DNA of 64,000 nt from Sergeia podlipaevii (lineage: Eukaryota > Euglenozoa > Kinetoplastea > Trypanosomatida > Trypanosomatidae), in contig JASANZ010002259.1 of the NCBI GenBank assembly GCA_030849805.1, positions 1 to 64,000 of the forward strand, in the 5' to 3' direction. The position numbers and the translations under genes were made by a program. This document shows, piece after piece, positions 1 through 64,000 of this stretch. Under the pieces are notes generated by a model that saw only the letters and a list, made by a program, of their open reading frames with translations, was not told the origin of the DNA and ran no database searches. How positions within the stretch are numbered: the first letter of the stretch is position 1; every line of letters begins with the position of its first letter.

Positions 1-101
1 AGGAGGTCAAGATCGCCGCCGAGCGCGAGGAGCTCAAGCGCTCCAAAGCCCTCCAGAGCCAGCAGTACCGCGGCAAGACAGTGCAGCAGATCACCGAGTA
101 A
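1..101 (+). CDS. 3' end of an unidentified gene (partial)
   Basis: An open frame enters from the left edge, with its first complete codon at base 3, and stops at TAA 99-101. It encodes 32 C-terminal residues that are highly charged and Glu/Lys/Gln-rich (starting EVKIAAEREELKRSK, ending VQQITE), which fits the end of a helical or coiled-coil protein. The GC-rich codon use matches the other genes of the window and drops sharply after the stop. Too little is present to name a family. Confidence 0.7.
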   Translation, partial: EVKIAAEREELKRSKALQSQQYRGKTVQQITE

Positions 102-682
102 GCAGCAGCAAAGGTGTGTGTATTATACACGCCCCCCACTGTTGTACTTTGATGAACTGCCTCTTCGTGCCTTGTCTTTCTTTTTTTTTCCTTTTCTGGA
201 ATGAACACTTTTTTTTGTCTGGGGATGGAAGGGCTGTCCAGCTGGGTTGATATAGAGAAGAGTAGGTTGGTTCGTTCAATTCATTGCCGAGTGAGTATCT
301 TTATTGATGTTTGGTTACAATCGTTATCGGCGCGAATGTATAACATATTCTTTCTTCTTTTCTTTTCTGTAGGCAGTGCTTTGACCTTGGATAACAAATG
401 GAAAAAATGCTTCTTGGTGCTTGTGAAATAGGGGAAACATATATACAGATGTAAGTTACTTTCTATTGTGGTATTACTACTTTTCTTTTTTTTTCTTCGT
501 TTTTTTTTCTAGGTCAATTTATTATTATTATTTATTTATGTGTTATATATATATTTATATATATTGGTTGTTGTTGTTTTTTTCATTTTCCAATGGAGTT
601 GATGGCAATGCAGTGTGATGTATACTATACTACTACTTCTACTATATGATGGAAGTCTGCCGTCATGCAAGTCGCTTTGACG

Positions 683-715
683 CTTCTTCTTCTTCTTCTT
701 CTTCTTCTTCTTCTT
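683..715. repeat. (TTC)n microsatellite
   Basis: About eleven TTC/CTT units in the first spacer; a pyrimidine-only run that could also act as a splicing tract. Confidence 0.85.
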
Positions 716-1417
716 GCTTATTACATGTGTGCGCCTCTATGGAGGGATTGCAGCTTTAGCTGCAAAGAGGAGAAATAGGGGAGAGGGGATGCTTGCAGGT
801 GCTGATGCAGTGGCAGATCGTTCTTCTTATTTTTATTACTATTATCTACTTGTTGTTGGTGTGCATTTGCTTTCACTCCGTGTGTATTCTCTTGGGATGT
901 CAATATACTTGTAATTACCTGCGGCATACCAGTGGGGGGAGGAGGAGGAGGAGAAAAAAAAAATAAGAAAACAAAAAGGGATGATTAAAAAAAGAAGAAG
1001 GAAAATAGGAGGGGGACAGAGATGTGAGAGGTAGAGACAGAGAACAATAGTAAAAATGCTCTGGTGTATGTACATCTCTGTACAGGAAGCGGGTGGAATG
1101 TACATAACTTGGTTGCTCTTTTCCTTTTCCTTTTTTCTCTCTTTGATGTTTCTTATTACAAAACACAAATGTTTATTCATTTAATGGTGTACTCTCCACT
1201 TTCTGTTCTTTTGGAAAGACAGTTTCTCGCTATTGTTGGACGGCAAGTGTGGGAAGGGGGGAGTAGTGCGACATCGGAGCCAGACGATACCCTGTATAGT
1301 CATCACAGCTTGCACATGCGTACATGGCAAGTTTATATCTTTTTTTTTTTTCTACTTTTACGCATTTTATTCGTTTTTTTTTCTCTTTTCGTTAATTTTC
1401 TTTTTGAAGGTATATAT

Positions 1418-1419
1418 TA
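1418..1419 (+). promoter_or_regulatory. Predicted spliced-leader acceptor AG for the 1650 gene
   Basis: AG after a roughly 75-nt pyrimidine-rich tract. No ATG lies between it and 1650, which supports that start. Confidence 0.5.
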
Positions 1420-1649
1420 TTCAAAACGAAAGAGACGTAGTGGGGAACACTCTGCGCCTTATCGACAGCCAAGGAAGACAGACGAAAGATATTTGCACAC
1501 ATACAATCAAACACAACGATAGATAGTTAGAGAGGGGGGGAGGAAAAGGGCGCTACATACGTAGTTTTCTCTTCTTTTTTTTTGCTTGGCACTGGCCATT
1601 TATTTTTTTTTTTTATTTCTATCATTATTCCATTGCTAACGCGCGCCAC

Positions 1650-3137
1650 ATGTCCTCTAGGGAAACCAGTCCTGACATACCACGTATCCCGCTTGAGCAG
1701 CTGCACGGGGCGATTGAGCACCACACGTCAGGCCGCCCGAACGGCTTCGATAACGAGAGAAACTCGCCCAACAAGACGGAGCCTGACACCGTGGAGCAAG
1801 GTAAGGAGTCGGTGGTGAGCTCTCTCGCGCGTCCTAGCTACAGCGAGAGCCCCCACAGTCTCGGCCAAACGAACCACAACTTCAATGACACCGCCGAGAG
1901 CACTTCAGCGGCGGCGGTAGAGAGGGCGAACGGCTCGGCAGCACCTCTTTCACTTCCACGTGGGTCGAGCGCGACGGTTGCGTCGCTGCGCAAGACAGCT
2001 GGGAGCACGGCAAGGGCTGCTCCCACCACCTCTTCAGCGCGTCTCAGCAGCGCACGCGGAACGGCGTCCAGTCTGGCGCGCGGCACGCCAATGTCGCACC
2101 GCTTGACGAGTGGCAACACGACGACCTCCTCGAGCGCCACACCGATGCCAGACTTCACCCGCTTCAACTTCGATGTGGTGAAGGTACTGAAGGAGGTGGT
2201 TAGGCGCAGAGGTGAGGTGGTGCAGCTGCGGGTGCTGCCCAAGACCCATCAGCTGATGCAGCTTGTGGCACAGGAGCAGAGTGCGAGGGAGCTGGCAGTG
2301 CTGCAGGAACGGACTGCCCGCATGCAGGTGGAGCACAAGGCGCTGCAGGAGCGCGCAAAGATGATGGAGAAGCGCAGCGCGCTGACTGCCAAGGCGGCGA
2401 TGGAGGCAATGAAAGAGTCACATCAGGCGGAGCTGGCAGCAAAGAAGGAGGCAGTCGCGGCTGCCGCCAAAGAGGGCGACGCGGATGTGCAGGAGCGCCT
2501 GAAGCTTGTCGCCCTTCTCCAACCCCGCATGGGTGTCATCAACGCCGTCGTGGCGGATCTCAAGAAAGAGGACAGCGACTGCGCGCTACTTGGCGATCTT
2601 CTCGAGGAGGACAAGAAGCTTGTGAAGGGGCTGAAGGGAGACGCGCGCTACAACAAGTCCCGCACTGCTGAAGTGGATGGTGGCGCTGCACCGTATTGGT
2701 TCAAGCACTGCCTCGCCGCCTCCTTTAATGTTGGTGCCGTCCTCAAGTCTGCTCCCTACCGGGCTGCTGTGGAGGATACTTCCTCTGTGGCAACCAAGGT
2801 GGCGGTCGATAAGAAGATGGTGGTCGTGCGGGATGACACGGGGAGGGTGGTGGCATGGGCACACACGCGGTGCCTTCCTGCACCGGTCACGCCGGCTGCC
2901 GAGGCCTTCCTGGCTGCCCCTCTGGAGCCCACGGAGTTCCCCAAGGCGGCGACGTGTTGCCAAGGGATTGTGTGGTGCAAGGACAACTTTGCTGATGTGT
3001 CGCGCGCCGCCAAGCAGGCAAAGAGCGATATTGCTGACATCCTGCCTTTATCAAAAAGTACGTTGAGCTACGGCGAGGTGGTCACTCACGAGTTTGCGAT
3101 GAAGGACGTTGTTTCTATCGGCGAACAAGTTGCGTAG
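1650..3137 (+). CDS. Unknown protein with central coiled coil, 495 aa
   Basis: I do not recognise this family. The start is the first ATG after the likely acceptor AG at 1418-1419. Residues 1 to about 170 are Ser/Thr/Ala-rich and probably disordered. From about residue 172 (TRFNFDVVKVLKEVVRRR) the protein becomes ordered, followed by a Glu/Lys/Ala/Gln-rich coiled coil to about residue 285. A globular-looking C-terminal region (about 290-495) contains several Cys and Trp residues (PYWFKHC, CCQGIVWCKDNF) and alternating beta-like segments such as KKMVVVRDDTGRVVAWAH. There is no signal peptide or membrane segment. An alternative AG at 1659-1660, just inside the ORF, could give a transcript whose first in-frame Met is near residue 148 (MSHRLTSG). 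A conserved trypanosomatid hypothetical protein is the safest label. Confidence 0.8.
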   Translation: MSSRETSPDIPRIPLEQLHGAIEHHTSGRPNGFDNERNSPNKTEPDTVEQGKESVVSSLARPSYSESPHSLGQTNHNFNDTAESTSAAAVERANGSAAPLSLPRGSSATVASLRKTAGSTARAAPTTSSARLSSARGTASSLARGTPMSHRLTSGNTTTSSSATPMPDFTRFNFDVVKVLKEVVRRRGEVVQLRVLPKTHQLMQLVAQEQSARELAVLQERTARMQVEHKALQERAKMMEKRSALTAKAAMEAMKESHQAELAAKKEAVAAAAKEGDADVQERLKLVALLQPRMGVINAVVADLKKEDSDCALLGDLLEEDKKLVKGLKGDARYNKSRTAEVDGGAAPYWFKHCLAASFNVGAVLKSAPYRAAVEDTSSVATKVAVDKKMVVVRDDTGRVVAWAHTRCLPAPVTPAAEAFLAAPLEPTEFPKAATCCQGIVWCKDNFADVSRAAKQAKSDIADILPLSKSTLSYGEVVTHEFAMKDVVSIGEQVA

Positions 3138-3449
3138 AGGGGCATTCTCCAAACCAGAACATTACGAACGTGTGTGGCGTGTCCGTGCGTGTGTTGTTAT
3201 GCTGGCAAGTCGGGAAGAAGAAAGAGGTGGATTTTAAACATATAGACCTTCAGGGTGAGTTTTTCCTCTTCTCTCTCTCTCTCTCTCTTTTTAAAATGTA
3301 TGGCCCCCTTTTATTTTTATTTTTCATCGTGTGTGCGTAGACGCCTTTGTTGAAAGGGCATAGAGTCTGATCACACGTTTTTTTTTTTAAGTAAATATGC
3401 CTCCTCCACGGTCATAGCCACGAGTTGCATCATCAATGATTCCTGGCTG

Positions 3450-3470
3450 TTAAAAAAAATTTTTTTTTAA
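3450..3470. repeat. A/T inverted repeat
   Basis: TTA8 followed by T9AA, near-perfectly self-complementary, in the spacer after the 1650 gene. Confidence 0.7.
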
Positions 3471-5160
3471 GGTTGTGTTCTTCTCTTTCTCCTCCTTTCT
3501 ATGTCTTTGGCGCGTATTGGATTAAGACACACTGCCACATATCTGGCTGTCAACCATATATATATATATTGAGGTGAGGGAGAGAGAGAAAGAGAATATC
3601 AAAAGTAAAAAAAAAAAAGTAAATTTTATTGTTGTATTTAGTGAGGCACATCATGGTAGCTGAAGAAGCACCCATGATAGCAACATAAGATGAAAAAAAA
3701 GAAGATAGAAAAGGAGGGAGGGAGGGAGGAATGGAGGAGACTGATGGTCTCCCCATTAGTACCTACATGGGTGGTGGACTGGGGTTAATTTTTTTTTTTC
3801 ATATATATATTTCTCATTTATGTTGACAGAGAAGGCAGTGTATATGAAGTGGTTGTGTGTGCGCAGGTATGGAATCTGATGTTACTGATGTTCGTGCCTT
3901 CTGGCAACAACCACGTCGTAGTATGCGTATATGCGTTTCTACAAAAGGGCACATGTGTGCGTGCCTGCGTATCGTCTTTTTGCAAGTGCAATAGGTATAT
4001 TCTGGTACATTACCGGAGCTACGATTATTTTGGTTTCTTGTTTCTTTTTTATCTTTCTGTTCCGTTACCCACTTATATATCCATATATCTATCTATATAT
4101 GTTTCTTTCTACTTTTCATTGTTTGCTATTATATATTTATTTACTTTTCACTATTATTAGATCTATTGACTGCAACGCCACAACCATCCTTTTTTTCATA
4201 TTTTTTCTTTTTTTTTCTCTGTGATTTTCATCGTGTGTGTGCGTGTGCAGAGGTGAGAGAGTGGGAGGAGTAGCGGGGACTCGGAGAACAGCATAAAAGA
4301 CATATATTCATCTATCAATCAACAAAAATACGTGGTGCGAGCCGATATGCTTAGAGTATGGTGCTGGAGTCAGTATGAAAGGGAAAAGAGAAAGGAAAAA
4401 TGTATGTTGCGGCAGTGGGCTGTGCTACAAACATGCACTGTCCGCATTCTCAAACATCTACGCATTCTTTTTTTTATAATAGTTTAAATTCACTTATATA
4501 AAGTTTTACTTATTTTCTGTATTGCTTGTACTCTCCGCTATTATATGCTCGTAAATGTTTCACTATGCTTGTAAGACTGCAGTGTCTTCTTCTTCTTTTT
4601 TTCTGCATCTCACTAGCACGAGGGGTCGTGCAGGGTACAAGGAACCATGTGCTCTGCCTAACGCATCCCAATGCACGCTACTTCTTGATACCATCATAGC
4701 AACAGACTCTGTTCTGTATGTCACACGTATAATTTTTTTTCTCTCAATTGTTTTTTTACTTTTTTATTTTTAAAACCAGCGAAGCGTACACACGTGTGAG
4801 CCGGGTGCCACTTACCAGAAGTTTGCGCTACCTACAAACAACAACAACAACAACAACATAAAAAAAAGAAAAAAAAAGCGGTGTGCGCTAGCGGAGCCCT
4901 CTTTTCTTTTTTTTTTTAGCGCCAGCGTGTATATTTATGCAATTTTAGAAATCAAGAGAGAGAAAAAAAAGTCATTTGCGCTTTAGATATCACCGTGTGT
5001 CATTAGAAAGGCAAGAAGGGGATCATCAACAGAAACAAAAGAGTAATTACTTGAGTGCGGGTGCATACGTTTGTACATACATACATAACTTTTTGGTGAT
5101 ATACTGAAAGTTCGTTAGTTCCTTTTTCACTTTTTATTTCTCTCTTTTTTTTCTTCTTTT

Positions 5161-5162
5161 AG
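5161..5162 (+). promoter_or_regulatory. Predicted spliced-leader acceptor AG for DRC10
   Basis: Directly follows a T/C-rich tract (CTCTTTTTTTTCTTCTTTT) and gives a leader of about 10 nt. Confidence 0.6.
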
Positions 5163-5172
5163 TTAGTCAACC

Positions 5173-6582
5173 ATGGACATGGATCCCGTGACGCGCCGCG
5201 AGGCGGAAAAGATTGAAGAGGTACTTCGTGACCTCGTCGGCGATCTCGAGCTTATATCTTTTCTGCCTGACGAATACAGCATGTGGCTCCGCGACAACAT
5301 TGTGCCCACGGTAGAGGCAGCTGGGGAGCGCATCCGTCAGCTGTGTTCAGCCCCCAACGGAGGCGGCTCACCGGAAGACGAGGAAGAGCTGCAGCGGCTG
5401 ATCAAGGCATGCTGCTTTGTACATGCTGCTGCTCACTACGGTGATCCCGCGGATTGCATCAACAACGAGGCGGTGGGTCAGATCAGCGAGTTCAATGACA
5501 TTGAGCGAGATCTGCTAGAGACCGCCACCACTGTGGGCCACGTGGATCCTGATGACCTCGAGTTTCATCATCTCTCGCTTAGAGCTCTACTGGACACCAT
5601 GAGGGAGGGCGAGTATGACATTCAGATGAGTGATTATCTCACCCAGTTTTACCCACCACAGTCCTTGCCATCCTCACCTGACGCGTACTCCCGCTCCGTC
5701 GACAACGAGCTTAACACAGACAATGACAACAGAGACCACGAGCAGTATAACAAGACAGAAGCGTGTGCGTCCGGCATGGTCTCGGCTAGCGTTGAGGACG
5801 TGCGTAACGTGGCAAACGTCCTTTTCAAACTGATGGAGCTGCGCAACTCTTCGACGGTGAACGATGACATTCACCGCTACAAGGTGCTGCACGAGGCGGT
5901 CAACAAGGAGCAGTCCGCCACGGCTGACGTGCAGGCGCTCAATCGGGAGTACGAGGAGGTCAAGGCAGCGCGCAAGCGCGAGGTGGCAGAGATGGATGAA
6001 GAGATTGCGCAGCTCGAGGAGGAGCTTGAGTACGTGCGGCACGCCGCGGATGTCGAGCTTGAAGCTTTTTACGAGGTAAGCAAGAAGATCCAGAGCGACC
6101 ACCGTAGTCTCTACCGACAGCAGCTGGAACAGCACAGGGAGGCGGCGGATGCGCTGCAGGCCCGCATGACACGAGTGCAGGCGCAGCACATGGACGAGAT
6201 GAACCAACTCCGCTCCCTGCGAGCCAAAAAGGAGGCGGCAGTGAGTGGGGCTATTGTTGAGTATGACACACAGATGTCGACCATGCGTAGTGCCATTGAC
6301 AAACTCCAGAAGGACGCCGAGAAAGAAACGGAGGTCATAGTGTCCTTAGAGGAACGCCTGGAGAAGCTGCACAGAGAGAAGCAGGAACACGAGCTGGAGC
6401 ACCAGATCGCCGAACAACGGCAAGAACACCTCAACGCTATTGGTCAGCGACTGGCGCAGAACGCGCGTGTGCTGCAGGCGTACTTTAGAGCGTACATGTG
6501 CCGTCTGCAAGCGGAGCGCGAGATGAGCAAGAAGAACAAGAAGAGGAAGAAGGGTGGCAAAAAGAAAAAGTCTATCAAGTAA
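5173..6582 (+). CDS. DRC10: Dynein regulatory complex subunit 10 (IQCD-like), IQ-motif coiled-coil protein
   Basis: 469 residues, close to the roughly 450 of animal IQCD/DRC10. DRC10 is a subunit of the nexin-dynein regulatory complex that links outer doublets and regulates dynein in motile axonemes. The architecture matches: an N-terminal helix with REAEKIEEVLRDLVGDLELI, a variable linker (about 160-205), long coiled coils (about 215-425), a single IQ motif, and a Lys-rich tail (KKNKKRKKGGKKKKSIK). The IQ residues fit the consensus as L434, Q435, R439 and R444 within ARVLQAYFRAYMCR. The start ATG lies about 10 nt after the acceptor AG at 5161-5162. The family call rests on domain order and on similarity to IQCD from memory, not on a search. 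DRC9/IQCG is the main alternative, but the basic tail right after the IQ motif favours DRC10. Confidence 0.72.
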   Translation: MDMDPVTRREAEKIEEVLRDLVGDLELISFLPDEYSMWLRDNIVPTVEAAGERIRQLCSAPNGGGSPEDEEELQRLIKACCFVHAAAHYGDPADCINNEAVGQISEFNDIERDLLETATTVGHVDPDDLEFHHLSLRALLDTMREGEYDIQMSDYLTQFYPPQSLPSSPDAYSRSVDNELNTDNDNRDHEQYNKTEACASGMVSASVEDVRNVANVLFKLMELRNSSTVNDDIHRYKVLHEAVNKEQSATADVQALNREYEEVKAARKREVAEMDEEIAQLEEELEYVRHAADVELEAFYEVSKKIQSDHRSLYRQQLEQHREAADALQARMTRVQAQHMDEMNQLRSLRAKKEAAVSGAIVEYDTQMSTMRSAIDKLQKDAEKETEVIVSLEERLEKLHREKQEHELEHQIAEQRQEHLNAIGQRLAQNARVLQAYFRAYMCRLQAEREMSKKNKKRKKGGKKKKSIK

Positions 6583-7271
6583 AGTACCTTTCCCTTTAAG
6601 ACTTTCTTCGCCATCATTTCTTTTTTTTATTTTTTATTTTTTTTAAGAAATCGATTTTCTTGCCTTTTGCATCTGTTTGAATGTGGATCGCCTGAATTTG
6701 GCGTGTGTTGTAGTTGCTGCGGAGATTGGTGTTTGAATGAAGATGTAAAGCAAAACGTGTCAGATGTGATATCTTTTACTGTTGTACAGTTCACGGCAGA
6801 AACAGAAATGATAAAGTAAAAGAAAAAGGGCGGTGTACGGCATATGTATAGCCGTCAATTCTGAGGTTAGCTTTCTTTGTTGCAACCACGTGCCGGGGGT
6901 ACTCTCGTCATGTGGAGAAGATGGGAGCGTTCTCCGATCCACCCACTCACACATAGAGAGAGAGACTTACACGAGAGAAGTTCACTTGTGCACTCTGCTA
7001 TGTACTTTCTCTTGTAATTTTATCGCTGTATTGTACTTTTCTTTATTGCCTTTTCTCTTTGATCTTTGCTTCTTTCTTTCTTTCTCTCTCTCTCTCGGCG
7101 TTGCTCGTGGCAGCGTCATTATAGAGGGGTGGAGTCTCTTAGTTGCTGTTAGTGTTTGCCGTATCGGACAAGTTGGTGAATACACTGCTACATACATCTA
7201 TTGATTGTCTAGTCACATACATTTTTGAGTTAGGCAGCTAGAGAACGTTCCTAGACGGATATATATATAAT
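6583..7271. other. Intergenic spacer with trans-splice acceptor for BET3
   Basis: A T-rich stretch follows the stop at about 6620-6645. A (CT)n-rich pyrimidine tract at about 7060-7096 precedes AG at 7112-7113. From that AG to 7272 there is no ATG, which supports the start chosen for the next gene. No other gene is visible. Confidence 0.55.
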
Positions 7272-7865
7272 ATGACACATAGCACGAGCAAGGCACAGGC
7301 CAGCGCAACGAAGCTGGGCGAGGCCGCATTTGAATCTGGCGATAAAGTAAGCGCCGAGTTCTTTGCCATTAGTTACGGCGCCTTCGTGCATCAACTCCTA
7401 AGCGAGCTGCAGCAAGAAGACGACGTGGAGACGGTCAACCAGCAGCTGGAGGCTTCTGGGCACCGCATAGGTGCGAGACTGGTGGAGGAATTCAGCGTGC
7501 GCAGTGGGGCTCCACCGTGCCGCACGTTTGCACAAGCCGCTGACTCGGTCGCGCTGACTGGACTGCGGATGTTTCTGGGAGTCTCAGCGGAGGTGCGACC
7601 CGTAAAGGATACGGCGGACACATATTCCATCACGTTTCAAGACAACCCACTGAACCTCTTTGTAGAGCTCCCAGATGGTCCAATAAAGGAGAGCCTGTGG
7701 TACTCGAATATACTTTGTGGTGTGATTGCTGGTGGACTAGGCCTGGTGGGGTTTCAGACGGAAGTGCGATACGCCAGAGACAAACTGCGCGGTGATAATT
7801 CGAATGAAATCACTATTCGCTTCAAGGGACGTGAGCGTGAAACTTTCCAGGTTGAGCGGAACTGA
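7272..7865 (+). CDS. BET3: TRAPP complex subunit Bet3 (TRAPPC3)
   Basis: 197 residues that read through as a complete Bet3. Bet3 is the core subunit of the TRAPP complexes, which tether ER-derived vesicles and act as a guanine-nucleotide exchange factor for Ypt1/Rab1 at the Golgi. Recognisable family blocks are KVSAEFFAISYGAFVHQLL (25-43), the RIGARLVEEF helix (65-74), NPLNLFVELPDG (125-136), SLWYSNILCGVI (141-152) and the C-terminal DKLRGDNSNEITIRF (170-184). Cys83, in PPCRTF, aligns with the cysteine acylated inside the hydrophobic tunnel of human Bet3 (Cys68). There is no signal peptide or membrane segment. The N-terminus is about 10-15 residues longer than in animals. The start is the first ATG after the acceptor at 7112-7113. 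Confidence 0.95.
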   Translation: MTHSTSKAQASATKLGEAAFESGDKVSAEFFAISYGAFVHQLLSELQQEDDVETVNQQLEASGHRIGARLVEEFSVRSGAPPCRTFAQAADSVALTGLRMFLGVSAEVRPVKDTADTYSITFQDNPLNLFVELPDGPIKESLWYSNILCGVIAGGLGLVGFQTEVRYARDKLRGDNSNEITIRFKGRERETFQVERN

Positions 7866-8443
7866 CGAGAAGAGAAAAAAAAGGGTATGGGAAAGTGTGT
7901 CGCTTTACTTGTTCTTTGTTTATGTGGCACTGTATTCTGGGCTGTTTTGACGCAGTCATACACTGTTGTATTATCAGTCATTGATTCAAAGAAAGCAAGC
8001 ATAGATGCATACAGAAGTGTTGATATGCTTAATGGCTTGTCAGTGTAGCTCACTGAGGTGTGTGTGTGTGTGCGTGCGTGCGTGTATCGATGGATTAGGG
8101 TGAAACAAAACGGATCTGCTTCTCTGTGTGAAGAAGACGTATATACTCTTTTTTTTTTCTCTCCGCTTACTTGTATCTATGAATGATCTTCCTCTCTTTC
8201 TCTCTCTCTCTGTATATATATTACAGGAAACAAAAAAGGAGGGCAGTCACCCAAAGCTAGCTGACTATCTTTCTTTAAGGATAGTTCTCACTGGCAATTT
8301 CACGCATCTCTCTCTCTACCTCACACATTCACACAAGGCTCGAGAGTTCCTAGCGTGTGTGTCTGTCTGTCTGTGCAGGTTTGAATGTGAGTGTGTGTGC
8401 ACACGCAGCATTGCATTTAGTTTTTGCTTTCTGTATTTACCCC
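7866..8443. other. Intergenic spacer; EMG1 5' UTR with a minimal uORF
   Basis: Contains a GT repeat at about 8058-8072 and CT-rich tracts at about 8193-8211 and 8307-8330. Candidate acceptor AGs are at 8336-8337 and 8377-8378. An ATG at 8385-8387 is followed at once by TGA (8388-8390), forming a start-stop uORF 5' of the EMG1 start codon if either acceptor is used. No further gene is seen. Confidence 0.5.
8385..8390 (+). promoter_or_regulatory. Minimal start-stop uORF (ATGTGA) 5' of EMG1
   Basis: ATG followed immediately by TGA, 54 nt before the EMG1 ATG and downstream of two candidate acceptors (8336-8337 and 8377-8378). If included in the mRNA it could hold back initiation at EMG1. Confidence 0.4.
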
Positions 8444-9331
8444 ATGGAGTATCGTCAGAAGTCGGCTCGACTTCCCCGTAGTGCGGAGGAGAAGGAAAAG
8501 TGGAAGCGGGTCATCATCATCCTCGCACACTGCCCCCTTCAGTCGATACAAACCGACAAAGGTTTCGAGCTGCTTAGCGAAAAGCATCGCAACTACCACG
8601 CCAAGTATAAGCAGGATCCTGCGGAGTGGCGTCCCGATGTAGTACATCAGTGTCTTCTGCACCTGCAGGACTCTGCCCTAAACCGCGCTGGCATGCTACA
8701 GGTGTTCCTTCAGACCAAGAAGGGCGTCTGCATCGCGGTGGACCCTCGCCTGCGTGTCCCTCGACACATGCGGCTCTTTGAAAAGATGATGGTGACACTA
8801 CTCTTCAAGATGAAGGTGCGCGCGAGCACGGGTTACTTGTCGCTACTGCGTGTCGTGCGCAACCCCATAACAGATCACATCCCCGCCAACACACGCCTCA
8901 TCCGCGTGGAGAAGGATGGCGACAAGGTAGACCCCTTTGAGTTCTGTGCCACGTGCGGGTACACACTTGACGAGCTGGAGCGCCGCACGGACGCGAAGCT
9001 GAAGCAAACCAAAAAGAACACTGCGGCAGAGTCTAGTGGCGCTGGTGCGAGCCGCGGCAACAGTAATGTAGAGGAGGAGGGCCCTGAAGCAGGCAGCCGC
9101 GCCTTCGCCGATGCCCAGCGCCGTGCAGCCGAGCAGAAGCAGTTCAAGCCTTTTGCATTCGTGGTTGGCGGTATGGCACGAGGCGACGTGGAGGCTGAAT
9201 ACGCTCCAAAGGGAGAGGTCACGAGTATTAGACTTGGAGACCGGGGTATGTCCGCCGCAGCGGTGGTCAGTACAATCCTGCACGGCTTTGAGGAGGAGTG
9301 GCTGCGTGAGGACAACGAGGCCACCCTCTAA
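8444..9331 (+). CDS. EMG1: Ribosomal RNA small subunit pseudouridine N1-methyltransferase EMG1/NEP1
   Basis: 295 residues from ATG 8444. The frame is open further upstream but has no ATG there. EMG1/NEP1 is a SPOUT-class methyltransferase that makes m1-pseudouridine in 18S rRNA and is required for 40S assembly in the nucleolus. Diagnostic segments are VIIILAHCPLQSI (23-35), LLHLQDSALNRAGMLQVFLQ (71-90), the RNA-binding RVPRHMRLFEKMM block (104-116), KVRASTGYLSLLRVVRNPITDHIP (124-147), the SAM-binding loop FVVGGMARGD (239-248) and the C-terminal GFEEEW (281-286). Between DHIP and the SAM loop lies an insertion of about 60 residues (about 165-235). It carries a CxxC (Cys168, Cys171) and an Ala/Glu/Lys-rich disordered stretch and is not present in yeast or human NEP1 as I remember them. 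The neighbours suggest no shared pathway. Confidence 0.93.
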   Translation: MEYRQKSARLPRSAEEKEKWKRVIIILAHCPLQSIQTDKGFELLSEKHRNYHAKYKQDPAEWRPDVVHQCLLHLQDSALNRAGMLQVFLQTKKGVCIAVDPRLRVPRHMRLFEKMMVTLLFKMKVRASTGYLSLLRVVRNPITDHIPANTRLIRVEKDGDKVDPFEFCATCGYTLDELERRTDAKLKQTKKNTAAESSGAGASRGNSNVEEEGPEAGSRAFADAQRRAAEQKQFKPFAFVVGGMARGDVEAEYAPKGEVTSIRLGDRGMSAAAVVSTILHGFEEEWLREDNEATL

Positions 9332-10576
9332 AATCGCACACACATATATATATATATCTTTGTGTGTAGAGGAGGGCATCAACTCTAAATCAAACGATTA
9401 AATTGTTAAGAAGGAGAGATTTCTCTGTATCCGCTTTAATTTGAAACTTAACTTAGCTCCTGCAAACAAAAAAAAAATGAGAGGGAACATATTTTCAAGT
9501 GTGTGTGTGTGTGTGCTCTCCGTTGTTCTTCTTGTTGTGGGTTGGATAGCGTTGTGTCGCAGCAAGTCCTCTTAGAGATAAAGAAACCGACCATATATGT
9601 ATGTGGTTGCTATTCACATTTCTCTTCATCTCCTTTTTCTTTCCTTTTTTTTTTCTTGTCAGTATAGGATTTTGCCTCGCCCTCGCGCAGTTTTTTTTTT
9701 GAGTATATATATATACATACGGGGTTGCGCGGTGCGTTCTTGTGGAAGGTAGTACTTACACTCGCAGCAAATACTTGCCCCTCTCCTTTTTTTTTTCTAC
9801 ACTTATAACAGCAATTATAGAGCATTTTTAAGCTACATATATTTAAGGAAAAAAGAAAAGCACACACACACACACACACATATAGTGGGGAGTATATTGG
9901 TATTATAGGGTTGTGCAGGAAGAGTGTTTATAGGATTGTACATTTATTTGTCTCACACTTTCTTGTTTCACATCATTACTACCAGAGCAAGCCATCAAAA
10001 GGTGAGACTACGTATTTTCTCTTTTTTCTTATATATATATATTATTTTTTGCTTCACTTTTTCTTGTTAACTTCTTTTTTTTTTTTTTCGAATAGTGCTA
10101 TTATTATTACTCCTTGCGAATATCTCTCTTTCGTTTTCCCTTTTTTATTTGTTCCGTGTGAGCGTACTTTTGTACGTTTTTCTTTTTTTTTGCATTTTCA
10201 TACCACTATCTGTGCTCTTCACTCCCGCCTTGGAAGGTCTGAACATCTCAGATTTTTTTAATCAATATATGCAAAAAGAAAAGGAACAAGATTTCTCTTC
10301 TTGTGTGTGTGTGTGTGTGATTTCCGTCTTCTTCATTTTTTGAAAGGCAAACGTATCAGCAAATAGGCAGCGAACGCAAACATACCAGAGAGAAAGAGAA
10401 CAGTGTGTTGCAATTTCTACCTGCGGGACGTGTGTGAGAGAGATAACCAAGCTATTCAAATATTAGTGTCCTCTCCTTCTGCAAAACCAACGAGGGAAAA
10501 CGAAAAAAAAAGCACGAGTTTGATTGAGAACGGAAGCGGGGAGGAAAAAAAACATTCACCCCAGCAGCGAAGTCCC
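9332..10576. other. Intergenic spacer with acceptor for the OTU gene
   Basis: AT-rich, with (TA)n, (GT)n (about 9498-9514 and 10302-10319) and (CA)n (about 9861-9880) microsatellites. Pyrimidine tract 10321-10340 ends in AG at 10345-10346. No ATG occurs between that AG and 10577, giving a 5' UTR of about 230 nt. An in-frame open stretch extends upstream of 10577 but contains only non-ATG codons. Confidence 0.55.
10345..10346 (+). promoter_or_regulatory. Predicted spliced-leader acceptor AG for the OTU gene
   Basis: Follows TTTCCGTCTTCTTCATTTTTTG. The first ATG after it is 10577, which fixes the N-terminus of the OTU protein. Confidence 0.5.
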
Positions 10577-13500
10577 ATGTTCAGTTCACAGGGCAAAGAT
10601 GATGATGTGGCAGCGACGCGCTTTCCATGTGATCTAGATCTATCGAAGCCATACAACCGCATGCGGGGCGGCGGTGGCGCTGAAAGTCTTCCAGCAGACG
10701 CGAAGGCGTCTAAAGGACGACACGGTGGTGGTGTTCCACAAAGTAGTATTAGTAGTGGTGGTAGTGGCGCTCCGGTTTCACGGCAACCAACTCAGCAGGC
10801 AAACCCGCAAGAATCCCCGCCTGCGCCTCGCGCGACGTTGACCATTTTCACCGAAATCGAAGATGGGAGCGGCGATGATGTGCGAGTAGATAGTGACGGG
10901 GCGATTGTACCCAATGCAGAGGGGCAGCACAGTGTGAGCCTTGATACGGGGAACAGCACCAGCGCGAGTTTTAGTAAGCACCTGCTCAAGCAAACCGCCA
11001 CCTGTCTTAGTCCTATGCACTACTACAATCTGTACGGCAACGGTCTTGCGCACACCGAGAGTGCGTACCGCGGCTTCGGCACAGCCAATAGCGTCAGTGA
11101 CTTTCTTTCCCCGGGCATGCCTGGTGCGAGCAGCAACAACTTGATGCATTTAGATGCCAGCAACAGCGGAGGGGCGGCGCCGTATTCTTCTACCTTGCCG
11201 GAGGACATGTCCTCCTTTAGCTTCGCAATGACCTGCGGCAACAGTGGCAGTGGCGAGGGCCCGCTGGTCTCCGCGACGCCTGTTGTGCCACTCACACCCT
11301 ACACGGGCGAAGGGCTACGCAAGAAGGCGGCTGCTGAGTTCGAGCGCAAGTTCAGCGCGGCGGCCGCGAAGGCGGCGGGGGAGGCCAAACTGGCGGCTGC
11401 ACAGGCGGCGGCGAGGGCAGAGGCGGAGAAGAGAGACCCCAAGGCAGAGAAGGAGCGCAAGAAGCGTGATAAGGAGAAGGCGAAGGAGCTCAAAAAGAAA
11501 CAGAAGGAAATAGCCTTAATACCGCCCAGGGTGGCCAGAGAGCAGATGATCCGCATTGGAGCGGAGAGGTTGCAGCAGCGCCTCAGTGAGCTGCATCTTG
11601 TAGGGCATAGAGTCAAGAATGATGGCAACTGTCAGTTCAGAGCCATTTCACAGCAGCTATTCGGCTCTGAGGAGTACCACGATCTTATTCGCAGCCATGT
11701 CGTGTCGTACATGCGGCGAGTGCGAGAGAAGCAGTTCGACTTTTTCTTTGAGAGCAAGGCGCATGCAGACACATACTTCGCGAACCTCGCCAAGATTGGC
11801 ACATGGGGAGATGAGCTCACGTTACGCGGTGCCAGCGACAGCCTCTTTCTCAACATTCACGTCCTGTCTTCTGAGGAACGCAACTGCTACATCACGTACC
11901 GGCCAAGTCCCGATGCCCCTCCCGCGCCATCGTTTCTGGTGGATGTGGCCAAAGTGCGTGAGCGGCGGCGCACAGAGCGGCAGTTCAAGCGCAGCCTGAA
12001 GCAACGCGCCACGGTGCAGGAGAGCGGATCACTGGAATTTCTCGACCCTGACTACTATTCTCACTCGTGTCCTGACCGCGTCCCCCACAGCGTGCATCAC
12101 GACTGCAACGCCGGGGTCGCCACTACTGTCGTCAGCAAGCACGAGGTGCCTAACGCGACCACTGCCCAACAGCAACTGCTGCACCACTCTGGTCCCATGA
12201 GCAACAGCGGGAGCGAGCGGGCTGGTGGACCTAAAGTGCAGAAGGGAGACGAGGAGTCAACTGACGACGACATCGACCTTGATGCCAGCGCGCTCCAGCA
12301 CGTGTTGCAGGAGAAGCTGGCCAAGGCGCGAATTCGTAGCTGTGCGCCGTACTTCATACCAGACGGATCGTACGTAGATACGTCTGCAGCGGCGCAGGGT
12401 GGGTCAAGCCGACCCTCCTTCAGTCACTGTGCTTCCTTTCCTGGCAACAGTACGAACTGGAGTGGGGCAGAGGAGCCGATGCCCAGCGCTGTGCCAATTG
12501 GTACCCCAGCGGCACACGCTGGCCGTAAGCCCCCACTTATCCAGCCACCCAGCACGATCAACACGCCACAGGTGGCCACTCTGAATGCATCAGATTCACT
12601 CAAGCATGGTCTCATCGCGGGTGACCTCAAGCTCTCTCCTACTCCTACTAGCGCACACAGAAGCATCGCTGTAGGCGCGCGCCACTCTTCTATTACGACG
12701 GCTCCACCCGCCTCATCCACACAGACGACAGCAGCGGCTGGAGCAGCAGCAGCAGCCGGGCCGCCTCTCAATTCGATCAGCATGGGCCACTTTAATGCCA
12801 GCAGCGGCAGTGGTAGCGGTGGTGGTAGCTACACCACCCCCGGCGCTACCAAGCGCTCCGCGGCGGTGTCCAAGTTTGTCGCTGCTGGGGCTGAAGTACA
12901 CACCACCACGGCGAATGAGTCCGTCACCATTTTCCGCCAGACATCGGAGCAGCAACCCCTGACGATCTTCACCGATGCTTCTCCCACTAATCCTACTATT
13001 ACTACTACTACTACTACTACAAAGGGAGGGATGGGCTCGGGAGACCCAGCAGGGGCCGGTGCAACGGCTGCATCACTGGGCAACAGTGCTGCTGGGACCT
13101 CTCCAGGAGCTGCGTCCTCCTCTGTAATTGCCACCCCCATGGCCCCACCTCCAGCACGGCTGCTGCGGCCCGTGTGCAGCAAGCGATCACACCCTCTCCA
13201 GAGCAGCGGTCCTTCAAACGACTCTGCCTTCCCCGTCTTCCCTACCCACGAGGGCGGCAATGTGATGCTGCTGGCGTCCAATCCGCGCAGCGCCACCATG
13301 AGCCTGAGGCAGTCCTTTGCCAATCTTAGCTCGGCCATGTCGCTTCCACAGGGCGGCTACAACAACTGTAACGCAGCCTTCTCGCAGGCAAGCGGCAGCT
13401 TTGACGGCGTGGGCGGTGGCGCTGGAGGAGAGCAAGGCGTCTGGGGAGACGGAGATGGCGAAGACGAAGAGGACGACGACGTGTGCTTCATATTTGAGAG

Positions 13501-13756
13501 CCGCTCAGAGCCCATTGATATTTTTCTGTCTTACTTGTATCCGGTGCACTACAACGCCCTCGCGGTCTATGACCCAGAGGATGCCACCTCAGACTCCCCT
13601 CCTATCGCCCCCGCCGTGACAGCAGGTGGTGGTGGTGCCGCCGCGGACAACAACACAACGACTTCGCTTGGCGGGCAGTACTTGAGTGCACCGTTTTTAC
13701 GTAAGTCGAATTCCATGTGCGAGGGGGCGTCGCGATCCCTTTCCTTCATGATGTGA
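10577..13756 (+). CDS. OTU-family cysteine protease (putative deubiquitinase) with large insertion in the catalytic domain
   Basis: 1059 residues from the first ATG after the acceptor at 10345-10346. OTU proteases cleave ubiquitin or ubiquitin-like linkages. Residues 1 to about 250 are low-complexity, followed by an Ala/Lys/Glu helix (about 255-315). The OTU core starts at about 332 (RLSELHLVGHRVKNDGNCQF) with Asp349 and catalytic Cys352, continuing with EYHDLIRSHVVSYM and IGTWGDELTLRGASD. The strand NCYITYRP ends near residue 447. The catalytic-His strand expected about 20 residues later is absent there. It appears near the C-terminus as LSYLYPVHYNALAVYD (His991, Asn993). About 520 residues of Ser/Ala/Gly/Thr-rich sequence (about 450-968) interrupt the domain. 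All catalytic residues are present, so the enzyme may be active if the insertion loops out. Plant-type OTU proteins are the closest match I recognise. Confidence 0.88.
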   Translation: MFSSQGKDDDVAATRFPCDLDLSKPYNRMRGGGGAESLPADAKASKGRHGGGVPQSSISSGGSGAPVSRQPTQQANPQESPPAPRATLTIFTEIEDGSGDDVRVDSDGAIVPNAEGQHSVSLDTGNSTSASFSKHLLKQTATCLSPMHYYNLYGNGLAHTESAYRGFGTANSVSDFLSPGMPGASSNNLMHLDASNSGGAAPYSSTLPEDMSSFSFAMTCGNSGSGEGPLVSATPVVPLTPYTGEGLRKKAAAEFERKFSAAAAKAAGEAKLAAAQAAARAEAEKRDPKAEKERKKRDKEKAKELKKKQKEIALIPPRVAREQMIRIGAERLQQRLSELHLVGHRVKNDGNCQFRAISQQLFGSEEYHDLIRSHVVSYMRRVREKQFDFFFESKAHADTYFANLAKIGTWGDELTLRGASDSLFLNIHVLSSEERNCYITYRPSPDAPPAPSFLVDVAKVRERRRTERQFKRSLKQRATVQESGSLEFLDPDYYSHSCPDRVPHSVHHDCNAGVATTVVSKHEVPNATTAQQQLLHHSGPMSNSGSERAGGPKVQKGDEESTDDDIDLDASALQHVLQEKLAKARIRSCAPYFIPDGSYVDTSAAAQGGSSRPSFSHCASFPGNSTNWSGAEEPMPSAVPIGTPAAHAGRKPPLIQPPSTINTPQVATLNASDSLKHGLIAGDLKLSPTPTSAHRSIAVGARHSSITTAPPASSTQTTAAAGAAAAAGPPLNSISMGHFNASSGSGSGGGSYTTPGATKRSAAVSKFVAAGAEVHTTTANESVTIFRQTSEQQPLTIFTDASPTNPTITTTTTTTKGGMGSGDPAGAGATAASLGNSAAGTSPGAASSSVIATPMAPPPARLLRPVCSKRSHPLQSSGPSNDSAFPVFPTHEGGNVMLLASNPRSATMSLRQSFANLSSAMSLPQGGYNNCNAAFSQASGSFDGVGGGAGGEQGVWGDGDGEDEEDDDVCFIFESRSEPIDIFLSYLYPVHYNALAVYDPEDATSDSPPIAPAVTAGGGGAAADNNTTTSLGGQYLSAPFLRKSNSMCEGASRSLSFMM

Positions 13757-14953
13757 TAGAAACAGAGAGGGAGAGAGAGAGAGAGCAGAGAGCAGAGAAG
13801 GATGACGTCGTATATCACTTCGATGAGGAAGTTGCTTGGTGCGTGGGACTTGAGAAAGCGGTGCTTGGGGCACTTTTTTTTTTTTCCAATATAGATAAAT
13901 GGGATTTACTACTGTCATTAGTATGGCACCACTGTACATTGTTGTATGCTTATGTAATTATTTTCCTTCTTCATTAGCATCAAAATTGAAATACCAGACA
14001 TGGCGAGAGAGGTGGGGGAAAGAGGAAAAAGAGAGAGGCGCGTGGGGTGATAGCTTTTTGCGTTGCAGGTGGGGATGGGTAATATATATATGTATGGCTG
14101 AGTAGATATATATTTTATTTATCAGATAAAGAGAGTAAGAGAGAGGGAGAGACAAAGGAACATGGCAAAATTGTGGTATTATGTGCCACATTCTTTCATG
14201 GCAATATATAGCGAGGTATATATATGTTTGTCGTTGGTGGTAGTGGTGATGGTGTAGTTCTACATTGCTATTAGTCACATATATATATATATTTATTTTG
14301 TGCCTGTTCTTGTGTTTCCCCTTCCTTTCAAAAGAAAGAAGTTCACCAGCAGAATACTTCGACTGACTCTCTAAAATAAATGTGTCTCTTCGTGTGTGTG
14401 TCCGCATCTAAGTGTGTCTGTATGTATGTATGTATGCTCTCCTGTAAATCATCATGTCTCTCAGCTGCGCACATATGTAGTGTTTAACAAACTGCTGTTT
14501 TTTTTTATTATTTGCTTCTTGTGAGTGTGTGCTGTTGTTCTTCGCGATTGCTTCCCTCTTTTTACTAGTGGTGTGTTCCAACACCTTCTACATTTTTTTT
14601 TTGTCGAATGCTCTCTCACCTTTCCTTTTTCTTTTTCAAAACACAAATAATAATAGTAATAATATTTACTAAAAACAAAATAAAACAAAATGAAAAGGGG
14701 GAAAAGAAGGAAGAAGGAGTGGTGTGGTATTAACCAGTGTACAGTGTGAATAAAAATATAAGCGCAGAAAATGATTGTGCTTTTTTTTTTGCTATTGCTG
14801 TTGTTGTTGTTCTTGTTGTTGTATTTTTGTTGTTTTTTTCCTTTTGCGTGCGTTTCTGTTGTTGCTGTTGATTCTCTTTTACTACCACTACTACTACCAT
14901 AGCTTATATGAATGACCGTATATATATATTTATTTTCCTTCTTTTTTTTTTTT

Positions 14954-14989
14954 NNNNNNNNNNNNNNNNNNNNNNNNNNNNNNNNNNNN
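14954..14989. other. Assembly gap (36 N) inside a poly-T tract
   Basis: Thirty-six Ns flanked by at least 12 T on the left and 12 T on the right. The true length of the homopolymer or of any missing sequence is unknown. Confidence 0.98.
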
Positions 14990-15458
14990 TTTTTTTTTTT
15001 TCTTAACCGCGTATGAGCGCGCGGGTTTACTCTTTCTTTCTGCTCTCTATCTATACATATGGTCTTGGTCATTGTTGTTGTTGCATTTCCTTTTCTTTTC
15101 CTTTTTTTTTCCTTTTTTTTTTGCCGTCACTGCTGCGTTGCTCATGCCCGCGTGTACTAGACAATAATCAATGCTTTGTAATGGAAAAAAAAAGGCAGAG
15201 ATGAAGTAGAGAAGGAGGTGGTGCGGGGGAGGGGATGGGAGGTGTGGATATAATGGCAAAGTGTCGTGCTGGGTAGTTGCAGGCATTCCCTTTTTCTCAC
15301 CACTCATTTTTTTATTATTATTATTTATTTGCTTTCTCTCATTTTGATATCACCGCGTTGATAATCCTCCAATTGCTACTATTACTATTTTTGTCCCTTT
15401 CCCCTCCCCCCCTTCATTGTAGAAAGGCATCAAAGGTTGCAAAAGAAGACTCTCTCTG

Positions 15459-15463
<5 letters not shown>

Positions 15464-15491
<28 letters not shown>
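15464..15491. repeat. (GA)n microsatellite
   Basis: An uninterrupted GA dinucleotide run followed by imperfect GAAAGA units to about 15507, in the spacer upstream of the ARL6 gene. Confidence 0.9.
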
Positions 15492-15499
<8 letters not shown>

Positions 15500-15636
15500 A
15501 GAGAGAGGTAGAGAGAAGGGCATATATAAAGGGGAAATGTGCTCCTATTGTGTGTGTGTGTGTAACATCTATTTGCTGTGATGAGTGCTGACATTTTATT
15601 CATACGTGGGTAATGTGAGTCAACAAAGGCAAAAAG

Positions 15637-15666
15637 TAATAATAATAATAATTATTATTATTATTA
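15637..15666. repeat. Self-complementary (TAA)n(TTA)n inverted repeat
   Basis: A TAA run passes directly into a TTA run with no spacer. It could fold into an A/U hairpin in RNA or a cruciform in DNA. A function is not implied. Confidence 0.75.
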
Positions 15667-15985
15667 TGTGTATGGCTTCCGCCACTTTGTGATTTCTCAC
15701 CCTCTTTTTTTTTTTTAAGCGTCTTTTTACGCCACTGCTGCATATGTATATTTGCATCTCTACACCATGAATCATGTTGTGTCTTTTTTCATTTTGGTCT
15801 GCTTTTTTTAAAAAAAAATATACATATAGAAGTGTACTCAGCAAGTTGAAAAGAAGAAGTAGTGTCTTTTCCATTGGACGCATAGTAGCAAGGGTGACTT
15901 CGAGGTGTTTGGTAGAGAAAAGAAAACACATCTATTTCTCTAAAGCAAAAGGGGAATACATCAGAGGTAATATATATATATTAAA

Positions 15986-16528
15986 ATGGGACAGTCCAAG
16001 ACGAAACTAAGTCTGATTGTATGCGGCATCGACAACAGTGGTAAGACCACCATCATCAATCAGCTCAAGCCAGAGAGCCAGCGCTCAGAGAACATCCCAG
16101 CGACGGTTGGCTACAATGTGGACACCTTCTCAACTGATAAAGTGAAGTTCACCGCATTCGACATGGGTGGTTCTAAGAAGTTCCGCTCGCTCTGGGAGTG
16201 CTACTACGCAAACGTGAATGGTATCGTCTTCGTGGTCGACAGCAACGACGCGCTGCGTATGTGCGTGGTGCGTGATGAGATCCAGCAGATGCTAGACCAC
16301 CCAGATCTGAAGAACACGAAGGCGCCTGTGCTCTTCTTCGCAAACAAAATGGACCTTAGTGATGCGAAGAATCCAGCGGAGCTAGCGCAGATCTTAGAGC
16401 TGGACGAGCTCTTGGGAGATCGGCCCTTCAACATCTTTGCCTCTAATGCACTGAAGGGCATTGGCCTTGCGGAAGGCATGGACTGGCTGCAGAAGACAAT
16501 GCTGCGTCAAATGGGAAAAGAGAAGTAA
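15986..16528 (+). CDS. ARL6: ADP-ribosylation factor-like GTPase ARL6 (BBS3)
   Basis: 180 residues, the usual Arf/Arl length. ARL6 recruits the BBSome coat to membranes at the base of cilia and flagella. Visible motifs are the P-loop GIDNSGKTT (14-22), switch I Thr40 in PATVGYN, G3 DMGGS (59-63), NKMD (120-123) and G5 ASNALKG (152-158). ARL6-type signatures are NSGKTTIINQLKP, LWECYY and LAEGMDWLQ. Gly2 (MGQSKTK) is a candidate N-myristoylation site, although animal ARL6 is usually described as anchored by its N-terminal helix. The N-terminus is about 10 residues shorter than in human ARL6. The residue at the catalytic glutamine position of switch II is Ser63 (GGT GGT TCT AAG), which may lower intrinsic GTP hydrolysis. 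Other Arl members are possible but fit less well. Confidence 0.87.
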   Translation: MGQSKTKLSLIVCGIDNSGKTTIINQLKPESQRSENIPATVGYNVDTFSTDKVKFTAFDMGGSKKFRSLWECYYANVNGIVFVVDSNDALRMCVVRDEIQQMLDHPDLKNTKAPVLFFANKMDLSDAKNPAELAQILELDELLGDRPFNIFASNALKGIGLAEGMDWLQKTMLRQMGKEK

Positions 16529-17015
16529 GTGAGCAGCCGTGGCGGAGGGGGAAGTGTGAGAGAGAGAGAGAAACGCGGTTCAACTGAGGGAAGGATGCGC
16601 TTTTTTTGTTGTTCTCTTCATTTATTTTTTACCTCTTTTTTTTGTTCGTTGCCGTCGATGTTGTTGCTATACCCCTCTTTCCTTCTCTCCTTTCTTTTCC
16701 CTTCCTACCTTTAATGGGGGATTGAAGCGCTCTCACCGATCTAGTTGTCGTTGTTTGGCGTTGCTATAACTTATTTTTCTATATAGCTTGTTTGCATGCT
16801 TGTCCACACAACATGTATTTCCGAGCATCAACTGATCAGCGGAGAAGGAGAGTGACATAGATAGAGGGTGTGGTGTGGTGTGGTGTGTACTTTGCAGTGC
16901 CGCATAACGTGAGTCTATATATGTAGAGAGAGTACCCGCACCTATAATGGCTTGTTTTTTTTTTTTTTAGTATATATGTGTGTTTGTGTGTGTATTCCTT
17001 CTTACTGCTATGTTC

Positions 17016-17047
<32 letters not shown>

Positions 17048-17763
17048 GTGTCTTGCTTCATACGCGACGGATTTTGTTTCTCTCACATGACTTTTTCTTT
17101 TAAAAAAAATTTGAGAGACTTGCTTTTTATTATTATTGTTATTATTTACTACGTCTTTTTTGTGAAGAGTCCGTCTCTTGGTGAACATCTTTGAAGTCTG
17201 CATTTGTTTTCAGAAACAGAAGAATAATACTTCTATGCATTTATGTAATATGAGAGAGATGGGGAGAGAGGAGGAAAAGGAAAAAAAAAAGGGCCACAAC
17301 ATTGCATATATACTGGCGCTGCGTGAAGGCTACTTGTATTGAATTGCAGGTTCCTTTTTTTGCCCTTTTTTCTTCTTCGCTACTACTTTCTTTTACATTA
17401 CGTCGCGTATGTGTTTACAAGAGAGCTTCTCAAAAAAAAAAAAAACATTGACGAAGAATCTACTTTCAAAAAAAAAAAATGCATGCTAGCACCTTGCTTT
17501 TTCTTTTCTTGCTCTCCGTGCCAAATGTGTGTGTGTGTGCCAGCTGTGACCTTTCCTCTGTTCTTTCCTATAAATGCGTATGTTCCTACTAGCTGTGTTC
17601 ATTCATATACTTACCTGCGCTTACATTCATTCATTCACTTTGGTGCTTTTTGCTGCTTTGAAGGGAACAACTATTTGATATATATATAATAAGGAATCAA
17701 AAGAGAAGATAATTTAAAAAGAGAGAAAGCACATCCACGCACAAACAAGAAAAAAGCAAGATC
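16529..17763. other. Intergenic spacer, AT-rich, with GT microsatellite
   Basis: Contains a GTGTG-rich patch near 16867-16888, a (GT)14 run at about 17019-17046, A-runs near 17430-17480 and a T/C tract before AG at 17662-17663. That AG is the likely acceptor for the next gene: there is no ATG before 17764. No other gene is seen. Confidence 0.55.
17019..17046. repeat. (GT)14 microsatellite
   Basis: An uninterrupted GT dinucleotide run in the ARL6-LSm spacer. Confidence 0.92.
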
Positions 17764-18093
17764 ATGCCCCCCGCACCAAAGGCTAAGAAGACTCAGCAGT
17801 CAAAAAAAGCTGAGACTGAGCTTCCTCCTTTTCTTGGTCGTGAGCTGCGCGTGGAGCTCACCGATGGTCGTGTTGTTGTAGGCGTGCTCATTGCATACGA
17901 GGGTAGTGGTGATCTTCTGCTCCAGCAGGTAGTGGAGCAGCGCAACTTTAAGGACGGTGAGACCACCGTGCACGCTGTCAGCCTGCTGGCCATCCCCTTC
18001 AAGCATGTGAAGGGCCTTCAGCGCCGTCTTCCTGGTAACGAGCTTGTACTGTCGACTCTAGAGGCCACACAGCAGCAGCAACAGGTTGCATAA
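17764..18093 (+). CDS. Small LSm-domain protein, Naa38/LSMD1-like
   Basis: 109 residues. After a basic tail (1-20) comes an Sm1 motif (FLGRELRVELTDGRVVVGVL, 23-42) with the conserved D-G-R of Sm folds. A short linker follows, then an Sm2-like half (VSLLAIPFKHVKGLQ, 72-86). The Sm2 half lacks the I-R-G-x-N core of snRNP Sm/LSm proteins. It instead resembles LSMD1/Naa38, the auxiliary subunit of the NatC N-terminal acetyltransferase (family pattern LGLAMVPGHHIV). The C-terminus ends in a short poly-Q. Thus a NatC auxiliary subunit is more likely than an RNA-binding LSm ring member. The start is the first ATG after the acceptor at 17662-17663. Confidence 0.72.
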   Translation: MPPAPKAKKTQQSKKAETELPPFLGRELRVELTDGRVVVGVLIAYEGSGDLLLQQVVEQRNFKDGETTVHAVSLLAIPFKHVKGLQRRLPGNELVLSTLEATQQQQQVA

Positions 18094-19501
18094 GAACTGT
18101 TTTCAATTTTTTTACCTTCTTTTCTCCTCATTCACTTTTTTTTCTTTCTTGTTTCTGCGGGAGAGGCGTTGCTCTCCTTCGCAGCTAGTCGTTCTGCGGA
18201 GGAGCGGGAGTTGTATACGCGCACGCGCACGCGTGTGTACGTGGGGACTGTCTGGAGAAAACAGAAGAAAATGAAGGGAAAAGACAAGAATGGGGATTGC
18301 ACGCACGCAAGTTTCAAAGCGTATGATTAACGAGTATCACAATTATCAATTAAAGCATCACCACAACGGCAACAACAACAACAAAAAAAAAGCGATTGCA
18401 GAAAGAAAAATAAAAGGATGTGGATAAGGGTTGTGCTCAAGTAGGCATTCATTAGCCTTTTCATTTCATTGTGCACTCTCGCAGTCCCTTTTGTTGATGG
18501 TTGTGTTTTTTCTCAAGAGAGATAAACTGTTTCACTACAGCGTTCTGCGGCTCTACTCAGGTTCTTCATTTATCTGCTATTTTAAATCTTTTTTCCCCTT
18601 TTTCTTTATCTTTCCCTTCATCATTCTCTCGCCTTTATCCATATCTGAAGAAGGAAAAAGAAGTAATATTTAAAAAAGAAAAAAATAGAAGGAGTAGGCG
18701 GCGTTCAGTACTCCCAAGTTTAGATATCATTCATATTTGTTTTTATTCTTATTGCTACTATCACTATCCGTTTTTGCAGATACGCGCGGGCATACAAAAC
18801 GTGGACAGTTTTAGTAGCGCAAGAGTCTTCCTCTCTCAAAGTATTAGTGTGTAGCTCCTACTATTACTGCAATAGCTGTCTGTGTATTTGCTCATCTATT
18901 TATTCATCTATTTCACGTACACGCTTTCTCTAGTTCTCTAGACTCTAGTGCATCAATAAATAGATATTGCACATCTAAGGATATATATATTGGCAACGTA
19001 AAAAGGGAAATCCCCCTAACTCTTTTTCTTTTTTTCTTTTTTCTTTTCTTTTTTTTTCTTTTTCTTTTTTCATATACAGATCGAGAGAGAAACAGCGCTT
19101 TGTGCTTGAGAGAGTGTGAGTGATAATCGGAGGCATCCTCTTTAGCTTGTTCGCTTGATAGCAAGGGATTCTATTATATTTTATCACTTCTTTCTTCCTC
19201 ACGTCTCTCACTTGTGCAACTCCACACTTGCCATCCACCCTCTTACTACTAACAACATCACGAAGAAAGGGAGAAATTGCAGACCACACATATATATATC
19301 ATATCATATCATATCATATCATATCGGATCGCTTGCAGTTCTCCGTCACACAAGCTATTCGAACGTAGTATTTATCTATCTATCTATTACCGAAGAGGGA
19401 AAAAAAAGAGTAAGTAAGAAAAATATCTTGCTTTACTTTTACAACACAGAGAGGGACATCTCGGAGAAGCACAACAAAACACTGAGAGGAAGAAAGCAAA
19501 G
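18094..19501. other. Intergenic spacer with pentanucleotide repeat
   Basis: AT-rich. It includes an (AAC)n patch near 18369-18382, a T/C-rich tract at about 19020-19070 and the (ATATC)6 repeat at 19296-19325. Purine-rich sequence immediately precedes the FAAH start. No other gene is visible. Confidence 0.5.
19296..19325. repeat. (ATATC)6 pentanucleotide repeat
   Basis: Six exact tandem ATATC units in the likely 5' UTR or spacer of the FAAH gene. Confidence 0.9.
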
Positions 19502-21289
19502 ATGATGATATTTTTGTGGGTTTTGGCCATTGCGGGAACTATCCCGGTCTTCAAGTACGCCTCCTTCCTAGGGCTTGTGATCTATATGGTTGCTGTCTGC
19601 GGTCTTCGTAACGCCTGGTGCAGCGCTTTTATGCGTGCTGGACCACGGACATCCCGCCAGGTGCCTCCGCAGCCGATCGCGTACTGCCAGCAGCTCTCTG
19701 CGCAGCAGCTCAGTCGCGCCTACCGCGAAGGCACTCTCTCTGTGGTGGAAGTGGTGGAGACCTTTATCAGTCACATCAAGCGCGTCAATCCGTACACCAA
19801 CGCCATGGTGTTCGAGTGCTTTGATGAAGCCATGGAGGCGGCCAAGAAGGCGGACGAGATCTGGGCGGCCTGGCGCAAGGATCCCAGTCAGCCTGCCCCC
19901 AGCTGGCTTTTAGGTGTGCCCTGCACCATCAAGGAATGCATGGAGTGCATCGGCTGTCCAAACACGTCTGGCCACCCGTTCCGCAAAGGTGTCATTTCTG
20001 CCGTGGACAGCCCCGTCGTACATAACTTTCGTGAGGCCGGGGCGGTCATTCTTGGTGTCACAAACACCAGCGAGCTCTGCATGTGGTACGAGAGTTCCAA
20101 CTACATCTACGGCATCACCTGCAACCCGTACGACACCCGCTGCCTCGTCGGTGGCAGCAGCGGCGGCGAGGGCTCAGCCGCAGGCGCGGTCTTCTCCACC
20201 TTCAGCCTAGGCAGTGATATCGGTGGGTCCATCCGCATGCCGGCCTTCTTCAATGGTGTGTATGGCCACAAGGCAAGCCCCCACTACATCTCCAACCGTG
20301 GCCAGCATCCCGGTGCCAAGAGCACAGCGAATCACTACATGTCCACGGGCCCCATCACAAGGTTCCCTGAGGATATCATCCCACTCTCCAAGGTGGCCGC
20401 GCGCGGCGGGTTTCAGCAGGACCCTATCACCTTCCCTCCATGCAATCCTCTTGACAAGGTGCTTGACCTCAAAAAGAAGCCAATGCGTGTGTATGCACTT
20501 GAGGACTTGGGCGTTCCGTTCATCTACCCCTCCCAGAGCGAAATCGATGCGGTCCACACCGCCGCAGAGGCCCTCCGTGAGCACGTTGGTGCGCAGGTGA
20601 TATATGTTAATGTACGTAATGCGTCGCGCTGCACGGGTGGCACCGTACCTGACGTCTTCAAACCATTTTCACAGGTGCTCTCCATGTGGTCCTCTGTTCT
20701 GACGAAGGACCCCACCGAGACGAAGTTCAGTACTCTAATGGCTGAGGGCCATAATCCACCTAGAGTGAACTGGATTGCTGAGGCCGCTCGCTGGACTGTC
20801 GGTCGCTCCCAGCACACCCTCCCCGCTATCGCACTCAGCGTGCTCGAGACGATGGAGCTGGTGCTGCCTAGCTGGATGACAGTCAGCAAGGACGGCATTG
20901 CGGTGCCGTTCAAGGCTAGTCTTGAGGAGCTGCTTTCAGATAACGCGGTCATCATCACCCCTACCTTCCCTAGCCCTGCCCCGAGGCATCACCACGTGCT
21001 GTGGAATCCTTTTCAGTTCCAATACACTGCTGCCTTCAACGTACTGCAGCTGCCTGCAACAGCGTGCCCAATTTGGACGGCTGACATGCGCGACGAGTAC
21101 AAGGCGGCGACCCCATCCGAGATGCGTGCCAAGCACCTACCAAACGACTATCACCTTCCCAAGGGTGTTCAGATTGTTTCCGCTACTCACAGCGATGAGC
21201 TGTGCGTGAGCACGGCTATTGCCTTGAGGGACATTCTCGGTGGCTACCGCTACCCTGGCTGGGCAATGCTCGAGGGGAAGGATTACTAG
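19502..21289 (+). CDS. FAAH: Fatty-acid amide hydrolase, amidase-signature family, membrane-anchored
   Basis: 595 residues. FAAH enzymes hydrolyse fatty-acid amides and N-acylethanolamines at membranes. An N-terminal hydrophobic segment (about 1-40) is a probable membrane anchor, as in animal FAAH. The amidase-signature Ser-cisSer-Lys triad is complete: Lys144 in CTIKECM, Ser219 in VGGSSGGEG and nucleophile Ser243 in SDIGGSIRMP. The spacings (75 and 24 residues) equal those of rat FAAH (Lys142, Ser217, Ser241). The gene starts with two adjacent ATGs (19502 and 19505), and either gives essentially the same protein. The specific substrate cannot be read from the sequence. Other amidase-signature enzymes such as GatA are less likely because of the N-terminal anchor and FAAH-like blocks (DSPVVHNFREAGAVILGVTN). 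Confidence 0.9.
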   Translation: MMIFLWVLAIAGTIPVFKYASFLGLVIYMVAVCGLRNAWCSAFMRAGPRTSRQVPPQPIAYCQQLSAQQLSRAYREGTLSVVEVVETFISHIKRVNPYTNAMVFECFDEAMEAAKKADEIWAAWRKDPSQPAPSWLLGVPCTIKECMECIGCPNTSGHPFRKGVISAVDSPVVHNFREAGAVILGVTNTSELCMWYESSNYIYGITCNPYDTRCLVGGSSGGEGSAAGAVFSTFSLGSDIGGSIRMPAFFNGVYGHKASPHYISNRGQHPGAKSTANHYMSTGPITRFPEDIIPLSKVAARGGFQQDPITFPPCNPLDKVLDLKKKPMRVYALEDLGVPFIYPSQSEIDAVHTAAEALREHVGAQVIYVNVRNASRCTGGTVPDVFKPFSQVLSMWSSVLTKDPTETKFSTLMAEGHNPPRVNWIAEAARWTVGRSQHTLPAIALSVLETMELVLPSWMTVSKDGIAVPFKASLEELLSDNAVIITPTFPSPAPRHHHVLWNPFQFQYTAAFNVLQLPATACPIWTADMRDEYKAATPSEMRAKHLPNDYHLPKGVQIVSATHSDELCVSTAIALRDILGGYRYPGWAMLEGKDY

Positions 21290-23744
21290 GGAGTGTGCAA
21301 AGGAAAGTGTTATGGATTCCACATGTGAGTGTTTCAGAGAGGGAGAAGTTGTAGAGCAAGCAAGCAAGCAAGAAAGAAGCGGCATATTTTGTGTGCTTGA
21401 TGGGAAGGAGAGAGAGAGAAATGAGGGAAATGGGAGGGAGGGGGTTAAAAGAAACATCAAAAGTGATGAAAGGGGGGTATAGATGTGAGAGTGCATCATA
21501 CTATTCTTTCTTTCCGCCCGCGTGTGTTTATTTCGTTTTGTTCGTCATGGGCTTCTTTTTTTTAAAAAAAAAAAATATCTATTTGATTGTTGTCGTTGCG
21601 TAATATTGTTATTATTATTATTAGTTTTTTTTTTCTTTTTTTTTTGCTTTTGAAGGCGTACGTGTTACACGCGTGCGTTATTGATTGTACGAACCAATGA
21701 GAGAGAGAGATCGCACTCTCTGCCTTCTGAACTACTTAGCATACGCGCTTCTCGTTCTCTCTGCTGCATTATGTGTGTGTGTGTGTGTGTGTGTGTGTGG
21801 ATCTCTTCTCTATCACAATGCACCTTTATGTATATGCACACGTATATATTAATATTGTTTTTTTTTCTTTTTGTTATTTCTCTCTCAAACTCCCCTATAC
21901 ATTTTTGTCAGGCCTGTCATGTCTTTCTCTGTCTTCCCTCCATGAAGGTTCTATGAACGGTAATATGGAGGGAAGGAAAGATAGAGCAGCGGAGGGAGGT
22001 GGATGTCTCGAGTGGGTGCTTTCTCTCCCCCTCTCTTTTTTGTTTTCTTTGCATGTTTTGCTTTTTGTTTACTCTTCACTGACGCTGTGGCCTCTCTTCC
22101 ATCTCTTTTTCTCTCTCTCCTTATCCTTACCCCCCTCCTCCTCCTTCTCTCTCTTTTATATCTTATTCTCTTTTTTTTGGGGGGGGGAGAGGGGGTTTCT
22201 CCTTCATCTTTTGGTAGCTTTTGTTGTTGTTGTTGTTGAGTCTCCGCTTGTCTCCTCTTGCAGAGGAACGGTTAGTAGTTGTTGTTACTCTCCCTCTCCC
22301 CTTCCTCTGCATGCATGTTATTGTGATTGGGAATATTAGGGGGAGGGAGGAGGGGGAGAGAGAGAGAGAGCGTTGCCCCATTATATCATACACTTATCAG
22401 TTCAAGAAACAAGGAGAGTAAGAGGACGATGAGACACGAAGAAAGAAAAAGAAAAGAAGAAGCAATTGAAGGGCAGAAAGACTTACTATAGAGAGAGATT
22501 TAAAGATTTTATAGTTTGAAAGAGAGTGAGAGAAAGAGAGAAGGGCGGAGGTGATACACCTTACGAATATGTCTTTCCTTTTTTTTTTGTTACTATTTCT
22601 GTTTTATTATTATTTTATTAAGATGTTGATAGGAGCAGAAAGAGAGGAGGGCGATTCGTGAGGAGTGAAATTCGAGAAACGTGGAGGATTTATGGAGAGA
22701 AGGAGAGATGTTCAGTTTCCTTCAATTTTAATTATTATTATTACTTTTATTTGGTCAGCAGATGGTTGGATGAGCTGACATTGTTGTTTTATTTTTCTTA
22801 TTTTCTAATATTTTTCTCTTCCTCAAAAGGAAAAAATAGAGAGAGAGAGAGAGACAGGCGTGTGCGTGTGTACAAACATGTACCAGAGTGTTTGTATTGG
22901 CGAAGAGACGTGATACTGTCTCTATATTACTGTTTTTTATTTTACTTTTTTTTTAGCACTGACTTTGGTATTCTTCTCCTTCGTCTTTTAATGCATTAAA
23001 AGGGGAGGAGAATACATGAAATGAAAACAAAAAATTACATGCGTAGAGGGGCCACGTTGCAGGAGGACGTGCCTGCGGACGGCTCTCTGTGAAATTCATT
23101 GATGGCTTAATGTTTGCAGGGGTCATGATGAATGAGTGGCGGTGGTGGTGGTGGTGGGCTTTACATCCTGTTTCCATATCTAGGAAAGTTATGCTTTGTA
23201 CGTGTACGTGTGTATGTTCGCGTTTGTTTTGTTTTGTTTTGTTTCTTTTTAAAAATAGCCAAATACAGATCCAATAAGTAAAAGCTCTTCTTTTCTTTCA
23301 CTCCTATTTTGAAAAAGAAAAAAAAATAGCGGGCTGAGAAAGAGAAAGAGGATGATATGGCCGTGAACAATGGGGAGATATTCTACTCTTCAATAAGACG
23401 GATGGGATCCTTGTTTATGCCATCGTTTTGTATTTTTCTAAACTATATATCTATCAGTCGGGTTGGTAGTGGTTGAGGAAGAATATATATTTATATTTGC
23501 CTATATAGTACTTCATTGCCTACTATCTGCTCGGTTTCAATACTGTTTTTTTTTCTCTTCTTCATCTTCTTTTTGTTCAAAGTGGTGCATCATTGCTAGC
23601 ACGCCACACACACACACATACATACAAACAAAAAGTGATAGTAACATTTGTTATTTTTTTTGTTGTTCATTGTTTAGTGAGTGCATTTTCCTTTTTTCTT
23701 TTTCAAAAAAAAATTTTTTTGAATCCTGTATTGTCACAGCAAAT
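21290..23744. other. Long AT-rich intergenic spacer before RPA1
   Basis: About 2.45 kb with no plausible gene. It contains GA-rich runs (21406-21420, 22355-22370, 22838-22853), a GT run (about 21773-21798), a G-run near 22179-22188 and TTG repeats. A near-palindrome TTC-A9-T7-GAA (23702-23723) lies close to the RPA1 start. Candidate acceptors are AG at about 23680-23681 (63-nt leader) and AG at 23738-23739 (5-nt leader). Confidence 0.5.
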
Positions 23745-26700
23745 ATGTCTCTAATTACGGCCTTTCCGTTTCAGGCCTTTGTAGGCGACCTGAAGACGCG
23801 TAAGCTCATGGAAGAGAAGACTGGTGTCTCGCTTTCTGTGCTCACCTCAGAGGACATGTCACGGATTTCTTTTGTAGAAGTGCGCACGCGGTGTGGGCAG
23901 GAAGATAAGGCATCCCCATGGCTTCCTGTTATCAGAAAAGGCGAGTCTTTTGCCACCTTCTACGACACCCGCATGGGCAACTTTGACGTACGTACGTTCC
24001 CCTCTCAGCCATGCTCCACATGCACCACGGCGCAGACCGGCAAGCTCGGCAATGAGCGCTGCAGCGGCCACTTTGGCTATATCAGCATGCCTCGTCGCTA
24101 CCCGAACGACCCCGCACGTGCCATGGAGCGCGTCTTTGTGATCAATCCACATCTTGCCGAGGAGACCGAGCAGCTGCTGCAGGCGGAGTGCTTTTTTTGT
24201 CATGGATTTCGTGTGCCAGAGTTTGACGTGCAGCGGTACCTGCAGGCGCTGCGGCTGATGGATGCAGGCCTCATTGGTGAGTCCCTGCACTTCCTCGATG
24301 TGGTAGCGAACTCACGCGGTCAGGCGATGCGGAATAAGCAGAGGCGAGACGGTAACGAAGAGACATTTACGGATGTGCGCATCATGACTGAGCATGTGGA
24401 CCGCATTCTCCGGGAGAAGGCACCAGCATTCGTCAGCTCCTCTGAAGCACGAGTGGCAGCGGCGGCGAGCAGTAGTAGTAGTGGTACTCACAGCGGCCAC
24501 TTCTCCCATGCAGACGAAAGCGATGAGCAGAGGCACCTCAAGACGAAGCCCGCGACGGACTTGCGGAACCAGATCTGCAAGCAGGCCCTGCGTGAGTTCA
24601 AGGAGCACGGCAACGTGTGTACGCACTGCCAGGGCATCTCTCCTCGCATTACGACCAAGAACGGTCATCTGTTTTTCTACTTTAACAAGAAAAACGCGGA
24701 CTTCAACGTTGCCAACGGCCTGCTCACCCAGTCACAACTGCGCAAGTGGGAGGAGGTCAGCCGGAGCCACAACCGCACCCACTGCTACTTTCAGACGTCT
24801 TATGTGCGCGAGCACATCAAGGCGCTCTGCCAGAAGGAAGCCCCCATCTTAGGTGCCATTTTTCCTCACATGGGCGAGTCCACTCTTGTCATGCCCTACG
24901 CGTGCCCTCTGCCTCCCAACCTCCTCTATAAGGTGTTCTTCATTGACAAGCTGCTGGTACCCCCGCTCTCACTGCGGCTTTCATCGGGCGTGCAGGTGAA
25001 CGAGTCTGGGGTCATCACTCCCGATGATCAAACTCGCGGTCTGTCTGGAGTGCTCGATTTCGTGGAAGAAATCGAAACGTACTACATTCTCAAGAACAAC
25101 TCCACGCCCGAACGCAATCTCGTCACCCAAGCTCAGAAGATCGCTCACGAGCACAACTTGCGCAACCTACAAGCCAAGGTGACCGAGGTGTACACCGATA
25201 TCCTCGAGAGCTTTGCCAAGAAGGAGGGTCTGTTCCGCATGCATATGATGGGAAAGCGTGTGAACCAGGCCTGCCGTAGCGTGATATCTCCCGACTACCT
25301 TGTGGAGCCTAACGAAGTGCTGCTCCCCCGTCCCTTTGCCCGCTCTCTCACATATCCTGAGCAGGTCGGTAGCTTCAGTCCTGCCCGGACGTTGCTACTC
25401 AAGCGGTGCGTTATCAACGGCCCCTTTACCTACCCTGGCGCCACCCACTTGGAGGTGCGCATGGCGAGCGGTGAGGTGCGCTTTGTCGACCTCAACACTC
25501 CCGAGCAGACCCGAAGACAGCACGCTGTGAAGTACTTTGCGCTTGCTCAGACCGGCACGCTGATTGTGCACCGCCATATTCTGGATGGCGACCGACTGAT
25601 CTTTAATCGCCAGCCCACGCTGCACAGGGCGTCCATGATGGGCTACCGCGCCAAGGTTCTCTCTGGCCTCAAGACGCTCCGCTTTCACTATATCAATGGT
25701 AAGTCGTATAATGCCGACTTCGATGGCGATGAGATGAACATTCACGTCCCGCAGAGCATCGAGGCGAAGGCCGAGCTAGAGTGCCTCATGGACGCCAACC
25801 TTAACTACCTCGTACCCACCTCTGGAAAGCCAATTCGCGGTCTCATTCAGGATCACATTGTTGCCGGTGTGCTGCTGACGTTACGCGACAAGTTTCTTGA
25901 CCGCGACACCTTTGTACAGTACATGTACAACGCTGTCTTCCCGTACATGAGGCTTCACGGCAGCCACCTCGTCGCCCACGTGACGCTGACGGACCTCATC
26001 CCTGTCCCTGCCATCCTTCTCCCGCGTGCGTTGTGGACTGGCAAGCAGCTCATCTCCATTATTGTGCGCTACGTCACTGGCGCCGTGTGCGGTAGCAACA
26101 GCAGCAGCAGCAGTGGTAAGAAGGCCGCAGTCATGAAGACTGTGAGCGACGGTGTGAGTCTCGCGGGTACTTCTCTGGTGCAGCCCAGTGCGTACACCAC
26201 GACAGACCCGCGTACTGGAGAGCTGGTGACGGTGCGCAGAGACGCCATGGATGACGATCGTGTTCTCTTTCTCAATAGTGAGCTGCTTACCGGTGTGCTC
26301 TGCAAGAACCAACTTGGCCCCGCCGGTCTCTCCGTCGCCCACGTTATTCACGAGATCTTCGGCCCACACATGGTCTCTCAGTTGTTTGGTGCATTCGGTC
26401 GTGTGCTCACGCTCTCGCTGCAGCGGGAGGGCTTCTCCATGGGTATGGACGATATGTGCCTTGTCGCGGAGGATCGCAGGGCACAGCTGCTCCGTGAGCT
26501 GGACAACGCTCCGCTGAAGCTTGACCAAGACGAAGCCGTGGTGATGCCCGCCATCATGACTCTCGCGACGCAGCTCCAGAAGGAATTCGTGCCCGGCCGC
26601 ATGCTCGTGCCCTTCCCGCGCAATCAGCTCCTCATGATGACCATGTCAGGCGCGAAGGGTAGCAACACAAATGCAATTCAGATGGCACTGGGGCTCGGCC

Positions 26701-29087
26701 AGCAGCTCTTCGACGGTCGTCGTGTACGCCAGATGAACTCTGGCAAGACCCTTCCTGCCTTCTTTATTGGCGAGAAGCGCGCGCGTTCTTTTGGTTACGC
26801 CATTGGCCGCTTTGCGTCGGGAATCCGACCACCGGAGTACACCATCCACGCCATGGCTGGTCGTGATGGCCTGATTGACACTGCTGTCAAGACGTCGCGC
26901 TCAGGGCACTTGCAGCGCTGCCTCATTAAAGGTATGGAGAGCCTTGTCGTACACTGGGACCACTCCGTGCGCGATGCCAACGGTAGCGTGATCCAGTTTC
27001 TCTACGGCGGTGACGGACTCGACCCGATGAAGGCCTCCACGCTGCAGTCATGGGAGATGGTGAAGGAGAACACATTCGAGCTCGGCCGCAAGTACGGCGT
27101 GGACACCGGCGCTGACGCTCAGGAGCAGGGTCAGGAAATCGAAGAAGGCGCAACGGCCGCAGGTAGCAAGCGTCAGAGGCGCGATGAGGCCGCCGAAGAG
27201 GCTGCCGCGCTCCAGTCGGCGATGGCAGATGCGGAGGTGGTTCGTGACCCACTGCCCCCACACCTGCGCAACAGCATTCATACCTACGTCAACTCTCGAG
27301 CCCAGTTCCCGCTCTTCAAGAAGGTCTCACAGGTGGCGCGCTGGACTCACCAGGGCGTCGTCACGCAGAAGCTGCGCGAGAAGCGGCAGGAGAACGTCGA
27401 CTACTACGGTGCCGTGATTGAGGACATCACAGCGCACAAGCGCGTGCGCGCATACTGTGACGCTGGTGAGCCTGTGGGACTTCTAGCGGCGCAGGCTGCT
27501 GGCGAGCCTTCGACGCAGATGACCCTGAACACATTCCACAGCGCGGGCTCCACTGTGACTCACGTGACTGAGGGCATTCCACGTCTGCGTGAGTTGCTTA
27601 TTCACGCCTCCGTGCAGAAGGGGGCAGTTATTGTACCGGTGGAGAAGGCGAAGGCCGTGGACGAAAGCGCCATCAGCCGTATCCTTGGCGCTGGCGTGGT
27701 GGCGAAGCTCTCTGACTGCCTTGCGCGTGGTGGTAGTAATGGACGCGGCCTGCTGCACAAGGGATACCACTTTCATATCGAGCGCGGTGTGGAGGGCGGT
27801 CAGTTGACGGTGTCGCTGCTCTTCTCGCGTAAGCTGCTGGAGCGCAAGTGTAAGGACATGTGCATGACTCCTAGCGAGCATCTTGTGTCCTTCACGGGTG
27901 CGCTCAAGGCACTCGCGAAACGTGTCGTGACTTCTCTTAGCGGTCGCACACGCGAGAAGGAAGATGGCGCCGCGGCCTCTGGTCTGATCAATGGATCCGT
28001 GCAGGACCCTAGCCAACTCGATGACGGTTTCGCGGATGACGATGGCATCAGTGTGCTCAAGGAGGACGAGGACGACGACGACCGCTCTACCCAGGCTTCA
28101 ACGCCTGCGTTTGCTGCCATGAAGAATGGCGCCTCTGTGCCTGCACTGAAGGACCTCGACGACGATGACGACGAGGGCGATATGCTGGACGAAGAAGGGG
28201 AGGAGTCTGCCGCTGCCGCTGGGAAGTCTTCCCGCAAGCGCCGTGGTGACTCTGACGACGACGGTGATGCCTCCTCAGCAGACGATGACGAGCTTGTGTT
28301 TGCTGCGGAGCTGAACAGCAAATTGACGTACGACACGTTCACCCCGATCAACGCCGCCTTTGCAAACAAGAAGTACGTCGTTGACATTGGCCCACTTGGC
28401 AAGGCACAGGTGAAGCAACTGCAGCTGCCGGAGGATCTCTTTATTGTCAACGTGTGCATCTCCGTTCCACAGCACGTGGTAGCTGTTACACCCGATGTAC
28501 TCGACAAGGCCCTTGATGAGCAGGCCTTTACGTCGTGGCTGCCGCAGTTTGAGTCCGTGAGCTTTACCAGAAGCGCTGATGACACGAGCAGTGGTGAGCT
28601 CGTCTTTCAAGGCCCTGCTGCCACTACGCGCAACGTGATGGCGTTCCTCTCACTCTTTACACTTCGCGCAAAGGCTATCAAGGTGCACAAGGCTCGCTCT
28701 ACAGATATTCAGCAGATGTGTTACTCCTTCGGTGTGGAGAGCGGCTACAAGGCTCTCTTTGACGAACTCTTCAAGCTCTTCAGACGCTACGCGGTAGATT
28801 ATCATCACCTCACCTTGATCGCCGACGCTGCCACGCACCGCGGGAGGTGGGAAAACTTCAACTCCACTGGTGTCATCTCACAAAGCGCCAGTCCACTATT
28901 CCAGATGACCTTTGCGTCTTCCAAGCGCTTCCTTCATACTGCCCTCACCCGTGGTATCGGCGACGAGCTGAACTCCATCAGCTCTGCTATCATGGTAGGT
29001 GAGCGACCGCGCGTGGGTACGGCGTGTGTGAAGGTGTGTCAGGACCCTGTCATTTTACGCGACATTGTGGAGAGAAACATTGCGTAG
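23745..29087 (+). CDS. RPA1: DNA-directed RNA polymerase I largest subunit (A190 homologue)
   Basis: 1780 residues from ATG 23745; the frame is open upstream, but only from a TTG. This is the catalytic largest subunit of Pol I, which transcribes rRNA in the nucleolus (and VSG/procyclin genes in African trypanosomes). The clamp zinc motif is CSTC...CSGHF (Cys90, Cys93, Cys106, His109). A second metal-binding set is ECFFCHGF plus VCTHCQG. The active-site loop NADFDGDEMN places the catalytic Mg2+ on Asp658, Asp660 and Asp662. The trigger-loop region is PVGLLAAQAAGEPSTQMTLN (about 1241-1260). Two features point to Pol I rather than Pol II or III: there is no heptad CTD, and the jaw carries an acidic insert (about 1438-1518, runs of Asp/Glu). 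Other insertions are Ser-rich (about 236-250 and 785-795). Confidence 0.95.
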   Translation: MSLITAFPFQAFVGDLKTRKLMEEKTGVSLSVLTSEDMSRISFVEVRTRCGQEDKASPWLPVIRKGESFATFYDTRMGNFDVRTFPSQPCSTCTTAQTGKLGNERCSGHFGYISMPRRYPNDPARAMERVFVINPHLAEETEQLLQAECFFCHGFRVPEFDVQRYLQALRLMDAGLIGESLHFLDVVANSRGQAMRNKQRRDGNEETFTDVRIMTEHVDRILREKAPAFVSSSEARVAAAASSSSSGTHSGHFSHADESDEQRHLKTKPATDLRNQICKQALREFKEHGNVCTHCQGISPRITTKNGHLFFYFNKKNADFNVANGLLTQSQLRKWEEVSRSHNRTHCYFQTSYVREHIKALCQKEAPILGAIFPHMGESTLVMPYACPLPPNLLYKVFFIDKLLVPPLSLRLSSGVQVNESGVITPDDQTRGLSGVLDFVEEIETYYILKNNSTPERNLVTQAQKIAHEHNLRNLQAKVTEVYTDILESFAKKEGLFRMHMMGKRVNQACRSVISPDYLVEPNEVLLPRPFARSLTYPEQVGSFSPARTLLLKRCVINGPFTYPGATHLEVRMASGEVRFVDLNTPEQTRRQHAVKYFALAQTGTLIVHRHILDGDRLIFNRQPTLHRASMMGYRAKVLSGLKTLRFHYINGKSYNADFDGDEMNIHVPQSIEAKAELECLMDANLNYLVPTSGKPIRGLIQDHIVAGVLLTLRDKFLDRDTFVQYMYNAVFPYMRLHGSHLVAHVTLTDLIPVPAILLPRALWTGKQLISIIVRYVTGAVCGSNSSSSSGKKAAVMKTVSDGVSLAGTSLVQPSAYTTTDPRTGELVTVRRDAMDDDRVLFLNSELLTGVLCKNQLGPAGLSVAHVIHEIFGPHMVSQLFGAFGRVLTLSLQREGFSMGMDDMCLVAEDRRAQLLRELDNAPLKLDQDEAVVMPAIMTLATQLQKEFVPGRMLVPFPRNQLLMMTMSGAKGSNTNAIQMALGLGQQLFDGRRVRQMNSGKTLPAFFIGEKRARSFGYAIGRFASGIRPPEYTIHAMAGRDGLIDTAVKTSRSGHLQRCLIKGMESLVVHWDHSVRDANGSVIQFLYGGDGLDPMKASTLQSWEMVKENTFELGRKYGVDTGADAQEQGQEIEEGATAAGSKRQRRDEAAEEAAALQSAMADAEVVRDPLPPHLRNSIHTYVNSRAQFPLFKKVSQVARWTHQGVVTQKLREKRQENVDYYGAVIEDITAHKRVRAYCDAGEPVGLLAAQAAGEPSTQMTLNTFHSAGSTVTHVTEGIPRLRELLIHASVQKGAVIVPVEKAKAVDESAISRILGAGVVAKLSDCLARGGSNGRGLLHKGYHFHIERGVEGGQLTVSLLFSRKLLERKCKDMCMTPSEHLVSFTGALKALAKRVVTSLSGRTREKEDGAAASGLINGSVQDPSQLDDGFADDDGISVLKEDEDDDDRSTQASTPAFAAMKNGASVPALKDLDDDDDEGDMLDEEGEESAAAAGKSSRKRRGDSDDDGDASSADDDELVFAAELNSKLTYDTFTPINAAFANKKYVVDIGPLGKAQVKQLQLPEDLFIVNVCISVPQHVVAVTPDVLDKALDEQAFTSWLPQFESVSFTRSADDTSSGELVFQGPAATTRNVMAFLSLFTLRAKAIKVHKARSTDIQQMCYSFGVESGYKALFDELFKLFRRYAVDYHHLTLIADAATHRGRWENFNSTGVISQSASPLFQMTFASSKRFLHTALTRGIGDELNSISSAIMVGERPRVGTACVKVCQDPVILRDIVERNIA

Positions 29088-29994
29088 GAGGTGATGTATG
29101 GGGAAAGGGGAAAACGCGCGTGCGTGCCCGAGAGTATGTTGATATTCTTGATAATGATGTTGTTGATGTTGGTGTAGTTTCTCTCCCTTCTCTCTTCTCT
29201 TCTCCTTTCCTTTTTTTTTTTTTCAAAGCCCCCTCTATATATGTGTGTGTGTGCGTGTGAGGGGTGAGAAGAACGAGAGCGAAGGGGAAAGTAGATAGAG
29301 AGAGAAAGCGAAAGAGGTGGACTTTTTAACAATAATTCAGTTAACAAACGTTAAGCGATATGGCATCGGATCCAGTAATAAATAAACATTTTTTTGTGTT
29401 ATGTATGTGCGTGTGTGCTCGGTATGTTTTTTCAGATAATTGGTGTTTTCCTTTTGGCATACATAAAGCAACACATACACACGTGCGCATACAATAACCG
29501 TTGCTACTCTCTGCATCAACAAATCTATATATATACTCAACGAGCCTACACGTACGCTCAGTCTAAACTGTTTGTATGGTAAGGTCAGTCGTCTTTCTTT
29601 CCTACTATGTATACTCTATGACAATCGTTTTTTTTTTTTTTTGATTTGATGTTACTCCATTAACTCACATAAATTGTTTTCTTCTCAACCTCTCTTTCTG
29701 GTGTTTTGCATTGTTTTTGTTATGAATGTTGTTGTAGCGCAACCAACACACAAAGAAAAATCATTTTAGTTGTTTATAAAAAAGGAGGGGGAAGAAAACT
29801 ACTGTAGAAACATCTGCTTTCTTCTTTCTAGGTTTTCCCTTCTTACATATTTTTTTTCATGACCCTGATAGTTAAATTTGAGGAAAAAGAAAAATAATAA
29901 TAATTTACAAACACGCTCGTTTTGATAAGTTCACAGATACTAATATTTACTTTTATCTATTTTTTTTTTTTTTTTTTTAAGAAAGGTGGAGTTA
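29088..29994. other. Intergenic spacer with long T tract
   Basis: AT-rich. It has T runs at about 29211-29223 and 29627-29642, and a final tract of about 18 T (29961-29978) ending in AG at 29980-29981. With that acceptor the leader to ATG 29995 is only about 13 nt. No other gene is seen. Confidence 0.5.
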
Positions 29995-32900
29995 ATGCGG
30001 CGGCGAAGCAGCACCACAGTAGTGGCAGCGCTGAGCCATGAATTCGCACCGAGAGGGATATCCACTGCTGCTCTCATCCGGAGTAGTTTTCTTTTAGGCC
30101 CAAAGCGCGCTGGTGCAGGCAGAGGCAGCGGGAAGAGGTCACCACAGAAACCAAAACAGGCAGTACGTGGCAAGACAGCAATAGCACGTAAAATCCCTGC
30201 GGTTGCGCAACCACCTCACGAAGAGGCCGCTGATCACCACATGGAGGGTGTAGAGGACCTAGCTGCCGCTGTCGGTACATCTGCGAAGGTGGAACAGACA
30301 CCGCTACCGTCCAGGGCCGTGGAACCTGAAGAAGAAGCGGGAAACTCAAGCAAGGTCTTTCAGGAGGCAAGGGTCAAGGTGAATGAGCAAGGTTTGTTAG
30401 ATTCGATGGCACTCAGAGGGGAGGAAAGCGATGACATCACGAAGTTCACCGCTGCTGGCGCATTGGATGCTGAGAACAGCGTCGTTGCGGACAGTGCGAG
30501 TTATGATAGGAAAGAGGAAGAAGACACGCGGGTGAACTTGTTAGCCAAAAGGCGCCGCTCTACACAAGTCGGTCGTGTCTTGCAGCAGCGCTTGCTGGAG
30601 CGTGGGCACGAGGCTTTTCTATTGGACGTGGCTTATCGTAGCAGTCGTGGCGGCCAAGCAGCCACAACGCCGAGGAACAAGCAGAGGAAGCAAAAGGGTG
30701 TTGATGGTACTCCTGCCGTAGGCGAAAGTTGGGGTGTGCGACGACCCTCTCTCGTCCTGCACAGGGAATTAGAGAGCACAAACCCTTCGTCCGCTTCGCC
30801 TGCGGGTTATCTTTCTTGTGCCACCGTAGAGTTTCACATGAGCGTGTACTCCCCACAGGATGAAACTGCATCAAATACGTTGCATGACTCAACCGATAGC
30901 ACTCCCTCTTCAGCCACACGCCTGCAACTAAAGAAGCATTGTCGACAGTTTGCTCTCTTATTTGCCTCCACACTACGAGACACCGCTCTAGCCTACAATC
31001 CAGCTCTTCTTTTGGGCCCAGGTGCCTCCGCGTGCCCAGCGATAGAGGGACTGTATGGCATCTCCCACGCCGCCGGTGTGCTAGAGTCAACCGTGCATCG
31101 GCAGATCTCGGTTTGTGTGAAGCAGTGGACGCTGACAGCGCTCACGCACACTCTAGAGCAGCTTTGCGTGCAGATGTGCCTGCCTCGCAATCATACCGGC
31201 AGCACTAGTGGAAGTAGCGATGCTGCTGCTGCAGTGGTGGTGGTGGAGGTCAGTGTATTTGTGCAAGAGCTGCTGGCAGCTGTGTCGAAGCGGGGCTCTC
31301 CTGCGGGCAACCAGATGCGCATGCTTGAGATAGACACCGCAGCTGCCAAGAGACAGGAGGGAGGGATAGGTGAAGACAAGACTGGCGGGGATACCCTGCA
31401 GAACCTGCTCAGGTCTGCGGCGCTGGAGCTTCAGCTCGCAGGCAGTCTGCTTGAAGCTGCCAGTCTTCGTGCAAGCAGTCTCGACAACAACACTGAGCCT
31501 TCACACGCAGCAGCAGCAGCAGCGAAGGCTACATTACTGCAAAGCGTAGCGTACGAACTTCTAGAAAAAGTAGCCACGCAGGAGTTTTGCCTTTTCGTCA
31601 CGAGTCATGGTGGTAGTAGCGGTGACGCTGTGGTTACTCTCAGGGGTGTTAGTGGCCTGCTGCAATACGCAGTGGTGCCTCAAAATTTGTACTGTAGCCC
31701 AGCAGAGAAGTGGCATGCGCGTAGGCGCCGGCAGGAGATTAGCCAAGGCGCCGCACTGCTCCTTGCGGTTTACATGGGACTTCTACCGCATGTCATACGT
31801 GCTAATGCCTCTACTGACCGTAGCAGTGGTGAAGGAGGGGATGACGTCAGTGTTAGCCCGGTCTTGCGCATTCTAGAGGGCTTGAAGGGCTGCTGGGCCT
31901 CACAAGAAAAGATGGTAAGAGATGGGGGTCCTGGAGGGGCCGCGATATGGTGGCTACAGACCTCGGCGTCTATGCTAGAGGGCTACGTGGCCGCTGTGCG
32001 TCGGCGTCTCGCGCTCGCCGCAACTGTAGCCGACGGCGCTGCAGCAGCAGCAGCAGCATCTCCGGAGGTCTCAGGTATAATAGAGTTCAGTCTCGACAAC
32101 ATATCGGAAGGCCAGGACGCTGAGGCGGCCAGAAAGGAAGTCGAATTGCTAGATGCTGCGCTGGATAAACTCTCGGCGATGCTGTCCAGCCTTCTTTATT
32201 ACGATCGTGGCGCATATGAGCGGCATCGTGCGAACATGGCGCTCGCAGCAGACACGAGGGTCAGCACCACTACCAACCCCGCCACCGCCTCCTCTATGGC
32301 CTCCACCATCAGGGGCGGCATTCGGCCTGAGGAAGGCGGCGTCAGCGCGGATGAAGATGAAGGAGAACTGGAGCCGAGGCGACGGACAGGCAAGCGGTCT
32401 CTCTTTGTAACACCAAACTCTACAACGGACGTGCTGCTCTCCGGGCCGCCATCCTCTACAGCCGGGGGTGGAGGCGGCCGCGGCACTTACTCCCGCTTTA
32501 CCAGTCGCGCTGTCCTTCATCACCAAAGCAGCAGCAGCAACAACACGAACGAAGGCGGTGGGGTCTCATTGTTGCCCTCCTCGTTCTCTGCCGTCGTGAC
32601 AGGAGGAGGAGATGGAGGCTCTCCTAACAGTAAAGCTAATACGCCAACGCCAGCAGAGGGGTTCAGTGCACTCTTCTATGTATTCGTCCTGCAGCGAGAC
32701 AGTGTACAGGTGCTCTTGCGCAACTATGGGTTAAATGCGAAGTTTCAAGAGTCCATTGTGGAGGAGACTTGGCTAAGGCTCGTGCTGGCCGCTGGTGCGC
32801 TGCGGCGTGCGTTGTATAGCCCGCCAGTTTCACTGCATCAACAGCAGCAGCAGCAGCAGCACAAGGATGACATCACAACCACTGGGAACACCACAGCTGG

Positions 32901-35900
32901 TGTTGGAGAGAGGCTGCATCACAATCTGGAAGCTGACAAGGGAGGTGGCGTAGTGTCCACTGGCACGGGGGAAGAGACGAGCACAGCAGAGGTCAACAGC
33001 AGCAGCAACGGCGGCTTGCGCGTAGCGGCGCTCCCGGCTGAGCTGCATTCCCTCTTCTTGGCAGACTCAGCGACGCTCAATGATGCGCAGAAAGCTCCTA
33101 TCCAACGTCACGGAAAGAATGGAGGCGTAAGTATACAGGCAAAGAAGAGTGTCACGACCTCAACGGCTTCAACGGCGTCTACGACGGAGTCGCGCTGGTG
33201 CGCTGTCTTGCGTGTTCTGACGACGCTGCAGCACCAGTTCCCCCTCCAGCACTTTGAGAGTCTTCTTTTTCTTACAGATAGCCTCACTCCCGTGTTGCTC
33301 GCCATATATGACGACGGCATCGCCCTTCAGGCAAGAGGCGGTGTTAATGGTGGATCTTATATGAACAGAAGAACCGCTGCGCGCATGACATCGGAGGTGG
33401 CAGAGAGATGTGCCTCTATGCGTTGCATACTCGCCACCGGTGCGGGTGAGCTGCTTGTCAACAGCACCAGTCTGCGAGATAGCATTGTGAGTGTGCAGCA
33501 CGCGCGATCCTTGGCCTTGTTGCCCAGCTATTCTACTGCTGAGAGCAGCGCAAGCGCAACAGAGAATAGGAAGAAAGTCAGATCGGCGCTAGCATCTTCG
33601 TCGTGGTCGTTGGTGAGTGAAGCGGAGGCGGTGGTGCATGGCGCATTCTGCGCTGAGGCAGCCATTGCCGTGTCAGTTGGATTCGCAGAAATGCCTCAGG
33701 GGTCTCTTCTCTGGGATTCTACGGCGAAGGCATTGGCGGTGCTGAGAGCTTCGTCCTCGTCATCGTCCTCTAACTTCCTCACGTTTGCCTCCTCACTGAA
33801 GGATACCATCAAAGAGGAGAGAGGGCTGCATGTGACGCTGCTCGCAAAGCAAGTGACTGCGGCCGCGGTGGCTTCCAACTTGGCCGCCATCAACAGCATA
33901 TGCCGCAGGTGCGACGAGGACAAATACATACGCGATGGGAGTAGCGGCCGGAGCACCGTTGTAGCGGCGGGTACTGAGTGCTACACACGCATTATGTGTG
34001 AGCTGGAAGCAGACCCGCAGCTCCTGCTTCTCTGCAGCTACTCAAGCTTTCTAGAAACCCTTGTAGAGGCTCGCATGCGGCTGCACCTTGATCGCGATGC
34101 CGCCTCTGCCTTTGCGCATAACGTCGTTTTGCCTCTAGTGCTGCCCATTGTAGTCGCGTGTCTGCGGAAATCGAGCGTGGAAGACACAGCAGCCACGCAC
34201 GAGGACGTGTGCAGCCAGACCCTTCTGCTCCTGAGCTCCTTGTCGCATCTGTCGAGCCATCTTGGCAAGGACGTGAGCGATGCTGCACGCAACGCGTGGT
34301 GTGATGTGCTCCTGCAGGTGAGTGTGTACTGTATGCGGCATGCACGGCTGGAAGGGCATAAGAAAGTAAGGTGGTCTGCGCAGGGCGGCGGTGGTGCAGG
34401 TGAAGGTCTGCCTAACGTGGAATGGACAGCGCTGCACACCCGCGCGTGTGCCGGCCTGGAGCATTTGTTTTGCGCTGGGCAGGAGACGGTGGCAGCGAGT
34501 GGCAGCACCATTTCCGGGCGAGGCCTCAATCTGCTGCACTTTCTAGATCAAAGTAACTCACTCGTACGAGGGGCTCGTGTGGGGTCTGTGTACAAGTCTC
34601 AGACAGACAAGTATGTGGCGGCACTGCGCGAGTATCATGAAGCCATCATTCGCGGCGGCCAGGGAAGGGTCAGTTTTACAGCTCTAAGCCGCATGGAGCA
34701 ACAACAGCAGCAGCAGCGGCATGGCGCACTCAGTGACCGCAGTCAGCACCACGGTGAGTACGCGGAGCTGGTGAGTGAAGTAGCCGCTCGGCATCGTGTC
34801 GCGCAGGCGTGGTACGCATGTGTTGCTGCTGCACAGCTAGCTGGAGGACGATTGCTACCGTTTCTGGCAGGAGGCAGGTACCGTAATGCCGTAGCGCTTG
34901 CCCCACTCGTGCGCTACATGGAGCACTATATGCGTGAGCAAACCCGGCGTGCGCAGCGCCTGTCCATTTACAAGGACACTGCTACCATCACCACTTGTGG
35001 CTCTGTCGCAACACATGCCTCTGCCTCGGTTGGTGTAAGTTTACAGAAGGAGCTGGCGGAGGGTGCGCGTGGTAGGCGTCGAATGGAAAAGGGCACGCTC
35101 GACACTGGCGAAGTCACCAAGGCTCTCAGCGCACTCGAAGGCTCTCCGCTAGTGCTTCTTGACTTCGTCGGCCACTTGGGTAGCGCAAGCAGCTGGCTCA
35201 TGGTGTGCTATGCGATGAATACTGCCGAAACTGCCCTTGAGGTGCAGCACCGGCGTAGCACGGCAGCACATGAGGAGGTGAAGAAAACAGCGGCCACAGC
35301 TATCCTCTCGCAGCTCGCGATGGTGCCACCGCCTATGTCCATCCGCTTCGGTATTCCACCGTTACTACCCATCACGCTACTCAAGTGCATTGTACTGTTT
35401 TCGGACGCGCTGGCGAGCTCGCGCGCCACGCTGCTGGGGTTCCGCGGCCGCTCCAAGGTCTTTGGCATTCTCGCGCACCCGGACAGTGCGGAGTACAGAG
35501 TCATTGTGCTTGCCATCAAGCAGGTGGTGGTGTACCTGGACGGAGTCTCGTATTCGTACCGTGTCACGCTGAAGGAAGAATCGAAGGCTGCCGCGGCTGC
35601 TGGGTCCACTCCTCCTCCCTTTCCCTCTCCCTCTCCTCCTCACACACCAAAGAGAGGCAGCTTCTACACTGACGCAGCGCCAGAGCACGTCACCTCTACC
35701 ACTTCGTCGGTCAACCCTTCTTCTTCGTCCCCGATTGCGGGCACTTCAGTACGGACAACGATTCCAGGCGATTTTTGCTACTTTTTGTGGTGCAGCGTCG
35801 GGGCGATGGATCTCATTCTGGAGACTGTCAAGCACCACGTTTTGCAGCAGCGCACACTTAGGGGTGATATGGCGCTCGTCACATCTGCTTGCTTTGGCTC

Positions 35901-38900
35901 TCAGTGCACAATGCTCAGCGAGTGTATTCGTGGCTTCCTACAGCAGTCCTTAGAGGCGCGTGTAACGCGGTTCCGAGTGGAAGGCGGTGCTCTGCTGTGG
36001 GTGGGGCTCAGCACAGTTGCGCTCATCGGCTCTGTTGCCCACCTCGATCATGACGGAGGCTTCTTCATTGGGCGTCCACGGCAGCACGTTGCAGATGTGT
36101 GTGCGGCGGTAGAGTCTCTTCTTGATAGTCTGGAGCGCACTACTGATGCTGCTCCGGTAGCGGCCGCGATGATTGCCGGCGTGCAGGCGTTGATCTCGCA
36201 CGGCAACTTGTCTCGTCGTCTCTCCTTCAGCATTGGTGTGCTGCAGCGTGAGTACTGCGACCTCAACAGCACACTCGTGGAGCTGTGCGCGCTGACCAGC
36301 CCCTGTGTTTCCTATCCCCCTGCCGCGTCTGTCCTCCACCGTGTCTGGACACTTGTGCAAAGGGAGCTAACGGCCTCTGCGGCGGCACTTCAGGCTAAGG
36401 CTGTCATCGAGCATAGAGATGAGGACCAAGCGAAGAAGCGGAAGAAGCACCATCACCACCACCATCATGTGCAACACAGCGAGGCCGTGTGCGCTGCGCT
36501 GAGAGTTCCCTCGTTGGGTGCTCTCAGGCAAACACTTGAGGCGTTTGCCGAGCTGGACGGTGTCAACGAAGGTCGCACCTCGCACCTCACTACCACCACC
36601 ACAACAGCCGACAAGAGTCAAGAGCAGTCTGGGCAAGTTAACGTAGTGCCGCGGCAACATGTACTGCGCTGGGCGTGCGATGTGCCAGCTCTCCTGGCCG
36701 GCGTGGTGGAGGATCCCAGTGTACAGGTGCGAATTGTAGCCGCGGACAGAAGGAAGGCAGGGAAGGATATCGAGGACAGCGACGGCGCTACCGCCAACAT
36801 CGCTGGTGCTGGCGACGAGGACGAGGAGGAACTTGCGTTGTTAGGCTTGACTGCAGATGTAACAAACGCTACTTACGTCGCCGCCACGGCAGACTTTTCC
36901 TTCAAGCAGACTGTGGCGGAGGATGGCGGTGTCGGCGGCTCCATGACCCTCACGGAGGCCATTGACATGGTGCTGGTCCAGAGTGCTCATGTCGGGCGTG
37001 CGGTGGGAAGCTACGTGTCGAAAAACTCCGGGGCTTCCTTCGCGACCGCGAGCAGTCTCTTCACGATGTTGTCCTGTCTCGTTGTGAATGTCACCGACAT
37101 GCTCACGCACTGCTCCCTGCAACAGATACTCTCACGACCTGGTGCAGGCGAGCTGTTCCGCAATCTCGGTTCTTTAGTGGATGCGCACTTCATGGAGGAG
37201 CTCATGAACATGCAAGTCTTGTCTACCACCGCAGGCGAGGATGGTGGTGGAAGAAGTGATGATGACACGGTGACAGCGAGAAGATCTGCTCGGGTGCTTT
37301 CTCAGGAGGCCAAGGCGATGTGGGTACTACTGGGAGACAAGTGGGAGTCTGAGCTGCAGAAACCGCTCGAGGCGCAATTCCTCTCCTTGCAAAAGTCTCT
37401 GCTGCTCCACGTGCGTAGGCAGCGTCTGCTTGCTTGGGATGGTGTTGCTGGAGTGAGAGTGGGCAGTGGCACCTACCGCGCGAAGGGTGCAACGATGGAT
37501 CGCAATCATCCTGGCATTGATATGTTCAGCAGTAGTAGCAGCAACGAGCGCGATCCGACAGCGACGGTGGTGTCTCGCGCGTGCGCAGAGGCACTGCGTG
37601 GCCGCTGTGGAGAAGATTATGGCGATTTACCGTGGCACGACGACATACGTGACGAGCTGCAGCAGAAAAGTTGGTCAAGTGAGCGAGGAGGAGAAGGGGA
37701 GCAGGAGCAGGACGACACCAGCGTGCTGGTGCTGAGCCATGCCACCTTACCGACGGAGGTGCCTCTTGAGGTAATCATGTCTTTTCTCAAGTTGCTGTCT
37801 CGCGCGTCGGCCTCTGCGCCGGAGATGGCTCGGCTGGGACTTCTCGTGAGCACCTACGCAGCTCGGCACTTTGTGTTGCTGAGGCCCAGACTCGCCGGCA
37901 CAGCGGTGAACGTCTCCACACTTTTACATCAAGCCCACGACCACCACCAACAGCAGCATGAGGCTTTGAGTGGAAACGCTGGGGACGCTCATGCAACGTG
38001 GACGGGCCGCACCCCGCACGAAGTTAAAAGCGACTGGGAAGATTTCCTTCGCAATCAGCGGCTGCCATTGACGAGTGCGCATGCCAAAGAAGTAGCAGGG
38101 CTTTTCTTTTCGCGTCAAGACCAGCAACATGAGGAGCTCAGCGCTGTTTTTACCGGAACAACAGCAATAGCACGCAGGCCCAGCAGCAGCAGCAGCATAT
38201 CAAGCAATGAAACCCCGAGCGTGGAAGAGCTCACCTTTGAGTACATACGGGACTGTGCAGTGTATCTGCACCTGCTGGCGAACATTGCGAGTGTACTTGC
38301 GCACTTCCAGCACTGTGGGGACCTGCCTGCGGTGGAGAAGATGACCAGTCAAGCGTTACGAGCGATGCGACACTCAGGCAGAAGCAACGGTGGCAGCAGC
38401 AGCGGCACCGGAGAAACAAAAGCAAACCTGCGAGATGGTAGTGGCAGGAGGGGAGACATGGGGACATCAACCATTCAGTCGCTTGATGATCTCCAGGAGA
38501 TGCACATGACGCGACAAACAACTCAACACCAGGTAAACAACAACTTGCTCGAGTCTATCATGCTGCACTACTTGAACGTCTCCACTAACCTCACGCGGCA
38601 CACCGACACCATCACGCACAGTGCCGCAGATCGTCTGATTGCGGAAGGCGACAACCAAACTAGTAGAGGCCATAGTGACAGCAATCACTTAAGTGGTGCC
38701 ACGGCAAACACGGGCAACATAGCTCGCGCGTGCGTCGTGTTCGCTGATGAGCTGCGCAACATTGCGGCCACCACACATCAGGAGACACTGTTATTGATTC
38801 TACGTCGCTCTGAGCACAGCCATGTGCAGGTGGTGCGACGCGTAGTGCATGCCATGATGTCAGCCTCTACAGTTTTGACTCCGCCTCTGCTCTGTGGAAG

Positions 38901-40614
38901 TCAGTTTAGCGATGCCTCTTCCTTCCCTCAGTTTTTATCTGGCGCAGGTAAGCAGCAGCAGCAGCAGCAGCAGCGGCAACGCAGCAGAGCCCACTCTCTG
39001 TCAGGCCCTCTTGAAGATCGCCTGCAAGCGTGTCGTACTAGGAGGCCTGACCTACTCTGTACCAGCCCTACCATGTTGGCCATCATGACCCCAGTGTACT
39101 TCTCCGGGACTGCGTGGTATTACATGCAAAACGCGCCGAGTCAAGCCGTAGCCCTTGTAGCGGACTGCCTCGCCTTTCACATTGACCTCACGAGCCCTTG
39201 TGTGGAGAGCAGCGCGCCGCTCAGTCCGCTTCTCGCAGCGGTGACAGAGCTGCTGTCTTCCACGTCCGTACGTAACACACGCCAGCAGATGGTGTGTGAG
39301 CGGCTGATGCGTGACTTGACGGCGCGAGAGGACTTTCGGCAAGCGCTGGCGGCTCCGGCAGTCACGTTGCGGAGTCAGGGGGCTGCTGGCTCAGTACCGA
39401 GTGAGGTGATTATTCCATTCCTGGCCGCGATTGCTCGCTGGGATGTACACATAGGCAAGCAGACCATCGCGGACACGCTCAACTACGTGATGCAGGCACG
39501 TCCAAATGTGTTTGGGCAGCCGCCGGTGATGACTCGGCAAAGCAAGCGGAGCCTTGTGCAGGTTACGTCGGATGGTGGGAGTCTGAAGTTGCATGGTTGC
39601 AGTGGTGCAGGGGCGAAGCAGAAGCAGCAGCAATATGGTGCTGAGAGTGGGCAGTCGGGCATCCTTTCCATTGATGAGGACATGTCTGTGTTGGATGCCT
39701 TCACAGCTGTGCAGACGCAGGTCGATGCTTCTGCCGACACGCACCAGCACGCACTCGCCAGTCTCAATCTGTCCCTCTCAGCTGCCGCTACCACTGCGAT
39801 GCACATACTTGCCATGCGCGGTCTTTCTCCTGAGGAGGCCAGCAACGCACACGCCATGCTGCGCGCGGCAGATGATGCGCGGCGAGAGCGGGCACGGATG
39901 CACACCGCCGCCGCCGCCGCCGTGGTGGGAGCTAGCGGCTCTACAGCTGGAGGTCAAGCCAAGCTGGATCTTGCGCTTCGCCTCGAGGAACCCAGAGACT
40001 ACGGCGTGGCTATCCTTCATTTACGTTACGCCCTCAATAAAATTGTGCACATCTCCTGCCGTCGCCTTGCCCTGCAGCAGAATGCCGCTCAACTTGGTGG
40101 TATCGCGGAGATCTTAGAAGGGCTAGCTAGCGCGAAGAGCAAGGCTGGTGGCAAAGCCCAGCTGCATCACCAAGATCCCATTGTAGTGGGCACCATGCGG
40201 CACGTGCTGGCGCGCGCGCTGGTGTGTGCGCAGGCACTGGGGTACAGCTCTATAGGAGCCCCACTGCGCTACACAAGTTGTGAAGAAGACACACAAGAGA
40301 AACCCATGTTGGTGCTCCCTCCTCGAAGTCCCAGCAGCTGCAGCAGCAACAACAACAGCAGAAGCAGTCGTATTAAGAAGACAGAAGGCGAAGTGGACGC
40401 TGGACTGCTTCGTTTAGAGGAAGATGCCGCTGTTGTCATGGCGAACACGAGCCAAGTTCATCCTCTCATGACAACCCGCAAAGTACGCTCTGCCATCAGG
40501 GAGATAAACACGCAACGACTGCGCCTGGAAAGACGCAGGGACGCTTCGGCGGTGCAGAAGCGTCGTCGCAAACGGTGGAAGCAGCAGCTGATGAGCGCAC
40601 GTAAAGTGAGATAA
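29995..40614 (+). CDS. Giant unrecognised protein, about 3539 aa
   Basis: The longest gene in the window and not a family I recognise. ATG 29995 follows the acceptor AG at 29980-29981. The N-terminus (MRRRSSTTVVAALSHEF) is basic and hydroxylated with no early acidic residue before Glu, so mitochondrial import is possible. Most of the protein is Leu/Ala-rich with helix-like spacing, suggesting alpha-solenoid (HEAT/ARM-like) architecture. It is interrupted by low-complexity linkers: poly-Q (near residues 950, 1568 and 2986), poly-S, G-rich and a (K/R)-rich segment followed by seven His (His2152-His2158). The last 60 residues are strongly basic (RLRLERRRD, QKRRRKRWKQQ). No transmembrane segment or catalytic motif stands out. 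Codon use and GC content match the neighbours, arguing for a genuine endogenous gene rather than a chance ORF. Confidence 0.85.
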   Translation: MRRRSSTTVVAALSHEFAPRGISTAALIRSSFLLGPKRAGAGRGSGKRSPQKPKQAVRGKTAIARKIPAVAQPPHEEAADHHMEGVEDLAAAVGTSAKVEQTPLPSRAVEPEEEAGNSSKVFQEARVKVNEQGLLDSMALRGEESDDITKFTAAGALDAENSVVADSASYDRKEEEDTRVNLLAKRRRSTQVGRVLQQRLLERGHEAFLLDVAYRSSRGGQAATTPRNKQRKQKGVDGTPAVGESWGVRRPSLVLHRELESTNPSSASPAGYLSCATVEFHMSVYSPQDETASNTLHDSTDSTPSSATRLQLKKHCRQFALLFASTLRDTALAYNPALLLGPGASACPAIEGLYGISHAAGVLESTVHRQISVCVKQWTLTALTHTLEQLCVQMCLPRNHTGSTSGSSDAAAAVVVVEVSVFVQELLAAVSKRGSPAGNQMRMLEIDTAAAKRQEGGIGEDKTGGDTLQNLLRSAALELQLAGSLLEAASLRASSLDNNTEPSHAAAAAAKATLLQSVAYELLEKVATQEFCLFVTSHGGSSGDAVVTLRGVSGLLQYAVVPQNLYCSPAEKWHARRRRQEISQGAALLLAVYMGLLPHVIRANASTDRSSGEGGDDVSVSPVLRILEGLKGCWASQEKMVRDGGPGGAAIWWLQTSASMLEGYVAAVRRRLALAATVADGAAAAAAASPEVSGIIEFSLDNISEGQDAEAARKEVELLDAALDKLSAMLSSLLYYDRGAYERHRANMALAADTRVSTTTNPATASSMASTIRGGIRPEEGGVSADEDEGELEPRRRTGKRSLFVTPNSTTDVLLSGPPSSTAGGGGGRGTYSRFTSRAVLHHQSSSSNNTNEGGGVSLLPSSFSAVVTGGGDGGSPNSKANTPTPAEGFSALFYVFVLQRDSVQVLLRNYGLNAKFQESIVEETWLRLVLAAGALRRALYSPPVSLHQQQQQQQHKDDITTTGNTTAGVGERLHHNLEADKGGGVVSTGTGEETSTAEVNSSSNGGLRVAALPAELHSLFLADSATLNDAQKAPIQRHGKNGGVSIQAKKSVTTSTASTASTTESRWCAVLRVLTTLQHQFPLQHFESLLFLTDSLTPVLLAIYDDGIALQARGGVNGGSYMNRRTAARMTSEVAERCASMRCILATGAGELLVNSTSLRDSIVSVQHARSLALLPSYSTAESSASATENRKKVRSALASSSWSLVSEAEAVVHGAFCAEAAIAVSVGFAEMPQGSLLWDSTAKALAVLRASSSSSSSNFLTFASSLKDTIKEERGLHVTLLAKQVTAAAVASNLAAINSICRRCDEDKYIRDGSSGRSTVVAAGTECYTRIMCELEADPQLLLLCSYSSFLETLVEARMRLHLDRDAASAFAHNVVLPLVLPIVVACLRKSSVEDTAATHEDVCSQTLLLLSSLSHLSSHLGKDVSDAARNAWCDVLLQVSVYCMRHARLEGHKKVRWSAQGGGGAGEGLPNVEWTALHTRACAGLEHLFCAGQETVAASGSTISGRGLNLLHFLDQSNSLVRGARVGSVYKSQTDKYVAALREYHEAIIRGGQGRVSFTALSRMEQQQQQQRHGALSDRSQHHGEYAELVSEVAARHRVAQAWYACVAAAQLAGGRLLPFLAGGRYRNAVALAPLVRYMEHYMREQTRRAQRLSIYKDTATITTCGSVATHASASVGVSLQKELAEGARGRRRMEKGTLDTGEVTKALSALEGSPLVLLDFVGHLGSASSWLMVCYAMNTAETALEVQHRRSTAAHEEVKKTAATAILSQLAMVPPPMSIRFGIPPLLPITLLKCIVLFSDALASSRATLLGFRGRSKVFGILAHPDSAEYRVIVLAIKQVVVYLDGVSYSYRVTLKEESKAAAAAGSTPPPFPSPSPPHTPKRGSFYTDAAPEHVTSTTSSVNPSSSSPIAGTSVRTTIPGDFCYFLWCSVGAMDLILETVKHHVLQQRTLRGDMALVTSACFGSQCTMLSECIRGFLQQSLEARVTRFRVEGGALLWVGLSTVALIGSVAHLDHDGGFFIGRPRQHVADVCAAVESLLDSLERTTDAAPVAAAMIAGVQALISHGNLSRRLSFSIGVLQREYCDLNSTLVELCALTSPCVSYPPAASVLHRVWTLVQRELTASAAALQAKAVIEHRDEDQAKKRKKHHHHHHHVQHSEAVCAALRVPSLGALRQTLEAFAELDGVNEGRTSHLTTTTTTADKSQEQSGQVNVVPRQHVLRWACDVPALLAGVVEDPSVQVRIVAADRRKAGKDIEDSDGATANIAGAGDEDEEELALLGLTADVTNATYVAATADFSFKQTVAEDGGVGGSMTLTEAIDMVLVQSAHVGRAVGSYVSKNSGASFATASSLFTMLSCLVVNVTDMLTHCSLQQILSRPGAGELFRNLGSLVDAHFMEELMNMQVLSTTAGEDGGGRSDDDTVTARRSARVLSQEAKAMWVLLGDKWESELQKPLEAQFLSLQKSLLLHVRRQRLLAWDGVAGVRVGSGTYRAKGATMDRNHPGIDMFSSSSSNERDPTATVVSRACAEALRGRCGEDYGDLPWHDDIRDELQQKSWSSERGGEGEQEQDDTSVLVLSHATLPTEVPLEVIMSFLKLLSRASASAPEMARLGLLVSTYAARHFVLLRPRLAGTAVNVSTLLHQAHDHHQQQHEALSGNAGDAHATWTGRTPHEVKSDWEDFLRNQRLPLTSAHAKEVAGLFFSRQDQQHEELSAVFTGTTAIARRPSSSSSISSNETPSVEELTFEYIRDCAVYLHLLANIASVLAHFQHCGDLPAVEKMTSQALRAMRHSGRSNGGSSSGTGETKANLRDGSGRRGDMGTSTIQSLDDLQEMHMTRQTTQHQVNNNLLESIMLHYLNVSTNLTRHTDTITHSAADRLIAEGDNQTSRGHSDSNHLSGATANTGNIARACVVFADELRNIAATTHQETLLLILRRSEHSHVQVVRRVVHAMMSASTVLTPPLLCGSQFSDASSFPQFLSGAGKQQQQQQQRQRSRAHSLSGPLEDRLQACRTRRPDLLCTSPTMLAIMTPVYFSGTAWYYMQNAPSQAVALVADCLAFHIDLTSPCVESSAPLSPLLAAVTELLSSTSVRNTRQQMVCERLMRDLTAREDFRQALAAPAVTLRSQGAAGSVPSEVIIPFLAAIARWDVHIGKQTIADTLNYVMQARPNVFGQPPVMTRQSKRSLVQVTSDGGSLKLHGCSGAGAKQKQQQYGAESGQSGILSIDEDMSVLDAFTAVQTQVDASADTHQHALASLNLSLSAAATTAMHILAMRGLSPEEASNAHAMLRAADDARRERARMHTAAAAAVVGASGSTAGGQAKLDLALRLEEPRDYGVAILHLRYALNKIVHISCRRLALQQNAAQLGGIAEILEGLASAKSKAGGKAQLHHQDPIVVGTMRHVLARALVCAQALGYSSIGAPLRYTSCEEDTQEKPMLVLPPRSPSSCSSNNNSRSSRIKKTEGEVDAGLLRLEEDAAVVMANTSQVHPLMTTRKVRSAIREINTQRLRLERRRDASAVQKRRRKRWKQQLMSARKVR

Positions 40615-41571
40615 GACAGGAGAAAAGGAAGGAGATGTTGTGCGACTAGAGCTTGGAGGGTGGGAAGGCTAGGCTGGGATAGCGCGTGGCGGCGAGGTAC
40701 TTGAGTGCTATACGATGTTGAACATGCAATCACAGAGTTTATGTGGGTATGCGCTTTGCGCTTCAATTTGTCAATTGCTGCTTAAAAAAAAAAAAATTAC
40801 ACACACATTAAAATACATCGTTCAATGTGGAATATCACTGCTCATATATATATATATATATTGCAATAACGTCATGTGCGGAAGTGACAACGAGAACGGC
40901 GTGGAAAACCTGCGCACATGCATGTGTAGCACACATGTTATTTAGATACATATTTAGTTCTTCTCTCCTCCTCTCACTTTGCATTGTTCTGCTTTAACTA
41001 GTTATTTAGAGAGGTAGGCATACCTTAAAAAAGAAAAAATACATTTTTTTTTGTAGCTCTCAACAAGAAAGAAAAATTGAGGTGTTCAAAGTTGCGTGGC
41101 TTTTTCGCTTTCCCAGACCACTTCTTTTTTGTTTCATCTTCCCGTTAAATGTATAATTGCTTTTTATTATTATTTTTATTATTTTTATAATTTCATTTCA
41201 TCATATATTTTTGCGTGTGCGTGTGTTCACACGTGAAGGCAGTCAGATTTGTACTATGAATCAAAGGTGCGTTTATATTATTATTGTTACTATTTTTGTT
41301 CACTCTTGAGAGATACATGTACGTGCGATTTGTTTCTTGTGTACGTTCACGACACTACGTTCCCTCTCGTTTGTTTTTTATTTGTACAATATAAAAGCGC
41401 AACGGATATCATTTTGTTCTCTGTACTTGCGATAAAAATAATAAAAAAAGATTGCTTAGTAGTACTATTATAATTTTTTTTTACTCTTCTCTTTATTACA
41501 GCAAACGTAATTCGTATTTATTTATTTTTTCAATTTTATCCCAGTAGCACGAAAGAGAGAGGGAGGGAGAG
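40615..41571. other. Intergenic spacer, AT-rich
   Basis: Contains a (TA)n run at about 40844-40861, T/A-rich patches around 41160-41200 and a pyrimidine-rich tract. The tract ends in CCCAG at 41540-41544, the likely acceptor for the next gene with a 27-nt leader. No gene is seen. Confidence 0.55.
41543..41544 (+). promoter_or_regulatory. Predicted spliced-leader acceptor AG for the LRR gene
   Basis: TTCAATTTTATCCCAG, giving a 27-nt leader before ATG 41572. Confidence 0.55.
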
Positions 41572-44500
41572 ATGGAGCTAGTCACACCCAATCGAAGCCG
41601 TCCATTGGCCCCCATTTCACCCCTGCACGCTGAGGAACACGTTGAATTCGACAAGAAACAGGGCAAAGAAAAAGGCAGCACCAGTACTAGTAGCAGTGGT
41701 GGCGGGGGTGGTAGCAACATCAGCACACAGTCCATCAATACTGCGTCGAAACAACAGAACGGCTTCCTCACTTCAGTACCAAAACAAGGAGGAGGGGAAG
41801 GTAAAGCGGCGGATGGTGGTGGTGCTAGCCGCGAGCGCAGTACTAGATCGAGCGGCCGGAGCAGCAGTAGTAACAATATGAACAGTCACGGCAACTTCAA
41901 TGTCAACGCTCAGCTACCTCAACGAAGACTAGGAGGTGGAGCAGCAGCAAACGGTAAGACATATGTAGTGCGTAGGGCCACAGCTCCAGTGCCTAGTGTC
42001 CCATCTTGTAGCGCTGTAGATCGATGCCGATTTGGCTCTACGAGTGCTGCCGCAAACGGTAGTAATTTGACAGGCCCTGGGGCACGTAGTGGTTCAACAA
42101 CTGATACTACTGCTCCCGCGAGCGGTGATGGTGCTTCTGCGAAGGGAGATCACCACGCTATAGACGGCGGTGATCCCCGCCGTGGTGGTGGTGATGCGAG
42201 GAACTCGCTCAATAATGGTAGCAGAGCGGTAGGCAACCGTCTTGACGGTGCTCTGCCTGCTAACATCACCTCCAATACTACGCAGAAAGCGCAAACCCCT
42301 CCGCCGGCACGCATGTCAATTCCTTGTATCTCCAGTACCCCGCATGCCTCTAGTGCGCCACGCGTTAGAGGCAGCAGCAGCAGCAGCAGCAGCAACAGCA
42401 ACAACGCTGGGAACAACTGCAATGGACAGATGATGTCCACTAGCCTCCCTGAGCGCCTGCCTGTAATTGCGTCTGTGCGTCACGCCGGTGAAGCCAACAC
42501 ACGCTTGCCCATTCACGGTCCAGCGCTTGGCTGGCGATCCCAGCAGGAAGACGTCACTGTGGCGCATCCTGGGCGTATCCCTCCACCACCCCGCGCCAAC
42601 CAGCAGGTACGCCTCGTCGCTGTGGGCGATGCTCATAGCGGGTCTCTCGCTAGCAACTCGCTGGGCTCTATCTCTACTTCCTCCTCCTTCCCCTCTCCTC
42701 GCACCGCCGCTTCATCGTGGGCAGCACCGGCGGCAACGTGGAACGCTTATGCAAGCAATGGATCCAGTAAGGGACTGACTGCTGCGGTTGTTAACAATAA
42801 TAGTGGTAGTAGTGGTAGTATCACAAAAGGCAATAACAACAATAGCAATAATAATAATAATATCAAGAGCTGGCCTGCCAACAGTGCGTCTAGCGCTAAA
42901 GCAGTAAACCCACCTCAGCTGGCACCGTTTTTTCAACCCAAGACACCGTCTCCTGCTTCAACGCCCTCCAGGTCTGTTGCGCCGACCCCAGTGCCCACTG
43001 CGCGTACTTCTGGGACTCAAGGACTCAGCTTTGGGAGTGCTAGCAACAGTAGTCATAACAATAATATTAATAGTAACAACGCCGTGATGGCACCTGGTCA
43101 GAATGGGGTCCGTGTTATCGCTGACAGCAACAGTCAGCAACAGCGGCGCACGTTCATCGATGATGACGATGACTTGGTAGTATCCATGGCAGTCTCCAAG
43201 CGGATGCCGTTGATAAGGCCGTTACCGCTCTCGCAAGGCTGCAGTTGTGCATCCCCCCTCTTACCTGAACGACAGCAGCAGTCTTTTTCTAGTCCGTCCA
43301 CGAACAATTCACCTTCAACCCCACAGAAGGAAACGCGGCCTCCAGCTGGGTCTCGAGAACCGTCTGCGCAGATGTCCACACCGCCGCTCTCTCAGAAACA
43401 GTCCAGGCAACCAGCAAAGCCCACCGCACAAACGCAGCCACAGAAGCAGCAACAACAGCAGCTTCAGTGTGGACGACCACTGCCTACACCCCCGGTCAAG
43501 TCTGTACAACAGCCGCCACAACAACAACAACAACGAAAGAAGATAGTCACCCCACTGCCACTGCAGGCGGAGACCGTTCCGCCGCCCAAGGCATCACCAC
43601 CATTGTCACAGCAGAAGCAGCAACAGCAACAAACACATCAGCAGCAGCAGCGACCTGCACCTGCCGCCAAGTCCCCTCAGCAACCACTACAGCAGCAATC
43701 AGCTGACAAGAGATCCCCTCTAATCCTTGTGCTGCAGAGCTCAAACTTTGATGAGTTAGATGACAAGGAGGACACTTCAGGTGACTTTGTTCTCAGTGGG
43801 TCTGCGAACATCTCCCCTAGAGGAGGTCCCTTGGTCTCATTACCTTCCTTCACTCAGCAGAGCGAGAAGTCACCACCACGAACCGCAACACCAGCAATTG
43901 GGTGCGGGAGAAGGGGGAAAGCATTGGCACCCATCACTACCAGCAACACCAACACTGACAAAAGTACCCTTCGCACCTCGCTAGTGTGCAACACCGCGAA
44001 TAACAAGCACTCCTCCATGCCGCTTCTACCAGAAGACGATGGTCGACCCGCACGTCCCACCGCAGCAGAGAAAGCAACTTTGGCCAAGTACCTAGCCGAG
44101 GAAGATCTCAACCTCTCCATGTCCACCTTCACCGCGGTTGGGCCCACCTTATCTCTCTCGCGGACGCTGCGTGTTCTCAATCTGAGGGGCAGCACTATCT
44201 CCAGCGAAGGGCTGCGTGGACTGGGTGACATTCACTCGCTGCAAAGCATCTGTGTCTCTCACATGCGTCGGCTGACTTCTCTCGCTCCACTCATTGCGTG
44301 TTCGAAGCCAGGCGATCAATGCCTCATTCAGGAAATTGACGCTCAATGTACCCCGCTACGCGATCAGGGCATCTTGGGGCTGGAATTGCTGCCGCGGCTT
44401 CGCAAGCTCGACCTCAGTCTCACCGCTATCAGCGACGTCACCTGTCTCTCCACCAGCCGCTTCTTGAAGGAGCTTTCGCTCGGCGTGACCTCTGTGGACG

Positions 44501-46356
44501 ACAGGGGCATCATCGGCTTAGAAAGGATCCCAACACTGGTGATGCTCAACATTTGTCGCACCCGTGTGTCCTCACTCAGCAGCCTCGTTCGCTCCATGTC
44601 TTTGCAAACACTACGTATGTACTCGAGCAGGGTGACCGATGCGGGCATCCAAGGAATAGAGAAGATGCCACGCCTCGCCCACGTGGATGTGAGCACCACA
44701 AAGGTGACGGATCTCTCTGTGTTCCGAAACAGCCACTCTTTGCGTTCGATCAAAGCTCAGTGGCTTGCACTGAAGAACTGCAGTGACATCATTCAAGAAC
44801 GCCGTGCGTTGATGGACCGGCTGCCTCCGCCAGACGCCTCCATGGCGTGGCGGGACTTAGAGGCCGGGTATGCGGGACTTGCCGACATCCCAACGCTCGA
44901 GTTGGTTGATCTCTCGTTCAATCCAATCCGCAGCGTACACTCCTTGTGCAAGAGTCGCTCCATCAAACATCTCGTCTTGCGCCGCACTCGCGTGGAGACA
45001 GCTGGCATCGCGGGTATCAAGCAGCTCGCACAGACGTTGGAGACACTGGTAGTGACCAATCTCACCGACTCGCTCGGCGACGAGGAGGACGAGGAAGAAG
45101 AGATGACTGCACTCATTATACCTGGCTGTTTCGCAGAAAGTAGTAGCGCGGCGGCGTCGCGTGGCATGCTGACCCGCATCGACGACGTGGCCTCTCTGCG
45201 GCGCCTCACTGTACTTGACCTATCCTACACGGACGTATTTGATCTCCGCATGCTCGCATCTCTTCCCTTCTTGAGTGAGCTGAGCATCGTGGAGACGCTG
45301 GTAACGGTCGATGGGCTGCGTGGCATAGAGAAGATACCCTCTCTGGAGGTGCTGGATCTTTCGCAGACGAGTGTGCTATCCCTGCAGTTTCTCGCGGAGG
45401 GTGCGCCAGCGCTGCGCAGCATCATCGCAAAGTCCAACCGCAACACTCGCGGCTTCCGCCTCGGCCATATTGAAGGCCTGCCTTCTCTGGTCTCGCTGGA
45501 TATTAGCGACACCGTCGTGGAGGACATCCGCATGATGTGGAAGCCGACCTGGAAACTGCAAGAGCTCACGTGGCGCTGGGGAGAGCGGAGGGAGGCAACA
45601 GGACCTGTAGCGGCACTAGGGTACTGGGTTACGGCAGAGCGTCTGCGCGGCCTTGGGACGATGCCGTGCCTGCGCATGCTGGACATCGCCAACAGCGCGG
45701 TGCTTGACCTGGACTTCGTATGTGGCTCTAAGTCGATGTCAACGGTGGTGCTATCTGGCTGCCGCTTGCTGCGGAATCACACGCTACATGCACTGACGGA
45801 GTGTCCATCGCTGGAGAGCGTAGATCTCTGCAATAGTACCCGCATCTCCGATGTATCAGTGCTTGCGAAGTGCCCGCATCTGCGCGAGTTGCTGCTGGCG
45901 AACACTGACGTCTCCGCGGCAGGCCTTGGGGATGTAGTGCACATGTCCTCACTGAAGGTACTCGACCTCACCAATACTGCGGCGGAAGAGCACATAATGT
46001 ACATGAGCAGCCGCAGCGGTAGCAATGGTATGACTGACGGAGGAAGTAATCATATCATGTCTCCAATGGCTGCCACGTCCACCGCTGAGAGGAGCGCCGC
46101 GGCGCTCGCGGGGGGAGGACCTGGAGAAAATGTAGCCAACAGTGGTTGCATTCGCAGCGCTTCACCACAGAGCGGCAGGCACAAACGGGGCGGCAACGGC
46201 GTCATCCCGAAAGAGGAAAAGGAGTCGGCTAGGCTGCGCGACGCAGGCACGATTTTAGATGTAAGTGCTGCGCCAGCACAGTTTCGCGTTCCTCGTCGCC
46301 GACGAGTCAACTTTGTTACCTCGGATGGCATTCAAGAGGGAGATGGGACGCTGTAG
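41572..46356 (+). CDS. Leucine-rich-repeat protein with low-complexity N-terminal half, 1594 aa
   Basis: The N-terminal half (1 to about 820) is low-complexity. It is Ser/Asn/Gly-rich with poly-S (near 266-270), poly-N (near 422-435) and Pro/Gln-rich segments with Q runs (about 625-720), and is likely disordered. From about residue 855 to 1475 there is a chain of leucine-rich repeats of about 23-25 residues with cores such as LRKLDLSLTAISDVT, LEVLDLSQTSVLSL and LKVLDLTNTAAEE. Many repeats alternate with a GxxGLxxIPxL helix segment. The repeats are broken by two insertions: one at about 1075-1105, and an acidic one (about 1163-1170, DEEDEEEE). The C-terminal about 120 residues are again Ser/Gly-rich and end basic. 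No signal peptide or membrane anchor is visible, so an intracellular scaffold is more likely than a surface LRR protein. The partner is unknown. Confidence 0.85.
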   Translation: MELVTPNRSRPLAPISPLHAEEHVEFDKKQGKEKGSTSTSSSGGGGGSNISTQSINTASKQQNGFLTSVPKQGGGEGKAADGGGASRERSTRSSGRSSSSNNMNSHGNFNVNAQLPQRRLGGGAAANGKTYVVRRATAPVPSVPSCSAVDRCRFGSTSAAANGSNLTGPGARSGSTTDTTAPASGDGASAKGDHHAIDGGDPRRGGGDARNSLNNGSRAVGNRLDGALPANITSNTTQKAQTPPPARMSIPCISSTPHASSAPRVRGSSSSSSSNSNNAGNNCNGQMMSTSLPERLPVIASVRHAGEANTRLPIHGPALGWRSQQEDVTVAHPGRIPPPPRANQQVRLVAVGDAHSGSLASNSLGSISTSSSFPSPRTAASSWAAPAATWNAYASNGSSKGLTAAVVNNNSGSSGSITKGNNNNSNNNNNIKSWPANSASSAKAVNPPQLAPFFQPKTPSPASTPSRSVAPTPVPTARTSGTQGLSFGSASNSSHNNNINSNNAVMAPGQNGVRVIADSNSQQQRRTFIDDDDDLVVSMAVSKRMPLIRPLPLSQGCSCASPLLPERQQQSFSSPSTNNSPSTPQKETRPPAGSREPSAQMSTPPLSQKQSRQPAKPTAQTQPQKQQQQQLQCGRPLPTPPVKSVQQPPQQQQQRKKIVTPLPLQAETVPPPKASPPLSQQKQQQQQTHQQQQRPAPAAKSPQQPLQQQSADKRSPLILVLQSSNFDELDDKEDTSGDFVLSGSANISPRGGPLVSLPSFTQQSEKSPPRTATPAIGCGRRGKALAPITTSNTNTDKSTLRTSLVCNTANNKHSSMPLLPEDDGRPARPTAAEKATLAKYLAEEDLNLSMSTFTAVGPTLSLSRTLRVLNLRGSTISSEGLRGLGDIHSLQSICVSHMRRLTSLAPLIACSKPGDQCLIQEIDAQCTPLRDQGILGLELLPRLRKLDLSLTAISDVTCLSTSRFLKELSLGVTSVDDRGIIGLERIPTLVMLNICRTRVSSLSSLVRSMSLQTLRMYSSRVTDAGIQGIEKMPRLAHVDVSTTKVTDLSVFRNSHSLRSIKAQWLALKNCSDIIQERRALMDRLPPPDASMAWRDLEAGYAGLADIPTLELVDLSFNPIRSVHSLCKSRSIKHLVLRRTRVETAGIAGIKQLAQTLETLVVTNLTDSLGDEEDEEEEMTALIIPGCFAESSSAAASRGMLTRIDDVASLRRLTVLDLSYTDVFDLRMLASLPFLSELSIVETLVTVDGLRGIEKIPSLEVLDLSQTSVLSLQFLAEGAPALRSIIAKSNRNTRGFRLGHIEGLPSLVSLDISDTVVEDIRMMWKPTWKLQELTWRWGERREATGPVAALGYWVTAERLRGLGTMPCLRMLDIANSAVLDLDFVCGSKSMSTVVLSGCRLLRNHTLHALTECPSLESVDLCNSTRISDVSVLAKCPHLRELLLANTDVSAAGLGDVVHMSSLKVLDLTNTAAEEHIMYMSSRSGSNGMTDGGSNHIMSPMAATSTAERSAAALAGGGPGENVANSGCIRSASPQSGRHKRGGNGVIPKEEKESARLRDAGTILDVSAAPAQFRVPRRRRVNFVTSDGIQEGDGTL

Positions 46357-48695
46357 TGTGGGCATATGTGTTCGTGTTTGCGTGTCTATGCAGTATTTGG
46401 GAACGAAAATTTTAGAGGGAGGATTGTTTTCTTTAAAAAAAAAAACCATATTTTGGTTGTAAAAGGGAACTCATTACTATTTATCTAACTTATTTATTTA
46501 CCTTCATTTTATTTCATTTTGCATATTTTTAAAACTAAATACTCTTTTTTGTCGCTGTTTTTTACTTGCTTCTTTCTTCATTCTCGTGTGCATGCATGTG
46601 TACATGTAGATGTGTGTGTGTGTGTGTGGACGTCAATCGTTGATATTTCCATCTGTGGAGGGGGGAATCTGAGAATATGGGAGAGGAAAGGAGGGAAGAG
46701 AGAAGTAAGAGCTGTGTGCTCTCTATTTCTGGGCGGACTTTTTTTGTGTCTTTTTGCTTTCTCGCCCCCCCCCTTTTCTTCTCTTTTGTTCTTTTAGAAA
46801 TACGTAGAAGTGTACGTTTTTTTTTTTTGTGTGTGTGTGTCTATATAATGATTTCGTATTACTATTATTATTATTATTACCATTAATATTATTACTTTTA
46901 TTCGCTGGTGAAAGTAGTAGTAGTAGTAGTAGTACATACGCGGATGCTGCAACTCAGCTATACAGGGAAAAAAAGGAAACTGGAGAAGTGAGGCAAGGAG
47001 ATGGGTGGAGACAGTGGTACTGCTTCCTGGTCGTTGTAGTAGGCCGTTGTCTCTTCCTCTGTCCCAATCCATATATGCTGATTCATTCGACAGCTCTTTT
47101 GATACACTCATGTGTTGGTCGCTTATTATAAATTTTCATATATTCATATGCATGTATACATATATGTGTGTGTGTATGTGTGTGTAAAGGCGGCGGATTT
47201 TGTGCTTTTTTTTCTTCTTTTTTCTATGTCTCTGTGCATCCATTTATTTGCTTGAAACTGTAGAGCAGCTGGTACATTTATCAAGATGAAATTGCTGCAC
47301 CTCTGTCATTCCTTTTTTATTTTTTATTATTTTTATGTGTGTGTATGTGTATGAAACTTACCTATATACGTCTTCTTCTTTTTTTTTTCTCTCTCTCTAT
47401 CTCTCTCTATTGTGTATCTTCTTTTTTGATGTTACTCTGCATTTGTCGTTGATATTGTTGTTGTTGTTGTTGAATATATATGTGTGTATATATGTGTATA
47501 TGTGAATACGCACGAAACGTGCTGAGCGAAGGGAAGGAAGGGGGGGAATATGAGGAGAGGATGGAGAGGACTCAACACTTATGGCTTGCTCAATCGTGTG
47601 ACTTGATCTTTTATCTTTCTCTCTCTCTCTCCCCCTCTTACCATATACATATTGCTATTCCCGCTCCCTTGTTGCTCCGTAGATCAATACATATCGATGG
47701 TGACCCTATGCAACTATTGCTGTTTATCATTATAGCTATCATCACTACTGCTATCAAAAGGGGGGTATAGACTGAAAAAATTTCCCTTGTTTCTTTCTTT
47801 CTTCCCTTTGTGTTATTATTCCTTCTTCTCCACCCTCACCTCTGCTATAACAGGTGATAAACATTTCTTTTATTTTCGCGTTTGCTTGCGGGGTGTGTGT
47901 GTGTGTGTGTGTGCTCGCCTTCTTTCATTTTTTTTTTTCCAACGCGTGCGCGTGTGTGCTTGTTTATATGTGGAAATACAGGGTAAGCGGTTTTAGTATA
48001 TTAGTTGCTTTTGCAACCACTTTTTCTTTTTCTACTATCCTATATGTGCCTATATTGTTTGTTTGCTTTTATCACTTTTTAAAAAAGAAATTGTGATTTT
48101 TTTTTTTTTTTGAAACGTCACTGTTGAGCTATCCCCTTCTTATTTTTACTTTTTGCCTTTTGGCTGGGATGAGTGGAAGAACAGGAGACAGTGGGTCGAG
48201 ATTGGACATGCTTACAGTATGTATGTAATATACACACACATACATACACATACATGTATTCATTGGCATACTTAAACAGACAATACAGCTGATGGTATCA
48301 TTTTAAGAAAAAAAAATGGCAATGAGAATTAATACCTCCTTCCACCTTTCTCACTTTTCATCCTCTTCATCTAACCGCTGTACTACTTCTCTTTATAAGC
48401 GACAAATATTTGTATTATTGTTGTTGTTTTTTTACATTTATATTTATATATATATAATACACACAGGATTGTGGAATGATGACAAATCTGCGCGCAATGT
48501 ATCAACATGGATGTCTCTATGGCCCCAATATCATTATCTTTCTCTCTTTCTTTCTTTCTTGATATCTCTCTTAACCCCGTATAAATATTGTTTGCTATGG
48601 GTGTTTGCTGTTGCCCATATTATAACTATTTTGTAGTTTTCACATTTTAAGCTACTTAACTTTTCCTTTCACAGACCCCCCACCCACTTATTATC
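46357..48695. other. Long AT-rich intergenic spacer before cytochrome c
   Basis: About 2.3 kb with many microsatellites: GT runs near 46612-46628, (TAG)n near 46914-46934, (TTG)n near 47455-47472 and CT runs near 47617-47634. It has no ORF of coding composition. TTTCCTTTCACAG ends at AG 48673-48674 and is a strong acceptor 21 nt before the cytochrome c ATG. Confidence 0.55.
48673..48674 (+). promoter_or_regulatory. Predicted spliced-leader acceptor AG for cytochrome c copy 1
   Basis: TTTTCCTTTCACAG, a strong pyrimidine-CAG site 21 nt before the ATG. Confidence 0.65.
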
Positions 48696-49037
48696 ATGCC
48701 CCCGAAGCAGCGCGAGCCCCTCCCCGAAGGCGATGCCACCAAGGGCGAGAAGATCTTCAAGGGTCGTGCGGCCCAGTGCCACACCGCCACTCAGGGCGGC
48801 GCCAACGGTGTTGGCCCCAACCTGTTCGGTATCGTCGGTCGCCACTCCGGCACCGTCGAGGGCTACGCTTACAGCAAGGCCAACGCTGACTCCGGTGTCG
48901 TCTGGACCCGAGATGTGCTCGACGTCTATCTGGAGAACCCAAAGAAGTTCATGCCCGGCACCAAGATGTCCTTTGCTGGCATGAAGAAGGCCCAGGAGCG
49001 CGCCGACCTCATTGCCTACCTTGATACCCTTCGCTAG
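48696..49037 (+). CDS. CYC: Cytochrome c, copy 1 (single-cysteine haem type)
   Basis: 113 residues, the length of trypanosomatid cytochromes c. It carries electrons from complex III to complex IV in the mitochondrial intermembrane space. The haem motif is AAQCH (Cys28, His29): the first Cys of the usual CxxCH is replaced by Ala, so haem is attached by one thioether bond, the hallmark of Euglenozoa. The axial Met is Met91 in PGTKMSF. Other family blocks are [38 protein letters not shown] and ERADLIAYL. Codons are strongly biased to C/G third positions (GGC, CCC, AAG), as for a highly expressed gene. The 5' leader is about 21 nt from the AG at 48673-48674. The second copy lies 1.7 kb downstream. 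Confidence 0.98.
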
Positions 49038-50700
49038 GCAATGATATGATGTATATGAAGTGTGTACATATTCTGTAGCTAGTAACCCTCCTCACCCCCC
49101 CTCTCCTCCTCTCCTTCTGTGAGGGACGAACAGGAGAGAGGGGAACAACTACATAGGGAGAAAGAGAGAGAGAGAGAGAAATAAAGAAAAGTGAAAAGTG
49201 GATTTAAAAACAAAAATGATTGCTTACATTTTATTTTTGATGTCTTATTTTAAAGATGTGTTGGTGTTGTTGTTATGCTTTTTTGTGAAGGACATTCCGA
49301 AAGGAAAAAGAAAGCATTTCTGATAGCGTGGAGTGTATATGTTTGTACGTGTGTTATCTAAAGTAGTGTATAACCACAACAGCATACATTATATATCTGC
49401 ATTCTGCATGCATGCATTAATTTTATAAAATTTAAGCAAGAAGGATCGATCGACTGTTTGGGAAAGACTTTATAATCCTTTCTCCATTGCAAGTGCAACT
49501 CAACACCGTTTTCTTTCTTTTACCTTGTCGCTCTCAACCCCTGTGATGACGTGAAAGGTGCAACTCGCGGAAAAATAAAAGTGGAGGGAGCATAAAGAGA
49601 GAAAAGCTGGAGGAAGGACTATAATTCTTTTTTTTAGAAAACACTGTATACATTCGGTACAGCAATATATATATCTGCCTATCCTATTTCCTCCTTTTTT
49701 CTTGTACACACACCGTTACGTTACATTCTGCATCCCTTTCGACCTCAGCGCACGCACATACATATTTGCTTCCTTATTTCTCTCCTTTCTACCCTTTGTA
49801 TATGTGTGCGTGCTTGTATCTTCGCCCCCCTCCCCCTCCCTCCTCTCTCTATGTAAGGGTGTTGATGTGTAGCCGCTGGTACTTTACCTCCCCTCTTTCT
49901 TTGTTCTCTAAATGAGTAAGACTTACCTCAATTATTATTATTATCACTATATTACACACACACACACACACACAAACAACCAAAACAAGGATCTTAAGCG
50001 CTCCTTCTATATGAAGAGCTGGTTGAAGCCCAGGTGCATTGGGGGGAGTCAGCTGCGATCTTTAAAAAAAAAAAACTTATTAGGGAATATATGCTATGGA
50101 GAAACGGAAGAGAGGAAAGAAAGAGAAAAAGAAATACATTTTGTCATTTTATTTTTCTCTTACAGAATTTCTTTCATAAAAGACAAAAGGGATTTAAAAA
50201 AAAAAATTCTCTTTATTTATATATACATATATAGATATATATAGATATATATCCCGCTGTTGTGTGCCACATTACGGCCGAGTGGAAGGGAGGAGGGGTC
50301 ACGCAGATTTACTTATAGGAAGTCCGTATTTAGTTTGGCCTCTGTATGTGCGCACACATACGTGTAGCGGGGTGTTTTATGTGTGTTTGTTTCTTTTTTT
50401 TTAGTGCAACGTTTTCCGTCTTTGGAAAATGGGAAGCACAAACCATGCGTCACTTATTGCTTTTTTATTCGATTGTAATAATAATTTTTTACTTTCCTAT
50501 ACTTTCTCTCCCCCCCCCCTTTTTTTATTTTGTCATGGATCACTGCTAGCATTCTTGCTTACTTTTTTTTTTTTTGAACAAAGTTCTGAGCACTTATATT
50601 TATATATTTCAGCATTACATACCACACATCGTCCTTCTCATTTACTCTTACTAATACCCAAGGCGCGTGTCACGCTATCTTCATAACTATTACTACTATT
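49038..50700. other. Spacer between the two cytochrome c genes
   Basis: AT-rich, with a (GA)n patch near 49163-49179, a (CA)n run at about 49954-49973 and A-runs near 50065 and 50196. It shows no obvious homology to the spacers flanking the pair, so the duplication is visible only in the coding region. A probable acceptor AG is at 50661-50662. Confidence 0.5.
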
Positions 50701-51051
50701 ATGCCTCCTATGCACCACCACGAGCGCCAGCCTCTTCCCCCAGGGGACTCAGCGAAGGGCGAGAAGATCTTCAAGTCCCGTGCGGCCCAGTGCCACACCG
50801 CCACTCAGGGCGGCGTCAACGGTGTTGGCCCCAACCTGTTCGGCATTGTTGGCCGCCACTCCGGCACCGTCGAGGGCTACTTCTACACCAAGGCCAACGC
50901 TGACTCTGGGATTGTATGGACTTGCGATGTGCTCGACGTCTATCTGGAGAACCCCAAGAAGTTCTTGCCCGGCACCAAGATGTCCTTTGCTGGCCTGAAG
51001 AAACCCCAGGAGCGCGCCGACCTCATTGCCTACCTTGAGACCCTTCACTAA
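50701..51051 (+). CDS. CYC: Cytochrome c, copy 2 (single-cysteine haem type)
   Basis: 116 residues. The body is nearly identical to copy 1, including long blocks of unchanged nucleotides around the haem site, but the N-terminus differs ([20 protein letters not shown]). Haem attachment is by Cys31 in AAQCH with His32; the axial Met is Met94. Differences from copy 1 include Phe-Tyr-Thr for Ala-Tyr-Ser after GTVEGY, Cys75 for Arg in VWTxDVLDV, and FLPG for FMPG. Cys75 is an extra cysteine outside the haem site. All essential residues are kept, so it looks functional. UTRs differ from copy 1, so the two may be expressed in different life-cycle stages; that is inference. Confidence 0.97.
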
Positions 51052-53182
51052 TTCATTTCTTTCTCGTATTATTTTTTTTTTTTTTGAGAAGGGGGAGAGA
51101 GAGAAACAGAAACAGGGGAGAGGAGTACAAGTGTCTTGACAAAAGGAAAGCTCTTTTTTGGTGCTATTTATATAGGAAGCTCTTGTGCTCTTATTTTTTT
51201 TTTCTATTTGCTGCAACCCGCTATCCAGCCCCCTCCCCCCTCCCCCTCCCAAAAAAAAAAAAAAATAGAGTACACACACATATTTTATATAAATACTCAT
51301 ACCTCTTATGCATTTATCAAATTATCTATAAATAAATAAATAAAAATATATAGATATATATACATTGTTCTTTCTACATTTACGTTGGGCTGAGAGCGCA
51401 AGGGGTGTCTCTCTGGTTATGATGCCCATGACGTACCCAAATCACCAAAAAGCGTGCTGCGTCGTGCAGAGTGCATACAAAAGAAAAAAAACGTTTTCAA
51501 GAGAGCGGTAGAGATGATACATAATGCTGGAGTTTTGAAGTGAAAAAAAAAAACGAAATTTTAAGAGGCTTATGAGAGGTGGTCCGTTCACGTCGTCTCC
51601 GCATAAACCGCTCCTCTCTCCCTCCCCATCTTTCTTTCTTTTTTAACAAATAGCTGAGCGCTCGTTACTTTTGCTTCTCCACATCTTCAAAAGAAGTCAA
51701 GCAGGTAAGTATATATATATATATAATTCACGATTGTCTTGTGGTTCACTACATATCTAGGTTGTAGATGGTGTACGTGCACGCATTGTGTATCATTCTT
51801 CTATATGGCTCCTAGATATTTGTTCTACCCATTGTTGTTGCTCCTCCCTCCCCTCCACTACTTTCTCTTCTTTTTTCTTCTTTACTTTATATATATATAT
51901 TGTGAGAGGAAGGGGAGGGGGAGCAATCTCAGCGTTGGGGTTGGCTGATATGTGTATAATATCGTGTGTCTTATGTGGTTCTACATCTTTTTTAGCTATT
52001 ATTATTATCATATGGTTACTATTTATCATTCGTGAAAGAGCATATCTATATCTGCGCCACATTTTTATTTTTTATTGTTGAGTGACACTTTAGTAGCCCT
52101 CACCCCCACCTCTGACATATGCGTGTACGAGCAGTCTTGTGTGAATATAGCCATGTCTTTTTTTTTGTCCTTTTTTTCTCACTCTTTCTATCTATCCACT
52201 TTTCTATCTTCGTATGGCTCGTGCACATTATCAAAGCCTCCCTTTTGCTTACTACTGACACAAAAGTATAGTAAAAAAATACACAAGGCGAGACGGTTCT
52301 TGTGCTTGTGACACTATTTATAGTGCACACATACACTTACATATATTGACGTTATTGTTATCGTTATTGTATTTAAGTAATATATATATACACACGGAAC
52401 ATTACTCAATTGTTTTTTTTTTTTAGCAAGGCAGAACAAGCAAAGATCTCAAGTGCAAGGGAGACTTTATATATATAGCCAGTTGCTTGTGTACATTAAG
52501 GTGAGGGGTAATACACATATAGTTCTATATATTTAGAGAGATAGAGAAGAACTTTTTTTCGTGGTCGGCCTCATTATATTTTGTTTTTGTTTGGTTGGTT
52601 CTTCCCATCATATTTGCTAACATTGTTTATTATCACTTACCCCTGTATACGTTATCATCTGCTTTGTCACTTAGTCTACTTACACCTTACATACATACAA
52701 GCTCTGCACGCTTGCTATTTACATTTTTTTGTCTTTGTTGCCATTTCTTTCCGCTGTGTGCAGGCAGTCAACTTATTTATCTTATAACTATTATTAGTAT
52801 TATTTTCTTTTTACCACGGGAAGAAGTATAGCGGATTTTATTATTATTGTTGGGTATAGTCAAGGAAACCCCCAGAGCGCCTAGGGATAGCAATCTCTTT
52901 ACAAGAAGAAACTAAATAAATAAATAAATAAAAACACTTTCTTCATTTACGTTTATTTTTATTTTTTAAAAAAACGCAATAGTAGTAATAATAATAATAA
53001 AATAGAAGAGGGGAGAGTAAAGACGAAAGAGGAGAAAGTGGTAGAATTCTCTCCTCATCTTTTTTTTTTTTTGTGTGTGCGTGTTTGCGCAGAAGGAAAT
53101 TGCTTAAGTTTTCTTTGTTGTTGTTATTGTTGTTGTTGTTCTTTTACTTCGCGACAAATACATAAATATCATAGAAAGAGAA
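51052..53182. other. Long AT-rich intergenic spacer
   Basis: About 2.1 kb with no plausible gene. It contains a T run after the cytochrome c stop (about 51072-51085), (TA)n near 51712-51724, a (TAAA)n patch near 52913-52931 and (TTG)n near 53116-53140. A candidate acceptor for the next gene is AG at 53091-53092 after a T/GT-rich tract, with no ATG before 53183. Confidence 0.5.
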
Positions 53183-56059
53183 ATGGCAAGTGCAATTCCA
53201 TACGACACCTTTCTTCACCGTAGCTTTGACTATCAACTCTCTCCAACACCTTCGACCATAATTGATTGGGCTCCCATTCGCCAGCCTATCCGAGTAGTAC
53301 TGAATAACTCACCATACGAACCAGTCCATAGGAACACCACAGAAAAGCCATGGCTGTGTGCACGGGCATCGCTTTCTCACACAGCAGCAGTAGCACCACT
53401 GCAACCACGTGATAGCAGCCCAGGTACATCAGCAGGAGAGCAGAACAGCACCCCACAACCTCAGCACTCCGGCGCGAGGAGTGGAAGCAGCTGCAATAGA
53501 GAGATCGTGGGAGGAGGAGGAGGAGTTGCGCAAGAAGAGAAGAATACTAAGGACGGCGGGGAGACTTCTTATCAAAACGGTGGTGGTGGTGGCGGCGCAG
53601 CTCACATGGCGTCATGGAGGGCAGGCATCAATGGGGCAGGTGGCGGTAGTGGTAGCTCCTCACAGAATGCTACAGTGGGACCAGCAGCACCATTCAGCAG
53701 TAAGAACGAAAACGCATACCAAACCTCTCTACTGGTAGTTGCAGATGATCTTTCCCCGAGTGGTCCAGAGGCAGGCGGGATGACGGAGGCGGTAGACTTT
53801 CAGTCCATGAAGCAACAGCAACAGCAGCAGCGGATGCAGCGCAACCACCACTATGGGCCCAGCTCTAGTCCGGATAGCCTCAATGGTTGCAACAACATTT
53901 ATGCGACTGCGAGTGATGCCGGCAGTGCTGGTCAGACCTCGGGCTCCGCTGGCGCCTCCTCTTCTCTCGCCTCTATTCCTGTCGTTGCGCCTTTCACACA
54001 CGGGTGGGGCTCTCTTGTTAACACACTCAAAGCCCATCTTGGTCGCGATGCCCCCCCACAGGACTCAGCTAGACACGCTAACTATGTTTACAGTTCCTAT
54101 GGAGCTGTGCCGGTGTACAGCAGCGGCTCGTTCAGCGCCGCCGCTGCGCTGTGGGCATCCATTGGCTGGAACAGCTCCACCAGTTTTGAGCTTGGCTCTT
54201 GCTCGGGGGGGAGACGTGGAAGAGGAGATGTGAGAGCGGCTCTGCGTCTTACAGGAGGGGGTGGTAGTGGTGGTGGAGAGGATGTCGATTGCGTCGATTC
54301 CGCTGGCGCGTCGTCGTCGTCGGATCTTATACCGGTAGGCAAAATACGAAGCACACAGACACTTCGTGCCTTGAATGTAGCGCAGCTTTCCTTCTACTAT
54401 GGAAAGCGGCACTGGAGTGGCATGATGAACGTGCAGGTGATGCCGCTCCCGCTAGGTGGCTCGCGCATTCCGCGTTGTGAAGGTGTGCTGCACACGCCGT
54501 GGACCGAGTTCTCCTTGCAGCTTAATAGGCGTCTTGTCACGTGGTGTGGCTTCTTGACGTTGTATCAAGAATGTACTCCTTCCACAGTGGCAGCAGAGGG
54601 TGCTGCCACTGTGGCAGCTAGCACTGAGGCCAAGATCACAGAAAGGAGTGAGATCAAGGAAGGCGTGGTAGAGAACAACCAGAGCAAAACTCGCCAGCGC
54701 CACTCCGCAGGTACTGCTGACCCAGACGTGAAAGAAGATGAAACGCGCAGCAGCACTTCCTTTTCTTCTGTGCAAGATGTGAAGCACTCGGGGAAGATAA
54801 CGACGCCAGTGGCTGAGAGTCTAGAAGGAAAGCAGGCAGGCAAATGCCACTCCCATCATCCTCCTCACCTTCATCCCTCCAACAAACACGACCAAACAGG
54901 CACAACAGCAGCCGGAGCTGCTCAACACGACGTCAAGTCTGAATCAGCAGGGCACGAACAGGAACTTGTGCCAGCCTTCTCAGCGCCTTCTTCATCGCTG
55001 CCACTGCCGCCGCTACCATCGCAGCTGTCATCACCGTCAGCACTACCTACATTAAGGTGGTGGAAGCTACGTCAGCTGAAGGTCGGTGCTGGGGTCTCCT
55101 TGAAGAACGATCTTGCCACTGGTATTAATCTTTACTGGGGATGCAGCGGCCGCATGGGGAACGGTCTGAGCTTCTCAGGTCACATTGATGTGCTGAGACG
55201 TGCCTGCTGTGCAGTATCCTCCTCGCTGGGGCCTCTTGACATGTCTGTTCGACTCCGCATGAACATGATCACGCTGCATGGGACGGCACTGGATGCGGGG
55301 CTTTCGTTCCAGCCCATGCCTGAGCATTTCCCTAACACAGCGGTGCGGCTGTCGAGCACCACGTTCGGCAACTGCGCAGGCGTCCACGTGAAGGACATCA
55401 CACACGAGTGGCTTGGCGGCTGGATCGACACCCATCGGCAGCAGCGTCTCAGCTGCAATAGTGCTGAGTCTGACCGCTCTGAGTCGGTTGTCGTCTCTCA
55501 TGGGGCTTCCACCGCTGGTTCAACGAAGGGCGAGCATACTGCATCGCTCAGTGCGCATGCAGCAGCAGCAAGTGAAGAAGTTGTTTCTGCCAACCACGTG
55601 GAGGGTAGCTGGATATCTCTGGGTTTGGCCTCGTCAGTGTGGGGTTACGTGCGCTCTGTCTTGTCTTCAGCGTCCTCCTCTGCTTCGTCAGGCACCACTA
55701 CCAGCTCGGCAGATCTCATGGCGGGCTCTTCGTCTTCCTCGACAGTGCAAGGGTTGGGCGGGTTGGTCTCCATGCCCGGCGGTGGCGAGGCTTTACCCGG
55801 TGGAGAGTCCAAGGCACTAGAGATGCGTTGGTGGAAGCGGTGGGTGGGCTCCCACTCGCAGCAGGTAACCTCACGTGCGGTGCAGGCACACCACACGGCG
55901 AGCCACTGCCTAGCAGAGGCTTGGCATCATGCCAAGCAGCTGGACTGGGCAGAGAGATTGCTGGATACCGCGCGAGTGGATGTATCGGTGGGTGTTGTGC
56001 ATGATCCCAGTCAGGCGGGGTCTGGATGGAGGTCCTTCCTTGTACTATCAGCTCACTAA
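53183..56059 (+). CDS. Unknown 958-aa protein, possible beta-barrel segments
   Basis: I do not recognise the family. The N-terminus (MASAIPYDTFLHRSFDYQL) is not a signal peptide. Low-complexity Gly/Ser/Gln-rich linkers (about 70-260 and 475-620) separate ordered blocks. Several ordered blocks show alternating hydrophobic/polar residues with Gly and aromatics, as in amphipathic strands of mitochondrial outer-membrane barrels. Examples are AQLSFYYGKRHWSGMMNVQVM (about 402-422), FSLQLNRRLVTWCGFLTLYQE (about 442-462), LKVGAGVSLKNDLATGINLYWG and DMSVRLRMNMITLHGTALDAGLSF. No predicted alpha-helical membrane segment is obvious. The C-terminus ends DVSVGVVHDPSQAGSGW followed by SFLVLSAH, a possible last strand. 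The barrel idea is inference only. The start is the first ATG after AG 53091-53092. Confidence 0.78.
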   Translation: MASAIPYDTFLHRSFDYQLSPTPSTIIDWAPIRQPIRVVLNNSPYEPVHRNTTEKPWLCARASLSHTAAVAPLQPRDSSPGTSAGEQNSTPQPQHSGARSGSSCNREIVGGGGGVAQEEKNTKDGGETSYQNGGGGGGAAHMASWRAGINGAGGGSGSSSQNATVGPAAPFSSKNENAYQTSLLVVADDLSPSGPEAGGMTEAVDFQSMKQQQQQQRMQRNHHYGPSSSPDSLNGCNNIYATASDAGSAGQTSGSAGASSSLASIPVVAPFTHGWGSLVNTLKAHLGRDAPPQDSARHANYVYSSYGAVPVYSSGSFSAAAALWASIGWNSSTSFELGSCSGGRRGRGDVRAALRLTGGGGSGGGEDVDCVDSAGASSSSDLIPVGKIRSTQTLRALNVAQLSFYYGKRHWSGMMNVQVMPLPLGGSRIPRCEGVLHTPWTEFSLQLNRRLVTWCGFLTLYQECTPSTVAAEGAATVAASTEAKITERSEIKEGVVENNQSKTRQRHSAGTADPDVKEDETRSSTSFSSVQDVKHSGKITTPVAESLEGKQAGKCHSHHPPHLHPSNKHDQTGTTAAGAAQHDVKSESAGHEQELVPAFSAPSSSLPLPPLPSQLSSPSALPTLRWWKLRQLKVGAGVSLKNDLATGINLYWGCSGRMGNGLSFSGHIDVLRRACCAVSSSLGPLDMSVRLRMNMITLHGTALDAGLSFQPMPEHFPNTAVRLSSTTFGNCAGVHVKDITHEWLGGWIDTHRQQRLSCNSAESDRSESVVVSHGASTAGSTKGEHTASLSAHAAAASEEVVSANHVEGSWISLGLASSVWGYVRSVLSSASSSASSGTTTSSADLMAGSSSSSTVQGLGGLVSMPGGGEALPGGESKALEMRWWKRWVGSHSQQVTSRAVQAHHTASHCLAEAWHHAKQLDWAERLLDTARVDVSVGVVHDPSQAGSGWRSFLVLSAH

Positions 56060-56988
56060 CTACATATGCTTACTCATTTTGTTGTTGTTGTTGTCGGTGC
56101 TTTACTGTTTCGTTTTCTCCGTATTTGTATCACTCTCCTTTCATATTTTTTTTTTTGAGGGGGGGGAAGTCTGCTCCCGTTTTGTGAGTCCAATATATAT
56201 ATATATATATATATATATTTATTTATTTTTACACGCACGTGTGCCTCTATTTTTTTTATTATTATTATTTTTGATAGTGCGACTGTGTTAGTGCGTGTGG
56301 GTGTGTCTGTGTGTGTACGTTGTTGAATCTTCATTATTATCATTATTATTATCTATGTTTGTTTATTTGCTTATCTAATACTTTATTCCTTAGTGTATTT
56401 TTTTATCTGTTTTTATGTTTGCCTTTAATGTTCATTAATTTTTTTTTCTTCTCCTGCTGTTGTTGTTGACAATATGCGCATGACATGTATGTATGTGTGT
56501 ATGTATGTATGTATGTGTGTGCGTTTGTGTCGGTACGACCGTGCATGCATGTCAAAAGATAAAAACTTAGGGGGCAACATTACTACAGCATCTGGCTTCA
56601 GCATCTTTCTGTGTGAGGAGCGGAGGAAACCGCAAACGCCTTTCGATCGCTTTTTTTTTTGTTTCTTTCTTCTTCTTTCCCAGAGTACTGTCAGGTCTTT
56701 CTCTTTCCTCCCACTACTTTCTTTTCTTTCCTCGCTCCTTTTTTTGTTTTCCTTTTGAACCTTTCTGTTGCAATTTGGTCTCTTTCTCTCTCCCACTATG
56801 ATATTTATGTGTTTACTACTCGACAATAATAATAGGGGCAACAGCAGCAAAGGATACCAAGAATACATATCATTACAAGTAGAAGGAGGAAGATTAGCGC
56901 CGATACTACCGATACAATAAACAGTATAAAGGAAAGAAAAAATCAAGATAAAAAGCCCCATATCTTTCTACTTGGTGCCCTCACATTC
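56060..56988. other. Intergenic spacer, AT-rich
   Basis: Contains a (TA)n run at about 56193-56218, (ATGT)n near 56486-56518 and T/C-rich tracts (56650-56800). AG near 56833 is a plausible acceptor, with no ATG from there to 56989. No other gene is seen. Confidence 0.5.
56193..56218. repeat. (TA)n microsatellite
   Basis: About 13 TA units in the spacer after the 958-residue protein gene. Confidence 0.9.
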
Positions 56989-59406
56989 ATGATGCGCGAA
57001 GCTAAGGAGAGCTGCACCACCACCATCGCTGCCAGCAGCAGCAGTAGAGAGCCACGCTACGTAGATGTTGATGCGGTGCCCATAGAAGAAGAAGAAGAGA
57101 TGCGTTACGTAGACATGGAGGAGTCCCTGAAGCGAAGTAGCGACATAAAAATAAAAGTGGGTCCTCAGAGAGAAACGCATGCTATGATGGAAAGACGAAG
57201 AGGGAGAGAGCCGGCTTCGGTAACGTCACTCCCCGCGCAAGTAGCGTCCACGTGCATACACAGCAGCGACATGGTAGATGGCAGAAAGGACAAGGATGAT
57301 ATGAACTCGACATTTTCAGAGCGGGTGCCACCTGAAGAGGCGGCAGCAGCAGTAGGGGCGGCACTTCCAAAAGGGAGCCTTAATATTGAGCCTTTACCGC
57401 CCTCCTCATCATCGCCGCCTTCACTTGCTGAAAGGCGAACCCCTGTCAATGCAGAGGCTCGTATCCGCGCATACGAAGCCGCTTATGTGCCCGAGGCGGA
57501 AGTTGTCTACCAACACGTGCTCGGTGTCATCAACCCCGCCTCTGGGGAGCGAGCAGCCTCCACCGTTGTGCGTCGTACCATGTTGAGTGAGCTGGGGGCG
57601 GCACATGTGGTGATCCTTGCTGGACCACTATTCGCAGACCCAAGGCCGCTCCGTCAAGCCATCAAGGAACAAGCGGTGATTTATCGAAGGGAGAAGCTCT
57701 ATAGCAGCGATACAAGCGGAGGAGGCGGTGATGGTGTCACTGCTACAACTATTGCAATTGGTAGTGGTACGTCAGGCAGCACGCGCAGGGGCGGCGCGTC
57801 ACGGCGCTCAGAGCCACCAACAAGGGGTACAGTGATCGTTTCTGGCGGAGACGGGACGGTGGAGTTCGTGATGCATCAAATCGATCTTGTTAGAGCAGAG
57901 CTTGAGAGCGAGCTGGGTCTCGGCGGCGGTGGTAACACTGGTAGCCATCACTATAAGGACAAGGAGAGCAACACCGACGACGATGGCGGTGTGCTCGCCA
58001 ACGAAGCCGCAGAAGATGACAGTTGCTTCGTCGTCCCTGCAGTGGCGCCGCTTCCACTCGGCACCGGAAATGATTTCTCACGTTGCATGGGCTTTGGCAG
58101 AGGCTTCACACCCTACACAAGCGGCTCAATTGGCTCCCTCTGCCGCTGCCTCTCGTGCTGTTGCGGTGAGAGGGCTGTGGCCCCGTTGCTGAGGGAAGCC
58201 GCTGAGTCTCCTTGCGTGCGGTTCGACCGCTGGAACGTCTCCATGGTGCCGCTGCACGTGGCTCAGAGACACCTGAAGTCCTATCCGGCACCGGCAGCTG
58301 CTACATGCTCTTCTAGAGAAGAAAAGAGAGGAGAATCCCTTGCGGCCACTCATCATCATAATCGTCATCATCATTTTGATGATGGTGATGACAATGCTGA
58401 CGGTAAAGCCAACCCCGCCGCTCCTGCTGCAAGTGCGCAGCAGCGACCGGTTGAGCCGTTCTTTGCGAACACGATCTACCACGTGGACTGGGAGGCCATC
58501 TATGCTGCAGGGGCCTGTACTACCCGTTCCGTTATGAACTATCTTGGCATTGGCTTCGACGCTTATGTGGCATGCAAGTTTGATGAGACACGTAAAAGCT
58601 ACCCCGCGCTGTGTAGCAACCGTACTCAGAACAAGGCCATGTATGGCGTGATGGCGATCAAGGGTGCGATGAAGATACAGAGGATACGCAAGTTGATTCC
58701 GATGATCTGCGCGCCAAGTCCGTGGCCTATCAGTGCCACGACATCATCTGACGGTGCTGGTGGGTCAAGTGTGGTGAGACCGCCTACTACGACCATGTTC
58801 AGCGAAGGGAAACCACTCATGGTCCCGCTGCAGCTCCCCACATCCAGCAAGGCACTCGCTGTCACGAACGTCAACTCATACGCTGGGGGCCGCCCCTGGA
58901 CTGCGCTGCGCTCCGGGCTGTATTACCGTCCTGTTGACATCGTGCCGGGCAGCCCTGTCTTGGCCAAGTCGGCGACTGCGTACAAGCCCCCTATTGTTAC
59001 CCCCGTTGCGATTAACGATCGCAAGTTTGAAGTTCAGGCGATGGGGGGCATGTTGCACTACGGCACGCTTGGAATGGGCATCACCAGTACCATCAAGATG
59101 GCGCAGATGAGCGAGATGTTCGTCTTTGTCCTCTGCACTCCGCAAGACTTGACGTGTGAGGTCGGGCAATGCTCCGCTTTCACTCGAGAGTCACTCAAGA
59201 GGCGAGAGGAAGGTCTCCCCACAAACGCTAGTGCACGTGCGACGTTGTCCGTTCAAATTGATGGTGAGGCACTGCCTAGGATTGCAGAAGCTACTATCCT
59301 CCATGTACGGCCCATACTCAGCGAGAGAGTGTACGTGCGATGCAGAAACCCGGATGTGGTGCGGCAGTCCGCACTTGATGAACATGTCCATGTCATTATC
59401 CGATGA
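56989..59406 (+). CDS. Diacylglycerol-kinase-family lipid kinase, 805 aa
   Basis: Diacylglycerol kinases phosphorylate diacylglycerol to phosphatidic acid. The catalytic domain begins near residue 180 (VLGVINPASGERAAS). It has the glycine-rich nucleotide loop SGGDGTVEF (GGDG at 286-289) and PLGTGNDFSRCMGFG (356-370). The accessory domain follows from about 505: NYLGIGFDAYVACKFDETRK, LAVTNVNSYAGGRPW, and a C-terminal SVQIDGEALPR, the typical D-G-E strand. Low-complexity insertions occur between these blocks (about 245-280, 308-345 and 440-485). The first about 150 residues are charged and disordered. No C1 domain, EF hand or membrane segment is visible, so regulation differs from animal type I DGKs. 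Ceramide or sphingosine kinase is less likely given the full DGK accessory domain. Two adjacent ATGs begin the ORF. Confidence 0.88.
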   Translation: MMREAKESCTTTIAASSSSREPRYVDVDAVPIEEEEEMRYVDMEESLKRSSDIKIKVGPQRETHAMMERRRGREPASVTSLPAQVASTCIHSSDMVDGRKDKDDMNSTFSERVPPEEAAAAVGAALPKGSLNIEPLPPSSSSPPSLAERRTPVNAEARIRAYEAAYVPEAEVVYQHVLGVINPASGERAASTVVRRTMLSELGAAHVVILAGPLFADPRPLRQAIKEQAVIYRREKLYSSDTSGGGGDGVTATTIAIGSGTSGSTRRGGASRRSEPPTRGTVIVSGGDGTVEFVMHQIDLVRAELESELGLGGGGNTGSHHYKDKESNTDDDGGVLANEAAEDDSCFVVPAVAPLPLGTGNDFSRCMGFGRGFTPYTSGSIGSLCRCLSCCCGERAVAPLLREAAESPCVRFDRWNVSMVPLHVAQRHLKSYPAPAAATCSSREEKRGESLAATHHHNRHHHFDDGDDNADGKANPAAPAASAQQRPVEPFFANTIYHVDWEAIYAAGACTTRSVMNYLGIGFDAYVACKFDETRKSYPALCSNRTQNKAMYGVMAIKGAMKIQRIRKLIPMICAPSPWPISATTSSDGAGGSSVVRPPTTTMFSEGKPLMVPLQLPTSSKALAVTNVNSYAGGRPWTALRSGLYYRPVDIVPGSPVLAKSATAYKPPIVTPVAINDRKFEVQAMGGMLHYGTLGMGITSTIKMAQMSEMFVFVLCTPQDLTCEVGQCSAFTRESLKRREEGLPTNASARATLSVQIDGEALPRIAEATILHVRPILSERVYVRCRNPDVVRQSALDEHVHVIIR

Positions 59407-60029
59407 GAAAGAGATATTGGCACTTCTTGCTAGCTAGCTATACCTTTAATCGTGAAAGTACGTCTTTACTGCTTTTTTTTTTCTTTTTCTTTTCTTTATC
59501 ACATACCTGCTTCCTGTTACTGTATAACGTGGGTGACCTGGAAGACGAAAAAAAGACACTCTTATTTTAATGGTCTTTATTGCCCATTTTGGTAATTATT
59601 ACTATAATTTTTATTATCTTTCTGCGCATCTGGAGAGGCTCTCTACGCCCTTTTTCTTTTAGATGGTAACTCACAAGCAAACTGTGTTATGACGCACACA
59701 CTCACTCGCTCGCTCAGCAATGAAGAAAAGAATCAAAACAAAAGTCGTCTCCTGTCCATTATCATCTGCTATTTTTTTTTTGACTTACTATTATTATTAT
59801 CATTATTATCATCTTTATGCAATTATAAGGGCTCACATTCATTTTTTCCTAGCTCTGAGTGTGTGCGCCAAGTGCTCCACGGAGAGAGTGAGATTGTGTA
59901 AGAAGTGAAAGCAGGGAGAAGAACGTGGCTAGAGGCTCCTGTCCCTTTTCTTGCTTTCATCTCCTTCCTATCAGGCACATACACGCATAGTATATATCTA
60001 TTTAATCTAGCAAAAAGAGAGGGGAAGCC
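59407..60029. other. Intergenic spacer
   Basis: AT-rich, with a T/C tract near 59472-59500 and TTA repeats near 59785-59810. TTTAATCTAG, ending at AG 60009-60010, is the likely acceptor 19 nt before the next ATG. Confidence 0.5.
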
Positions 60030-60359
60030 ATGGCCATAAAGATCCCATGGATGCTGGTGTGCGCATGTGGTGTGCCGCTCTTCATGATATGGACCAAGGC
60101 GAAGCGCATGGATGCGCGTGAAATCCATGAGATCCAGATGCGAGTCAAGTATCACTCAGAGTACTGGCAGCGAGGTAATGCTTTTGCAGCTAAACTGCAG
60201 ACTCAGGTAGCAGCCCAGCTAGCCGCGACAGCAGACCCACTCGTAGGCCGTGATGTGAGCGGTATCACGGATAAGGAGTGGGCTGTGGCGATGAAGGACG
60301 GTGGTCAGCAGCAGCGGCAACAGGGTGAGAAAAGGCACAGGAAGTGGTTGTTGTTTTGA
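60030..60359 (+). CDS. Small single-pass membrane protein, 109 aa
   Basis: The ATG sits 19 nt after the acceptor AG at 60009-60010, and the codon use is GC-rich like the other genes, so this is a credible short gene. Residues 5-21 (IPWMLVCACGVPLFMIW) form one hydrophobic segment, followed directly by a basic cluster (TKAKRMD). That leaves the C-terminal about 85 residues probably on the cytosolic or matrix side. A charged, helix-like region with EIHEIQMRVKYHSEYWQRG follows, then a Gln/Lys/Arg-rich tail. The size and layout resemble small accessory subunits or assembly factors of mitochondrial respiratory complexes, but no family signature is recognised. It could equally be a small ER protein. 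Confidence 0.72.
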   Translation: MAIKIPWMLVCACGVPLFMIWTKAKRMDAREIHEIQMRVKYHSEYWQRGNAFAAKLQTQVAAQLAATADPLVGRDVSGITDKEWAVAMKDGGQQQRQQGEKRHRKWLLF

Positions 60360-60835
60360 TAACTGACGCTACACACCCGTGCGTGTGTAGGCATTTGCGG
60401 GAGGCATTTCGCCGCTCTTTTTCTTTCTTTTTTTCTTTTTCTTTGCTAATTGCGCTTTGATGAAACGTCTACAAACATACGTAAAACATTAAATCATTTT
60501 GCGTTATATATATGTGCATTTGCCTTTGTGAATCACTTATTTTGTCTTCAACGAAATAGTTCTGAGAAAGAGATGTTGCATTAACTGTTTCTTTTTTAAA
60601 ATTAAGAATAACCTAATCTGATGCTTTACTTTTGTCTCCCTCGTTGTTGTTGTTATTGTTTTTTGCTCATATATATATCTAACTAGCGCACTAGCTATCA
60701 ACATAAAAGGTGATAGCGCTTTAGAGAGAAGGGAAAACTCTCTCTCTCCCTCTCACATCTTGTGCGTGTCTTCCCTATTTTTTATCCTTTTTTTTCAGAC
60801 ACACATACGTCCTTTTATATATACATTATCATTAC

Positions 60836-60836
<1 letters not shown>

Positions 60837-60868
<32 letters not shown>
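60837..60868. repeat. (TTA)n microsatellite
   Basis: An uninterrupted TTA run of about 10 units in the spacer. Confidence 0.9.
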
Positions 60869-60869
<1 letters not shown>

Positions 60870-61173
60870 TCTGCTAATATTGTGATACTAAATCTAGTCA
60901 GCGAGCACTTTCTCCCTTTCCTTCTCTTTTAGGCGCGACATTACATTGGGGAGAGTTAAGGAACTAGCAAAAGAAATACATACTATATATTCCTAGAGAA
61001 AGGCACTTGCAAAGAGATTCTACACACAAAATATATATATATATATATAGAGAGAGAACAAGGACGCATCGTTTACCTTCTTTTCTTTTGTTTTCCTTAT
61101 CTTATTGCTACTACTACTACAACTGCTCTTATTACACTCTTCTAATTCATATATATATATAATTATTAGTGTG

Positions 61174-61174
<1 letters not shown>

Positions 61175-61204
<30 letters not shown>
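61175..61204. repeat. (GT)n microsatellite
   Basis: A GT dinucleotide run of about 30 nt just upstream of the duplicated segment. Confidence 0.9.
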
Positions 61205-61205
<1 letters not shown>

Positions 61206-61264
61206 CTTTTAAGAATACAGGCCACTTGACTGACTTTTTGGTGCCTTATTCGTTGTTACGATTG

Positions 61265-61598
61265 TTCTGGGCACATTCCTTTCTTTTTTTTCCGTTTGGA
61301 CTCCTTCACTCTTGTTGCTTAGTTGTTGTGCGTCCCCTTTTTATTTTTATTATTATTAGCAGAAAGACCACAACGCTTCACTACATTTTTAGCTGGTGTT
61401 TCGTTGCTGTTGTTGTTGTTGTTGTTGTGACTATTTATATTATTTTGTCTTACTTTTGCCGCTGTTGTGCGAGAAATAGTGTTGATTGTTCACATATCAT
61501 TGCTAGTACTGCTCTTTTCTTTTTCCCCTTGCTTTTGCTTTTGCTTACTCATTTTGTTGTTGTTACTGTTTGCCCCCTCTCTCACCCTCCTATACACA
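61265..61598. repeat. Direct repeat copy A (334 bp)
   Basis: Begins TTCTGGGCACATTCC and ends CTCCTATACACA. It matches copy B (61600-61940) apart from one T indel in a homopolymer, one A/T substitution in a TTA-like run and a 6-nt difference in a TTG run. Copy A ends immediately before the single N. Confidence 0.95.
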
Positions 61599-61599
61599 N
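61599..61599. other. Single ambiguous base (N) at the repeat junction
   Basis: One N separates the last base of copy A from the first base of copy B. This is a typical trace of two contig ends joined without resolving their overlap. Confidence 0.97.
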
Positions 61600-61940
61600 T
61601 TCTGGGCACATTCCTTTCTTTTTTTTTCCGTTTGGACTCCTTCACTCTTGTTGCTTAGTTGTTGTGCGTCCCCTTTTTATTATTATTATTATTAGCAGAA
61701 AGACCACAACGCTTCACTACATTTTTAGCTGGTGTTTCGTTGCTGTTGTTGTTGTTGTTGTTGTTGTTGTGACTATTTATATTATTTTGTCTTACTTTTG
61801 CCGCTGTTGTGCGAGAAATAGTGTTGATTGTTCACATATCATTGCTAGTACTGCTCTTTTCTTTTTCCCCTTGCTTTTGCTTTTGCTTACTCATTTTGTT
61901 GTTGTTACTGTTTGCCCCCTCTCTCACCCTCCTATACACA
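61600..61940. repeat. Direct repeat copy B (341 bp)
   Basis: Second copy of the 61265-61598 segment, 7 nt longer owing to one extra T and two extra TTG units. The sequence then continues uniquely (TCAAACACAAGC). Confidence 0.95.
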
Positions 61941-62704
61941 TCAAACACAAGCTTGGCACTCACGCAGATATTCAATATCCGTGCTTAGGGTTTTTTGTAT
62001 TTGTTTCCTCCACCTCTCTCTCTCTCTCTTTCCACGCTCCCGTTTTATATCTTTTATTGATTTGCCTTTTCCGTTTGGTTGCTAAGTAATTGCTTTTTTT
62101 TTTTTTTTGAATACGTATATACTGACATCTACACGGAACGCGAAGAAAAGAAGAGGGTCTAAGAGGTGAAAGGAAGAAAGAAATTCTTTTTTTGTTTGCA
62201 GATTGCAACAGGGAAGGAGAGATCTCTTTTTATCTTTGTGAGGGGAAAGAAAAGGGAGTTAGAACTACGGGAAGAGGGGGGTCACTACTACAGTGAAGAA
62301 TCTTCTTGATAGCAGGCAAACTGCTGTGAACGAGAGTGCATACATACAAGGGGGAAGGCACAGTTTGCGAAGAAGGGAATACGTATATATATATTCCGTG
62401 GGTTCTTTTTTTTTTTATCTTTCTCTTTGCACGACTCTCTCTTTCCAGCTACTTTCATATAAACAATAATTGTTTGCAGCTGCTTGTGCTTATACAGGAT
62501 TTGTGTTCCTGTCAGTACCGCCAGTAGATCCCTTCTCTTTTTACAAAGCGGGTTTACTGTTTGTTTTGCTGGCGTGAAATTGGTAAGTGAACGTCTCTCC
62601 CCTCACCACCACCACCTCTCTTTTCTCGTTCTTTATTTGTCCTCTGGTAGAAAAACGGTGGATTGATAAAGAGGGAATAAGAAAGAGGCGAGGAAACAAT
62701 ACTC

Positions 62705-64000
62705 ATGGGCTGCAAGCAGACGAAGGAGCGCTTGCGCTCAGATAGTGAGCAGGGCCTCTTGAGCCCGAACAGCTGCACAGCACAACGGGGCAGAGGAGAC
62801 TGCACTGAAGGATTAGGCAGCAATCACAACAGCGCAGGCGATCATCATCGCAGTAACAATATTAGCAGCGGTATCAGCTCTAGTGTTGGATCTGGTACCA
62901 CAGAACCATTTGACTCCTTGGGTAGCGCCACATCAGGTAACTGTAAGGGGGAGAGATCTATTTTGGCTGCTGATGCTGGGCGGCATGAGCCCGCTAATCA
63001 ATTTGACCCTGTGCCACAGCGTCACCACCCCAGCTCAAGTGCAGAAGAAGAAGAAGACGGGAACGATAGCGACGGAGATAGCAAAAATAACTTCCTTAGT
63101 GGTGGTGCACATGCAATGGCAAGTAGCTGCTCTGGGCTTCACGAGCAGATAGAGGAGAATCAGAGAACCGATGCGGCTCAAGCAGCAGCACAGTATCAGG
63201 AGCGGGTGCAAGCCAAGCAAGCGGCTCAAGTGGAGCATCAGAAGCGATTAAATGTCGAGGAGTTCGACCCTGTAAGACCGCTGGACAGCTTTAATGTCAC
63301 TCATAGAGGACTTTTGGGCCGCTGCTGTGACCGGCGCATGCCGGAGCTACTGCCCATTTCCTTTGTTCACTACGTCGCATCGATTGTCGTGAACGGTGGT
63401 GCTGGTAGTGGCGGTACCAACGCGGGGAGTGCTAGAGCTGGTGCTACTGCAAGTCAGCAGAACAGCAAAAATGCAGGGAAGAGCAACCTGAATGGCACTG
63501 TCACGCCCACGGACTCCCCCGATGCCATTCTCCCGCCCACTCGAGCAACGTCTACGAGCGGTACCGTAGATGATGGGGGGCATTCTCCGATACTAGCAAG
63601 TCGTCACGCCTCGCAGCTTCTGGCGGCCACCGCGGGGGGCAGCAGCAGCCCAAATGGTGTCAGCATCAACGGCCCTCAAGGCACTGCTGCCGCGTGGGGT
63701 GGTGGCGTTATGACTGGCGTGCCACGTCGCTCGCATTGGTTCAGCGTGTGCGGCGCAAGCCACGACTTTATGCCAAGCTGCCTGCGGGAATTGGGATTTG
63801 TCAATGGCTCCCTCGCCGCCAGCCCTACTGGGCCGAGGTCGACGAGCCGTGGCTTCCCCACAAGCGGATCGACGCCTCTGCTACCCGCGACTGGTGTGCG
63901 GCCCGCAAACTTTAACTCCTCACTGAGAGGTGGCGCGTACAACAGCAGCAGCACAGATCCAGCCTCACTAGGCACCGGGCGATCCCCCAACACACCTCAG
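62705..64000 (+). CDS. 5' part of an MGC-type predicted acylated protein (runs off the window)
   Basis: ATG 62705 opens a frame that stays open for 432 codons to the window edge. It is the first ATG after the acceptor AG at 62649-62650. The N-terminus MGCKQTKE has Gly2 and Cys3 followed by a basic patch. That is the classic context for N-myristoylation plus palmitoylation, which in trypanosomatids targets proteins to the plasma or flagellar membrane. Residues about 10-135 are Ser/Asn/Gly/Glu-rich. A short Gln/Ala/Glu helix (about 160-183) precedes an ordered block with FDPVRPLDSFNVTHRGLLGRCC (about 187-208) and LLPISFVHYVASIVVN. A long Ser/Gly/Thr-rich linker follows, containing the ordered-looking PRRSHWFSVCGASHDFMPSC. 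No known domain is complete in the visible part. Confidence 0.82.
   Translation, partial: MGCKQTKERLRSDSEQGLLSPNSCTAQRGRGDCTEGLGSNHNSAGDHHRSNNISSGISSSVGSGTTEPFDSLGSATSGNCKGERSILAADAGRHEPANQFDPVPQRHHPSSSAEEEEDGNDSDGDSKNNFLSGGAHAMASSCSGLHEQIEENQRTDAAQAAAQYQERVQAKQAAQVEHQKRLNVEEFDPVRPLDSFNVTHRGLLGRCCDRRMPELLPISFVHYVASIVVNGGAGSGGTNAGSARAGATASQQNSKNAGKSNLNGTVTPTDSPDAILPPTRATSTSGTVDDGGHSPILASRHASQLLAATAGGSSSPNGVSINGPQGTAAAWGGGVMTGVPRRSHWFSVCGASHDFMPSCLRELGFVNGSLAASPTGPRSTSRGFPTSGSTPLLPATGVRPANFNSSLRGGAYNSSSTDPASLGTGRSPNTPQ

What the first reader, a model, noticed from the sequence alone, without database searches (positions are those of the whole stretch)
10577..13756. OTU protease whose catalytic domain is split by an insertion of about 520 residues
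Seen: the Asp349-Gly-Asn-Cys352 motif and the following OTU helices and strands (IGTWGDELTLRGASD, NCYITYRP) end near residue 447. The next canonical element, the strand carrying the catalytic His (LSYLYPVHYNALAVYD, His991), lies near the C-terminus. The Cys-His spacing is 639 residues; in compact OTU domains it is on the order of 100. Known: in plant-type OTUs the two elements are adjacent. Inference: the Ser/Ala/Gly/Thr-rich insertion loops out of an intact fold, and could act as a regulatory or substrate-recruiting arm or as a site of proteolytic maturation.
Basis: partly seen in the sequence, partly recalled or inferred. Interest (0 to 1): 0.78.

Follow-up and report, generated by a model that had tools for sequence, protein, structure and literature searches.

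The report
OTU deubiquitinase with giant internal loop
A ubiquitin-removing enzyme of a trypanosome-like protist has its catalytic domain cut in two by a loop of about 520 amino acids; the related parasite proteins that were compared keep such a loop with a few conserved short motifs, so it looks like a lasting and possibly functional feature rather than an oddity of one genome.

Summary

The loop is low-complexity and mostly disordered, but has conserved islands with variable linkers: FLVDV; a helix LQxxLQxKL (26 of 26); FxAxGAE (23 of 26); NVMLLAS (19 of 26). Best reading: a working OTU deubiquitinase with a lineage-wide tethered arm, comparable to insertions in USP-type enzymes. Neutral expansion is the main rival. 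FLVDV sits where compact OTUs have their His strand, which permits a bolder decoy-strand idea. Activity and function are untested.

The parts
10577..13756 (+). OTU-type deubiquitinase gene, 1059 aa; the only match to its own protein found in the held genome
10838..10855 (+). N-terminal island LTIFTE (residues 88-93), predicted strand 88-94
11273..11290 (+). N-terminal island ATPVVP (residues 233-238), predicted strand 230-236 followed by helix 245-283
11531..11905 (+). first part of the OTU domain, residues 319-443
11621..11632 (+). catalytic motif DGNC with Cys352
   Evidence: invariant in 26 of 26
11906..13486 (+). insertion, residues 444-970
11906..11974 (+). island M1, residues 444-466, with FLVDV (453-457) at the distance from Cys where compact relatives have the His strand
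   Evidence: modelled inside a helix (452-481); the same segment of P0025 modelled as a strand (455-459)
12269..12343 (+). island M2, residues 565-589, helix with LQxxLQxKL then short strand
12872..12934 (+). island M3, residues 766-786, KFVAAGAE and predicted strands 772-777 and 780-786
13259..13279 (+). island M4, residues 895-901, NVMLLAS; pattern found in 19 of 26 rows
13487..13576 (+). second part of the OTU domain, residues 971-1000, with IDIFLSYLYPVHYN (980-993) and His991 (13547-13549)

Best explanation
The gene encodes a probably catalytically competent OTU deubiquitinase, kin to compact OTUs with the WGDELTLRA...HYN motifs. Its domain is made from two stretches of sequence (about 319-443 and 971-1000) that fold together into one ordinary OTU core. 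The turn that joins the last strands of the sheet has been replaced by a mostly disordered arm of about 290-500 residues. This happened in or before the common ancestor of the trypanosomatids sampled, and the arm has been kept since. As the arm joins at the start of the His-bearing strand (980), 11 residues ahead of His991, I infer that it leaves the sheet at the end away from the active site and need not disturb catalysis. Shown: the split, its conservation, the intact motifs, the conserved islands. Modelled: the joined fold. Inferred: the islands act as tethered docking or regulatory motifs (an amphipathic-looking helix LQxxLQxKL and short strand-forming pieces) that bring partners, substrates or internal switches to the enzyme, as insertions do in some USP-type deubiquitinases.
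Against: No activity data. The second model (P0025, 25 rows) mostly did not place its His strand: block means 42, 35, 35 at 761-790, and the OTU match runs 341..464 in the best row; 5 of 50 rows end at 776-779, the rest earlier. Whole-model confidence is low in both (mean pLDDT 43.7 and 43.9; pTM 0.36 and 0.28). Most of the insertion is unconserved (mean score 0.35 for 460-968 against 3.67 for 330-443). The M3 pattern misses 3 of 26 rows and the M4 pattern 7 of 26, among them 5 of 7 Trypanosoma rows. Windows three and four (1.78, 1.77) do not beat the highest shuffle. Rows are related, so shuffles overstate significance. AlphaFold2 may recall the OTU fold.
Confidence: 0.6

Rival explanations
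1. Neutral low-complexity expansion: the turn tolerates length, and the loop has grown by slippage of codon repeats in lineages rich in such sequence; the islands are remnants or weak contacts and the arm has no job.
For: 54% S/A/G/T/P in the window's insertion, 42-54% over the 26 rows; lengths drift 287-504; helix-to-GAE linkers vary 49-192; non-trypanosomatid relatives also vary here, up to spacing 174 and 195; Toxoplasma OTUs have disordered insertions of 38 and 52 residues in the sheet (PMC10038098, passages). The diacylglycerol kinase-like neighbour also has stretched Pfam matches.
Against: No row of 26 has lost the arm; helix motif in 26 of 26, with the GAE island after it in 23 of 23 rows that have both.
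Confidence: 0.25
2. Interleaved second small domain: N-terminal islands (88-94, 230-283) and insertion islands (570-589, 772-786) come together as one small alpha/beta unit threaded around the OTU core.
For: The two AlphaFold2 models give the same kind of element at the same islands (P0001/P0025): strands 88-94/95-101, 230-236/123-129, helix 245-283/137-151, helix 570-583/548-561, strand 585-589/564-568, strand pairs 772-786/646-660, at block pLDDT about 40-69 against about 28-40 for linkers.
Against: Confidence under 70; coordinates could not be read, so contacts are unknown; searches list only OTU matches and say that other parts are barely tested; P0024 (a likely N-truncated model) lacks the N-terminal islands, P0005, P0021 and P0026 lack the M3 pattern. 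The two alignments share 25 rows, so the models are not independent.
Confidence: 0.1
3. Decoy-strand switch: FLVDV (453-457) is a His-less stand-in that can occupy the place of the His strand, so the enzyme toggles between an inactive and an active sheet.
For: F453 lies 101 residues from Cys (99-105 over the rows), where compact relatives have the F of their His strand (98-187, median 111); its profile score is in the best 0.6% of windows (median over rows), rank 2-10 in 17 of 26. P451 is invariant, F453, L454 and D456 nearly so. P0025 model: strand 455-459 within the OTU match that ends at 464; P0001 model: the His strand in the match, FLVDV in a helix.
Against: The real strand ranks first in 26 of 26, and FLVDV ranks below tenth in 9 of 26; in P0023 the segment differs and ranks 748 of 929. 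The model difference may only reflect low confidence and closeness in sequence.
Confidence: 0.07
4. Proteolytic maturation: the loop is cut and the two halves stay together.
For: Precedent: USP1 undergoes autocleavage, and the site mutated in that study (G670/G671) lies between its catalytic H592 and D751 (PMC6238601, passages). The OTU fold tolerates permutation of its chain (PMC7396840, passages).
Against: LxGG occurs in 4 of 26 insertions and RGG in 7 of 26, so no shared diglycine-type site; other protease sites were not sought; no data.
Confidence: 0.03
5. Artefact: intron, misjoined genes or assembly error.
For: One pyrimidine-rich tract with a following AG inside the gene, 13222-13252.
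Against: Open frame and coding composition through the insertion; same layout in 25 other proteins; no pure pyrimidine run of 12 or more in the insertion.
Confidence: 0.01

Closest known systems
Trypanosomatid orthologues annotated 'OTU-like cysteine protease' or hypothetical (Leishmania, Leptomonas, Novymonas, Trypanosoma)
   Same: Split OTU domain, helix island in all, most other islands in most.
   Different: Spacing 421-622 against 639; 6 of 7 Trypanosoma rows begin MG[AGN]C; no functional study found in the searches named under Tried and rejected.
Compact OTU relatives, among them Eimeria, Symbiodinium ('OTU11'), Prymnesium, Tetradesmus and many unnamed rows
   Same: DGNCQF-like Cys motif, WGDELTL and SYISP[VI]HYN-like motifs.
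   Different: Spacing 106-195; no such arm.
Human OTUD3, OTUD1, OTUD5/DUBA (4bou, 4bop, 3tmp)
   Different: Solved chains of 141-154 residues without such an insertion; 20-26% identity.
Toxoplasma OTU deubiquitinases (PMC10038098, passages)
   Same: Disordered insertions within the OTU domain, seen with AlphaFold.
   Different: 38 and 52 residues in the sheet; the passages I saw mention no conserved islands in them.
USP1, USP25, USP28, USP11 (PMC6238601 and PMC6509359, passages; PMC12718135, start of abstract)
   Same: Catalytic domain split by insertions; USP1 has C90 and H592, a spacing of 502; roles in oligomerisation, stability, autoinhibition.
   Different: A different deubiquitinase family and fold.

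Membership tests
OTU family (PF02338) | Profile match over the curated cut-off | tested here: met
   47.4 bits vs 23.3; only profile positions 2-92 of 128
OTU family (PF02338) | Catalytic Cys in D-G-N-C and His followed by aromatic and N/D | tested here: met
   D349 G350 N351 C352 and H991 Y992 N993, invariant in 26 of 26
OTU family (PF02338) | One OTU fold that includes the His strand | tested here: met
OTU family (PF02338) | Cys-dependent ubiquitin cleavage | not testable with these tools
   No experiment
Compact OTU relatives | Cys-His spacing about 106-195 | tested here: not met
   639 against 115 compact rows; a split variant, not a compact member
Otubain (PF10275) | Peptidase_C65 profile | tested here: inconclusive
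   8 of 26 rows match at E up to 1, best 0.013; not the window's protein
OTU1/YOD1 type (type name recalled) | Compact OTU domain | tested here: not met
   Spacing 639; a separate compact gene of that look, L002, spacing 103, is in the genome
OTU1/YOD1 type (type name recalled) | UBX-like N-terminus | not tested
   No dedicated test; Pfam gave only OTU for the window's protein

The most novel reading that the evidence does not exclude
The arm is a built-in switch: a conserved His-less strand (FLVDV) stands where compact OTUs have their catalytic His strand and competes with the true His strand, 520 residues further on, for the same place in the sheet; partners that bind the islands of the arm decide which strand is in and so whether the deubiquitinase is on.
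Probability: 0.07. Interest if true: 0.82.

Novelty: new variant of a known kind. Interest (0 to 1): 0.42.

Why it matters
If the fold closes as modelled, this is the longest insertion into an OTU catalytic domain that I met in these searches, and it is held across the trypanosomatids sampled. The Pfam profile sees only 91 of its 128 positions here, so inventories may call the enzyme partial. It offers a natural test of how a catalytic domain tolerates, and perhaps uses, a disordered arm between its catalytic residues. A lineage-specific regulatory arm on a deubiquitinase would be a handle on ubiquitin control in trypanosomatids.

Tried and rejected
Intron or misjoined gene: rejected on open frame, codon composition and orthologues. 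Another conserved His after NCYITYRP: none. A known domain in the insertion: Pfam over 26 rows gave, besides OTU (26) and Peptidase_C65 (8), eight families in one or two rows each, all weak. UIM was considered from the recalled consensus and dropped, since its alanine and serine are not kept in the helix island (by eye). Paralogue without the arm: the protein search of the own genome gave one match, the gene itself (six candidates scored); Pfam OTU gave one further, compact gene. Both are lower bounds. Relatives that would date the insertion, such as bodonids: none recognised by name in three protein searches, which have length limits, candidate caps and, a list of the best 120 of 295; so its age before the trypanosomatids is open.

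Literature (library of open-licence PMC papers only). Search listings: no functional study of this protein seen; the gene ids other than LINF_160019700 were guesses. Passages: PMC11520807 lists LINF_160019700 'OTU-like cysteine protease', identity with this orthologue not checked; PMC7319358 treats Leishmania C12, C19 and C65 peptidases and says C85 was characterised elsewhere, which I did not trace; PMC7647121 has no hit for 'OTU'; PMC9552668 gives 4 OTU genes for L. infantum; PMC7403338 gives a Leishmania OTU1; PMC6107107 and PMC10133868 added nothing on this protein; PMC4372256 had no hits for the terms tried. Fold matches outside the OTU part: none listed, which is not a test.

Corrections made on the way: the first decoy-strand scan used a register off by one for FLVDV and gave poor ranks; one search corrected it. 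The first compact-spacing count (118 rows, median 117) included false His matches near 83; one search replaced it (115 of 122 rows).

Full report
What is there. The ORF 10577-13756 (+) encodes 1059 residues. Cys352 sits in DGNC and His991 in HYN, 639 residues apart. Pfam finds an OTU domain over its cut-off, but only positions 2-92 of 128, at 348-435; the match ends before the insertion. The protein search of the held 23.4 Mb genome gave one match, the gene itself; the Pfam search gave one more OTU gene, L002, compact, with spacing 103.

Is it real coding sequence. The insertion has no stop in frame and 7 to 35 stops in each of the other five frames; third-position GC is 0.64, in the rest of the gene 0.62-0.68, while the flanks are 0.36-0.37 GC overall. 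My scan found eight pyrimidine-rich tracts in 9332-10576 upstream and one inside the gene.

Relatives. A search with residues 310-470 gave 28 proteins among 685 candidates. The other three (P0027-P0029) are distant. In all 26 rows the His lies far from the Cys: 421 to 639, median 515.5. A second search with the OTU core listed the best 120 of 295 shorter proteins, and a third, capped search added only P0150. P0030 of Angomonas deanei, 346 aa, matches the first part but shows no HYN; I read it as an incomplete gene model, unproven. Of 122 compact rows, 115 gave a His strand, with spacing 106-195, median 119. In a tree of 89 OTU cores the 27 trypanosomatid rows, P0030 included, lie on one side of a branch (100/98), though the tree has few columns. 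The insertion therefore dates at least to the ancestor of the sampled trypanosomatids.

What the insertion holds. It is 42-54% S, A, G, T and P over the 26 rows and mostly under pLDDT 50 in the P0001 model. Its mean conservation is 0.35 against 3.67 for residues 330-443, with islands at 444-466 (continuous with the OTU part), 565-589, 766-774, 895-901 and 911-916. The helix motif Q..[LV][QH]..L is in 26 of 26, in 77 of 5200 shuffled insertions; the GA[EKH] motif in 23 of 26, in 6 of 5200; the NVMLLAS-like pattern in 19 of 26, for which no shuffle control was run. With 13 of 26 rows, the two best windows (2.51, 2.26) beat all 60 shuffles; the next two (1.78, 1.77) do not beat the highest shuffle, 2.13. 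The rows are related, so these controls overstate significance. The helix precedes the GAE island in 23 of 23 rows, with linkers of 49-192. Both models draw the same kinds of element at the islands, at middling confidence, but their alignments share 25 rows.

FLVDV. This part of the first island is nearly as conserved as the enzyme (P451 invariant; F453, L454, D456 nearly so). It lies 99-105 residues after the Cys, where compact relatives have the F of the His strand (98-187, median 111), and resembles that strand more than most windows do, median best 0.6%, though 9 of 26 rows rank it below tenth. One model has it inside the OTU match as a strand, the other in a helix. This is the basis of the decoy-strand reading, which I hold unlikely but not excluded.

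How it most likely works. An ordinary OTU core, closed from two stretches, would cut ubiquitin; the arm leaves from the start of the His strand, and by topology I infer that this is the end of the strand away from the active site. The islands most likely bind partners or fold back to regulate. Precedents: insertions in USP25 and USP28 drive oligomerisation, and an autoinhibitory motif blocks ubiquitin binding in USP25 (PMC6509359, passages); USP1, with catalytic C90 and H592, has two large insertions, whose role in specificity the paper calls unclear (PMC6238601, passages); the OTU fold tolerates permutation (PMC7396840, passages). Of Arabidopsis OTUs, OTU9 and OTU10 cleave chains in vitro while OTU11 and OTU12 were silent (PMC3950621, passages); that these are the nearest plant enzymes is recalled. 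So competence must be tested.

Novelty. Searches of the paper library listed no description of this insertion that I recognised; OTU insertions of 38 and 52 residues are in print for Toxoplasma (PMC10038098, passages). The same paper names a T. cruzi OTU protein as the best AlphaFold database match of five Toxoplasma OTUs; whether it is this orthologue was not checked. I rate the finding as a new variant of a known kind, interest moderate: real and lineage-wide, but without shown function. On checking, I lowered confidence in the best explanation slightly (0.62 to 0.60), because the two models share most of their rows and the second one disagrees.

Noticed in passing
P0018, P0019, P0021, P0022, P0025, P0026, N-termini: Six of seven Trypanosoma orthologues begin MG[AGN]C, which by recall looks like an N-myristoylation and palmitoylation signal; the window's protein begins otherwise and has MRGGG inside.
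   Followed up: partly
P0021 and P0026, insertion: Insertion is 16-17% Lys+Arg against 6-11% in the other 24 rows, with clusters that look like a nuclear signal (recalled look).
   Followed up: no
window 13222-13267: A pyrimidine-rich tract, an AG at 13252 and an in-frame ATG at 13265 lie at the NVMLLAS island; a possible internal splice acceptor for a short C-terminal product, unsupported otherwise.
   Followed up: no
window 10838-10855 and 12959-12976: The near-identical LTIFTE and LTIFTD occur in the N-terminus and in the insertion of the window's protein; the first has counterparts in most orthologues, the second shows none in A1 by eye.
   Followed up: partly
window 56989-59406: Diacylglycerol kinase-like protein with stretched Pfam matches, hence perhaps also loop-expanded.
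   Followed up: no
window 8444-9331, 19502-21289, 23745-29087: Genes on the same strand: EMG1/NEP1 methyltransferase, amidase, RNA polymerase largest subunit.
   Followed up: no
P0081, P0092, P0027: Non-trypanosomatid rows with spacing 160, 174 and 195: smaller expansions before the His strand.
   Followed up: partly
P0030 (Angomonas deanei): Annotated protein of 346 aa matches the first OTU part but has no HYN strand; looks like an incomplete gene model, not mended or followed.
   Followed up: no
window 14461-15072: Unread residues (X) in a minus-strand ORF point to a run of unread bases in the assembly.
   Followed up: no
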